Source: an uncultured Anaerolineae bacterium
GTDB taxonomy: Bacteria > Chloroflexota > Anaerolineae > Anaerolineales > Villigracilaceae
Direction of reading: 5' to 3'
Assembly (NCBI GenBank): GCA_937120535.1
Contig: CAKZJX010000026.1
Span: 1-45,099 of the forward strand
DNA: 45,099 nucleotides
In this document: positions 1-45,099 of the stretch, piece after piece
Numbering within the stretch: the first letter of the stretch is position 1
Layout of the letters: the number at the start of each line of letters is the position of its first letter
Notes under the pieces: generated by a model
The model's input: the letters and a program-made list of their open reading frames with translations, nothing else
What the model was told of the DNA's origin: nothing
Database searches by the model: none
Translations under genes and position numbers: made by a program

Positions 1-69
1 GTGTGGTTTTGTGTTTTGGCATAAACCAAACTTACACGATCACGCTCTCTTCGTCAACTATTCATGCAC

Positions 70-588
70 CAACGCCACAACAGACTATGACGTAAAGGAT
101 AAGAGTGTAAGGCGGCAAATTCGCAGTGTTACAAATCCTATGAGGGGCAACGTGTGGCTCGAGAATTTTCGGCTTTGTCAACGGCGAGCTCATCCCGCAT
201 CTCAAATCCAGCCGGGAAGTCGATCCCCAAGCAGCGCGGTAGTGTTCCCGGTTGATCGTTCTCGACGAATACATCACGAACCAAACTAGCAAGCAGCGCC
301 CGCAAACAGGGAGCGAGCACACAAGCAACCGATCTCCCGGCGTAGCGCCGTCCTTCAACGCGCCGAGATCGGGCGTCTTGGGAGCCCGCTAACGCTCCAT
401 TTCCCTCACGTCACCGAGTACAACTCCCGCCTCTTCCTGATTCCCAGGCATCTTTTCCGCCATGTCGCTTAGCCGCAGCGATTGGACTGTGTTCACATCG
501 CTTTGACCCTCTTGGCGCCCTTCTCGAGCAGGGCTTCCCCACCCAAAAGATAGCGCAGAAATCCCTCAAAGTTGATATACTTGTCCAC
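70..588 (-). pseudogene. Decayed IS transposase (DDE type)
   Basis: Relic of an insertion-sequence transposase read leftwards. A GTG at 586-588 behind a GGAGG-like site opens a 31-codon frame (493-588) reading VDKYINFEGFLRYLLGGEAL and on, which stops early. A second frame continues with RLSDMAEKMPG, and a third (about 100-358) holds VMYSSRTINREHYRA, which resembles the core of DDE transposases of IS4-like elements where a 'YSSRTIN' stretch precedes the middle catalytic region. The pieces sit in different frames in the correct order, so the gene carries several frameshifts and stops and cannot be functional. Family assignment is from memory of similar transposases and is moderate. The left part may continue beyond the window. 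Nothing else is recognisable in the first 590 bases. Confidence 0.5.
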
Positions 589-752
589 GGAAGCCTCCTA
601 TTGGGTATTTGATTGGAAGGTTACGCAATATAGCGGCTTCCATTTTGGCAATACTCTGTTCGGACTTTTGTCCGAAGGCCAGCCGCAACGCTGGACTTGT
701 TCAACCGGTACACTTAACTTATCGTCTCACCGCTCTCATACTTGGAGGTAGC

Positions 753-1007
753 ATGAGCGACATCATTGTCATGTATAGTGCAAGCTGGTGCCCCGACACA
801 CGTCGCGCACGCGCCTTTCTGGACGAGTATCACATCCCGTACCAGAACATCGATCTGGATGAACATCCCGAATACGTGGAATTCGTGAAGAGCGTCAACA
901 ACGGCAAACGCGTTATTCCGACCTTGGTCTTTCCCGATGGCACTATTTTGAGCGAGCCATCCAACCAGCAACTTGCAGAAAAACTAGGGATCGCCCTTGA
1001 GCCCTAA
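753..1007 (+). CDS. Glutaredoxin/mycoredoxin-like small redox protein
   Basis: An 84-residue thioredoxin-fold protein of glutaredoxin type, expected to act in the cytoplasm on disulfides or mixed thiols. After strand 1 (IIVMYSASW) comes the active site C13-P-D-T, a monothiol-like CxxT form. The cis-proline stretch VIPTLVFPDG and a final helix (NQQLAEKLGI) follow. Length matches stand-alone glutaredoxin-like proteins. The start was placed at this ATG, not at the upstream in-frame codon at 609, because GGAGG lies at 744-748 and the fold begins here. A decayed membrane-protein gene overlaps its last codons. With no second active-site cysteine it probably works by a monothiol mechanism with a low-molecular-weight thiol; the partner is unknown. 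Confidence 0.88.
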   Translation: MSDIIVMYSASWCPDTRRARAFLDEYHIPYQNIDLDEHPEYVEFVKSVNNGKRVIPTLVFPDGTILSEPSNQQLAEKLGIALEP

Positions 1008-1640
1008 CCGTTTGCTGAAGGACGTCTTTCCCTTCCACACCTTCCTGATAGCAGCATATCCTTCGCTAATCTTAGTGGAGAACATCCGCCTGGGAGAGTT
1101 CTCCCTGCTGCGCCGTCGAGTCCCGTTGGGGGCGTGGTCGGCGATCGGCGTGGGTGGGAGATGGCTGATTTGGCACCGCTCGCTCTCGTCAGCAAATTTA
1201 ACGTCTGGGCGGATCTGGTAGCTTTGGTGCTGGCGATCACGCCCGTAGTCCAGATCGCGATACCGACAGTGCGCAAAGCGTTCTGGAGAATCTGCCAATC
1301 GCCGAGCAACCTCCCGAGAGCCGTTCTGTCCCTGAGATTCGACCGGATGATGTTGATACCATCCTCAATGCTCATGGCCGGCCCGCTGTGATCGCCCGAT
1401 ACGACGACTACACAATAGCCGTGAATTCATCGAAGGGTTGCACCAACTCGGCTTTCACCTGACCAAATGCAGCCAGACCGATTACTCCCTGACGTTGCTC
1501 TCGCTGGCTTCATCCCTCAACTACTCTCGGCCGTCGCCCGAAGCGCGATCCGTCGCTTCCTCGAGGCGCGCGGCTGTCGGACAGTGGCATTTGCCGCCGG
1601 CTTCCGCGTGACCGAGCGGACCGACGCCGATGAATTACAA
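997..1640 (+). pseudogene. Decayed sulfatase/LTA-synthase-like membrane protein
   Basis: Fragments in all three plus frames line up in order with a membrane-anchored sulfatase-fold protein. A TTG at 997 opens RLLKDVFPFHTFLIAAYPSL, resembling the first membrane segment of these proteins, followed by a hydrophobic stretch (about 1165-1260, LVALVLAITPVVQIAI). Then come RPDDVDTILNAHGRPAV, where intact homologues have 'RPDVYYIILDAYAR' with the catalytic metal ligand, NSREFIEGLHQLGFHL and SLTLLSLASSLNY (the loop with the nucleophile Ser/Thr in intact relatives), and RRFLEARGCRTVAFAAGF. Frames change at about 1150, 1340, 1425 and 1540 and the whole C-terminal half is missing. The family call rests on recognised motif order. 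It was probably a surface-polymer phospho- or sulfo-transfer enzyme before decay. Confidence 0.6.
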
Positions 1641-1657
1641 TCCCCCTCCAAGTCGGC

Positions 1658-1980
1658 ATGAACTTCACGTCTTACGAATTTTTGCTCTTTTTCCTGATCG
1701 TCTTCTCCCTATACTGGCTGGCGCCTCAGCGGACGTTCCAAAACGGCATCCTGCCGGCCGGCTGGACCGCCAGCGTGATCTTGCCGGTAGGGCTATCGTT
1801 CTTCACGTTGAAGAAACTGGCCTATATCCTAGACGTGTCTCAAGGCGCGCTACGACCAACATATCATCTGCTGGAGTTTGCGCTTTTCGTCGCTTTTTTC
1901 CCCAAATCACGGCCGGCCCAATCGATCGGGCGCAAAAGCTTCTGCCACAATTCCAATCGGCGCGCCGCTGGCGGATGGAG
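1658..1980 (+). pseudogene. Decayed MBOAT O-acyltransferase (AlgI/DltB family)
   Basis: Opens with ATG and MNFTSYEFLLFFLIVFSLYW, the typical first membrane helix of AlgI-type O-acyltransferases, then after an internal deletion continues VILPVGLSFFTLKKLAYILDV, matching the conserved 'LPVGISFFTFQ' block. The next conserved piece, FFPQITAGPIDRAQKLLPQF, lies in another frame, showing a frameshift near 1895. The catalytic histidine region further along is absent; an intact MBOAT protein has roughly 450-500 residues, this relic about 105. Intact relatives transfer acyl groups to extracellular polysaccharides across the membrane. It lies between a decayed sulfatase-like gene and a decayed SGNH hydrolase end, a grouping that fits a lost cell-surface glycan modification locus. 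Confidence 0.68.
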
Positions 1981-2108
1981 ACTACGCTCACCTACCGACC
2001 ATCACCCCCTCCCATTTTGACGATCCCTTGCACCTGAACCCGGCAGGAGGAGCGATCTTCACCCGCCTGTTGGCTGACGACCTGAGGCGCTCCTTGGGCC
2101 GGCGCTAG
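1958..2108 (+). pseudogene. C-terminal remnant of an SGNH-like hydrolase
   Basis: A frame ending at TAG 2108 reads SHFDDPLHLNPAGGAIFTRLLADDL. The 'D-P-L-H-L-N-x-x-G' segment is the typical last block of SGNH/GDSL-like esterases, which supplies the catalytic Asp and His. Such proteins often stand next to MBOAT acyltransferases as their periplasmic partner (compare AlgJ/AlgX). No N-terminal part, nucleophile serine block or start codon is present, so it is a fragment fused by deletion to the MBOAT relic. Confidence 0.5.
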
Positions 2109-2111
2109 CTG

Positions 2112-3128
2112 CTATCGCGTCTGACGGCAGGGATCGGCGTTGAGGCGGATCGCAGGAGGTTGGCCAAAGGCCTCATAGACAGGAAGCCCATCCCATTCCG
2201 GTGGAAGGGGTAGACCGAGGGCATAAGCGGCTGTGGCAGCTGTGTCGATCACGTGAATTGGGGTGCGCAACGGCCCAGGGCGAACGCCTGGTCCCACTAT
2301 CACCCAGGGAATAGTGGTTTCGCCTGGCGAGTCGCCGCCGTGAGTGTAGCCGATTCCGCCGTGATCGGCCGTGACCAGGATCAAGGTGGTTGAGCGCCAT
2401 GGACTCTCGTCTAGAGCGCGCAGCATCTCGCCCAGCGCTCGGTCGGCGCGACGGAAAGCAGCCAATTGTGGAGCGCTCAGCCATCCCCACTCGTGACCGG
2501 CGCGATCGCCTTCATAGAAGTGAACCAGCATCAGGCCAAAACCCTTTTTGATCTCAGCCGCTGCCAGGACGCCTAGGGTAGAGTCCGATTCGCGGACGAC
2601 GAACGTCTCGGTGCTTTCCGGTTCGGTGAGGTGGCGCAATTTCTGCTTGCTCACCAGCATCACTGTGCGCAGGCCGGCTAGCCGTGCCAGGTCAAACAGG
2701 TCGGTGCCCATGGCATAGCCATTTTGGGGAACATACTCGTTCCAGTAGACGCCGTGTCGGGCCGGGCACATGCCGCTGACCATCGAGGCGTAGGCCGGCA
2801 GAGTGGTGCTGGGCAAGACAGTTTGCGCCCCGAGATGATAAGCGCCGACCTGCATCAAGCGCAGAACATTTTCCATCGGCGCCACATCAATCGCGTCGGG
2901 GCGCAATCCATCGAAGCTGACGATTAGGACGCGCTCCACCGGCGGGTGCAGCACCGGGGTAGGGGTAGGAGAAGCCGTCGGCAGAGGCAGGGGCGAGGGG
3001 GTTGGTTTTAGGGAAGGAGGAGGCGGCGGAGGAGAGGCAGAGAGCGAATCGGACAGAGATGACGACGCCACCGCCGGCGCGCAAGCGCTCAACGCAACGA
3101 ACACCAGGAGCAGGACGACCCGCTTCAC
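2112..3128 (-). CDS. Alkaline-phosphatase-superfamily phosphodiesterase lipoprotein
   Basis: A 338-residue secreted lipoprotein of the type I phosphodiesterase/nucleotide pyrophosphatase family (alkaline phosphatase superfamily). It starts with GTG and a short signal ending LSAC16, then a Pro/Ser/Thr-rich linker (about 20-62). The catalytic domain shows FDG with D73 as a metal ligand, the nucleophile threonine in PSTTLPAYASM (T108/T109), YEGDRAGHEWGW (Asp and His ligands) and TADHGG followed by HGG (Asp-His and His ligands), so the two-metal site looks complete. Substrate is unknown; family members cleave phosphodiester or pyrophosphate bonds of nucleotides or lipids outside the cytoplasm. 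It follows hutU by 25 bases in the same direction, with no obvious SD, so it may be co-transcribed with it. Confidence 0.88.
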   Translation of the reverse strand: MKRVVLLLVFVALSACAPAVASSSLSDSLSASPPPPPPSLKPTPSPLPLPTASPTPTPVLHPPVERVLIVSFDGLRPDAIDVAPMENVLRLMQVGAYHLGAQTVLPSTTLPAYASMVSGMCPARHGVYWNEYVPQNGYAMGTDLFDLARLAGLRTVMLVSKQKLRHLTEPESTETFVVRESDSTLGVLAAAEIKKGFGLMLVHFYEGDRAGHEWGWLSAPQLAAFRRADRALGEMLRALDESPWRSTTLILVTADHGGIGYTHGGDSPGETTIPWVIVGPGVRPGPLRTPIHVIDTAATAAYALGLPLPPEWDGLPVYEAFGQPPAIRLNADPCRQTR

Positions 3129-3153
3129 GGCTAGCCCTGACCGAAGACCAAGC

Positions 3154-4806
3154 TCATTTCAGCATCGGCATCTTGATGCCGTGTCGCTTGGCCGCTTCAA
3201 TGGCGATCTGATAGCCGGCATCGGCATGGCGGACGATGCCCAGGCCTGGATCGGTGGTCAGGACGCGCTCCAGGCGACGGGCGGCCTCAGGAGTGCCATC
3301 AGCCACGATCACTTGGCCAGCATGCTGCGAGTAGCCGATCCCCACTCCGCCGCCGTGATGGAAGGCCACCCAGGTCGCGCCTCCCACGGCGTTGAGCAGG
3401 GCGTTGAGGATCGGCCAGTCAGAGATGGCGTCGGAGCCATCTTGCATGGCTTCGGTCTCGCGATTGGGCGAGGCGACTGAGCCGGCGTCGAGATGGTCAC
3501 GACCGATGACGATCGGCGCTTTGAGCTCTCCCTTAGCGACCATTTCGTTGAACTTCAAGCCGGCCTTCACCCGCTCACCGTATCCCAACCAGCAGATTCG
3601 GGCGGGTAGGCCCTGGAAAGGAACCTTCTGGCGTGCCATAGTCAACCAACGGCGCAGATGATCATCTTCGGGAAAGAGGTCCATCACCGCCTGGTCGGTC
3701 TTGTAGATATCTTCGGGATCGCCGGAAAGGGCTACCCAGCGGAAGGGGCCCTTTCCCTCGCAGAACAAGGGACGGATGTAGGCCGGCACAAAGCCAGGAA
3801 ACTCAAAGGCATCGGTCACGCCATAGTTATAGGCCTGCTGGCGGATGTTATTGCCGTAGTCAAACACTTCGGCCCCGGCCCGTTGGAAGGCCAGCATGGC
3901 TTCCACATGTTTGGCCATGGATTCGAGCGCCATGCGCTTATAACGTTCGGGGTCGATCTTGCGCAGTTCATTCGCTGCGGCAACCGACAGGCCGGAGGGC
4001 ACGTACATCAAGGCATCGTGAGCTGAAGTTTGATCGGTCACCACATCGGGGATAACGTTGCGCAGGGCTAACTCGCTGTACACATCGGCGGCATTGCCGA
4101 TCAGGCCGATGGATTTAGGAACCTGCTGTTTGAGGGCTTCTTCCACCAGGGTCATCGCCTCCTCAAGATTATCCACCACGGTATCCACATAGCCGATGGC
4201 CCGCCGTCGTTCGGCGCGCTCGGCATCGACTTCAACGATCAAGCCTACGCCTTCGTTCATCGTGATCGCCAAGGGCTGGGCTCCGCCCATGCCACCCAGG
4301 CCGGCGGTGAGCACGAACTTCCCTTTGAGCGATCCCCACCCTTTGAGACGGGCCAGGGCGCCGAACGTCTCGTAGGTGCCCTGCAAGATGCCCTGCGTGC
4401 CGATGTATATCCAGCCGCCGGCCGTCATCTGGCCGTACATAATCAACCCCTTGCGAGCCAACTCGTCGAAATGCTCCCAGGTGGCCCAGTGAGGCACCAA
4501 ATTTGAGTTGGCGATCAGCACGCGCGGCGCGTCGGGATGAGTCCTGAAGATAGCCACCGGCTTGCCGGATTGCACCAACAGTGTCTCATCCTCCTCGAGA
4601 TTGCGAAGCGCTTCAAGGATGGCATCAAAACATTCCCAGTTACGTGCCGCCTGGCCGCGCCCACCATAGACCACCAGGTCTTCCGGCCGCTCGGCCACCT
4701 CTGAATCCAGGTTGTTTTGGATCATACGATAGGCAGCTTCGATCAACCAGTTTTTACAAGTCAGAGTCGTACCGCGGGGAGCACGAACAACACGAGGACC
4801 AGACAT
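3154..4806 (-). CDS. hutU: Urocanate hydratase
   Basis: Converts urocanate to 4-imidazolone-5-propionate, the second step of histidine breakdown, using tightly bound NAD+ as electrophile. The 550-residue length is the usual size. The dinucleotide-binding region carries [11 protein letters not shown], and the family signature [16 protein letters not shown] contains the conserved active-site-region cysteine. [20 protein letters not shown] follows, also highly conserved. The ATG has an AGGAGAG site just upstream (near 4810-4816). The other hut genes (hutH, hutI, hutG) are absent from the window, so the pathway must be completed elsewhere. The downstream phosphodiesterase lipoprotein is not an expected hut gene. 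Confidence 0.97.
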
Positions 4807-5202
4807 AGCATCTCTCCTGTTTTGAGAAGGTTAGGAAAAATCGCGACGACGATCGCTCTCCATACCGCGCAACGTTGCCGGAGATAGGCAGATATCTCCA
4901 GCATGCCGGCCAAACCGCTCCACCAGCTAAGGGGAGCTTCCTCCTCTCCCCAAACGATCCCACACCCAGCAATCATACCCCGACAACCGTACACCGACAA
5001 CACCCCAAAGGCGTGTTCGACCGCCAGACGTTGGCAGACGATATCCGCAGTTACAAAAACCGCAAACAACTATTGACAAAGCTGAGATCATCCAAGGCGC
5101 CAACCGACGTTCGAGCATAACCTGCGCAACTCTGTGCAATCTGTGGCAACCTGTGACCTCGCATCACCAACATCCGACTTTATGGTAAAATCACCCTCGC
5201 TT
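4807..5202. other. Intergenic region between hutU and tRNA-Ser
   Basis: About 395 bases without a convincing gene. It must contain the leftward hutU promoter and the rightward tRNA promoter. A TAAAAT at 5186-5191, 11 bases before the tRNA-Ser, is the best -10 candidate, but no good -35 stands 17 bases ahead of it. No hairpin, repeat or small ORF with a ribosome site convinced me. Confidence 0.4.
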
Positions 5203-5287
5203 GGAGGGATGGCCGAGCGGTTGAAGGCGCCTGTCTTGAAAACAGGTTGGGTGCAAGCCCACGTGGGTTCGAATCCCACTCCCTCCG
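5203..5287 (+). tRNA. tRNA-Ser (UGA)
   Basis: An 85-base class II tRNA. The acceptor stem GGAGGGA pairs with TCCCTCC, with discriminator G5287. The anticodon stem CCTGT/ACAGG encloses the loop CTTGAAA (anticodon TGA), and a long variable arm precedes the T-arm with GTTCGAATC. The CCA end is not encoded. A second tRNA-Ser follows 61 bases later. Confidence 0.97.
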
Positions 5288-5348
5288 CACAATTGACGAT
5301 TTTGACGATTCGATTTACGATCAACAAAAATCCCTGTTCAAATCCCGT

Positions 5349-5440
5349 GGGGAGGTGCCAGAGTTGGCCGATTGGGCTCGCCTGCTAAGTGAGTGCTGGG
5401 GCTTAAACCTCAGCCGAGGGTTCGAATCCCTCCCTCCCCG
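5349..5440 (+). tRNA. tRNA-Ser (GCU)
   Basis: A 92-base class II tRNA. The acceptor GGGGAGG pairs with CCTCCCC, discriminator G5440. The anticodon stem CTCGC/GTGAG encloses the loop CTGCTAA (anticodon GCT). There is a long variable arm and a T-arm GAGGG-TTCGAAT-CCCTC. CCA is not encoded. It ends eight bases before a hairpin that probably terminates the tRNA transcript. Confidence 0.97.
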
Positions 5441-5447
5441 CTGCTCT

Positions 5448-5478
5448 CGACCCGCCTTCTGAGCGGGTCGTCTGTTTC
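5448..5478 (+). terminator. Hairpin terminator after the tRNA-Ser pair
   Basis: CGACCCGC (5448-5455) pairs perfectly with GCGGGTCG (5463-5470) around a seven-base loop and is followed by the T-rich stretch TCTGTTTCT. The T tract is interrupted, so efficiency is uncertain, but the position right after the tRNA supports it. Confidence 0.7.
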
Positions 5479-5551
5479 TATCGAGTAAAATAAAGACACA
5501 ACTCTAGTGCTCGAAGACCTTGGCCCTTCTCCCACCCGCCGATCATATGCC

Positions 5552-6316
5552 ATGCTGCTGACGATCGACCTCGGAAACACCAACCTGACCATCGGCCTCT
5601 ACCAAGGCGAAGAACTCCTGCACCATTGGCGGCTAGCCACCGACCACGCCCGCATGCCCGATGAATACGGCCTGCAATTCCTAGGACTACTCCAGCACAT
5701 CGGCAAAGGGCCGGCCGACGTGAGCGGCGTGTGTCTGGCTTCGGTCGTTCCCCCGCTCACCGGCCGGGTCATCCAAGCCTGCCGCCAATATCTACGCCAA
5801 GAGCCATTGGTAGTGGATGCCGGCATCAAGACCGGCATCAAAATCCGCTACGATGACCCGCGCGCCGTAGGCGCCGACCGCGTGGCCGATGCCGTAGCTG
5901 TCTACACCCTCTACGGCGGGCCGGCCTGCGTGGTCGACTTTGGCACCGCCACCACCTTCAACGCCATCACTGCCGAGGGCGAATACCTCGGCGGCGCCAT
6001 CACAGTCGGCATCTACCTGGCTGCCGAAGCCCTCTTCCAACGCGCCGCCAAACTCGCCCGCATCGACATCCAACGTCCCCCTTCGGTCATCGGTCGCAAC
6101 ACCGTCCACGCCATGCAATCCGGTCTGCTATTTGGCTACGTCTGCCTGGTCGAAGGCATGGTTGCCCGTTTCCGCAAAGAACTGGGCGAGGAGATGAAAG
6201 TGGTTGCCACTGGTGGCCTGGCCGAGATCATCGCCCGCGAGACCAACGTGATCGACATCCTCGCCCCCTGGCTCACCCTGGACGGCTTACGGATCCTCTG
6301 GGAACGCAACCGCTGA
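5552..6316 (+). CDS. coaX: Type III pantothenate kinase
   Basis: Phosphorylates pantothenate with ATP in the first step of CoA synthesis. The 254-residue length is usual for CoaX, which belongs to the ASKHA (acetate/sugar kinase-Hsp70-actin) fold. Visible motifs: DLGNTN at the N-terminus (phosphate 1), GADRVADAVAVY and VVDFGTATTFNAI with the conserved acidic residues, then EYLGGAITVGI. The start at ATG 5552 is chosen because the family begins with this strand (MLLTIDLGNT). There is no clear SD; an upstream in-frame ATG at 5507 adds 15 residues that do not resemble CoaX. A TAAAAT at about 5485-5490 could be its -10 element. The Cas4-like gene follows 118 bases downstream in the same direction. 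Confidence 0.96.
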   Translation: MLLTIDLGNTNLTIGLYQGEELLHHWRLATDHARMPDEYGLQFLGLLQHIGKGPADVSGVCLASVVPPLTGRVIQACRQYLRQEPLVVDAGIKTGIKIRYDDPRAVGADRVADAVAVYTLYGGPACVVDFGTATTFNAITAEGEYLGGAITVGIYLAAEALFQRAAKLARIDIQRPPSVIGRNTVHAMQSGLLFGYVCLVEGMVARFRKELGEEMKVVATGGLAEIIARETNVIDILAPWLTLDGLRILWERNR

Positions 6317-6434
6317 TCTCACCCCTCCTTCTTCTCCCCTGCCCAATCCCGCTTCGCTCCGCCTCCCATCGCCGCTTCCCACCTGAACCTCTCGCCTACT
6401 CCACCTCCCGATCCCATCCCTTTCCCCGCTCTTC

Positions 6435-6962
6435 ATGTCTCTCGTCCTCTCCCTCGCCCTGATCCTATTTCTCCTGGCGCTCTACCTGTTCTGGCAAGCG
6501 CGCCGCCAACGCCGAGCGGCCGGCCTGCCCGGCGGGCGCATCATTTACATCGACACCCATGCCCAAGGCGTCCGCCCGGAAAAACCGCTTATCGATCCTC
6601 GGCTTGGCCTGGTTGGCAAGCCCGACTACCTGATCGAACAAAACGGGATCATCATCCCGGTAGAGATCAAAACCGGCCGCACCCCATCAGAAAGCCCCTA
6701 CGACTCCCACATCTACCAACTAGCGGCCTACTGCCTATTGGTCGAGCGGGTATACGGCAGACGTCCTCCCTACGGCATCCTCTTCTATCTCTCGCGCTCC
6801 TACGCCATAGACTACACCCCGGCCCTCGAATCGGCCCTACTCGACCTGCTGGCCGACATGCGCCGCGACGACGTTCGCACCGACGTCCCCTGTTCCCACA
6901 ACGAACCAGCCCGCTGCCTCAAGTGTGGCTTCCGCTCCATCTGCGACCAAAAACTGGCCTAA
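6435..6962 (+). CDS. Membrane-anchored Cas4-like PD-(D/E)XK nuclease
   Basis: A 175-residue protein with a Cas4/RecB-type nuclease domain. Residues 2-20 form a hydrophobic helix followed by the basic stretch QARRQRR, predicting an N-terminal anchor with the nuclease in the cytoplasm. The active site is complete: D64 in GKPDYLIEQNG, E77-x-K79 in PVEIKTGR, and Q95...Y99 in the QLAAY helix. The C-terminus carries C161-x2-C164-x5-C170, the spacing of the Cas4 iron-sulfur cysteines. The N-terminal cysteine of classic Cas4 is absent and C153 may replace it. No cas genes or CRISPR repeats occur in the window, so a CRISPR adaptation role is not supported; DNA end processing is an inference. No SD is visible before the ATG and the preceding region is almost pure pyrimidine. 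Confidence 0.85.
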   Translation: MSLVLSLALILFLLALYLFWQARRQRRAAGLPGGRIIYIDTHAQGVRPEKPLIDPRLGLVGKPDYLIEQNGIIIPVEIKTGRTPSESPYDSHIYQLAAYCLLVERVYGRRPPYGILFYLSRSYAIDYTPALESALLDLLADMRRDDVRTDVPCSHNEPARCLKCGFRSICDQKLA

Positions 6963-7051
6963 AGAGCCGGAACACGGACCGCTCCCACAACGTCCTTAAG
7001 TAAATGCTTCCGATCTCCCCTTGCGATCGATGTTCGAGAAAGGAGAACATC

Positions 7052-8083
7052 ATGTTCCGCCTCTCCCGCCTTGGCCGTTTGCTCTTTAGTGCTCTTGCTT
7101 TAGCTCTGCTGATGCTTCCATCCTCCATCCCCTCTCAGGCTGCGCCGGCAGCCTCTGGTTCCTCCAATGTCCCCACGCCGCTCTTCCCCAACGGCACTCT
7201 CCCCATTCGGCGCATGATCTACATCTGGAGCGAAGTGGCCGGCGCCACCCGATACCAGCTTCAAGCCTATCGAGGGAGCAACCTCATCCTGGACAGAACC
7301 CTGGAGCCGGCGGTCTGCGTCTCCGGAACCTGCGCCTATCGCCACGACACCGACCTGACCAACGACAACTACACCTGGAAAATCCGGGCCGCCGTGGGCG
7401 GCGTGAACCATCCCTACAGCCCTTCCATGGCCTTCACCGTGGCGGCGCCGGCCCCATCTGGCTTCTACTCCCCCTTCACCGACAACGCCGATGGTTGGGT
7501 GATCCACAGGGGCATCTGGCAACTCGAGGCTTCCAACTACTTCACCACCGCCGGCGTACAAGGGCGCGTCTCCTCCGTTAGCCACATTGGAGAATATAGC
7601 ACCCTGACCTACGAAGTCCGCATGAAGCGCACGGGCTGCCGCGGCAACGCCAATGCCCTTGCCATCCGTGGCAATCCCGTCCTCGACTCAGTGGGCTGGT
7701 GGAAGACCGAATACACCTTCGACTACACCAACACCGGCTACTTCTCCGTCTGGAAAGACTACAACGGCACCTACACCGCCCTGCGCAACTGGACCTACAC
7801 CTCGGCCATCAATCGCGATGGCTGGAATGTCCTGAAAGTGAAAGCCAGTGGCAGCTCCCTCTACTTCTACATTAACAACATCCTGGTCTGGAGCGGCTCC
7901 GACTCGGCCTATCCGAGCGGTCGGGTGGGCATTGCCATGTATCGCGGTCCATCCTGCACCGGCGACAAACTCTGGGTGGACTACGCCAAGCTAGAGACCA
8001 CCGTCGGCGACCTGCCGCCTGCCGACCTGGTGATCCAGACCGATGAGCCCACCCCTGGTGGAACGCGTCACACTGCTCCATAA
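7052..8083 (+). CDS. Secreted protein with LamG-like beta-sandwich domain
   Basis: A 343-residue exported protein of unknown function. A signal peptide spans about residues 1-31 (basic start, hydrophobic core, cleavage near SQA-AP). Residues about 40-135 look like an Ig/fibronectin-type module (YIWSEVAGATRYQLQAYRGS, a pattern common in Chloroflexota surface proteins). From about 145 on, 'FYSPFTDNADGWVIHRGIWQLE' through 'LYFYINNILVWSGSDSAYPSGRVGIAMYRG' has the layout of a concanavalin-like jelly roll (LamG or DUF1080-type), which usually binds carbohydrates. Start at ATG 7052 with AAAGGAG seven bases ahead. The C-terminal part of the HtrA-like protein at 42292-43983 resembles the second domain, so the organism seems to reuse this module. 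Confidence 0.8.
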   Translation: MFRLSRLGRLLFSALALALLMLPSSIPSQAAPAASGSSNVPTPLFPNGTLPIRRMIYIWSEVAGATRYQLQAYRGSNLILDRTLEPAVCVSGTCAYRHDTDLTNDNYTWKIRAAVGGVNHPYSPSMAFTVAAPAPSGFYSPFTDNADGWVIHRGIWQLEASNYFTTAGVQGRVSSVSHIGEYSTLTYEVRMKRTGCRGNANALAIRGNPVLDSVGWWKTEYTFDYTNTGYFSVWKDYNGTYTALRNWTYTSAINRDGWNVLKVKASGSSLYFYINNILVWSGSDSAYPSGRVGIAMYRGPSCTGDKLWVDYAKLETTVGDLPPADLVIQTDEPTPGGTRHTAP

Positions 8084-8127
8084 AGCAACTCTCCTTCCCT
8101 AGAAGTGTTTCCCATACATGAACATTA

Positions 8128-8165
8128 CCCTCGGCCCGTCTGACCCAACTCCGACGGGCTGAGGG
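8128..8165. terminator. Strong hairpin after the secreted-protein gene
   Basis: CCCTCGGCCCGTC (8128-8140) pairs over 13 positions, one of them a G-T wobble, with GACGGGCTGAGGG (8153-8165). There is no T tract on the plus side, so it may act as a 3' mRNA stabiliser or a Rho-type/weak terminator. It separates the secreted-protein gene from acs. Confidence 0.55.
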
Positions 8166-8240
8166 TCAAAAACCTTGCCTTCCAACCACGTTTTTTGTAT
8201 ATTTCGAGGCAAACGTATCCTTTGCCAAAGGAGAGAGCCT

Positions 8241-10145
8241 ATGACTGCAAACCCTGCCAAGCCGCTGAGCGGAGAAGTCTACTATCCTTCCCCAGATGTG
8301 ATCGAACAGGCGCGCGTCAAAGATTGGGAGGCGCTAGCCGCCTTCGCCAACCAGGACCTAGAAGGCTTTTGGGCCAGAGAAGCCGAGGAGCTGGAGTGGT
8401 TCCAAAAGTGGGAAAAGGTCCTAGATGACTCGAACAAGCCATTCTACAAATGGTTCGTCGGGGGAAAAGTCAACATCGCGCACAACTGCATTGACCGTCA
8501 CCTCAAAACCTACCGCAAAAACAAACTCGCCTTGATCTGGGAAAGCGAAGACGGAAAAGAACATCGCACCTTCTCCTACTTTGCCCTTAACCGCGAAGTC
8601 TCGCGCATGGCCAATATCATCAAAGCCATGGGAATCCAGAAGGGGGATCGCGTCACGATCTACATGGGCCGGGTGCCAGAGATCGTTTTTGCCATGCTGG
8701 CCTGCGCCAAGATCGGCGCCATACACTCGGTGGTGTTCGGTGGCTTCTCGGTAGATGCCTTGCAGGGACGCATTGAAGATAGCCAATCCAAGTTGGTTAT
8801 CACCATGGACGGCAGCTACCAGAACGGCAAAGTGGTCGAACTCAAACGCACCGTTGATGAGGCCCTGAAGCGCTGCCCATCGGTCGAAAACGTGCTGGTC
8901 ATCAAACGCGTCGGTCACGAAGTGCCCATGGAGGCCGGGCGCGATCACTGGTATCACGACCTGTTGGCCCTGCCCATCGCCAGCGGCAAATGCCCCACCG
9001 AGGTCATGGACGCTGAAGACCCACTCTTCATTCTCTACACCTCCGGTTCTACCGGCAAGCCCAAGGCCATCTTACACACCCATGGCGGCTACATGGTCGG
9101 CACCTACACCACCTTGAAATACGTCTTCGACATCAAAGACGAAGATCGCTGGTGGTGCACGGCCGATCCAGGCTGGATCACTGGCCACTCCTACCTGGTC
9201 TACGGCCCGTTGCTGAACGGCGCCACATCCTTCATGTACGAAGGCGGACCGACGTATCCTTATCCCGATCGCTGGTGGCAATGCATCGAACGCTACGGCA
9301 TCACCATATTCTACACTGCGCCCACGGCCATTCGTGGCCTGATGCGCTTTGGCGAGGCCTGGCCGGCCAAACACGATCTCTCCTCTTTGCGTTTGTTGGG
9401 CTCGGTCGGCGAACCGATCAACCCCGAAGCTTGGCGCTGGTTCTACCGAGTCATCGGCAAAGAGCGCTGCCCGATCATGGATACCTGGTGGCAGACCGAG
9501 ACCGGCATGTTCATGATCACCCCCATGCCGGTCGTGCCCCTCAAGCCCGGTTCAGGGACCCGACCCTTCTTCGGCCAGCGCGCCGAGATCCTCGACGAAC
9601 ACGGCAACCCGGTCAAAGACGGCGAGGAAGGATACCTGGTGCTGCTGCGACCCTGGCCCTCGATGATGCGCACCATCTACAACGACCCCGATCGCTACCT
9701 CCAACAATACTGGTCGAAATACCCTGGCAAATACCTGACCGGCGATTCAGCGCGACGCGACGAGGATGGCTACTTCTGGATCATCGGTCGCACTGACGAT
9801 GTGATCAAGGTCTCTGGCCATCGCCTAGGGACAGCTGAAATCGAATCGGCCTTGGTGAGCCACCCAGCCGTGGCTGAGGCGGCATCCATCGGTTTGCCCC
9901 ACGAGATAAAAGGGCAGGGCATCCATGCCTTCGTCCTGCTGCGAGCCGGTTACCAACCCTCGCCGGAATTGGGAGAGCAACTGCGCCAGCATGTGGCCAG
10001 CCACCTGGGCCCGATTGCCCGCCCCGAAGAAATTCACTTCATGGACAAACTTCCCAAGACCCGCAGCGGCAAGATCATGCGACGGGTTCTCAGAGCCCGA
10101 GCGTTGGGCCTGCCCGAAGGCGATGTGAGCACCCTGGAAGAATAA
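8241..10145 (+). CDS. acs: Acetyl-CoA synthetase (AMP-forming)
   Basis: Activates acetate (or a similar short acid) to acetyl-CoA through acetyl-AMP. A 634-residue member of the ANL superfamily, close to the usual 640-650. Motifs in order: [19 protein letters not shown] (P-loop-like phosphate motif, A3), [26 protein letters not shown] (A5), [20 protein letters not shown] (A8 hinge) and [11 protein letters not shown] with the catalytic lysine K611, the site acetylated in regulated Acs enzymes. Start at ATG 8241 has AAAGGAGAG directly ahead; the longer frame from 8175 is not conserved-looking. It sits alone, convergent with dihydropyrimidinase. Propionyl-CoA synthetase is the main alternative, but the sequence reads as an acetate-type enzyme. 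Confidence 0.93.
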
Positions 10146-10169
10146 CCTCCTCTCGATCCTCGGCAAGCC

Positions 10170-10206
10170 AACCGCCTCGGCTTAGGTCGAGGCGGTTCGT
10201 CTTTGA
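10170..10206. terminator. Intrinsic terminator between acs and the dihydropyrimidinase gene
   Basis: AACCGCCTCG (10170-10179) pairs perfectly with CGAGGCGGTT (10188-10197) around an eight-base loop, followed by CGTCTTTGA. It stands 24 bases after acs and 10 bases from the end of the convergent gene, so it may serve both. Confidence 0.75.
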
Positions 10207-10216
10207 CTCATCGGGG

Positions 10217-11647
10217 CTACAACACCTCGCCGGGACCGCGCTTTAGGAACTGTCCCTGCCCTCGCCCTCCGAGCCAGCGGTCGCCATCCACGATCAGCTT
10301 GCCGCGCAGAAAGACCTTTTCCGGCATGCCCACCACTTCCCAGCCTTCAAAGAGGTTATAGTCGGTGCGGTGATAGCTATAGGCAACGCCGTAGGTCACC
10401 CGTTTTTCAGGGTCCCAAATCACCAGGTCGGCATCTGAGCCGGGCAGCAGGGCGCCCTTGCGTGGATATAGACCGAAGATCTTGGCCGGGTGGGTAGAGG
10501 TCAGGGCCACGAACTGGTTGGCCGTGATCCGGCCGGCCCGTATCCCATAGGTCCATAGGATCGGCAAGCGATCTCCCACGGCCGGCAATCCGTTTGGGAT
10601 CTTGGTGAAGTCATCCTTCCCCAGTTCCTTGCCTGGAATGGCAATTTCCTCTCCCTCATAGACGATCGGGCGGGTGCCGTCGAAGAAGAAGGGGCAGTGG
10701 TCGGTGCCGATGGTCTGCAGCGTCCCGTCGGCCAGGCCTTGCCACAGCCGGACGTTGTCCTGCTCAGTGCGCATCGGCGGAGAACAGATCCACTTTGCCC
10801 CGTCTGGCCGGCGCAGATGATCCACGGTGAAGAACAAATACTGTGGGCAGGTTTCGCCCATCACCTTCACGCCCCGTTCGCGCGCATAGCGCAACATATC
10901 CACCTCGCCTCCGGCGTTCATGTGAACGATGTACACTGCGGCGCCGGTCTGTTCGGCCATGGCCGCCAGCCGTAGTGTGGACTCCACCGCACCCCAGGCC
11001 GGCCGAGTGTAAGCATGCCACTCGGGCGTCGTATGGCCGGCCGCCAACGCTTCGGCCACCAGCGCCTCGATCACATCCCCGTTCTCACAGTGCGCCATGA
11101 CCAGCATGCCGTTCTCCTTGGCAATCCGCAGGGCGCGAAAGATGCTCCCATCGTCCAAGCGCAGACGACCGTTATAGGCCGTAAACACCTTGAGCGTGGT
11201 GATCCCCATATCCAGCAGCGACGGAATCTCGCGGGCAACCTGGTCGTTGAAACGGGTTAGATTCATGTGAAACGAGTAATCAATGGCGGCCTTCTGGGCT
11301 TTCTCGAGCCAGCGCTCTACCGAATAGGAAAACCCTTGCGGCTCGTGAACCACAAAATCAATCACCGTGGTCGTCCCGCCAAATGCAGCCGCCTTGTGAC
11401 CGGTGTAGTGATCGTCCGAAGAGACCGTCCCGAACATCGGTAGGTCAAAATGCGTGTGCGGATCGATCCCGCCCGGGGTGATAAATTTGCCGGAAGCGTC
11501 TATCACCTCGCCGTTGAAATCCTTCAGAGAGAAGATGTCAGAATCGGGATGGAGGATGGAGGCAATCTGCTCTCCCTCGATCAAGATATCCCCTCGGAAA
11601 GTCTCTGAAGCAGTGATCAGCGTGCCGTTCCTAATCAACAGGGCCAT
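10217..11647 (-). CDS. hydA: Dihydropyrimidinase / D-hydantoinase
   Basis: Cyclic amidohydrolase that opens dihydropyrimidine (dihydrouracil, dihydrothymine) or hydantoin rings. 476 residues, the family norm. The binuclear metal site is complete: H64-x-H66 in IDPHTHFDLP, the carboxylated lysine K153 in TTLKVFTAYNG, H186 in VMAHCENGD, H242 in YIVHMNAGGE and D316 in TIGTDHCPF. ATG start with GGAGAGA upstream. The other reductive pyrimidine pathway genes (dihydropyrimidine dehydrogenase, beta-ureidopropionase) are absent from the window. The hypothetical gene at 11673-12254 lies 25 bases upstream in the same direction and probably shares its transcript. Whether pyrimidines or hydantoins are the natural substrate cannot be told from sequence. 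Confidence 0.93.
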   Translation of the reverse strand: MALLIRNGTLITASETFRGDILIEGEQIASILHPDSDIFSLKDFNGEVIDASGKFITPGGIDPHTHFDLPMFGTVSSDDHYTGHKAAAFGGTTTVIDFVVHEPQGFSYSVERWLEKAQKAAIDYSFHMNLTRFNDQVAREIPSLLDMGITTLKVFTAYNGRLRLDDGSIFRALRIAKENGMLVMAHCENGDVIEALVAEALAAGHTTPEWHAYTRPAWGAVESTLRLAAMAEQTGAAVYIVHMNAGGEVDMLRYARERGVKVMGETCPQYLFFTVDHLRRPDGAKWICSPPMRTEQDNVRLWQGLADGTLQTIGTDHCPFFFDGTRPIVYEGEEIAIPGKELGKDDFTKIPNGLPAVGDRLPILWTYGIRAGRITANQFVALTSTHPAKIFGLYPRKGALLPGSDADLVIWDPEKRVTYGVAYSYHRTDYNLFEGWEVVGMPEKVFLRGKLIVDGDRWLGGRGQGQFLKRGPGEVL

Positions 11648-11672
11648 AGATCTCTCCTGTGGAGTGAGATAG

Positions 11673-12254
11673 CTATTCGATCAAATCATCCGTTTCTACG
11701 TCATACTTGCCGGCCGGCTCGCGAAAGCCTAGCAAGGTCATCAACACCTCGGCAGGCAAGTCGGCCGGCGGCAGGTCGGTCCGATAGCGTTGTTCGTTCT
11801 CGGCGCGCTCGCGCAGCGATTTCCACAATAGCTCGCGCTCGCTTCCGTGAACCACCAGATCATTCAGCGTCCGGGCGCGTAAAAAATGTTCACCGGTGGT
11901 GTAGAGAAAGGTGATCCGGCGCCAGTCCTCGGCCAGGATCGGATGGGGCAACCGTTGTAGGGGACCCAGCTGAATCTTATAGTACTCCTCCTGGGCACGC
12001 GGGTGATCGGGTTCATCGCGTAAGAGCTCTCGCCGCGTAGTCAATTCATGGCCACGCACTTCCGCTAGCCACTCGATCCGTCCCCCTTGTTCCCCGAAGC
12101 TGGAAGGCTGGTAGAAGGCCAGATAATCCACCGCCACCACCTTGGGCGCCGTGCGCAACGGAATGCGATACCAACCGAGCAGGCGCGCAATCTCAAAATC
12201 GCGCCGCGTGGGCAAAATAGCCACCAGGATCAGCGCTGTAGGAGGAACTGTCAT
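11673..12254 (-). CDS. Conserved-looking hypothetical protein
   Basis: A 193-residue protein I do not recognise. It begins with TALILVAILPTRRDFEIARLLGWYRIPL and contains a KVVAVDYLAFYQPSSFG stretch, then a charged middle and a segment RRITFLYTTGEHFLRARTLNDL, with no signal peptide or membrane helix. The start at ATG 12254 was preferred to an upstream in-frame codon at 12293 because that extension is not protein-like. The frame is long, has the same codon character as its neighbours and is co-directional with dihydropyrimidinase. The pattern of aromatic and arginine residues suggests a soluble alpha/beta protein, but no function can be given. Confidence 0.75.
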   Translation of the reverse strand: MTVPPTALILVAILPTRRDFEIARLLGWYRIPLRTAPKVVAVDYLAFYQPSSFGEQGGRIEWLAEVRGHELTTRRELLRDEPDHPRAQEEYYKIQLGPLQRLPHPILAEDWRRITFLYTTGEHFLRARTLNDLVVHGSERELLWKSLRERAENEQRYRTDLPPADLPAEVLMTLLGFREPAGKYDVETDDLIE

Positions 12255-12287
12255 ATCGTCCCCGGCAATTGTACTATACAGACTCAG

Positions 12288-12390
12288 CTGCAAAAAGGCG
12301 ATTAAGCCGCCGAGACCGCAGAGTACGCAGAGACTTTACCTTGAAGAACGCCGCGCTCTCTGCGGTAGGTTTTTGCGGTGGACTCACGAT
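12288..12390. repeat. CGCAGAG-type palindromic intergenic repeat, copy A
   Basis: About 103 bases starting CTGCAAAAAGG and containing CCGCAGAGTACGCAGAG, then after a centre CTCTGCGGTAGGTTTTTGC and GTGGACTCA. The same order of blocks occurs at 23630-23733, so this is a dispersed repeat. Complementary CGCAGAG/CTCTGCG arms let it fold into a hairpin. It lies just upstream of the hypothetical gene's start. No ORF belongs to it. Confidence 0.8.
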
Positions 12391-12625
12391 GGCCTTCCGA
12401 GCTGCAAAACGCGCTGATGTGGTTTCAGCCTTCTTTGGGAGGGAGCATGCTTTCGTCGGATCCGCCGGCGCCAAACCGTCAGAACAAGCCCATAGTTGTC
12501 GCCGAAGGGATGAGCACCCTTCCCGGAGCGGGATCGCTAGACAACAAACGCCCGCTTTTGGCTGCTTCTCGGCCCCGATCGGCATCTTTATTATCAAACT
12601 CATCCGAATTCACGACATTTGTCCA
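12391..12625. other. Intergenic stretch with no supported gene
   Basis: About 235 bases between the repeat and the ferredoxin promoter. Open frames exist on both strands (for instance one beginning ATG 12451 behind GGGAGGGA, 59 codons), but their composition is not protein-like and I see no known motif. Possibly remains of decayed sequence. Confidence 0.3.
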
Positions 12626-12655
12626 TTGACACCCGCTTCAGCATTGGGGTATGCT
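12626..12655 (+). promoter_or_regulatory. Sigma-70 type promoter of the ferredoxin gene
   Basis: A perfect -35 TTGACA (12626-12631) is followed after an 18-base spacer by the -10 TATGCT (12650-12655). The predicted start near 12662 gives a leader of about 95 bases before the ferredoxin ATG. Confidence 0.75.
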
Positions 12656-12756
12656 AGGCTGGTGACGCTTTTCACAGTTTGATCGATCCGACACAAACCA
12701 GCAACAACTACTTCAGAGCGCTCACCGTCCACATCCCACTTTGGAGGATTGATCCT

Positions 12757-12948
12757 ATGGCCATGAAAATCACGGATGACTGCATTGCCTGCGGCGCCTG
12801 CGTGCCAGAATGTCCTACCGATTCGATCAGCGAAGGCGACACAATCTACGTGATCGACGCCAGCACCTGCGTGGAATGCGTGGGCTATCACGATTCGCCG
12901 CAGTGCGTCTCGGTGTGTCCGGTGGACTGCATTGTCAAGGCCGAGTAA
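12757..12948 (+). CDS. 2[4Fe-4S] ferredoxin
   Basis: A 63-residue low-potential electron carrier. The first cluster motif is C9-x2-C12-x2-C15-x3-C19-P; the second is C38-x2-C41-x8-C50-x3-C54-P, with an insertion between its second and third cysteines as in Allochromatium-type ferredoxins. A ninth cysteine, C58, follows. Start at ATG 12757 behind GGAGG at 12743-12747. It has its own promoter and stands alone; the FMN riboswitch leader begins 58 bases after its stop. The partner enzyme is unknown (pyruvate:ferredoxin oxidoreductase-type enzymes are typical). Confidence 0.96.
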   Translation: MAMKITDDCIACGACVPECPTDSISEGDTIYVIDASTCVECVGYHDSPQCVSVCPVDCIVKAE

Positions 12949-13006
12949 ATCTAGTCCGCTCCTGCGTAGTTGGAGTATAATTGCTCTGGAACAACTGAAT
13001 ACAAAA

Positions 13007-13146
13007 CCTTCGGGGCAGGGTGAAATTCCCGATCGGTGGTATAGCCCACGAGCCTGGATGGGGGCAGCATCTTTCTCGGTGTAGAGAAAGCAGGCAGGAT
13101 TCGGTGAAACTCCGGAGCCGACAGTGACAGTCTGGATGGGAGAAGG
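13007..13146 (+). promoter_or_regulatory. FMN riboswitch (RFN element)
   Basis: The aptamer carries the conserved blocks GGGGCAGGGTGAAATTCCC, GGTGGTATAGCCCACGAGCC, GCAGGATTCGGTGAAACTCC, and the 3' end GACAGTCTGGATGGGAGAAGG. P1 is formed by CCTTC (13007-13011) and GAAGG (13142-13146). A TATAAT at 12976-12981 would give a start a few bases before the aptamer, though I see no good -35. It is followed by two terminators and by an ABC transporter operon, so FMN should switch that operon off. The 5' P1 region is complementary to both terminators' 5' arms. Confidence 0.96.
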
Positions 13147-13186
13147 GATGTCAGCGAACCCGCGTGTGGGTTGATCTCGATTCACG

Positions 13187-13219
13187 CCCCGAAACCGCTC
13201 TGGTTTTCGGGGTTTTTCT
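13187..13219 (+). terminator. First riboswitch-linked intrinsic terminator
   Basis: CCCCGAAACC (13187-13196) pairs with GGTTTTCGGGG (13202-13212) with one bulged T, followed by TTTTTCTT. It lies 40 bases after the aptamer. GCCCCGAA (13186-13193) is complementary to TTCGGGGC in the aptamer's first strand (13009-13016), which gives an antiterminator. Confidence 0.88.
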
Positions 13220-13256
13220 TCGGATCGGATCGCCACTCCTGACCGCGGCTTCTTTC

Positions 13257-13292
13257 AACGCCCCGAAGGATTGCTCTTCGAGGCGTTTTTTT
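13257..13292 (+). terminator. Second riboswitch-linked intrinsic terminator
   Basis: AACGCCCCGAAG (13257-13268) pairs with CTTCGAGGCGTT (13276-13287) with one C-A mismatch, followed by a run of T to 13292. GCCCCGAAGG (13260-13269) is an exact ten-base complement of CCTTCGGGGC at 13007-13016 in the aptamer P1 strand. It could also pair with the TTCGGGG of terminator 1's 3' arm. Confidence 0.85.
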
Positions 13293-13364
13293 ATGAGCCT
13301 AATGGTAGTTCATAAATTGACCCAACAGTTTCGTCGTTCGGTAGTGCTCTCTTCAAGAGGGATT

Positions 13365-14147
13365 ATGGCCACTCTCACCCAACGCGTGATCGCTCTCCGC
13401 TCATGGCTAGGGGGCCTCTCGGTCTTGTTGTTTCTCGCAACTTGGCATCTCGCAACGCGCTACGGCGGATTGCCGGCCTTTATCTTGCCTTCGCCGGCCG
13501 CAGTAGGACAGCGCTTCCTGCGCGCCGTGATGGAAGGCTTGCTGATCGAGCACACCCTGATCACTCTGCTGGAGGTCATGGTCGGGCTGGTCACAGGGGC
13601 ATCGCTGGCCACGCTGATCGGGTATGGGGTGGCCAAATCGCGCCTGCTCGAGAATCTGCTGGCCCCCTACTTAGTAGCCAGCCAGGCCATCCCAATGGTA
13701 GCCGTCGCTCCTCTGCTGATCATCTGGTTCGGGCCAGGACTGTTCTCCAAGTTCTTGATCTGCGCCCTGATTGTCTTCTTCCCAGTGCTGATCAACACCG
13801 TCGTCGGTGTGCGCGCCGTGCCCAAGGTGTATTACGAGCTGATGCGTTCTCTGCGAGCCACACGCCGCCAAACTCTGCTCAAGCTAGAAGTGCCGGCCGC
13901 TATGCCGATCTTGTTGGGAGGGCTGCGCATCGGCGCTACGCTCTCGGTGATCGGCGCAGTGGTCGGGGAATTGGTCGGCTCAGACCGTGGGCTAGGTTAC
14001 CTGATCTATGTGGGACGCAGTCAATACGATACGGCCCTGGTGTTCGTGGCGGTTTTCACCCTGATCGCCATGGCCTTAGGGTTGTATGGACTGGTCACCC
14101 TCCTCGAAAAGACTTTGCTGGCCTGGCAAGAGCAACCCAGGCTCTAG
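13365..14147 (+). CDS. ribX: ABC transporter permease, probable riboflavin importer RibX
   Basis: A 260-residue inner-membrane permease of the SsuC/ThiX/TauC type (BPD_transp_1). About six hydrophobic helices are visible, starting with WLGGLSVLLFLATWHLA. The region LRATRRQTLLKLEVPAAMPILLGGLRIG is the EAA-type loop that contacts the ATPase. Start at ATG 13365 with AAGAGGG ahead; an ATG at 13293 inside the terminator T-run is in frame but has no ribosome site. The gene is first after the FMN riboswitch. RibXY transporters predicted in Chloroflexi and other phyla have this makeup, so flavin uptake is the best reading; a pyrimidine or sulfonate substrate would be expected for relatives without the switch. 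Confidence 0.88.
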   Translation: MATLTQRVIALRSWLGGLSVLLFLATWHLATRYGGLPAFILPSPAAVGQRFLRAVMEGLLIEHTLITLLEVMVGLVTGASLATLIGYGVAKSRLLENLLAPYLVASQAIPMVAVAPLLIIWFGPGLFSKFLICALIVFFPVLINTVVGVRAVPKVYYELMRSLRATRRQTLLKLEVPAAMPILLGGLRIGATLSVIGAVVGELVGSDRGLGYLIYVGRSQYDTALVFVAVFTLIAMALGLYGLVTLLEKTLLAWQEQPRL

Positions 14148-14194
14148 TTGCCTGGATTGTTCCCGACCCATTTCCTCAACAAAGGAGACCTTCT

Positions 14195-15187
14195 ATGTTG
14201 CGCAAAATGGTTGTGAATCTGCTTGTGATGGGATTACTTCTGATGGCCTGTGGCCCGCGCCAAGCTCGGCCAGAAGCAGATGAATGGGTTGAGATTCGTC
14301 TGCCGGTGGGCTATATCCCCAACGTTCAGTTCCTGCCGCTCTACGTGATGCTCGAGAAAGGGTTTGCTCAAGAGCAGGGACTGCGGGTGACGATTGAGCA
14401 CAACGTTCGAGAAACCGATTCCGTAGCCTTGGTGGGGGCCGGCGAACTAGCCTTCGCCGTGGTCTCGGGCGAACAGGTGCTGCTTGCGCGCGCTCAAGGC
14501 ATGCCGGTGGTCTACGTGGCCGCCTGGTACCAGAAATATCCGGTCTCGGTGATCGCTACAGCCGAGCAGGGCATTCAAACCGTAGCTGACCTGAAAGGCA
14601 AGACCATCGGCCTGCCCGGCCCGTTCGGGGCAAACTACATTGGGTTGCAAGCCTTGCTGGCTTCGGCCGGCCTAAGCAATGCCGATGTCACCCTGTCCTC
14701 GATTGGCTTCGCCCAAGTGGAGGCCTTGGTTGCCGATCAAGTACAGGCTGTGGTCGGCTATGCCACTAATGAACCGATCCAACTCCGAGCCCGCGGTTAC
14801 TCAATCCAAGAACTGCGAGTGGCCGATTTTGTCTCGCTATGTTCCAACGGCATCATCACCAATGAAACCACCCTGCGCGAGAACCCCGACATGGTAAAGC
14901 GCCTGGTCAAGGCCTTCCTACAAGGCTTGGAATACACCGTCGCTCATCCAGACGAATCGTTTGAGATCGGCAAGAAATACATTGATGGCCTGGCCACCCT
15001 CAGCGAGGCAGAACAGGCGATCCAAAAGGAAGTGCTGCAGGTTTCGATTGAATTTTGGAAAGCCCCGCGCCTGGGATTCTCGGAAGAACAGGCCTGGCAA
15101 AACATGCACGATTCCCTGCTGACCATAGGCCTGCTCAGCGCCCCCCTAGATTGGAAATCCGCCTTTACTAATCAATTCATCCCCTGA
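14195..15187 (+). CDS. ribY: NMT1/THI5-like substrate-binding lipoprotein, probable RibY
   Basis: A 330-residue extracytoplasmic binding lipoprotein. The signal is MLRKMVVNLLVMGLLLMAC with lipidation at C19. The mature part opens with the typical strand IRLPVGYIPNVQFLPLYVMLEKGFAQEQGL and continues with AFAVVSGEQVLLARAQGMPVVYVAAWYQ and ADLKGKTIGLPGPFGANYIGLQALLASAG, the ligand-cleft segments of the NMT1/THI5/SsuA family. Start at ATG 14195 behind AAAGGAG; a longer open frame begins inside ribX in another phase and is spurious. It is in the FMN-riboswitch operon, which points to riboflavin or another flavin precursor as ligand. Confidence 0.88.
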   Translation: MLRKMVVNLLVMGLLLMACGPRQARPEADEWVEIRLPVGYIPNVQFLPLYVMLEKGFAQEQGLRVTIEHNVRETDSVALVGAGELAFAVVSGEQVLLARAQGMPVVYVAAWYQKYPVSVIATAEQGIQTVADLKGKTIGLPGPFGANYIGLQALLASAGLSNADVTLSSIGFAQVEALVADQVQAVVGYATNEPIQLRARGYSIQELRVADFVSLCSNGIITNETTLRENPDMVKRLVKAFLQGLEYTVAHPDESFEIGKKYIDGLATLSEAEQAIQKEVLQVSIEFWKAPRLGFSEEQAWQNMHDSLLTIGLLSAPLDWKSAFTNQFIP

Positions 15188-15198
15188 GATTCACCAAC

Positions 15199-15228
15199 GA
15201 GGCGAATCCGCCCGAGCGGGTTCGCCTC
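15199..15228 (+). other. Intercistronic hairpin between binding protein and ATPase genes
   Basis: GAGGCGAATCCGC (15199-15211) pairs over 13 positions, one a T-G wobble, with GCGGGTTCGCCTC (15216-15228) around a CCGA loop. No T tract follows. Such hairpins after a binding-protein gene often stabilise its mRNA and lower expression of the downstream ATPase. Confidence 0.7.
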
Positions 15229-15240
15229 CCTACTAGGTTT

Positions 15241-15993
15241 ATGACCTCGCCTACTACTCCGATCCTCACCGTTCATAACCTGAGCGCCGTCTTCCCCGAT
15301 AACAACGGCGGCCTGCAGGCCCTGGACCGCGTCTCCTTTCAAGTGTACCCGCGCGAATTCTTGGCTGTCCTTGGGCCTTCAGGGAGTGGCAAATCTACCC
15401 TCCTGCGCATCATCGCCGGCCTACTGCAGCCAACCGAGGGCAAAGTTTCGTTTGGCGATCATCGGCAACCACGCATCGGGATGGTCTTCCAACAAGCCAC
15501 CCTGATGCCCTGGCGAACGGTGATCCAGAACATCATGCTCCCTCTAGAACTGGACGGCACCGATCCACAACAAGCACGCGCTCGCGCCCGAGAACTGATT
15601 GACCTGGTCGGGCTGCAATCCTTTGAAAATCACTGGCCGCGGGAACTCTCGGGCGGCATGGCCCAACGGGTAGCCATCGCTCGAGCGCTGATCCACGACC
15701 CTGACCTGCTGCTGCTCGACGAACCCTTTGCCTCGCTCGACGCCTTGACCCGCGAACGAATGTGGGCTGAGCTTTTGCGCATCTGGCAGGCGCGTCAGAA
15801 GACGGTGATCATGGTGACCCACTCGATCAGCGAGGCGCTCTTCCTAGCCGATCGAGTGATCGTGTTCTCGGCTCGCCCGGGCCGCGTCAAACTTGACTTG
15901 AACGTGGACCTGCCCCGCCCACGCACCGACGAGATGCGTTACACCGCCCACTTCGGCCGCCTGGCACGCCGCCTCAAAGACACCATCGAGTGA
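15241..15993 (+). CDS. ABC transporter ATPase of the riboswitch-controlled importer
   Basis: A 250-residue nucleotide-binding subunit of SsuB/TauB/ThiZ type. Walker A is GPSGSGKST, the Q-loop MVFQQATLMPW, the signature [15 protein letters not shown], Walker B LLLLDEPFASLD and the switch histidine is in MVTHSISEA. ATG start lies 13 bases after the intercistronic hairpin with no clear SD, so it is probably translated at a lower level than the binding protein. It completes the permease/binding-protein/ATPase set and should power flavin import. Confidence 0.93.
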   Translation: MTSPTTPILTVHNLSAVFPDNNGGLQALDRVSFQVYPREFLAVLGPSGSGKSTLLRIIAGLLQPTEGKVSFGDHRQPRIGMVFQQATLMPWRTVIQNIMLPLELDGTDPQQARARARELIDLVGLQSFENHWPRELSGGMAQRVAIARALIHDPDLLLLDEPFASLDALTRERMWAELLRIWQARQKTVIMVTHSISEALFLADRVIVFSARPGRVKLDLNVDLPRPRTDEMRYTAHFGRLARRLKDTIE

Positions 15994-16020
15994 TCGTCCC
16001 CCAACAAAAGCACTTTCCCG

Positions 16021-17049
16021 CTAGCGAAACAACGTCCGATGCTCCTTTACCCACTCAAACAGACGCCGCACACCCTCCTCGACGCCGATCTGAGGCTGCC
16101 AACCGAGGTCGCGCTCGGCCTTCCGAATATCGGCGATGAAGACCCGTTGATCGCCGGGCCGCCAGTCATCATAAGCGACCGGGATCGGACGGCCGAGCAA
16201 TCGCTCGAGCAGCGGCCCAAACTCGGCCCAGATGGATAGCGTGTTGGCCGGCCCCCCGCCCAGGTTGTAGATCTGACCTGCGGCGCGCTCAATGTGCTCG
16301 ATTGCCAAATCATAGGCGCGGATCAAGTCGCTCACGTGGAGCAGATCGCGCACCTGTTTCCCATCGCCATAGATGGTGATCGGACGGCCGGTCACGGCGG
16401 CAATCACAAACCACGCCACCCATCCCTGATCTTCGATCCCAAACTGCCGCGGGCCATAGATGCACGACTGCCGAAAAACCACCGTGGGCAACCCGTAGAT
16501 GCGATGGTAATCGCGCACATATTGATCGCCGGCCCCCTTGGAACAACCGTAGGGAGAATGCAGGTCTAGCGGTTGGGTTTCTGGAACGCCGAACGGCAGG
16601 TCTTTATAACGCCAGCGCGTGGCTTCCTCGACCACTTCCTCCTCTTCCATGCCGCCGTACACCTTGTTGGTCGAGGCGTAAATCACAATCGAATGGCGCC
16701 CTGAATGGCGCGCTGCTTCTAGGACGTTCAGCGTTCCCAGGGCGTTGTGTTCGAAATCGGCGCGCGGGTCGAGCACCGAGGTGGTGACGGCCACCTGGCC
16801 GGCCAAGTGTACGATCACATCGGCATCTCGAGCAGCTTCTAAGACGAAAGCCGCATCGCGCACATCGCCGCGCAGCACCTCAAACGCCTGAGCGCCAAAG
16901 CTCTCCTCTAACCAGCGTAGGTTGTGGGCTGCGCCGGCCCGCGAGAAATTATCCAAAATCTTCACCCGCTCGCTGCGGCGCAATAAGTGAAACACATAGT
17001 TTGAGCCGATAAACCCGGCTCCACCAGTGACCAGATAGGTTCGCTGCAT
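16021..17049 (-). CDS. SDR nucleotide-sugar epimerase, CDP-paratose 2-epimerase-like
   Basis: A 342-residue extended short-chain dehydrogenase acting on a nucleotide sugar. The NAD-binding TGGAGFIGS lies at residues 8-16. The catalytic triad is visible as ASTNKVYG (S126/T127) and Y167-x3-K171 in HSPYGCSKG. The 'STNKVYG' form, the EDQGWVAWF segment and the insert between the two match CDP-paratose (tyvelose) 2-epimerases better than UDP-glucose 4-epimerases. It is last in a minus-strand row lepA, flippase-like protein, epimerase. It probably makes a sugar for a surface glycan. The exact substrate cannot be fixed from sequence. Confidence 0.85.
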   Translation of the reverse strand: MQRTYLVTGGAGFIGSNYVFHLLRRSERVKILDNFSRAGAAHNLRWLEESFGAQAFEVLRGDVRDAAFVLEAARDADVIVHLAGQVAVTTSVLDPRADFEHNALGTLNVLEAARHSGRHSIVIYASTNKVYGGMEEEEVVEEATRWRYKDLPFGVPETQPLDLHSPYGCSKGAGDQYVRDYHRIYGLPTVVFRQSCIYGPRQFGIEDQGWVAWFVIAAVTGRPITIYGDGKQVRDLLHVSDLIRAYDLAIEHIERAAGQIYNLGGGPANTLSIWAEFGPLLERLLGRPIPVAYDDWRPGDQRVFIADIRKAERDLGWQPQIGVEEGVRRLFEWVKEHRTLFR

Positions 17050-17098
17050 ATGGCGTCACGTACTCCGAAGATCGGGTGTGTGCGGCCAATCGGAACGC

Positions 17099-18136
17099 TC
17101 AGGACTTGGATGTCTCCGACGAGGTGCGTAGGGCCTGCAGCTCACGATAGATCTGGCCCAACGTCTCACCCTCGCGCAGCAGCCCAAGCCCGCCGATCAC
17201 GCCGCTGTTCAAGTAATTGTACAACCGAGCGGTGAGGGCCGCCGCCAGGGCGGTAGAGGTGTGTTCCGGGCCGGCCAGCAGCACCAACGCGCCGGCCATG
17301 GCCCCCTCAAACGTGCCCACTGCGCCCGGCGCGGAGGGAATGGCGCCGCCGAACGCCGCCGCTCCCAGGATCAGCAATGACCAATACGGCTCTGCCTGCG
17401 GCAGATAGGCACGGGCCATCAAGTAATAGGCGATCAGAGCAAGACCCCAGTTGCCAACCATCCAGGCCCCAAAGTGCAGGAACAACCGGCCCTCGGTCAA
17501 CACACTCAGCCCAGAAAGAAACGGCTCCAAGAACCTGCCACCCCACCGCTGCAGGGCCGGCCAGCGCACACTCAGCCGACGGAACCTCTCAAGCGCCTGA
17601 CGATGATAGCGCGCCAAAACATACATCGCTGCTAGCGCAAGCCCTACCAGCGACCCGACGATATACCCAATCCGGCCGGATCCCTGGGCTGCGACCACAT
17701 ACGGCAACGCCGCCAACAGCAGCATCGCTGAGATGCCCAGGTCCACCACACGCTCGATCAAAATCGTCGGCAACACCTCGGCAAACGACAAGGGCGACTT
17801 ACGAGCGATCAAGAACGCCCGACCCAATTCTCCCAAGCGAAAGGGCAGAAAGTTGTTCAGCAGATAGCCCTCGCCGGCAGTGAAGAGCACATCCCGATAC
17901 GCAGCGCGATTGCGTAGCAGGATCTGCCACACCCGAGCCCGCACGGCCAACCACAGGAACGATAAAAGAAACGCTATTCCCAAAATGCCATAATCAGCGC
18001 TGCGCACAGCCTGCATCACCTGCTCTAAATCGGCCACAGACAACAGCGCCCCCGACAGCACGATACTGATTGCCACACCGGGCAACCATCGAGGGATACG
18101 AAAGGTTCGAGCGCTCACCCTAGCCTCGCTGACCAT
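17099..18136 (-). CDS. Flippase-like integral membrane protein (LPG synthase TM domain, UPF0104)
   Basis: A 345-residue polytopic membrane protein of the lysylphosphatidylglycerol-synthase-TM/UPF0104 family (AglD-like). Around eight hydrophobic helices are seen, with the conserved LLNNFLPFRLGELGRAFLIARK near residues 90-115, IERVVDLGISAMLLL, and SAPGAVGTFEGAMAGALVLLAG near the end. It lacks the soluble aminoacyl-transferase domain of MprF, so a flippase or lipid-linked sugar role is more likely than lipid aminoacylation. It starts 16 bases after lepA, suggesting cotranscription, and precedes the sugar epimerase by 49 bases. Confidence 0.88.
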   Translation of the reverse strand: MVSEARVSARTFRIPRWLPGVAISIVLSGALLSVADLEQVMQAVRSADYGILGIAFLLSFLWLAVRARVWQILLRNRAAYRDVLFTAGEGYLLNNFLPFRLGELGRAFLIARKSPLSFAEVLPTILIERVVDLGISAMLLLAALPYVVAAQGSGRIGYIVGSLVGLALAAMYVLARYHRQALERFRRLSVRWPALQRWGGRFLEPFLSGLSVLTEGRLFLHFGAWMVGNWGLALIAYYLMARAYLPQAEPYWSLLILGAAAFGGAIPSAPGAVGTFEGAMAGALVLLAGPEHTSTALAAALTARLYNYLNSGVIGGLGLLREGETLGQIYRELQALRTSSETSKS

Positions 18137-18152
18137 TGAAGTTTCTGCACCG

Positions 18153-19952
<1,800 letters not shown>

Positions 19953-20137
19953 ACGCGCCCCGAAGTATAACCGAGATTCGGCCACCCAAGAGGATCAGAA
20001 GGCCAGCCTCTCCACTGCCCTGCACCTAGCGCGATGCGCCCCGCCTCTGACCTCCTGCGTCGTGATCCTGGAAGAAGTCCTGATCCCGATCGAGCGCCTC
20101 CCCGAACCAGCCAAGGCAGCAGAGCGGCTGACCAGGG

Positions 20138-20709
20138 CTTTTTCTATTCCTGTGTTCCGGCCGGCATCGAAGGCTACACCTAAGATTTTCCCACCCAAGT
20201 GCGTCAAACTCCGATGCGCTGCTGGGGCATTTACGACGCCAATCGGGATCGCAAGAACGCCCGTCTGGCGTTACAAAGTTTGTTGAGTCAAGCGATGGCC
20301 TGTCAGGGGATTGCTCTGGAAGGTCTGGAATGGAAAGGTCACCCGGTCCACTGGTTTGATCCGCGCCCTGCATTAGCCATGCCACGCTTAATGTTGATCG
20401 GTGATGCTGCCGGCGTAGACCGCTGTTCGGCGAAGGGATCAGCATGGCCCTAGGCTTATGGTGCACTGGCCGCTCGCAAGATCGCCAATGTCTTTCACCG
20501 GCGCGATTTTTCTTCCGTCATTCCAAGCGTCACCTGCTCCAAAGCAGCCTGGGGCAAACCTTGCTTGTCCGTTGGGCAATCGCCCAGGTGGTGTACACCT
20601 TGCGCGGGCAATGGTTTCAGCGCTTGCTCTGGCGCCATCTCAAGCCACTCGTGGTTGGGCAGCATGGGTATAGGTGCTCGATCGGGCCTATCGCCTGCTG
20701 CGATCCTAG
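20138..20709 (+). pseudogene. Decayed geranylgeranyl-reductase-like FAD oxidoreductase
   Basis: The C-terminal half of a GGR-type flavoprotein, broken at several points. FYSCVPAGIEGYT is followed by an in-frame TAA (20190-20192) where relatives have tryptophan, then DFPTQVRQTPMRCWGIYDANRD continues in the same frame. The FAD-binding block MPRLMLIGDAAGVDR follows. A frameshift near 20420 leads to LFGEGISMALG, another near 20455 to ALAARKIANVF, and hydrophobic residues follow. The N-terminal Rossmann half is missing. Intact relatives reduce isoprenoid chains in lipids or chlorophyll precursors. It lies in the gap between lepA and recO. Confidence 0.65.
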
Positions 20710-20739
20710 AACGCTTGCTGGGGTTCAGATCGGATCGCC

Positions 20740-21504
20740 TCAACCACCCCGAATCTGGCGCAGAAAATCGGGTGTGTGTAACCGACGTTCCAGGAGGAAT
20801 TGAAAGTAACCCTGCATAATCGCCTCAAGTTCACGCTGCGCGGCCGAGGTGGGGCGAGCGCGTAGGGCCGTGAGATAATCGCTGCGTTGAAAGTGTCGCA
20901 GGTATTTGAGAGCTTGCATCGAGATCGGCCATAGACCCGGCAAGCCTTGCCCACAGCGGCGACAAATCACCCCGCCCAAGGAAGGCGAGAAGAATTGGTC
21001 TTCTGGCTGCACCGCCTGATGACAATTGGTGCATTCCATCAGCTGGGGGCGGAATCCCAGCAGGTCCAACAAGCGCATCTCGTAGTAGCGCAGGGTGAGC
21101 CAGGGCCATGGTCGTCTGGCTAGGCGCGAAAGCGTCTCGGTGAGCAGGTGGAAAAGGGATGGCGAAGCCACCTCCTCGTCTGGGACGAAGCGATCGAGCA
21201 GTTCCAGGGCGTAGGCGGCGTAGCCGGTGAGGGTCAGGTCCTGGCGCAGAGCGGGATAGATGTCCACTGCTTCCGCTTGGGTGATCACGAACAGGTCGCG
21301 GCTGCGGGCTAGTTGGAGTTTGACCCGGGTAAAGAGTTCTAGATGGCCGGCTTTGCGCGAGGTGATCTTGCGCACTCCCTTAGCCACGGCGCGCACTTTT
21401 CCCAGTTCGCGCGAGTAGAGGGTAATCAGGCGATCAGCTTCGCCGAAGTCAGTGTGGCGCAGCACAACCGCTTCCACACGCAACGAGCGGAACGAGAGGG
21501 TCAT
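20740..21504 (-). CDS. recO: DNA repair protein RecO
   Basis: Recombination mediator that helps RecR load RecA onto SSB-coated single-stranded DNA. 254 residues, standard length. N-terminal OB fold (VEAVVLRHTDFGEADRLITLYSRELGKVRAVAKGVRK), then a helical domain with a zinc site C158-x2-C161...C181-x2-C184. It overlaps cdd by four bases, so translation is probably coupled in the glmU-cdd-recO operon. No odd features. Confidence 0.95.
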   Translation of the reverse strand: MTLSFRSLRVEAVVLRHTDFGEADRLITLYSRELGKVRAVAKGVRKITSRKAGHLELFTRVKLQLARSRDLFVITQAEAVDIYPALRQDLTLTGYAAYALELLDRFVPDEEVASPSLFHLLTETLSRLARRPWPWLTLRYYEMRLLDLLGFRPQLMECTNCHQAVQPEDQFFSPSLGGVICRRCGQGLPGLWPISMQALKYLRHFQRSDYLTALRARPTSAAQRELEAIMQGYFQFLLERRLHTPDFLRQIRGG

Positions 21505-21896
21505 TGCAGGAAGGTGGAGGTAAACGCTTCAGGAAGCAACTCGGCAACGGTGGTTTCTCGGATCTGCTGGCCCTGAGTATCGGCTATCAGAACGCGTATG
21601 TGCAGGCCAAATTCAGCCAACACTTGTCGGCAGGATCCACAAGGGGAACCGCCGTTTTCGGTAACCACAGCAATGGCGTCAAACTCTCGTTCGCCTTCGG
21701 AGATGGCCTTGAATAAGGCCACGCGCTCGGCGCATATGCTGGTTGGGTAAGCTGCATTTTCAATGTTCACGCCGCTAAAGATGCGCCCGTTGCGGGTACG
21801 CACAGCTGCACCTACGCGATAGTGCGAGTAGGGAGCATAGGCATGTTGCCGCGCTTGACGGGCCACGTCGATCAACTGTTTATCTTCAGAAGTCAT
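21501..21896 (-). CDS. cdd: Cytidine deaminase
   Basis: Deaminates cytidine and deoxycytidine to uridine forms in pyrimidine salvage. 131 residues as in the homotetrameric type. Zinc ligands C55 (with the proton-shuttling E57 in ICAERVAL), C86 and C89 (GGSPCGSCRQ) are all present; YSHYRVGAAV and GVNIENAAYP form the nucleoside pocket. It overlaps glmU by four bases (ATGA) upstream and recO by four downstream. Confidence 0.96.
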   Translation of the reverse strand: MTSEDKQLIDVARQARQHAYAPYSHYRVGAAVRTRNGRIFSGVNIENAAYPTSICAERVALFKAISEGEREFDAIAVVTENGGSPCGSCRQVLAEFGLHIRVLIADTQGQQIRETTVAELLPEAFTSTFLQ

Positions 21897-23275
21897 GACT
21901 CACCTTTTTCAGCCTCCTCAGGCGGGGAGGGACGTAGCTTTTTGATGGCACGCGCCGGCACCCCGACTACCAAGGTGTCGGGGGGCACGTCTTTGGTCAC
22001 CACGGCGCCGGCGCCGGTGCGGGAGCGATCGCCCAAGCGCACTGGGGCAACCAGCATGGTGTCGGAGCCGATAAAAACGTTTTCGCCAACGTAGGTCGGG
22101 TGTTTTTTCTGGCCGTCGTAATTGCAGGTGATGGTGCCAGCGCCAATGTTGGTGCCTGGGCCGATGTCAGCATTGCCGATGTAGGAGAAATGTCCCATCT
22201 TTACCCCCTCTCGCAGGTAGGCGTCCTTGACCTCACCGAAATTGCCCATGTGGACGCGGTTGCCCAGATGGGCCCCTTTGCGCAAGCGGGCAAACGGCCC
22301 GACCTCCACCTCGTTTTCTAGCCAGGCGCCTTCCATCACCGACATGAGGATGGTGCAACGATGGCCGATTTTCGAGTCACGGATGATGGTGTTTGGCCCG
22401 ATCAGGTTCGCTTCGCCGATCTCGGTCCGGCCATGGAGGTAGGTGTTGGGCCAGATGACCGTGTCGCGGCCGATGGTCACGCCGAAATCAATGTAGGTGG
22501 AGGTCGGGTCAATCAGGGTGACGCCGTTGAGCATGTGGAATTCGTTGATTCGTCGGCGCATTTCGGCCTCGACTTCGGCCAGGTGAAGGCGAGTATTGAT
22601 GCCGATGGCCTCTTTGGGGTCTTCCAGACGCTCGGCTTGGACAGCCAGCCCCTGACGAACCGCTAGCTCGACGGCATCCGTCAGGTAGTATTCGCCCTGG
22701 ATGGGGTTTTTCTCGATTTGGGATAAGGCATTCCACAGCCACTCGGCATCGAAACAGTAAGCGCCGACGTTCAGTTCTTTGATCTGTTTCTGTTCTTCGG
22801 TGGCGACGGACTCTTCTACAATGGCCTGCACGGTTCCGTCGGGGGCACGCAGGATGCGGCCAAAGCCATGGGGATCATCCATGACGACGGTGAGCAGAGA
22901 AAGGGGGCCGCGGTTGGCCTTTTGTCGGGCTACCAGGCGCTCCAGGGTTTCGCTGCGTAGCAGGGGCATATCGGCATAGGTCACCAACACCAAGTCGGTT
23001 CGGCCGCGCAGCAGAGGGGCGGCTTGCATTACGGCGTGGGCTGTTCCAAGCCGAGGCTCCTGGATCACCGGCCGCGCAGATTGGCCGAGATACTCGATCA
23101 CGTTTTGCGCGCCGTAGCCGACCACCACTATCGGCAGTTCGGTGGAGGCATGCTTTGCGGCTTCAAGGGCATAGCTGATCATGGGCCGGCCCAGGATGGG
23201 ATGAAGGGCTTTGGGCAAGACAGATTTCATGCGGGCACCCTGGCCGGCAGCCAGCAAGACGGCGGTCACTCTCAT
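21893..23275 (-). CDS. glmU: Bifunctional N-acetylglucosamine-1-phosphate uridylyltransferase / glucosamine-1-phosphate acetyltransferase
   Basis: Makes UDP-GlcNAc for cell-wall and surface glycans in two steps. 460 residues. The N-terminal uridylyltransferase domain opens LLAAGQGARMKSVLPKALHP with the nucleotide-binding loop; YADMPLL supplies a metal Asp. The C-terminal half is a left-handed beta-helix of hexapeptide repeats with RKGAHLGNRVHMGNFGEVKDA, HFSYIGNADIG and NYDGQKKHPT, the acetyltransferase site. Start at ATG 23275 with an AGGAG site upstream; the track-length frame to 23320 adds no conserved residues. It is first in the operon and follows a terminator that closes the tRNA-Gln transcript. 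Confidence 0.96.
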   Translation of the reverse strand: MRVTAVLLAAGQGARMKSVLPKALHPILGRPMISYALEAAKHASTELPIVVVGYGAQNVIEYLGQSARPVIQEPRLGTAHAVMQAAPLLRGRTDLVLVTYADMPLLRSETLERLVARQKANRGPLSLLTVVMDDPHGFGRILRAPDGTVQAIVEESVATEEQKQIKELNVGAYCFDAEWLWNALSQIEKNPIQGEYYLTDAVELAVRQGLAVQAERLEDPKEAIGINTRLHLAEVEAEMRRRINEFHMLNGVTLIDPTSTYIDFGVTIGRDTVIWPNTYLHGRTEIGEANLIGPNTIIRDSKIGHRCTILMSVMEGAWLENEVEVGPFARLRKGAHLGNRVHMGNFGEVKDAYLREGVKMGHFSYIGNADIGPGTNIGAGTITCNYDGQKKHPTYVGENVFIGSDTMLVAPVRLGDRSRTGAGAVVTKDVPPDTLVVGVPARAIKKLRPSPPEEAEKGES

Positions 23276-23361
23276 AGCAAGCTCCTGGATCGATCGGTAT
23301 GTGATTTCTAAGGAAAGCATTCAGGCCGACTGCACCTGAGCGGGGCCGGCCAGCAATAGAG

Positions 23362-23387
23362 AGAAAAAGCCCCGCTGTCTAGCGGGC
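23362..23387 (-). terminator. Intrinsic terminator after tRNA-Gln
   Basis: Read leftwards, CCCGCT (23386-23381) pairs with AGCGGG (23376-23371) around AGAC, then GGCTTTTTCTC. It ends the tRNA-Gln transcript and insulates glmU. Confidence 0.82.
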
Positions 23388-23398
23388 GATTATCGAGG

Positions 23399-23469
23399 CT
23401 GGGGCGCCTGGATTCGAACCAAGATCCACAGATCCAAAGTCTGGTGTGCTGCCATTGCACCACGCCCCA
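23399..23469 (-). tRNA. tRNA-Gln (UUG)
   Basis: A 71-base tRNA. The acceptor TGGGGCG pairs with CGCCCCA, with discriminator G. The anticodon stem CCAGA/TCTGG encloses CTTTGGA (anticodon TTG), and the T-loop is GTTCGAATC. CCA is not encoded. Confidence 0.96.
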
Positions 23470-23480
23470 GTGCGGGCCAT

Positions 23481-23509
23481 ATTCTATCATAAGGTTGATA
23501 AAAAGACAA
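23481..23509 (-). promoter_or_regulatory. Promoter of tRNA-Gln
   Basis: On the minus strand, TTGTCT (23509-23504), a 17-base spacer and TAGAAT (23486-23481). The predicted start near 23474 leaves only about five bases before the mature tRNA. Confidence 0.7.
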
Positions 23510-23629
23510 ATTCCTCGGAGGATGTTTCAAAATCAGGCCCTGGTCGATAATGGCGATAGTTCGGTAAACCGTCAGCCAAGTTTGACAGGGAAGAAACGAA
23601 CATCTGCCCGCTTCTCATGTGCGGCTCTA

Positions 23630-23733
23630 CTGCAAAAAGGTTATTCAACCGCAGAGAACGCAGAGTACGCAGAGTTATAATAACTCCGCGTACTCTGTAC
23701 TCTCTGCAGTTGGTTTTAGCAATGGACTCATTG
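23630..23733. repeat. CGCAGAG-type palindromic intergenic repeat, copy B
   Basis: Starts CTGCAAAAAGG like copy A at 12288, and ends in CTCTGCAGTTGGTTTTAGC followed by GGACTCA. The centre is a near-perfect inverted repeat: CAGAGTACGCAGAGTTAT (23661-23678) against ATAACTCCGCGTACTCTG (23680-23697) with one mismatch. No coding frame belongs to it. Confidence 0.85.
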
Positions 23734-24030
23734 GTTGATTCGCTCCCCCATTTGTTGGCAATATCTGCTGCGAGGGCCATCAACGAATTTCGACAGCGGA
23801 TGGATGGCCTGGAACAAAGCACGGGTCGAAATAGTGCAGTTTTGCCGACGATCCAGCAAGAGCTAGGCGCTGACGTACAGGGCCAGCCAACTGAACCTCA
23901 GCGGCGGCAGCACACTCAACAGACCAAGCCTGTTCACAAACTGCCGAACACCTGTCGAAACAGTCGCCTGGCGGTAGAATACAAGCGAGATGTCATGGTG
24001 TTTCCCCTCTCAGGAAAAGGATTTGTTCAA

Positions 24031-24585
24031 ATGAGGACATCCCTTTTTTGTAAATTCACCCTTGGCCCGGTGCTTGTATTGGTCTTCGTTGGGGGAATCG
24101 CCCCTAGACTGCTGATAGGCCCCAATCTTGAAACATTTCAGGGAGAAGAACGGGCCTTTGCGGTATCTGCCTGGAGAGAGGCGCGCATGTTCTTCAGCGG
24201 CTCTGCTGAGCCTCTCTTTGTGACGGCCATTCGCGTACAAGACGTCAAAGAGAAAATAGATCGGTTGGAGAGCTGCGTAATTCGTTCCACACCAGGGGCA
24301 AGTTATCTTTGTATCCTTTCCAATAAAGGACACCTTGCTTGCGCTCGTGCTAAAGGAATAGGCATACCTAGTGATAAGCTTGTAAAAAACTTTCCGAGAG
24401 GAAAGGCCTTGCTGGCTAAAACTGGCTCCGGCAGCGTAACCCAGTTTATTTGGAGGAGAGCGGACGGGTGTGTCCTCGTGGAGCCAGGCCCAGGCGCTTG
24501 GCTTGTTCGTAGGAGAGCACATCCGGCTGGAGCGGCAGGCCACCGTGTTTTTCGGCGGCCTCTTCCCAAAATGTATCTACGTTGA
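24031..24585 (+). CDS. Hypothetical protein with N-terminal membrane segment (doubtful)
   Basis: An open frame of 184 codons starting at ATG 24031 with AGGAAAAGG about ten bases ahead and a TAGAAT at about 23975 as a possible -10. Residues 9-30 (FTLGPVLVLVFVGGIAPRLLIG) are hydrophobic, then a polar stretch with REARMFFSGSAEPLFVTAIRVQDVKEKIDRLESC. I do not recognise a family. The last 47 codons overlap the convergent response regulator gene, whose reading is firmly supported, so the C-terminal part is probably a chance extension and the real protein may be truncated or decayed. Treat as uncertain. Confidence 0.4.
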   Translation: MRTSLFCKFTLGPVLVLVFVGGIAPRLLIGPNLETFQGEERAFAVSAWREARMFFSGSAEPLFVTAIRVQDVKEKIDRLESCVIRSTPGASYLCILSNKGHLACARAKGIGIPSDKLVKNFPRGKALLAKTGSGSVTQFIWRRADGCVLVEPGPGAWLVRRRAHPAGAAGHRVFRRPLPKMYLR

Positions 24586-25507
24586 CGTTGATCGCCTTCT
24601 GGGCCTCAAACAGACGTTCAATCTCCTGGCCAGGAGCGCTTGCCAAGGCAGATGATTGCTCTGGGGCCTGATCAGACTCGCTGTCAGACACGGTGGCCGG
24701 CGAAAGCGACACGCCCAAGGAGTGTAGAGCGCGCTCTACGTTTTGCCGGCAGGCAAGCATGGACTCCAAAACGCTAAGGATACGTTCGGAATCGCTGAGT
24801 TTATCGCCTGCTACCAGCAAGCCATACAAGGCATTTATCGGTACCAAAACAAGGTCAAACTCTCCACCGTAAAATACATGATAGTGATCTGGCTTGGGTT
24901 GATGAATGAAGCGCGAGACTTTTTGGCTAGCGGCAAAGATGGCCATGATGGCCGAAAGCAGGGAAACTTCCATGCTCGAGTCTCGTAGATCGCCGGCGCG
25001 TTCCAGCACCCGACCGCGATCGCTCAGCAGATAGACTGCATGAGCATTAATCTGTTGGCGTAGAGCGATGAGCACCTCGGCAATGGTCCTGGGATCGGCT
25101 TCTTGGACTTCATCTTCAGCGGGGAGAATGGTGCGCTCCAGCCCTAAGGCGCGCTCCACTGCGTTCAAAAAATCGGCCAGGGAAACGGGTTTTTCAAAAA
25201 CGGCAAAAGCGCCGGCTTCTCGCATTTCGTTACGCGCCTTGCGATCCTGCACGCCGGAGATCAAGACCACCTTGACGTTCGGATGTTTGGCGCGCACTTT
25301 TTTCATCAGTTCCACACCGCTGATGCCAGGCAGGCGATAGTCCGCCACGAGCAAGTCAATGCGGTGCCGGCTGGCCTCCAACAGGGCCTCTTCGCCGGAA
25401 GGGACTTCGTAAATCTCTAGCTTGTGACCAAGCGTATCCAGCGCCGATCGAAGCAAGCGCAAGACATCACGCTGATCGTCTACGAGAAGAACGCAAGGAA
25501 GTGCCAT
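24446..25507 (-). CDS. Response regulator with receiver domain and uncharacterised C-terminal module
   Basis: A 353-residue two-component protein. Residues 1-125 form a receiver domain with acidic D10/D11, phosphoacceptor D56 in LLVADYRLPG and K106 in FEKP. Residues about 138-250 form a second domain (ALRQQINAHAVYLLSDRGRVLERAG and FDLVLVPINALYGLLVAGDKLS) that resembles a roadblock/LC7- or GAF-like sensory fold, not a DNA-binding domain. The last 100 residues are low-complexity with a short conserved-looking end. No HTH, GGDEF or kinase domain is seen, so it probably acts by protein contacts. No kinase gene is nearby. TATAAT stands right before the ATG, giving a leaderless mRNA. Confidence 0.85.
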   Translation of the reverse strand: MALPCVLLVDDQRDVLRLLRSALDTLGHKLEIYEVPSGEEALLEASRHRIDLLVADYRLPGISGVELMKKVRAKHPNVKVVLISGVQDRKARNEMREAGAFAVFEKPVSLADFLNAVERALGLERTILPAEDEVQEADPRTIAEVLIALRQQINAHAVYLLSDRGRVLERAGDLRDSSMEVSLLSAIMAIFAASQKVSRFIHQPKPDHYHVFYGGEFDLVLVPINALYGLLVAGDKLSDSERILSVLESMLACRQNVERALHSLGVSLSPATVSDSESDQAPEQSSALASAPGQEIERLFEAQKAINVNVDTFWEEAAEKHGGLPLQPDVLSYEQAKRLGLAPRGHTRPLSSK

Positions 25508-25513
25508 AGTTTG

Positions 25514-25519
25514 ATTATA
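25514..25519 (-). promoter_or_regulatory. -10 element giving a leaderless response-regulator transcript
   Basis: A perfect TATAAT on the minus strand ends seven bases before the A of the start codon (25507), which puts transcription initiation at or next to the ATG. No SD is present and the -35 region is weak. Confidence 0.6.
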
Positions 25520-25629
25520 GCAAACAAACCGTTTTAAGACCTTACAAGACTTTTAGTTGACCAGGGTTCAGTAGTGGATATGATCGGCAGACGCCGCAAG
25601 GAGATTCGGTCAACCACAAGCGTCTAGGA

Positions 25630-27579
25630 TTAGGGGATGCAAGAGAGGCCATAGTCGAACGTCTCAATGGCGAAGAGATCGCTAGAGGCGGTCGGATCTA
25701 GCGCGAAATTGCAAAAGTCAGAGCGAGAAGCTGCCGTCTCAATGCGGAAATACAAGGGAATGGAAGGCAATTCTTGGGCAAAGATGGTCTGGGTGAGGCG
25801 ATAGTTCTCCGCGTAGGTGACTTCGTGGGGCAACGATTGCCGCGCCAGCAGGCAAGCTGTATCGTAGGCTGAATTTTTGTAGCCGCTGACGTTTGTGCCC
25901 ACCCAGCGATTGGCGGCAGAGGGAATCTCATCGGAAGTAAAGCGCTCACAGGGAGGTGTGATCGATAGGGTGGACATGGCAAACTCGGCCAGGTCAAATT
26001 GACGGCCGAAAAGCGGGCCGGCCGGCCCCTCGGCGTAAAACTCAAGCTGGGACAGATGAACCACCTCCACGCCGATCCCACATTCACGCAAGGATTGAGA
26101 GAGGATGGCAGCTACCTGCCGGCGTTGGGCGGCCGAAGTGGTCACATATCTGAGGCGCAGTTCGGTGCCATTGACAACGCGGGGCACTCCTTGCGCACGA
26201 CGCGGCGTGGCCAGACTGGAATCGTGGTCGATCCAGCCAATGTTGTTTAAGATCTGCTGTCCTTTTTGGGGATCGTAGGGATAGGTAGGTAAGGAGGCCG
26301 CATGGAGAGGATGATTGGCAGGAAGGTAGGAGTCAGGAACAGCAACGAGGCCGTAGAGCACATTCTCGACCACCGTCCGCCGATCGAGACAGTAAGCGAT
26401 CGCTTGACGCAAACGAGGATCGGCAAAATAGTTTGGGCGATCGGTCAGCTGAAAACCGTCGTCATAGGAGGCGTGAGCGATCCCAAAAGCTAGCCATTCC
26501 ATGGTGGGAGTCTGACCGAAATAGGCACGCGCTTGGCCGGCCCGATCCATTTCCAACAGAAGGGCGGTGTGTGCGTCTAGGTGGACGGTGGAGTCGATCA
26601 GATCGCAGCGACCATCGAGCAGGGCGGCCAGGGCCGCTTCGGGGTCTGGAAGGATGCGATAAATCAGCTCGTCAAATTTCGGCAGACCTTGTTCAGCACG
26701 AAAATAGTAGGGATTGCGGACCAGCCGTAGAGTGGTTTCGTCCCATTCTCTGAGGATATACGGTCCATAGCCCATCGGGAAGCGCGATGAGATCTCGGCC
26801 CGTTGTAACTCGGCGGCTGAGTATTGCGCCCATAGACGCTTGGGAAGCGGCATCCAGAAATTCGTGAAGTAGGTGGGATCGAGAAAACCTGGCTTTCCCC
26901 ACCATTGGACAGTGCGCTCATCAGTCGCTTCGTAGGATTGAGTGCGGTCAAAGATGAACTTGGACCCGGGCGTGTCGTTGTGACGAGCAAGGGTATACGC
27001 AAAGACTGAATCTTCGGCGGCGACCGGCGTGCCATCCGACCAAAGCAACCCTTCTCGCATGCGGAATTCGACCACCATGGCATCCATAGCGATTGGATTG
27101 ATCCCATCAAAGGTCACCACGCACGACTCGCTACGACAGCCGGCCGGACGAATGCGCGTCCCAGCCCGCAACAAGACCACGTTTCCATCGGCATCGATCA
27201 CTTGGTTGCCGTTGGTGACCGAGATAGGATACACCTTGGCATCGCCATCTTCAACGCGCGGGAGCTTCTCCAAAATGACCGGCTTGTACTCATATGAGAT
27301 CACATCAAACGGCGCGTCGTAGATGGCCTCAAGCACGCTGCGGGCGGCTGCGTTGGGACCCCCCAAGGGGTAGAGGGTGTTGGGTTGGGCGCCCAGGCAG
27401 ATCGTCAAGGTGCGAGCCGAAGGCGCGGTGGGCGTGTAGGCCGGCGAAGGCGTCAGGGTGGGTAGAAAAGGCACAGGGGGAGTTGTCAACGGGGTTTCTA
27501 CCATGGGCCGGCAAGCGGACAGAATGAGGACAACGATAGTTAACGAAAGAGCGCTGCGCAAGCGATGAAGGACGGTCAT
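25630..27579 (-). CDS. Family-5 ABC substrate-binding lipoprotein (peptide/nickel type)
   Basis: A 649-residue lipoprotein with signal ending VLILSAC and a Pro/Thr-rich linker (to about residue 55). The SBP_bac_5 domain follows: ICLGAQPNTLYPLGGP at the start, FRMREGLLWSDGTPVAAEDSVFAYTLAR (the conserved 'W.DG.P..A.D' block), MGYGPYILREWDETTLRLVRNPYYF, and IAYCLDRRTVVENVLYG. It likely binds oligopeptides or similar ligands. The start was set at ATG 27579 (AGGAGG four bases ahead), not at the preceding TTG. It follows the ATPase gene at 27652 by 72 bases in the same direction and has no permease of its own directly beside it. Confidence 0.9.
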   Translation of the reverse strand: MTVLHRLRSALSLTIVVLILSACRPMVETPLTTPPVPFLPTLTPSPAYTPTAPSARTLTICLGAQPNTLYPLGGPNAAARSVLEAIYDAPFDVISYEYKPVILEKLPRVEDGDAKVYPISVTNGNQVIDADGNVVLLRAGTRIRPAGCRSESCVVTFDGINPIAMDAMVVEFRMREGLLWSDGTPVAAEDSVFAYTLARHNDTPGSKFIFDRTQSYEATDERTVQWWGKPGFLDPTYFTNFWMPLPKRLWAQYSAAELQRAEISSRFPMGYGPYILREWDETTLRLVRNPYYFRAEQGLPKFDELIYRILPDPEAALAALLDGRCDLIDSTVHLDAHTALLLEMDRAGQARAYFGQTPTMEWLAFGIAHASYDDGFQLTDRPNYFADPRLRQAIAYCLDRRTVVENVLYGLVAVPDSYLPANHPLHAASLPTYPYDPQKGQQILNNIGWIDHDSSLATPRRAQGVPRVVNGTELRLRYVTTSAAQRRQVAAILSQSLRECGIGVEVVHLSQLEFYAEGPAGPLFGRQFDLAEFAMSTLSITPPCERFTSDEIPSAANRWVGTNVSGYKNSAYDTACLLARQSLPHEVTYAENYRLTQTIFAQELPSIPLYFRIETAASRSDFCNFALDPTASSDLFAIETFDYGLSCIP

Positions 27580-27651
27580 CAAGCCTCCTAAAAAACGGAT
27601 TCGGGCAAACTATCCGAATCCTATCGCATTCTTTTGCTTCTCACAAGCGCT

Positions 27652-28644
27652 CTAGTCCACCAACCAGCAGGCTGCCCAGTGGCCCGGTCGCACTTCCTTG
27701 AACTCCGGCTCTTGCCGAGCGCAGATGTCCTTAGCCCAGGGACAACGCGGATGGAAGCGACAGCCACGCGGTGGATTGAGCGGGCTGGGCACATCGCCCT
27801 TCAGAATGATCCGATCCCGTTTGGCGTTGGGATGCGGAATGGGGATTGCCGATAGCAGGGCCTTGGTATAGGGATGGAGAGGCTCACGATAGAGGGTTTC
27901 GCGATCGGTCAGTTCCACCAGTTTTCCCAAATACATCACCCCGACGCGATCGGAAATGTGCTCCACCACGCTCAGGTTATGGGCGATAAACAAGTAGGTG
28001 AGACCAAATTCACGTTGCAAATCTTTGAGAATGTTGAGCACTTGGGATTGGATGGACACATCCAGCGCCGAAACCGGCTCATCGCAGACGATGAACTTGG
28101 GGCGCAATGCCAGAGCGCGAGCAATGCCGATCCGTTGGCGTTGTCCGCCGGAGAATTCATGGGGATACCGCCGAGCGTGATATTCTTCCAGACCGACCTT
28201 CTTTAACATCTGGATGGCGATTTCCCAGCGTTCTTTGGGATGGCCGATCTTGTGAATATGCAAGCCTTCCATGATCGATTCGCCGATCGGCATGCGCGGG
28301 TTCAAGGAAGCATACGGGTCCTGGAAGATGATCTGCATGTGACGGCGCATGGCTTTGAGGGCGTCTGGGCGCATGGCAAAGATGTTCTCGCGGTTGAAAT
28401 ACACTTCGCCGGCCGTCGGTTCGATCAGACGCAAAATGGTCCGCCCCACCGTGGTCTTGCCACAACCCGACTCGCCCACTAGACCCAGAGTTTCTCCATC
28501 CTTGATGGTAAACGAAACTCCGTCCACCGCCTTTACCTGGGCGACCGTGCGCTGAAGCAATCCACTGCGCACCGGAAAGTATTTCACCAAATTCTTGACA
28601 ACGACTAAATCGGGTTTCTGAGAGGGTTGAGGCCGTGCGTCCAT
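27652..28644 (-). CDS. Oligopeptide ABC transporter ATPase, OppF/DppF-like
   Basis: A 330-residue ATPase. Walker [11 protein letters not shown]-loop [14 protein letters not shown], signature [15 protein letters not shown], Walker [13 protein letters not shown], switch histidine in [11 protein letters not shown]. The C-terminal oligopeptide-type extension ends with the Cys motif [15 protein letters not shown], which in related Dpp ATPases binds an iron-sulfur cluster. Start at ATG 28644; a longer frame to 28839 runs through the preceding gene and is not real. It lies five bases after the OppD-like gene, so the two form a pair. Confidence 0.93.
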
Positions 28645-28649
28645 AATGG

Positions 28650-29699
28650 CTATCTTTGCGTTCTGGACTTCACATACGGCTGTTGCCCCTTGAGGGGAGC
28701 AGTATGTTGTTCGGAGTCGGTGTATAGCCAGCAACGCACGCTGTAGTTCTCTTTCACGTTCGCCAGAGGTGGACGCCGTTCGGTGCAAATGGCTAGGTTG
28801 TAGTCCAAGCGAGCTTGGCAACGTGGAGCGAAGCGGCATCCTGGAGGGAGATTAATTAGGTTAGGCACAGAGCCGGGGATGACATCCAACTTCTCTCGCA
28901 CTTCGCCTAGCACCGGCACCGAACCGAGCAGGCCGACCGTATACGGATGATGAGGCTCGTCAAACAGGTTCACCACCGAGGATTCCTCCACGATTTCACC
29001 GGCATACATCACGGCCACGCGATCGGCCATCTCGGCAATCACGCCCAGATCGTGGGTGATCAGGATCACCGCCGTATTCATCTGGCTACGCAGGTGGCGC
29101 ATCAGGTCTAAGATCTGGGCCTGAATGGTCACATCTAGAGCGGTGGTCGGCTCGTCGGCGATCAACAAATCGGGCACACAGGCCAGGGCCATGGCGATCA
29201 TCACCCGCTGGGCCATACCGCCGGAAAGCTCATGGGGGTAAGCGTTGGCACGGCGTTCGGCATCGGGAATGCCAACCATCTTCAACATTTCCACTGCGCG
29301 CTTTCGGGCCGCCTCTTTACCAAAGCCCTGATGGATGTTGAGCACTTCTGCGATTTGATCTCCCACCCGAAAGACAGGATTAAGGGCCGATTGAGGCTGT
29401 TGGAAGATCATCGAGATGCGGTTGCCACGAATCTGCCTCATCTCCGCCTCACCGGCCTTGACCAGGTCCTTGCCGTCGAACAAAATTTCGCCTTCGACGA
29501 TCTTGCCCGGGACACCAATCAAACGCATGATCGAGAGCGAGGTCACGCTTTTGCCGCAGCCCGATTCGCCCACCAAACCGAGCACTTCACCGGGATAGAC
29601 GACAAAGTCTACGCCGTCTACCGCTTTGACCACGCCATCCTCGGTGAAGAAGTAAGTCTTGAGGTTTTTGACTTCGAGAAGGGGTTTGCGTTCGGTCAT
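28650..29699 (-). CDS. Oligopeptide ABC transporter ATPase, OppD/DppD-like
   Basis: A 349-residue ATPase, first of a pair with the gene at 27652. Walker [11 protein letters not shown]-loop [13 protein letters not shown], signature [15 protein letters not shown], Walker [13 protein letters not shown], histidine [13 protein letters not shown]-terminal Cys motif [18 protein letters not shown] as in Dpp-type ATPases. ATG start. This pair is separated from the 30067-34499 operon by about 150 bases and a small membrane-protein gene. Confidence 0.93.
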
Positions 29700-29850
29700 T
29701 ATGATGTCCTCCGAATCACGAGGCGCTGATCAGGAAGAATGGGCCACGGGCCGGCGCAGCCTCAGGGCCGGCAGGCAATAACCACCTAAAAACACGCCCT
29801 TGAGAGCACATTCGCTATCATGCGCTATCATGATACAGCTGGTTCTTAGG

Positions 29851-30063
29851 CTACCGATCCCGATCTTCGTTTCGCCATTTCGCGCGCAAAATAGCAACGG
29901 CAGCCATCCCTAGTAGAAAACCTAAGGTAGAAAGCGTGTACGACAACAAATTCAAAAATAGAGTGGACGGTATAATTTGCAACACCATCAAGAAAGGCAA
30001 AACACAGCCAACCACCATCAAAACGACGGCTAAAACGATCACACGCTCAGGATGCTCTATCAT
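29851..30063 (-). CDS. Small two-helix membrane protein
   Basis: A 70-residue protein made almost entirely of two hydrophobic helices (VIVLAVVLMVVGCVLPFLMVLQI and LLSYTLSTLGFLLGMAAVAIL) with a charged tail RAKWRNEDRDR. I do not recognise the family. Its start is three bases from the end of the upstream ATPase gene, which strongly suggests it is the last gene of that operon and translationally coupled. It might be an accessory subunit of the transporter, but that is inference. Confidence 0.65.
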   Translation of the reverse strand: MIEHPERVIVLAVVLMVVGCVLPFLMVLQIIPSTLFLNLLSYTLSTLGFLLGMAAVAILRAKWRNEDRDR

Positions 30064-30066
30064 CTA

Positions 30067-31050
30067 TCACTTGTACAACCAGCATGAAACGATGTGATTA
30101 TCAACCTTGAACTCAGGTGGTTCTTCTACATCACACAAATTGTCGATTCGCTTTGGACAGCGTGGATGGAAACGGCAGCCACGCGGCGGCTTGACCAGGC
30201 TGGGAGGCTCGCCAGGGGGTAAGTCCCGGTACACCAGTGCATTGTTCGGATCCGGATCCGAGGTAGCATCCATTAAGGCTACGGTATAAGGATGTTTTGG
30301 CGTGTGGACGACATCGTTCACTGGGGCTTTTTCCACGATTTTCCCGGCATACATGACAAACACGCGCTCAGAGAAGTAGCGCACGGTAGAAAGATCATGA
30401 GTGATGTAAATCACGGCCAGATTGTGCGCTTCCTGAAGAGAGCGCAACAAGCGCAAAATCTCCACTCGCACCGACGCATCGAGCATAGACACCGGCTCAT
30501 CGGCCACAATTAACTTCGGTCCCAGGATGATGGCTCGTGCAATGACCACACGCTGCTGCTGACCACCGCTAAGCATATGCGGATATTTGTGAATGAAATC
30601 ATCTACCGGTGTGAGGCGAACCTCTTCCATTACTTTGCGGATCCGACGTTCGCGCTCTCGACGATCCCGAATCCCATTAATAATCAGCGGCTCTTCGAGA
30701 ATACGATGAACGTTCATAAACGGCGCCAACGCACCGTATGGATCCTGTTGAACATAGCCAACCTTAGAGCGATAGTATTGCAGATCCTTTCCTCGTTTAT
30801 CGCCAACGCTTTTCCCATCAAACAAAATCTTACCTTGAGTTGGCTTGTTGATGCCGAGGATGGTTTTCATCAAGCTGGATTTTCCACACCCCGACTCACC
30901 GACGATGGCGATCGTCTCACCATAATGCAAGTCAAAAGACACGCCATCTACTGCTCGCACATACCCCGCTAATCCTATTCCAAAACGACGCAGTTCAAAC
31001 CAAACATGCAAATCCTGGATCGATAGAAGAACATTGTTGCTGTTAGCCAT
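30067..31050 (-). CDS. Oligopeptide ABC transporter ATPase, OppF-like
   Basis: A 327-residue ATPase of the main Opp-type operon. Walker [11 protein letters not shown]-loop VGYVQQDPYGALAPFM, signature LSGGQQQRVVIARAI, Walker B LIVADEPVSMLDAS, histidine YITHDLSTVRYF. C-terminal motif [16 protein letters not shown]. Note DEPVSMLDASVR and the unusual KVGYVQQ Q-loop, a form common in peptide/glycoside transporters of thermophiles. It follows its partner ATPase by nine bases. Confidence 0.92.
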   Translation of the reverse strand: MANSNNVLLSIQDLHVWFELRRFGIGLAGYVRAVDGVSFDLHYGETIAIVGESGCGKSSLMKTILGINKPTQGKILFDGKSVGDKRGKDLQYYRSKVGYVQQDPYGALAPFMNVHRILEEPLIINGIRDRRERERRIRKVMEEVRLTPVDDFIHKYPHMLSGGQQQRVVIARAIILGPKLIVADEPVSMLDASVRVEILRLLRSLQEAHNLAVIYITHDLSTVRYFSERVFVMYAGKIVEKAPVNDVVHTPKHPYTVALMDATSDPDPNNALVYRDLPPGEPPSLVKPPRGCRFHPRCPKRIDNLCDVEEPPEFKVDNHIVSCWLYK

Positions 31051-31059
31051 GTCTGATCC

Positions 31060-32016
31060 CTACTCGTACAACCAGCATTTGACTTGGATTCCATCCACAT
31101 TCATCACGGGTGGTTCCTGGCTACACTTGGCAAAGCGCTTCGGGCAACGCTCTGCGAACCGACATCCTTGGGGTGGTTTTAGTAGACTTGGTGGTTGACC
31201 GGAGATGAAATCTGGTTCTACATTTGTTCGCAGACGCGGTACACTGGCCATCAGCATCTTGGAATAAGGATGAAGCGGCTCGCGAAAGAAACGTTGTGCA
31301 TCGCTCGTTTCGATAATTTGTCCAGCATACATTACCGCCACTCGATCTGCCAATTCACTCGAAGTAGCAATATCGTGGGTGATCAAAATAAAGCTGACCT
31401 CTAGTTCTTTCTTGAGGCGTTTCAACACGTTGAAAATGTTCGCCTGTGTAAGAACATCCAGAGCAGAGGTAGGCTCGTCGAGAATCACCAACATAGGAGC
31501 TGTCACCAAGGCCATAGCAATCGCCACACGCTGGCGCATGCCTCCACTAAGCTCAAATGCGTAGCGATTCAAAAAGTCTAGCGGTACGCCTACTTGTTGG
31601 AACATCTTAGCAGCCTGAGCCAAGGCATCCTCTTTCTTGGTACCATAATGAACTATCATCGGCTCAGCCACCTGATCGCCAACCCGCAGCACGGGATTGA
31701 GAGCATTCATAGCAGCTTGAGGCACAAACGACATCCGCACCCAGCGAATGTTTTGACGAAACTGCTCGTCATCCAACGCCATGATGTTCGCGTTCTCCAA
31801 GTAAATCTTGCCGCTGTATCTTTCTACATTTCGAGGCAGCAAGCGAAGCAGAGCTCTGGCAAGCGAACTTTTTCCACATCCTGACTCGCCGAGGATAACC
31901 ACAGCCTCCTTGTATCCTAATTCAAAGAATACTCCATCTACAGCCTGTACAGCACCGTTCCGAGTTCGAAAGTGCAGCACAAGATCGTTGACACGCAACA
32001 AGGGTTCTTTTGCCAC
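31060..32016 (-). CDS. Oligopeptide ABC transporter ATPase, OppD-like
   Basis: A 318-residue ATPase. Walker [10 protein letters not shown], signature LSGGMRQRVAIAMAL, Walker B LVILDEPTSALDVL, histidine LITHDIATSSEL; C-terminal GCRFAERCPKRFAKC. The start codon is GTG (32014-32016), three bases after the stop of the OppC-like gene, so it depends on coupled translation. Confidence 0.92.
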   Translation of the reverse strand: MAKEPLLRVNDLVLHFRTRNGAVQAVDGVFFELGYKEAVVILGESGCGKSSLARALLRLLPRNVERYSGKIYLENANIMALDDEQFRQNIRWVRMSFVPQAAMNALNPVLRVGDQVAEPMIVHYGTKKEDALAQAAKMFQQVGVPLDFLNRYAFELSGGMRQRVAIAMALVTAPMLVILDEPTSALDVLTQANIFNVLKRLKKELEVSFILITHDIATSSELADRVAVMYAGQIIETSDAQRFFREPLHPYSKMLMASVPRLRTNVEPDFISGQPPSLLKPPQGCRFAERCPKRFAKCSQEPPVMNVDGIQVKCWLYE

Positions 32017-32019
32017 GAC

Positions 32020-33366
32020 TTACACCTCGCGCAGACGTGGATTGAAGATACGATCGAGCGAGAAGCCAACCAAGGAGAAGGCCAGCCCTGTCATCAGTAG
32101 GATAAAAGCTGGCTCCAACACCCAGTAATACTGTCCCTTAATAAGAGCCCCGTTGCTTACTCCCTCTTGGATCAATTTCCCCCAGGTAGGCAAGATTGGG
32201 TCACCCAAACCGATAACCGTCAACGAGGCTTCAAGAAAAACGTTAGATGGGATCAGGATCACCAATTGAGGAATAAGCAGGGGAACGATACGAGGCACAA
32301 GATAGTGAAGAACGATGCGTAAGTTGCTGGCGCCATAGGCACGAGCTGCTTCTACATACGGCGATTCCTTGATCTGTAAAAAGACGGCGCGGAAGTTCTT
32401 GATTGCTCCGCCAAAAATGCTCAAAGCAATGACGGCGACCAGCATAGTCCACAAGCTTCGTGAATAAAATGTGCCGATCATGATCAGAATGGAGAGGAAA
32501 GGCAAGATCAGGTTGATCTCAGTAATACGCTGAATCACCTCATCCACCCATCCTCCGTACCAGGTACCAAAGGCAGCAATGATCATGGTCGTGATGGTAG
32601 AACCAACTGCCGTCAGAAAGCCAAACATTAGGGCAATCGGGGCTCCCCACATGAGAGCAATGGTAATATCCCGGCGACGATGATCGGTTCCAGCCCAACC
32701 ATATACGTGGCCATATACGATCAATTCAACGTCTACTGTAGAGTTTTCTTCAAAGGCCACAGCCTGCACTTGCAATTCATATTGACCAGCAACCACTTCC
32801 GGTTTCGGGGTCTCCGCCGTTAGGTCTATGAAGATACCTTGTTCGGGGCTGAAATTTTTCAGCCGGCGCTGCAGTTTTTGGTCTTGAGAGAAACGATAGT
32901 TAAATCGCTTGGTAATCGAAAAATTGCCAACGTTGATCTCACGACCATCAGGAGTGATGATCTTGACCGTGACAAACGGCGATTTCTCTTTGTAATCTGA
33001 GTAGAAGTAGAGGGACACTTCTTGAGGGAAGCGCTTCGATCGATACTCAAACGGCAAGGAGATAAAGACCTTTTTGGCGCCCTGCGAAAACTCTTCGACC
33101 TTTGTTCCATCTCCTTCTGCCGTATTTAGCCAGAAGGTTTCTGGCAAATCTTCGCGCAAAAACCAGTTCACCCATTTGGGTTGAGCGGTCTTTGGTGTGC
33201 GATACCAGACGTCTTCGTCGCCACGCCATAGTGAGATTGCCTCATGGTACGGCAAAGCGATCACCGTGTAAATGGCAAAAACCACCAAGGCAACAATCAA
33301 AATCAGCCCAACAACAGCAGAAGGGTAATGAGTGAGATCCCGCAGAAAACTCTTGAGTTGACTCAT
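32020..33366 (-). CDS. Opp-type ABC permease (OppC-like) with a large extracytoplasmic insert
   Basis: A 448-residue inner-membrane permease; typical OppC proteins are near 300. One helix at about 17-40 (AVVGLILIVALVVFAIYTVI) is followed by about 175 mostly hydrophilic, beta-rich residues (about 41-215, with IPDGREINVG-like and GQYELQVQAVAF stretches) before the usual helical bundle (IALMWGAPIALMFGFLTAVGSTITTMIIAAFGTWYGG). The ATPase-contact loop is YVEAARAYGASNLRIVLHYLVPRIVPLLIPQ. The insert should lie outside the membrane where the binding protein docks. It overlaps the OppB-like gene by four bases. Confidence 0.92.
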   Translation of the reverse strand: MSQLKSFLRDLTHYPSAVVGLILIVALVVFAIYTVIALPYHEAISLWRGDEDVWYRTPKTAQPKWVNWFLREDLPETFWLNTAEGDGTKVEEFSQGAKKVFISLPFEYRSKRFPQEVSLYFYSDYKEKSPFVTVKIITPDGREINVGNFSITKRFNYRFSQDQKLQRRLKNFSPEQGIFIDLTAETPKPEVVAGQYELQVQAVAFEENSTVDVELIVYGHVYGWAGTDHRRRDITIALMWGAPIALMFGFLTAVGSTITTMIIAAFGTWYGGWVDEVIQRITEINLILPFLSILIMIGTFYSRSLWTMLVAVIALSIFGGAIKNFRAVFLQIKESPYVEAARAYGASNLRIVLHYLVPRIVPLLIPQLVILIPSNVFLEASLTVIGLGDPILPTWGKLIQEGVSNGALIKGQYYWVLEPAFILLMTGLAFSLVGFSLDRIFNPRLREV

Positions 33367-34499
33367 TGCTTTGCACTCTCGCTTCCGATTTTGACTCGTG
33401 GATCGACTAGCGCATACACAAAGTCTAGTAGGAACACGGTAATCGCTAGCAAGTAAGCAAAAATCACCGTAGTTCCCACAATGACCGGAGTATCAAACAG
33501 GCCGGCAGCAATCAAGGTTGTTCGTCCTAATCCAGGCCAATTGAACACTCCCTCGAAGATGGGTGCGCCTGCCCACACGCTAATCAACAGGAACGCAAAA
33601 CTTGTGATAATGGTGGGCAAAGTCGGTCGCAGAATATATTTGCGTTCAATGTCGCGATTGTTCAACCCTTTGGCTTTCGCCATATCCACATAGTCTTCGC
33701 TGGAGTAGATCAAGAAAAAGGTGCGCGAGCTAAAGATCGAGAAAGCCATCTGATTCATGAAAAGCGCCATAGCCGGCAAAATCATGTGTTTGAGCAGACT
33801 GAGCGCATATTCGATCTTGTTTTCAGGGGGCGGAACATCCACCATACCGCCAAAAGGTAAAACGCGCAAATAAGCAGCAAAGATAACGATTAGGAAGATG
33901 CCATAAAACCAGGCCGGGACTGCCGACATGGGAGAAAGAGTTACGATAACCTTATCCATCCAACTGCCGTAACGGCGCGAGAGAGCTAGCGCTGAAAACA
34001 ATGTTATGAAAAACAAGGCGATATCCACCGTGCCAAACAGCAGCAACGTAGATGGCAAACGCTCAAGGACAATTTCCTTGACCTTGCGAGAACCGTTATC
34101 GGCATTCATGAACTCGGCAAAACCGAGATTAAGAGTGAGAGCATTCCGCAAAAAGGCGATGCTGCGCACGGCAAATGGGCGGTCTAATCCCAAACGTTTC
34201 TCTTCAACCTTGATTCTCTCTTCGATCAACTTTGCACGCTGATCCCCTGTCAGCATGCGAAGAGAGGGATCATTCCGCACTTGCATCTGGACTTGCTCAC
34301 GAATCTCACCGCGACGGATCTCATCCACGTGTCCACCCATGTTGGCGATCAAGATGGTTAAATAAAGTCCTACGACCACAGTGAACGCCATCGTTATCAG
34401 ACGGATCAACATATATTTTCCGACACGCGCCAATGTGCTTTCGGAAAATTTTGTCTTTGGTACCGTTACGGCAGGCGCACTCAGAGTTGTCTCTGCCAT
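33363..34499 (-). CDS. Opp-type ABC permease (OppB-like)
   Basis: A 378-residue permease. After the first helix (TMAFTVVVGLYLTILIANMGG) there is a charged segment of about 90 residues (EIRRGEIREQVQMQVRNDPS to FAEFMNADNG), longer than usual, then the core with LPSTLLLFGTVDIALFF and the ATPase loop YVDMAKAKGLNNRDIERKYILRPTLPTIITS, and the ending GAPIFEGVFNWPGLGRTTLIAAGLFDTPVIVG typical of OppB/DppB. It is first after the intergenic hairpin that follows the binding-protein gene and is coupled to the OppC-like gene. Confidence 0.93.
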   Translation of the reverse strand: MAETTLSAPAVTVPKTKFSESTLARVGKYMLIRLITMAFTVVVGLYLTILIANMGGHVDEIRRGEIREQVQMQVRNDPSLRMLTGDQRAKLIEERIKVEEKRLGLDRPFAVRSIAFLRNALTLNLGFAEFMNADNGSRKVKEIVLERLPSTLLLFGTVDIALFFITLFSALALSRRYGSWMDKVIVTLSPMSAVPAWFYGIFLIVIFAAYLRVLPFGGMVDVPPPENKIEYALSLLKHMILPAMALFMNQMAFSIFSSRTFFLIYSSEDYVDMAKAKGLNNRDIERKYILRPTLPTIITSFAFLLISVWAGAPIFEGVFNWPGLGRTTLIAAGLFDTPVIVGTTVIFAYLLAITVFLLDFVYALVDPRVKIGSESAKQ

Positions 34500-34569
34500 A
34501 TTCCCTCATTTACATATACATAAAGCAACATTTCGTTAAGACCAGCTCACACACTTCACAAAGGAAGAT

Positions 34570-34600
34570 AGCCTGACAGGGAGAAGGCCCCTGTCAGGCT
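34570..34600 (-). terminator. Hairpin between binding-protein and permease genes
   Basis: AGCCTGACAGGG (34570-34581) pairs perfectly over 12 bases with CCCTGTCAGGCT (34589-34600). No T tract follows on the minus strand. It probably protects the binding-protein mRNA and lets only part of transcription pass into the permease genes. Confidence 0.7.
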
Positions 34601-34618
34601 GTGAAGCAACACCCACGC

Positions 34619-37153
34619 TTATTTGACAACGACAATGTCAAGGCTGGCAAAGCCAGGAATGCTGACCAGTTTGCTGACGACAGCCACCTCGAGCCTGTAG
34701 GCGCCCGCCTCAAATCCACCGGTCAAATCGGCGCCGAGCGAGAACGTGTACTGGCCATCAGCCACGAACTCAGCTTGACCCGAAGCAACCAAGTTGCTAG
34801 CCGAGTCGAACACCAGATACTTGACACTTTCAAGGTCTGCTGCCGCGTAAGGTTCATCGGCAAAGGTGACCAACACTTCGTAGTTGGCTTCCTGACCGGC
34901 CACCACCTGACCATCCCCGCTGAGATCAACCACCGGGATGCGAGGTTCGGCGAAGCGAGCCCACTTATCGGCCGGATCCGGATAGGCCTCGTTGCGCTTG
35001 AGCACTGCGTTGCCCTCAGTGGTGAAGACGCGGTCTAGGTAGAACGGACCGGTGCCAACCCAGAAGTGACCATGATCAGCGTACCACTTGCTCAAGTTCT
35101 CGTAGCGAGCCTTGGCTTCATCGACAGTGATGTAGTTGCCGAGCGTGGGAGCGTAGGGGATGTACCCTTCGGCCAGCGCTTGATCCAGGTATTTCTTCTG
35201 GATCTCCAACGTTGGGCCGTCGATCATGTTGGTCCACTCAACGCCCTTTTCAGTCGCCTTGTCGTTGGTGAAGGCAACCTCACCCGCTGCTTCGGCCAGA
35301 ATTGCCGGGGTCAGGTTATGCCAGCCGGCCTGACCGTAGGCATAGTTCGGCCACCAGCTGCCCCCGAAGGTCTCAGCGTCCAATGCATAGGCATCCGAGT
35401 AGGTGGAGATCACCAAGGGATTGGTGGACTCGATCTTCACGCCGCGGAAGGAAGCAACAAAGGCTTCGAAGTCCGGTACATAGGACGCATCATAGATCGC
35501 TGAGGCTTCCTTGGCACGGTCGAAGGTCAGGATCATGGCGATGACAAAGTCGGCTGGGGAGAGCGGGCTGCCATCGTGCCACTTAACCTTCTCGAACATA
35601 TCTGCCGGATAGGTCCAAGTGACCTTAACGTTAGCGGTTTTGCCTGCGCCGGCAGGGATGAAGGTTTGCGCCTCAGCATCCCAATCCACCCAAGCATCGG
35701 CCGGCACCTCGATCGTGTCTGCAAACTTTAGATCCACCCAATCCAGGGTCTTGGCGATCGGCAGACCGGTTTTTGCCGTCACTTCGAGTTTGGCAGCGCG
35801 CTGCGGCCACGCCAAACCGGTATACGGATCCGGCATGCTCGCCACATCATCAGTTGCGCGAATCACCATCTGATCGGAAATCCAGTTTGAACCACCAATA
35901 GGATTCCACGGATCGATGAAGTTGTCGCTCAAGGCGATGCGCACCGTACCGCCTTCCTTCCCCACGAAGCGCACCGTGTGCGGATACAGGCGCGAACCAG
36001 AAATACCGCCGGCCAGATCGGCGGCCACGGAGACCTCCTTACGATAGGGGAAGAAAGCCTGCGTGTCGATGAGCCAGACATGGTAAGCAAACTCCGAAGA
36101 GAGCAACAAGGCTTTCTTGAACAGCTCCGCGCGCTCTTCGATCGTGGTGAAGTCGTTGTTCCACAGCTTTTTAGCTACGTCGTAGAACTCTTGACCAACC
36201 ACATCGGCGGTTAGATAGTTCGTAGACAAGCCACAGCAGCCACCAAAGTCGGTATAGTAGAAGCCAAATGACGTACCATCATCGCGGGAAATAGCCGTAT
36301 TAATCCAGCCTTCCGTATAGAGATTCCACTGACCCTCAAACGGATCACTGCGCAGCCAGATCGGAGAAGCCTCGGCACGAACCTTGTATTGGCGATCAAC
36401 CGTGAAACCAAGGCTTTCTAGCTGGTTGGCAACATAGTTGCCAAAGCCTTGGCCCCATTCCACGCGGATGATGAAGATCAACGTCACAGGCTGGCCATTA
36501 AGCTGCCACTTGCCATTTGCGTCCTTGGTGGCTCCTAGTTTCTCCATCTCAGCATTGATGATCTCCGCCGCCTTCTCTGGGTTGTAGGCGTATTTCGCCT
36601 CCAGAGAGCGAGCAGCATCAATGTGGCGCACGTAGTCCGGGAAGACGCCGACCAGCGGGCTGTACTTGGGTAATCCTAGGCCGGCAAAGATCTCTTGGAC
36701 GACGTACTTGCGATCCACCAACATGTTGACCGCTTCGCGAATCTTGGCCACTCCGAAGGGATTGACACGACCATCGTTGAATTGAGGGATGGGATTGAAC
36801 AACAGGCCAAAATTCAGACCAAACGAGTTGGCATAAGTCAAGTTGGGATCGCCCTGAACGGTCTTGAAATCGTCTGCGTTGGTATTGCCATCAGCACAGA
36901 TATCGAGGTCGCCGGCCTGGAGCTGTGCAATACACAGTGCATCATCGCCTTGCTCCGAGAAGACAATCTCATCAACCCAAGCCCCATTGCGCACGACCGG
37001 TTCCGGCGTGGGAGTTGGGGGAGCCTGTGGGGGTTGCGTTGGAGCAGCGGGAGGCTGAGTTGGGGCCGGAGTCTCGGCCGGCGCGCAAGCGGCCAGCACC
37101 ATTGAGGCGACCACTAGAACGCTCAGCACCAGTATGACGCGGTTCTTATACAT
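34619..37153 (-). CDS. Large family-5 substrate-binding lipoprotein with extra C-terminal beta domain
   Basis: An 844-residue lipoprotein; family-5 proteins are usually 500-600. The signal ends VLAAC23 and is followed by a Pro/Thr/Gln linker. The SBP_bac_5 domain shows IREAVNMLVDRKYVVQEIFAG, VTLIFIIRVEWGQGF, FEKVKWHDGSPLSPADFVIAMILTFDRAKE (W.DG.P..A.D block), and WVGTGPFYLDRVFTTEGNAVLKRNEAYPDP. The last 100 residues (IPVVDLSGDGQVVAGQEANYEVLVTF onward) look like an Ig-type beta domain. Strong SD (AGGAGGAG) before ATG. Gene order SBP, OppB, OppC, two ATPases is a complete importer. Ligand unknown; size suggests large peptides or oligosaccharides. Confidence 0.92.
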   Translation of the reverse strand: MYKNRVILVLSVLVVASMVLAACAPAETPAPTQPPAAPTQPPQAPPTPTPEPVVRNGAWVDEIVFSEQGDDALCIAQLQAGDLDICADGNTNADDFKTVQGDPNLTYANSFGLNFGLLFNPIPQFNDGRVNPFGVAKIREAVNMLVDRKYVVQEIFAGLGLPKYSPLVGVFPDYVRHIDAARSLEAKYAYNPEKAAEIINAEMEKLGATKDANGKWQLNGQPVTLIFIIRVEWGQGFGNYVANQLESLGFTVDRQYKVRAEASPIWLRSDPFEGQWNLYTEGWINTAISRDDGTSFGFYYTDFGGCCGLSTNYLTADVVGQEFYDVAKKLWNNDFTTIEERAELFKKALLLSSEFAYHVWLIDTQAFFPYRKEVSVAADLAGGISGSRLYPHTVRFVGKEGGTVRIALSDNFIDPWNPIGGSNWISDQMVIRATDDVASMPDPYTGLAWPQRAAKLEVTAKTGLPIAKTLDWVDLKFADTIEVPADAWVDWDAEAQTFIPAGAGKTANVKVTWTYPADMFEKVKWHDGSPLSPADFVIAMILTFDRAKEASAIYDASYVPDFEAFVASFRGVKIESTNPLVISTYSDAYALDAETFGGSWWPNYAYGQAGWHNLTPAILAEAAGEVAFTNDKATEKGVEWTNMIDGPTLEIQKKYLDQALAEGYIPYAPTLGNYITVDEAKARYENLSKWYADHGHFWVGTGPFYLDRVFTTEGNAVLKRNEAYPDPADKWARFAEPRIPVVDLSGDGQVVAGQEANYEVLVTFADEPYAAADLESVKYLVFDSASNLVASGQAEFVADGQYTFSLGADLTGGFEAGAYRLEVAVVSKLVSIPGFASLDIVVVK

Positions 37154-37296
37154 GACTTTCTCCTCCTAATCGAAATCAAGATAGTGTGAAACAGAGGATG
37201 CAACTGAACGCATGCGAAATAGACCATCCTACTTCCTGCCAAAAACCACCTCCTTCCCGGCGTAAAGGATTCTCCAAGCCGAACATACAAGTCAAT

Positions 37297-37325
37297 ATAG
37301 TAGCACAAGCATACCAGAAAGTCAA
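37297..37325 (-). promoter_or_regulatory. Promoter of the Opp-type operon
   Basis: Minus strand TTGACT (37325-37320), 17-base spacer, TACTAT (37302-37297). The predicted start near 37290 gives a leader of about 137 bases. The -35 box lies only seven bases from the end of MITE copy 1. Confidence 0.75.
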
Positions 37326-37332
37326 GCCAGTT

Positions 37333-37497
37333 GGGCCTTGTTCAATAAGTACACTTGACGCGCAAGGAGAGCCCGGTAGAGCAGGCATGGGAGGGGATCA
37401 GCAATGGAATCAGCCGCTGTTCAAGGGTCAAACGGCTCGCTTGTAGCTCTTTCTAGAGACAGTTCGTATCATTCAAATAGACTTATTGAACAAGCCC
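37333..37497. mobile_element. MITE-like element, copy 1
   Basis: 165 bases bounded by GGGCCTTGTTCAATAAG and its near-exact inverse CTTATTGAACAAGCCC. It has the same internal order as copy 2 (CAAGGAGAG, CAGGCATGGGAGGG, AAGGGTCAAACGGC, CTAGAGACAGTTC). Too short for a transposase. The motif AGCCAGTTG precedes both copies. Confidence 0.8.
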
Positions 37498-37506
37498 AGC
37501 CAGTTG

Positions 37507-37672
37507 GGGCTTGTTCAATAAGCACCCTTGACGCGTACAAGGAGAGTCCGGTGGTACAGGCATGGGAGGGAAATCAGCGATGAATCAACCGCCGATTGAA
37601 GGGTCAAACGGCCTTCTTGCGGCTCTTCTAGAGACAGTTCATACCATCCAAAGAGACTTATTGAACAAGCCC
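37507..37672. mobile_element. MITE-like element, copy 2
   Basis: 166 bases with terminal inverted repeats GGGCTTGTTCAATAAG (start) and CTTATTGAACAAGCCC (end), in direct tandem with copy 1, nine bases apart. Holds a 34-codon frame (37580-37684) that copy 1 breaks by a stop, so it is not a conserved gene. Confidence 0.8.
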
Positions 37673-37724
37673 GCAGCAGGTTGACCAGGCGCAAACGATG
37701 CTATCCTCTAGATCAATACCTGCC

Positions 37725-38010
37725 TCAATCCTCGATGGTTCTGTTTCCTCCCCGCTTGAGACCGAGCGCTGGCCCCAAATTTGGCGCCTGGACCCCAGCC
37801 ACCGTAAGCACAACTAACGCCGCTTCACCCCCTTCTCGCTTGCTGCCTCGCAGATATTTTTCGTCCAGGCTCAGGTCGCACTCCTCCACCAGTAGACCGC
37901 ATAGGGCATCTTCGATGGCGCCTTCCTTCAGCCGGCTCAGCACTGTACAGAACGTGCTCAAGCCGTCGGATTGCTCGGTCTTTGGGCGTGCATTATCGCA
38001 CGGTTTCGTT
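37725..38010 (-). pseudogene. ISAs1-family transposase remnant
   Basis: Read leftwards: QRPSNPT, then after a frameshift near 37965 STFCTVLSRLKEGAIEDALCGLL and DEKYLRGSKREGGEAALVVLTVAGVQ. In ISAs1-type transposases the block 'P.DSTFCRVLSRLD' is followed by 'xDGKxLRGS' carrying the first catalytic Asp, and this fragment has D-E-K-Y-L-R-G-S in that place. The rest of the gene is gone, so the fragment is inactive. It lies directly beside the MITE pair. Confidence 0.65.
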
Positions 38011-38223
38011 GTGGGTCAAAGCCTACGTCGAACGGATACCCGATCCGCCCGTTCCTACTAGGATCGAGAAAGTGGAAATGGACGAGTAATTCACCGGCCG
38101 TCCATGGCGCAAGCAGCGTTTTCCGAACTATCCAGCTCATGTGTTTCAGTTTATCAACCCATAATTTAGCCACTCCCGAAACCAGCCGTTTCGCCCAAGG
38201 CCTCCCAAAAGAGGGTACAATCT

Positions 38224-39042
38224 ATGTTCATGAAGACCAACTCGCTATCGCTGTTTGCTGACCTTCTGCTGCCTAGCATCAAAAACACCTACGACGCCAT
38301 CCGACGCCTTCCCCAACTTCCGGGGGCCTACTTTCATCCTTGGCGGCGCGAGAGCGTGCGTCGTCTCGCTGCGCTTAAGGATGCCTATCGAGGTCAACGA
38401 GCATTTATCCTCGGGAACGGCCCTTCCCTGCGTCATACTGACCTACACCGACTGCACAACGAATTCACCTTCGGCCTGAACCGCATTTATCTGCTCTTTC
38501 CAGAGCTAGGATTTTCCACCTCGTTTCTGGTCTCTGTCAATGACCTGGTGATCGAGCAATGTGCTCATGAGATAGCAGCCCTCTCGATCCCCAAATTCAT
38601 CTCCTGGCGTGCCCACCGCCACTTTCGCCACCTGCCGATGAGCGAGCGTCCGATCTTTCTTTATACCACCTACACCGGCCCGCGCTTTGCACGCGATGCT
38701 CGAGGGCGCTTGTGGGAAGGAGCTACTGTCACCAACGTGGCGTTGCAGTTGGCATTCCATATGGGATTTCAACAGGTGATCCTGGTTGGCGTCGATCATA
38801 ACTTCGTCAGCAAGGGAGCGGCTAATCAAACCGTGGTATCCGACGGAGATGATCCCAATCACTTCTCGCCACACTACTTCGGCAAGGGCTTCCGCTGGCA
38901 ATTGCCGGACCTTGAAACCTCAGAGATCGGCTATCGCTTGGCGCGCCAAGCCTATGAAGCCGCCGGCCGTCAAGTGTTGGATGCAACCATCGGCGGCAAG
39001 TTGACCATCTTCCCAAAAGTAGATTACGACTCGCTGTTCTAA
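38224..39042 (+). CDS. DUF115 / MptE-like domain protein
   Basis: A 272-residue protein of the DUF115 (6-hydroxymethylpterin diphosphokinase MptE-like) family. The P-loop-like segment FILGNGPSLRHTDL is near residues 58-72, and EFTFGLNRIYLLFPELGF, LWEGATVTNVALQLAFHMGFQQVILVGVDHNF and the closing RQVLDATIGGKLTIFPKV follow, matching the Rossmann-like fold of the family. In bacteria such domains mostly occur in glycan or flagellin-sugar (Maf-like) genes, not in methanopterin synthesis. Start at ATG 38224, or at the ATG two codons later; no strong SD. It precedes the M42 peptidase by 15 bases. Confidence 0.82.
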   Translation: MFMKTNSLSLFADLLLPSIKNTYDAIRRLPQLPGAYFHPWRRESVRRLAALKDAYRGQRAFILGNGPSLRHTDLHRLHNEFTFGLNRIYLLFPELGFSTSFLVSVNDLVIEQCAHEIAALSIPKFISWRAHRHFRHLPMSERPIFLYTTYTGPRFARDARGRLWEGATVTNVALQLAFHMGFQQVILVGVDHNFVSKGAANQTVVSDGDDPNHFSPHYFGKGFRWQLPDLETSEIGYRLARQAYEAAGRQVLDATIGGKLTIFPKVDYDSLF

Positions 39043-39057
39043 ACCAGAACTGGAACC

Positions 39058-40104
39058 ATGTCTTCTCTTTCTCTGCCTTTGCTTGAACGGTTGTGTAACG
39101 CTATCGCCATTTCGGGCGACGAGGGCGAAGTGCGTCAGATTGTCCTTGAACAGGTTGCCCCTTTGGCCGATGAAGTGCGTGTGGACGCGCTAGGAAATGT
39201 CTTGGTGACGAAACACGCCAAGGAGGCGAATCCGCTGCGGGTGTTGTTAGCGGCGCATATGGATGAGGTGGGGTTCATGGTGGTTGCTGAGGAAGGCGAA
39301 GGGGTCTATCGCTTTGAGCCCGTTGGGGGTGTGGACGTGTCCTCGGTAGCCGGCAAGGTTGTTTTGATCGGCAAGAAGCGCGTTCCGGCGGTGATCGGAA
39401 TCAAGGCGATCCATCTCTTGAGCGAGGAGGAGCGCAAGCAAAAGGTCCGGTTGGAAGCGCTGCGCTTGGATACCGGCAAGAACGGCAAGGTGCAAGTGGG
39501 AGATCGGGTTGGGTTCGCCACGCGCTTCCGGCGGGTGGGAAATGTCGTGTTCGCTAAGGCGCTGGATAATCGTTTGGGGGTTTCGATCCTGATCGAGGTG
39601 TTGAAGTCCGCGCCGGCTCATCTGGAGTTGATGCTGGCGTTCACCGTTCAGGAGGAGATCGGCCTGCGAGGGGCTCGCGTCGCAGCACACGCCCTGAATC
39701 CTGATCTGGCTATCGCCGTGGACTCCACGCCGGCCCGCGATCTACCCACCCACGACGGTCGCGAGAACACCACTTACAACACCCACCTGGGGGCCGGCCC
39801 AGCCATCTATGTGGCCGACGCAGCTACCCTCTCCGATCGGCGTTTGGTAGAGCATTTCATCTACACGGCTGAGGCGGAGGGGCTCCCCTATCAAATCCGC
39901 CAACCGGGCGGCGGAGGCACCGATGCCGGCGCCATCCACCGCCAGCGGACGGGCATCCCCTCGATTTCCATCTCTGTGCCCACCCGTTACTTGCATACGC
40001 CGATTGGCTTGTGTCGGTTGGATGATTGGCAAAACACCTTCCGGCTGATCCTGGCCGGCCTAGGCCGCTTGAACCGTTCAACCTGGCCGCAACCGACACC
40101 CTAG
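39058..40104 (+). CDS. M42 family metallo-aminopeptidase (CelM/FrvX-like)
   Basis: A 348-residue cytoplasmic metallopeptidase, usually a large tetrahedral oligomer that trims peptides. Metal ligands and catalytic residues are visible: H67 in LLAAHMDEVGF, the bridging Asp in AKALDNRLG, Glu-Glu in FTVQEEIGLRGA, Asp in AVDSTPARD and the last His in VPTRYLHTP. QPGGGGTDAGAIH is the usual glycine-rich loop. Length is normal. Start at ATG 39058; no clear SD, probably coupled to the preceding gene. It could use peptides brought in by the nearby Opp-type importer (inference). Confidence 0.92.
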   Translation: MSSLSLPLLERLCNAIAISGDEGEVRQIVLEQVAPLADEVRVDALGNVLVTKHAKEANPLRVLLAAHMDEVGFMVVAEEGEGVYRFEPVGGVDVSSVAGKVVLIGKKRVPAVIGIKAIHLLSEEERKQKVRLEALRLDTGKNGKVQVGDRVGFATRFRRVGNVVFAKALDNRLGVSILIEVLKSAPAHLELMLAFTVQEEIGLRGARVAAHALNPDLAIAVDSTPARDLPTHDGRENTTYNTHLGAGPAIYVADAATLSDRRLVEHFIYTAEAEGLPYQIRQPGGGGTDAGAIHRQRTGIPSISISVPTRYLHTPIGLCRLDDWQNTFRLILAGLGRLNRSTWPQPTP

Positions 40105-40144
40105 AGGAATAGCAACGCCTCAGGCCAACCATCCGACTCGGCTC

Positions 40145-40195
40145 AAAAAAAACCAGGTGATCCATGTACCAAATCACCTGGTTTGGGCGTTTTTA
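40145..40195. terminator. Bidirectional terminator between the M42 peptidase gene and dnaK
   Basis: AAACCAGGTGAT (40150-40161) pairs perfectly with ATCACCTGGTTT (40173-40184). On the plus side GGGCGTTTTTATT follows; on the left an A run (40145-40152) serves as the T tract for leftward dnaK transcripts. Confidence 0.85.
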
Positions 40196-40210
40196 TTAGG
40201 ATAAGGAAGG

Positions 40211-42100
40211 TTAGGCTTCGCGCACTTCTCCATCGATCACGTCGCCAGAGCCGCCTGGCGGCGTAGAGGGGCCGGCTGGACCGGGCTGGGGTTGGCCTTG
40301 CGCATACAGTTGCTGACTGAGGGCATGGAAGGCCTGCTGCACGGCATCGGTCGCTCGGCGGATGCGCTGGATGTCATCGCTCTGCATGGCGGACTTCAGG
40401 TCGTTGATGCGCGCCTCAATGTCGCTGCGCTCGGCAGATGGCACTTTATCGCCTAGTTCGCGCAGAGCCTTTTCGGTCTGGTAGATCAAGTTATCGGCCG
40501 TGTTGCGGGCTTCCACCAATTCACGTCGGCGGCGATCTTCCGCTTCATGCTGGCGCGCTTCCTGCACCATGCGCTCGATCTCATCCTTGGTGAGGTTGGT
40601 CGAGGCGGTGATAGTAACCTTCTGTTCTCTGCCAGTGGCCTTATCCTTGGCCGTCACGTTGAGGATGCCGTTGGCGTCAATGTCAAAGGTCACCTCGATC
40701 TGCGGCACGCCGCGCGGGGCCGGCGGGATGCCCTCCAAGCGGAAGCGCCCCAGCGACATGTTGTCGGTCGCCATAGGACGTTCACCCTGCAGGATGTGGA
40801 TATCCACCGCTGTCTGATTATCGGCTGCCGTGGAGAAGATTTCCGTCTTGCGGACGGGGATGGTCGTGTTGCGAGGGATCATCACCGTCATCACGCCACC
40901 CAGGGTCTCCACACCCAGCGAGAGCGGCGTCACGTCTAGGAGCAAGATGTCTTTCACCTCGCCGCCCAACACGCCGGCCTGAATGGCCGCGCCAACCGCC
41001 ACCACCTCATCGGGGTTGACGCCCTTGTTGGGCTCCTTGCCGTTGGTCAGACGGCGAACCAGCTCCTGAACCATGGGCATGCGGGTGGCTCCTCCCACCA
41101 ACACCACTTCATCTAGATCATCGGGGGTCAGGCCGGCATCGCGCAGTGCGTTCTCAAATGGCGTGCGACAACGCTCCAGCAAGTGCTCGGTCATCTGCTC
41201 GAACTTGGCGCGGGTTAGGCGCAGCTGGAGGTGCTTCGGCCCGTTGACATCGGCCGTGATATATGGCAGGTTGATCTCGGTCTCTAGGACGGACGAGAGC
41301 TCGATCTTCGCTTTTTCGGCCGCCTCGCGCAGGCGTTGCAAGGCCTGACGGTCGTTGCGCAAATCAATGCCATACTCTTTCTTGAACTCCTCGGCCGCCC
41401 AGTTGACGATTCGCTGATCCCAGTCATCGCCGCCTAGGTGAGTATCTCCACTGGTGGCTTTGACCTCAATCACGCCATCGCCGACTTCCAAAATTGAGAC
41501 ATCGAAGGTGCCACCACCCAAGTCAAAGACCAGGATGGTCTCGTTTTTCTTCTTGTCCAGACCATAGGCCAGTGCGGCGGCTGTCGGTTCATTGATGATG
41601 CGCAGCACTTCTAGGCCGGCAATCTTGCCGGCATCCTTGGTCGCTTGCCGCTGGCTATCGTTGAAGTAGGCTGGGACGGTAATCACCGCCTGGGTGACGG
41701 GCTGACCAAGATAGGCTTCCGCATCGGCCTTCAACTTGGCTAAGATCATGGCCGAGATCTCCTGCGGACTATACTCCCGATTCATCACCGGGATGCGCAC
41801 CCGCACATCGTCGGCCGGCCCGCGCAGCACCTGATAAGGCACCATTTTGCGTTCTACTTCCGTCTCATCATAGCGACGACCGATAAAACGCTTGATAGAA
41901 TAGACGGTGTTTTCGGAGTTAATGATCGCCTGTCGCTTTGCCGTCTGGCCGACCAGGCGCTCTCCGTTCTTGTTAAACGCAACCACCGAGGGGCACAACC
42001 GGCCACCCTCTGCCGTGGGGATAACGGTCGCTTGCCCGCCCTCCATCACCGCCACAACCGAGTTAGTCGTTCCAAGGTCAATTCCAATGATCTTTCCCAT
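40211..42100 (-). CDS. dnaK: Chaperone DnaK (Hsp70)
   Basis: ATP-dependent chaperone that works with DnaJ and GrpE. 629 residues, standard. N-terminal ATPase domain with [51 protein letters not shown] and [13 protein letters not shown]; then the substrate domain ([38 protein letters not shown]) and helical lid; the tail is Gly/Pro/Gln-rich. ATG with AGGAG ahead. dnaJ and grpE are not adjacent and I see no CIRCE operator in the leader, so heat control may be by another mechanism. Confidence 0.98.
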
Positions 42101-42234
42101 ACAGACACTCCTCTCCCAAACCGGATATTGTTTTTGTCATCGGATAGGGTCTCAATGTGCTCCCTAACTCTACTCCCTGTATACAAGAATTCTGTTAACG
42201 TAGTGTTGGATTTTTACAAAAGGCCAAAACAACC

Positions 42235-42263
42235 GTGCGTCACCCCACGAGGCGGTGACGCAC
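42235..42263 (-). terminator. Terminator after the HtrA-like gene
   Basis: GTGCGTCACC and GGTGACGCAC form a perfect ten-base stem; on the minus strand GGTTGTTTTGG and CCTTTTG follow. It sits 29 bases after the protease gene and separates it from dnaK. Confidence 0.8.
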
Positions 42264-42291
42264 TGCAACGAAAGGCTGAAGAAACGTAGCT

Positions 42292-43983
42292 CTAGGGCTG
42301 GCTAATTTGCAACCAATCGACTTCGATCTTCACCGGCGTGACATTCAGCGAGGAAATGGCAAACCCCACGAAGCCCTGGCGAAGGGCGAACCTACGCTCA
42401 ACAACCGGGCTACCTTTGGGTTCAACCCCGTTGATGAAAAAGGAGAGCACATTGCCTTTGCAGATGAACGTGTATTGATTGGTGTCTTTACCCATCTTGA
42501 TGGCTCTAGAACCACCGTTTGCGATCCGCTGATAGCGCCCGTTCTCATAAAAGAACAGGTACCACAGTCCATCACTCTGTACCGCCCATTCATACCAGCT
42601 CTCTTCATTAGCGTGGCAGATAAGGCTTACCTGCTGAGTGTTGACCCCACGGTTCTCAACGAGCAAGTCTAACCGAACATCCTCATAGCGAAACCCTTTG
42701 TAGAAGTAGTACGCATACAAATGGCGATCGGTGATATCGAACACCATGCGTCCATTGTTGAAACTATACTTGGCTTTATTGGGATTAGAACTGCTCATGC
42801 CCTTGATCACATTAAACGTCCATTGCGGGTCGCGATCGAACTCCTGGGTGAAGTAAGGACCTTGCTCGCCGCCGGCGGTTCCAGCGCCTTCCCCTGTGCT
42901 ACTGCCCGTCGAACCAAACGTCTCAACAACCGCCAAAGGGCGACCGTTCAGTTGCCCCTCCAAGATTTCGTTGGTTGCAAAGCGGATCACCCTCAACGAC
43001 ATGGTGTCAGTCGGATTGCGGGAGCGCAAAATATCACAGTAATCCTTCATGGTCCCATCGGTGGCCAATACCAGCCCTTCCATTTGGTAGAGCAGATCGC
43101 CGGCTTGAACCCCGGCCCGATCGGCCGGGCTGCCCGACTTGACCGACATCACCCAGATGCCAGAGAGATCCCCTTCTGGCGAAGAGACCGCCATTCCATT
43201 GATGCCAATGCTCAATACATCTTTTCCCTGACGTAGGTCGGCCAGGAATCTCTGAGCGGTCTGAGCATCGATCGCAAAGTACTGGTTGTAATCGGGACGT
43301 CCTCTATAGTTGACTCCGACTATCTTCGCACCGGCAGTCACCAGCGGGCCGCCCGAATTGCCTGGATTGATGGTAGCATCGTGACCGAGCACGTGGTCCA
43401 AAGAAGCCCAGAAAGTTTGACCGGCGGCCTTTTCTTTCGAGATGATCCCCTTGGTGAGCGTGAATTCCGGCTCGCCAAGCGGGAAACCAGCGGCGTACAC
43501 CTCCAACCCGGTTCGCGGTTCCTCGTTGTACCATTCCAAATAGTTGAAGTCGCTCCCATCGATCTGGATCACCGCCAGGTCAGCGCACTCCGAAGCACCG
43601 AGCACCTTGGCGCTGTATTCCTGACCGTTCAGAAATACCTTCAAGGTAGCCGCACCGGTGACCACATGATTGTTAGTGACGGCTATCCCTGCCGGATCGA
43701 TCAAAAATCCGGAGCCACGGCCGGCAGCGTTCACCACCAGACCATACTCCGGATCGACAAAGGTCCCTACCGCTTCGATCTGCACCACCGCATTTCGCAG
43801 CTGATCCAGCGTGGTCACCACTTTGCTCGGCTCAACAGCCGTGGGCGCACGAGAGGGGGAAGTAGGGGACATAGGGGAAGGTTCCAAAGTAGGCGCACTG
43901 ACAGTCACCGGAAACAGGTTACACGCCAGCCCGATCCCCAAGGCGAGTGAAAGAACAAAGAAAAAAGGTGTGAGCGGTTTCAT
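42292..43983 (-). CDS. HtrA-like serine protease lipoprotein with PDZ and LamG-like domains
   Basis: A 563-residue envelope protein. Signal MKPLTPFFFVLSLALGIGLAC with lipidation at C21 and a Pro/Ser-rich linker. The trypsin-like domain (about 55-255) has the complete triad H106 (TNNHVVTG), D135 (CADLAVIQ) and S210 (NPGNSGGPL). A PDZ domain (about 255-345, IWVMSVKSGSPADRAGVQAGDLLYQMEG) follows. The C-terminal 180 residues (FTQEFDRDPQWTFNVIKG to NVTPVKIEVDWLQI) form a concanavalin/LamG-like sandwich with VLSFFINGVEPKG, unusual for HtrA. It probably handles misfolded envelope proteins, held at the membrane by the lipid anchor and perhaps bound to glycans. dnaK follows downstream on the same strand. 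Confidence 0.9.
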   Translation of the reverse strand: MKPLTPFFFVLSLALGIGLACNLFPVTVSAPTLEPSPMSPTSPSRAPTAVEPSKVVTTLDQLRNAVVQIEAVGTFVDPEYGLVVNAAGRGSGFLIDPAGIAVTNNHVVTGAATLKVFLNGQEYSAKVLGASECADLAVIQIDGSDFNYLEWYNEEPRTGLEVYAAGFPLGEPEFTLTKGIISKEKAAGQTFWASLDHVLGHDATINPGNSGGPLVTAGAKIVGVNYRGRPDYNQYFAIDAQTAQRFLADLRQGKDVLSIGINGMAVSSPEGDLSGIWVMSVKSGSPADRAGVQAGDLLYQMEGLVLATDGTMKDYCDILRSRNPTDTMSLRVIRFATNEILEGQLNGRPLAVVETFGSTGSSTGEGAGTAGGEQGPYFTQEFDRDPQWTFNVIKGMSSSNPNKAKYSFNNGRMVFDITDRHLYAYYFYKGFRYEDVRLDLLVENRGVNTQQVSLICHANEESWYEWAVQSDGLWYLFFYENGRYQRIANGGSRAIKMGKDTNQYTFICKGNVLSFFINGVEPKGSPVVERRFALRQGFVGFAISSLNVTPVKIEVDWLQISQP

Positions 43984-44132
43984 GTTTCTCCTTTTTATAG
44001 ATCGTCGAGATCAAGCCGACAAGATTATCGGAGCAACTTCCCCCCTTATCTCGGCCACCATGCAGGCTGTCCTGGTCAAAGACCTCTCCAAACGCTCCAA
44101 GCAAGGTAAGACTGCGATACCCAGCGAGCAGG

Positions 44133-44513
44133 TGGAGATGCCGGGAATCGAACCCGGGTCCGAAGGATTCGACCCTCGGAAATCTACGAGCGTAGCCAAT
44201 TGTTGCTGCTCACAACAAGCTCTCCAATTGGCAAGAGAGTCCTGTTGCTAGCCGTTGGGTCTTACGCACGTTTAGCGGCGTCCCGTGCGGCACTCCGCCT
44301 TTGTCACGCCCAACCGGTCCCTGGCGGAGCTCGGGGCCAGCGGACGCGGCCTTACTCAGAAGGCCAGCTGCTCATGCGCTCGCTTTAGGCAGCAAGCGGC
44401 AATGCAGCGTAGGAAGTGCGGTTGGCACTTTTTGTTTGCGCTGATTTTACGAGTTCGGCGCCTCTCGGCTCGCATTCCGGGACCAGCCTCCTCCGTCGAA
44501 ACCTGTCATCCCC
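44133..44513 (-). ncRNA. ssrA: Transfer-messenger RNA (tmRNA)
   Basis: Rescues stalled ribosomes and tags their products for degradation. The 5' end GGGGATGACAGGTTTCGACG and the 3' end with T-arm GGGTTCGATTCCC and CATCTCC-A form the tRNA-like domain (seven-pair acceptor with one G-T). The tag frame runs leftwards from resume codon GCG (44441-44439) to TAA (44387-44385) and reads AQTKSANRTSYAALPLAA, ending in the usual LAA degron. CCA is not fully encoded (ACC then T). A TATAAT lies 27 bases upstream of the mature 5' end. Confidence 0.95.
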
Positions 44514-44539
44514 AAGTCGGGCTTGGCCCGTGCACTATT

Positions 44540-44545
44540 ATTATA
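44540..44545 (-). promoter_or_regulatory. -10 element of ssrA
   Basis: TATAAT on the minus strand. Initiation near 44533 would leave about 20 bases to be trimmed from the 5' end (RNase P). The matching -35 position (44563-44570) has only TTTACT-like sequence and lies next to the transposase gene. Confidence 0.55.
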
Positions 44546-44578
44546 ACTCACCTTACGCAGTTGGAGTAAACTTGGTGC

Positions 44579-45099
44579 ATGAAAAACGGCAAACTCTTTG
44601 ACCTGTACAGCGATTATCTGATAAGCGCCTTCGGGCAAACCACGGCGACCGGGCTGTCTGCACTGTTGGATGGCGAAATCAGCCATGATCAAGTGCAACG
44701 GTTGCTGGCAGGCCCTGAGCGGACCTCTGCGGATTTATGGCGGGTTGCCAAGCCGCACGTGCGCCAGATTGAGAGTGACGATGGTGTCATCATTGTGGAT
44801 GACAGCATTGCCGAGAAACCATACACCGATGAAAACGATATTGTTTGCTGGCACTATGATCATTCTCAGCAACGAACGGTCAAGGGCATCCACTTTGTCA
44901 CCTGCTTATATCACAGCCGGGGAGTGTCGTTGCCCGTTGGGTTTGAACTGGTTCGCAAAACCAAACGCTACACCGACCCGAAGGACGGGAAGGAAAAGCG
45001 CCGCGCCGAGAAAACCAAGAATGCAATGTACCGCGACCTCTTGCAACAAGCCGTGAAAAACCAGATTCCGTTCCGCTATGCGCTCAACGATATCTGGTT
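44579..45099 (+). CDS. DDE transposase, IS4-superfamily/IS701-like (truncated by window end)
   Basis: An open frame of 173 codons from ATG 44579 that runs off the right edge without a stop. It reads MKNGKLFDLYSDYLISAFG, then a short DNA-binding-like helical part (LDGEISHDQVQRLLAGPER), VIIVDDSIAEKPYTDENDIVCWHYDHSQQRTVKGIHFVTCLY (first catalytic Asp in IVDDSI, followed by the typical 'KPY..ENDIVCWHYDH'), LPVGFELVRKTKRYTDPKDGKEKRR and KNAMYRDLL. No frameshift is seen, so the element may be intact. The left end of the insertion sequence should lie between about 44546 and 44579, close to the tmRNA promoter; its inverted repeat cannot be confirmed without the right end. Confidence 0.85.
   Translation, partial: MKNGKLFDLYSDYLISAFGQTTATGLSALLDGEISHDQVQRLLAGPERTSADLWRVAKPHVRQIESDDGVIIVDDSIAEKPYTDENDIVCWHYDHSQQRTVKGIHFVTCLYHSRGVSLPVGFELVRKTKRYTDPKDGKEKRRAEKTKNAMYRDLLQQAVKNQIPFRYALNDIW

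Follow-up and report, generated by a model that had tools for sequence, protein, structure and literature searches.

The leader analysed here resembles the Bacillus subtilis ribD-type FMN attenuator in its aptamer, a member of Rfam family RF00050. The terminator of B. subtilis ribD likewise has an arm with GCCCCGAA opposed to the aptamer strand. It differs from the ribD type in that a second U-tailed hairpin follows 45 nt on, with an arm set against the same strand, and this second hairpin is conserved in much of the order. In FMN switches of this type, which are well described, the ligand stabilises P1 and so favours an intrinsic terminator (PMC7573352).

One aptamer with two intrinsic terminators, 28 bp apart, has been reported for the c-di-GMP-I riboswitch Bc1 of the Bacillus cereus group, and the excerpted text states that expression platforms with a dual terminator are rarely seen and that T2 stays almost intact as the ligand rises, hiding the ligand response (PMC11218506). 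The Bc1 aptamer is different from that of the window, and the excerpts of the Bc1 account name no shared antiterminator strand (PMC11218506). Successive terminators in one leader, as in the window, also occur in tandem riboswitches, for which FMN doublets and triplets (PMC9481103) and a Na+/c-di-AMP pair (PMC9337991) have been described; in the excerpts of these papers several aptamers are present, one per terminator in the described pairs, whereas the window has a single FMN aptamer. The Chloroflexi ribXY operons reported behind FMN riboswitches (PMC3766115, PMC4418817) share phylum, regulator and, apparently, operon type with the window. The word "terminator" appears 0 times in the main text of PMC3766115 and 1 time in that of PMC4418817, and the passages seen of these papers carry no description of the expression platform. 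Our search of one open-access library of the literature, from which most subscription papers are absent, found neither an FMN case with two terminators nor a case of a shared strand; Bc1 was the one description of a two-terminator riboswitch that it gave. The statement in the preliminary description that no account of the arrangement was known thus stands for FMN within that literature, but two terminators behind one aptamer had already been published for Bc1, as the excerpts of PMC11218506 show. We read the locus as a known FMN OFF-switch, of which the new part is a conserved second terminator apparently served by the same strand.

Organisation of the leader and its operon

Scanning with cmscan of the window, that is, the whole 45,099-nucleotide stretch of DNA analysed, identified a single FMN aptamer that scored 100 bits (E 3.8e-22; cut-off 66.2) over the full model (1-138) and thereby exceeds the curated threshold for membership of RF00050 in sequence and structure. 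This was the only RF00050 copy found in the window and in the genome (97.94% complete), which does not amount to a multi-aptamer (tandem) architecture. The features of the leader and of the operon behind it are collected in Table 1.

Table 1. Features of the FMN leader and downstream operon, in window coordinates
Feature	Position	Strand	Basis
TATAAT, likely -10 of the leader promoter	12976..12981	+	read in sequence
FMN riboswitch aptamer (RF00050)	13002..13151	+	cmscan
Putative shared switching strand CCTTCGGGGC: P1 5' strand (13007-13011) plus aptamer core GGGGC (13012-13016)	13007..13016	+	Rfam alignment
P1 3' strand GAAGG, partner of CCTTC (13007-13011)	13142..13146	+	Rfam alignment
Small hairpin AACCCGCGTGTGGGTT between aptamer and terminator 1	13157..13172	+	-5.3 kcal/mol, z -1.4, weak alone
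Terminator 1 (T1): arms GCCCCGAAACC (13186-13196) and GGTTTTCGGGGT (13202-13213), U-run TTTTT (13213-13217)	13186..13217	+	hairpin fold
Terminator 2 (T2): arms AACGCCCCGAAGG (13257-13269) and TCTTCGAGGCGTT (13275-13287), one C.A mismatch, U-run (13286-13292)	13257..13292	+	hairpin fold
ribX-like ABC permease (BPD_transp_1)	13365..14147	+	start 13365 picked by N-terminal likeness to relatives
ribY-like NMT1/THI5 substrate-binding protein	14195..15187	+	PF09084, E 1.5e-52
Operon ABC transporter ATPase	15241..15993	+	PF00005

The two U-tailed hairpins fold at -16.0 kcal/mol (z -3.1) for T1 and -15.5 kcal/mol (z -3.8) for T2. The switching strand forms 8 consecutive Watson-Crick pairs with the 5' arm of T1 and 10 with that of T2. 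Judged by sequence, both hairpins thus carry an arm that competes for the aptamer strand, and the leader has the Bc1-like layout of one aptamer with two intrinsic terminators. The preliminary description, which had placed an FMN riboswitch with two successive terminators at 13007-13292 and had a single strand of the aptamer complementary to both 5' arms, was borne out in its coordinates and in both pairings. Its label of "P1 strand" for 13007-13016 is right for CCTTC, whereas GGGGC lies in the aptamer core in the Rfam alignment, so that an antiterminator would draw on both P1 and the core. The small hairpin ahead of T1 might serve for pausing or as a spacer; by eye, small GC hairpins of this sort recur in other leaders, for example in GGCCCGCGCGGGTCT forms.

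Upstream, a TANNNT-type box precedes 63 of the 69 aptamers sampled from the order in a rule-based box search. Between TATAAT and P1, at 12992-13001, lies CAACTGAATA, which has the form CAAYNRAATA, a motif found ahead of 40/69 order aptamers and probably located at the transcript start. The combined pattern of TATAAT, 4-9 bases and CAAYNRAATA gave 9 matches in 13 genomes, and FMN leaders account for 5 of the 9; the gap in the window itself is longer than 4-9 bases and does not fit this pattern. Three of the other sites of the motif gave no FMN aptamer. Pairing of CAAYNRAATA with other parts of the leader was sought by eye, and nothing consistent emerged.

Downstream, the operon looks like a vitamin transporter of the riboflavin-uptake ribXY type. 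The permease, the NMT1 binding protein and the ATPase fit the ribXY layout, and no curated model labels the proteins as riboflavin-specific. Among the best 80 loci of a RibX search, the closest named ones were those of an isolate of Anaerolinea thermophila, at 75% identity, and of Anaerolineales bacterium UBA7227, at 72%, and on this ground we place the organism in the order Anaerolineales of the Chloroflexota. The permease frame has a second in-frame ATG at 13293, and a small ferredoxin gene stands on the other side of the FMN leader from the operon. Elsewhere in the window, a tmRNA gene occupies 44130-44513 (-), with a tag predicted by ARAGORN as ANKKCQPHFLRCIAACCLKRAHEQLAF, which we take to be long compared with usual tmRNA tags.

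Distribution and conservation of the paired hairpins

Leaders were sampled across the phylum by RF00050 matches, giving 177 in total: 69 from the same order as the window (all 58 leaders of the first matched set plus 11 more), 62 from other orders of the class and 46 from other classes of the phylum, the latter two sets being part of the matches. All were counted individually, with kinship ignored. A strict detector, which counted U-tailed hairpins that form 6 or more Watson-Crick pairs with the aptamer strand of the same leader, found at least two complementary terminators in 35/69 leaders of the order, in 7/62 from other orders of the class (in one of these, G190, the second terminator looks spurious) and in 0/46 from other classes. 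A motif scan of the 69 order leaders for hairpins starting NCCYCR at the T1 and T2 places found T1 in 57, T2 in 56 (a few doubtful) and both in 47; in G010, G052 and G059 an unusually long or atypical hairpin was picked up as T2. With 35/69 leaders by the strict detector and 47/69 by the motif scan, many related leaders keep both complementarities, as the check set in the preliminary description asked.

Chance accounts poorly for these counts. When the 200 nt behind each of the 69 order aptamers were dinucleotide-shuffled 20 times (n=1380), two or more terminators pairing with the strand over at least 6 bases appeared in 1/1380 shuffles vs 35/69 real leaders. Under the same filter, a complementary arm of at least 6 was carried by 1/43 terminators outside FMN leaders vs 74/94 terminators of order leaders. 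Conservation of the T2 arm in the motif scan is partly circular, because the scan itself demands NCCYCR; when this demand was lifted, 46 leaders showed a total of 48 hairpins at the T2 place, and of these hairpins 43 carry [GAT]CCYC and 37 have at least 6 pairs to the strand.

Leaders with both hairpins occur in 10 of the 14 families of the order; 22/69 order leaders do not show the pair. Within the window's genus, the pair is present in each of the six leaders matched, while in two more genomes no aptamer was matched. Three leaders stand ahead of ribD instead of ribX (G021, G045, G050), and two of them, G021 and G050, have two hairpins, the second U-run of G021 being weak.

A second sample was anchored on the RibX protein and consisted of the best 80 named loci of the scan. 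Here aptamers were called by sequence pattern, not by Rfam, and 12 loci missed by the pattern were added by Rfam. An aptamer lay upstream in 71 of these best 80 loci, and at least two such hairpins were found in 35/71 (in L253 the second is doubtful); after removal of the 17/80 loci that overlap the first sample, 24/54 had two or more. Among the 9/80 loci without an aptamer, five gave no FMN match in Rfam, and four, with 5-429 nt upstream, fell outside the Rfam check. Leaders with a single hairpin include those of Leptolinea sp. HRD-7 and a Brevefilum isolate. As separate observations, L212 has three hairpins with GCCCCGAA arms behind one FMN aptamer, and L184 carries a c-di-GMP-II-GAG riboswitch (46.4 bits) at 767-870 (-), on the other strand upstream of the ribX locus.

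Core and arm were also compared for covariation, with three leaders lacking a readable core. Leaders with a CGGGG core had 85 CCCCG arms and 1 CCCTG arm, with 4 matching both patterns and 67 neither, while CCCTG-type arms accompanied a CAGGG core in four leaders (G096, G218, G379, G508) and [GA]CCCCG arms in 0. The association of CGGGG with CCCCG and of CAGGG with CCCTG has a Fisher p of 2e-6, kinship being ignored. No matching arm was seen in 13/17 CAGGG leaders; in two of these 13 (G307, G268) the arms match CGGG more closely than the core that the leader itself carries. In G253 and G508 a core with a terminal T is accompanied by an A in the arm, but four other leaders with a terminal T (G045, G200, G074, G277) showed no matching arm. 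The core hardly varies in two-terminator leaders, so that this covariation supports a single or first terminator and not T2 itself.

Ligand-free folding and rival explanations

We computed equilibrium partition functions for 45 two-hairpin leaders in a ligand-free model that contains neither FMN nor tertiary contacts nor polymerase. Two of the 47 leaders (G044, G057) had been dropped as having no core at the start of the Rfam match, with TTCGGGGC lying upstream. The core was predicted on the T1 arm once that arm had emerged in 42/45 leaders, and on the T2 arm once emerged in 40/45; at the T2 decision point, T1 still holds the strand in 0/45. In arm-shuffled controls, the strand was on T1 in 43/225 and on T2 in 23/225. 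The earlier proposal that one strand could hold either terminator open is therefore supported by the complementarity and by the ligand-free folds.

For the window, the strand was calculated to be on T1 at 13200 (-72.3 vs -59.9 kcal/mol for P1) and on T2 at 13270 (-107.2 vs -86.2 kcal/mol for P1). For the whole leader, the strand on T2 with T1 closed gave -115.3 kcal/mol, the strand on T1 -108.7 kcal/mol, and P1 with T1 and T2 -103.6 kcal/mol. In the minimum-energy length series, T1 holds the strand at 13191-13221 and 13233, and T2 holds it at 13269-13287 and 13310. At 13227, 13239-13263 and 13293-13305 the strand pairs elsewhere, so that the predicted picture of a hand-off is not seamless.

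Tandem terminators are common in bacteria, and only T1 might be controlled by FMN, with T2 a plain back-up that reduces basal read-through whether or not FMN is present, its GCCCC arm being a relic of duplication or composition. We consider this unlikely. The median T2-strand pairing of only 6 bases across the folded leaders speaks for such a back-up, as do the excerpts on Bc1, in which the unwinding of T1 was masked by a T2 that remained almost intact (PMC11218506). The fourth base of the T2 arm, at the mismatch position, is in an ordinary C-G pair in 25/56 leaders and a T-A pair in 8/56, as in any hairpin. Against a back-up stand the rarity of complementary arms in other terminators (the 1/43 above), the ligand-free folds with the strand on T2 (40/45) and the state of the T2 stem. 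In 20/56 leaders the 5' arm GCCCCG is kept opposite CGAGGC despite a C.A mismatch, while pairs 7-9 of the upper stem change and for the most part stay paired; in a relic one would expect drift or repair. Since the NCCYCR scan demanded the CC part, the argument against a relic rests on the mismatch. Selection for the hairpin only might be expected to repair it, and its retention could follow from the need of the 5' arm to pair with the aptamer as well, so that we take it as an indirect sign for aptamer pairing of the T2 arm. T1 has a similar mismatch, CGGGAT, in 12/57 leaders, and four single-terminator leaders (L206, L209, L211, L217) show the same GCCCCG/CGAGGC mismatch in their sole terminator of the kind.

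T2 might instead act mainly on translation, its 3' arm CGAGGC hiding a Shine-Dalgarno GAGG near the start codon, and we regard this as quite improbable. In 10/56 leaders, that of the window among them, the first in-frame ATG comes 6-11 nt after T2 (G000, G004, G008, G014, G025, G044, G052, G059, G233, G344; a frame was found in 48), so that T2 could act on translation there and may hide a ribosome site. Such a near ATG (<12 nt) occurs in 5/22 CGAGGC leaders with a frame, the window's own included, vs 0/11 CGGGGC leaders, and in the window GAGG stands 9 nt before ATG 13293. On the other hand, the N-termini of relatives favour ATG 13365 for the window, about 78 nt past T2 and with its own AAGAGGG, which makes T2 unlikely as a Shine-Dalgarno lock in this leader. 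In 12/22 CGAGGC leaders with a frame, the first ATG is >30 nt off, and the U-rich tail is kept in those inspected; by the same 12/22, a GAGG ribosome-site effect was rejected as a general explanation of the C.A mismatch and is an alternative for a minority of leaders. The preliminary description had also raised a cascade, in which T1, when held open, leaves its 3' arm free to bind the T2 5' arm and so open T2. The pairing is available, with TTCGGGG (13206-13212) able to form 7 pairs with the T2 arm in the window and a median of 5 in relatives, but it is preferred at the T2 decision point in 0/45 leaders, and the duplex of aptamer and T2 is stronger than that of T1 3' arm and T2 in 40/45. For the window, the strand on T1 plus this relay comes to -101.5 vs -115.3 kcal/mol for the strand on T2 with T1 closed. 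The folding models favour a hand-off of the strand over such a cascade, which we judge very improbable.

A candidate switch with two serial terminators

Probably, though by no means certainly, the leader is an FMN OFF-switch of a riboflavin-uptake (ribXY-type) operon in which two serial transcription terminators use one antiterminator strand. Without FMN, P1 would be weak. As the 5' arm of T1 emerges, the strand would leave P1 and the core and pair with this arm, blocking T1; once the polymerase is past, T1 may close harmlessly behind it and free the strand, which would then pair with the 5' arm of T2 and keep that terminator open too. With FMN bound, the strand would be locked in the aptamer and both terminators would form, so that a polymerase slipping past T1 would meet T2. 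We infer termination itself, the control of either terminator by FMN and the hand-off in real time from the pairings and folds described above.

More tentatively, and as a possibility to which we give rather less than even weight, the leader may be a sensor with two checkpoints, the strand being tested at T1, released as T1 closes and retested at T2, so that a kinetically controlled switch would sample FMN twice per passage. If this were so, the OFF state would be sharper and half repression would need less FMN, with no second aptamer, and the occurrence in 10 of the 14 families would suggest an old origin within the order.

The usual drawing of a riboswitch shows a single aptamer that takes a single decision. 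If one strand opens two terminators in turn, a conserved leader of this kind raises the question of whether an RNA can decide the same thing twice during a single passage of the polymerase. As a simple natural system it comes with many homologues, in which single-terminator relatives such as Leptolinea sp. HRD-7 can serve as controls, and the arrangement bears on how tight control may be reached without tandem aptamers.
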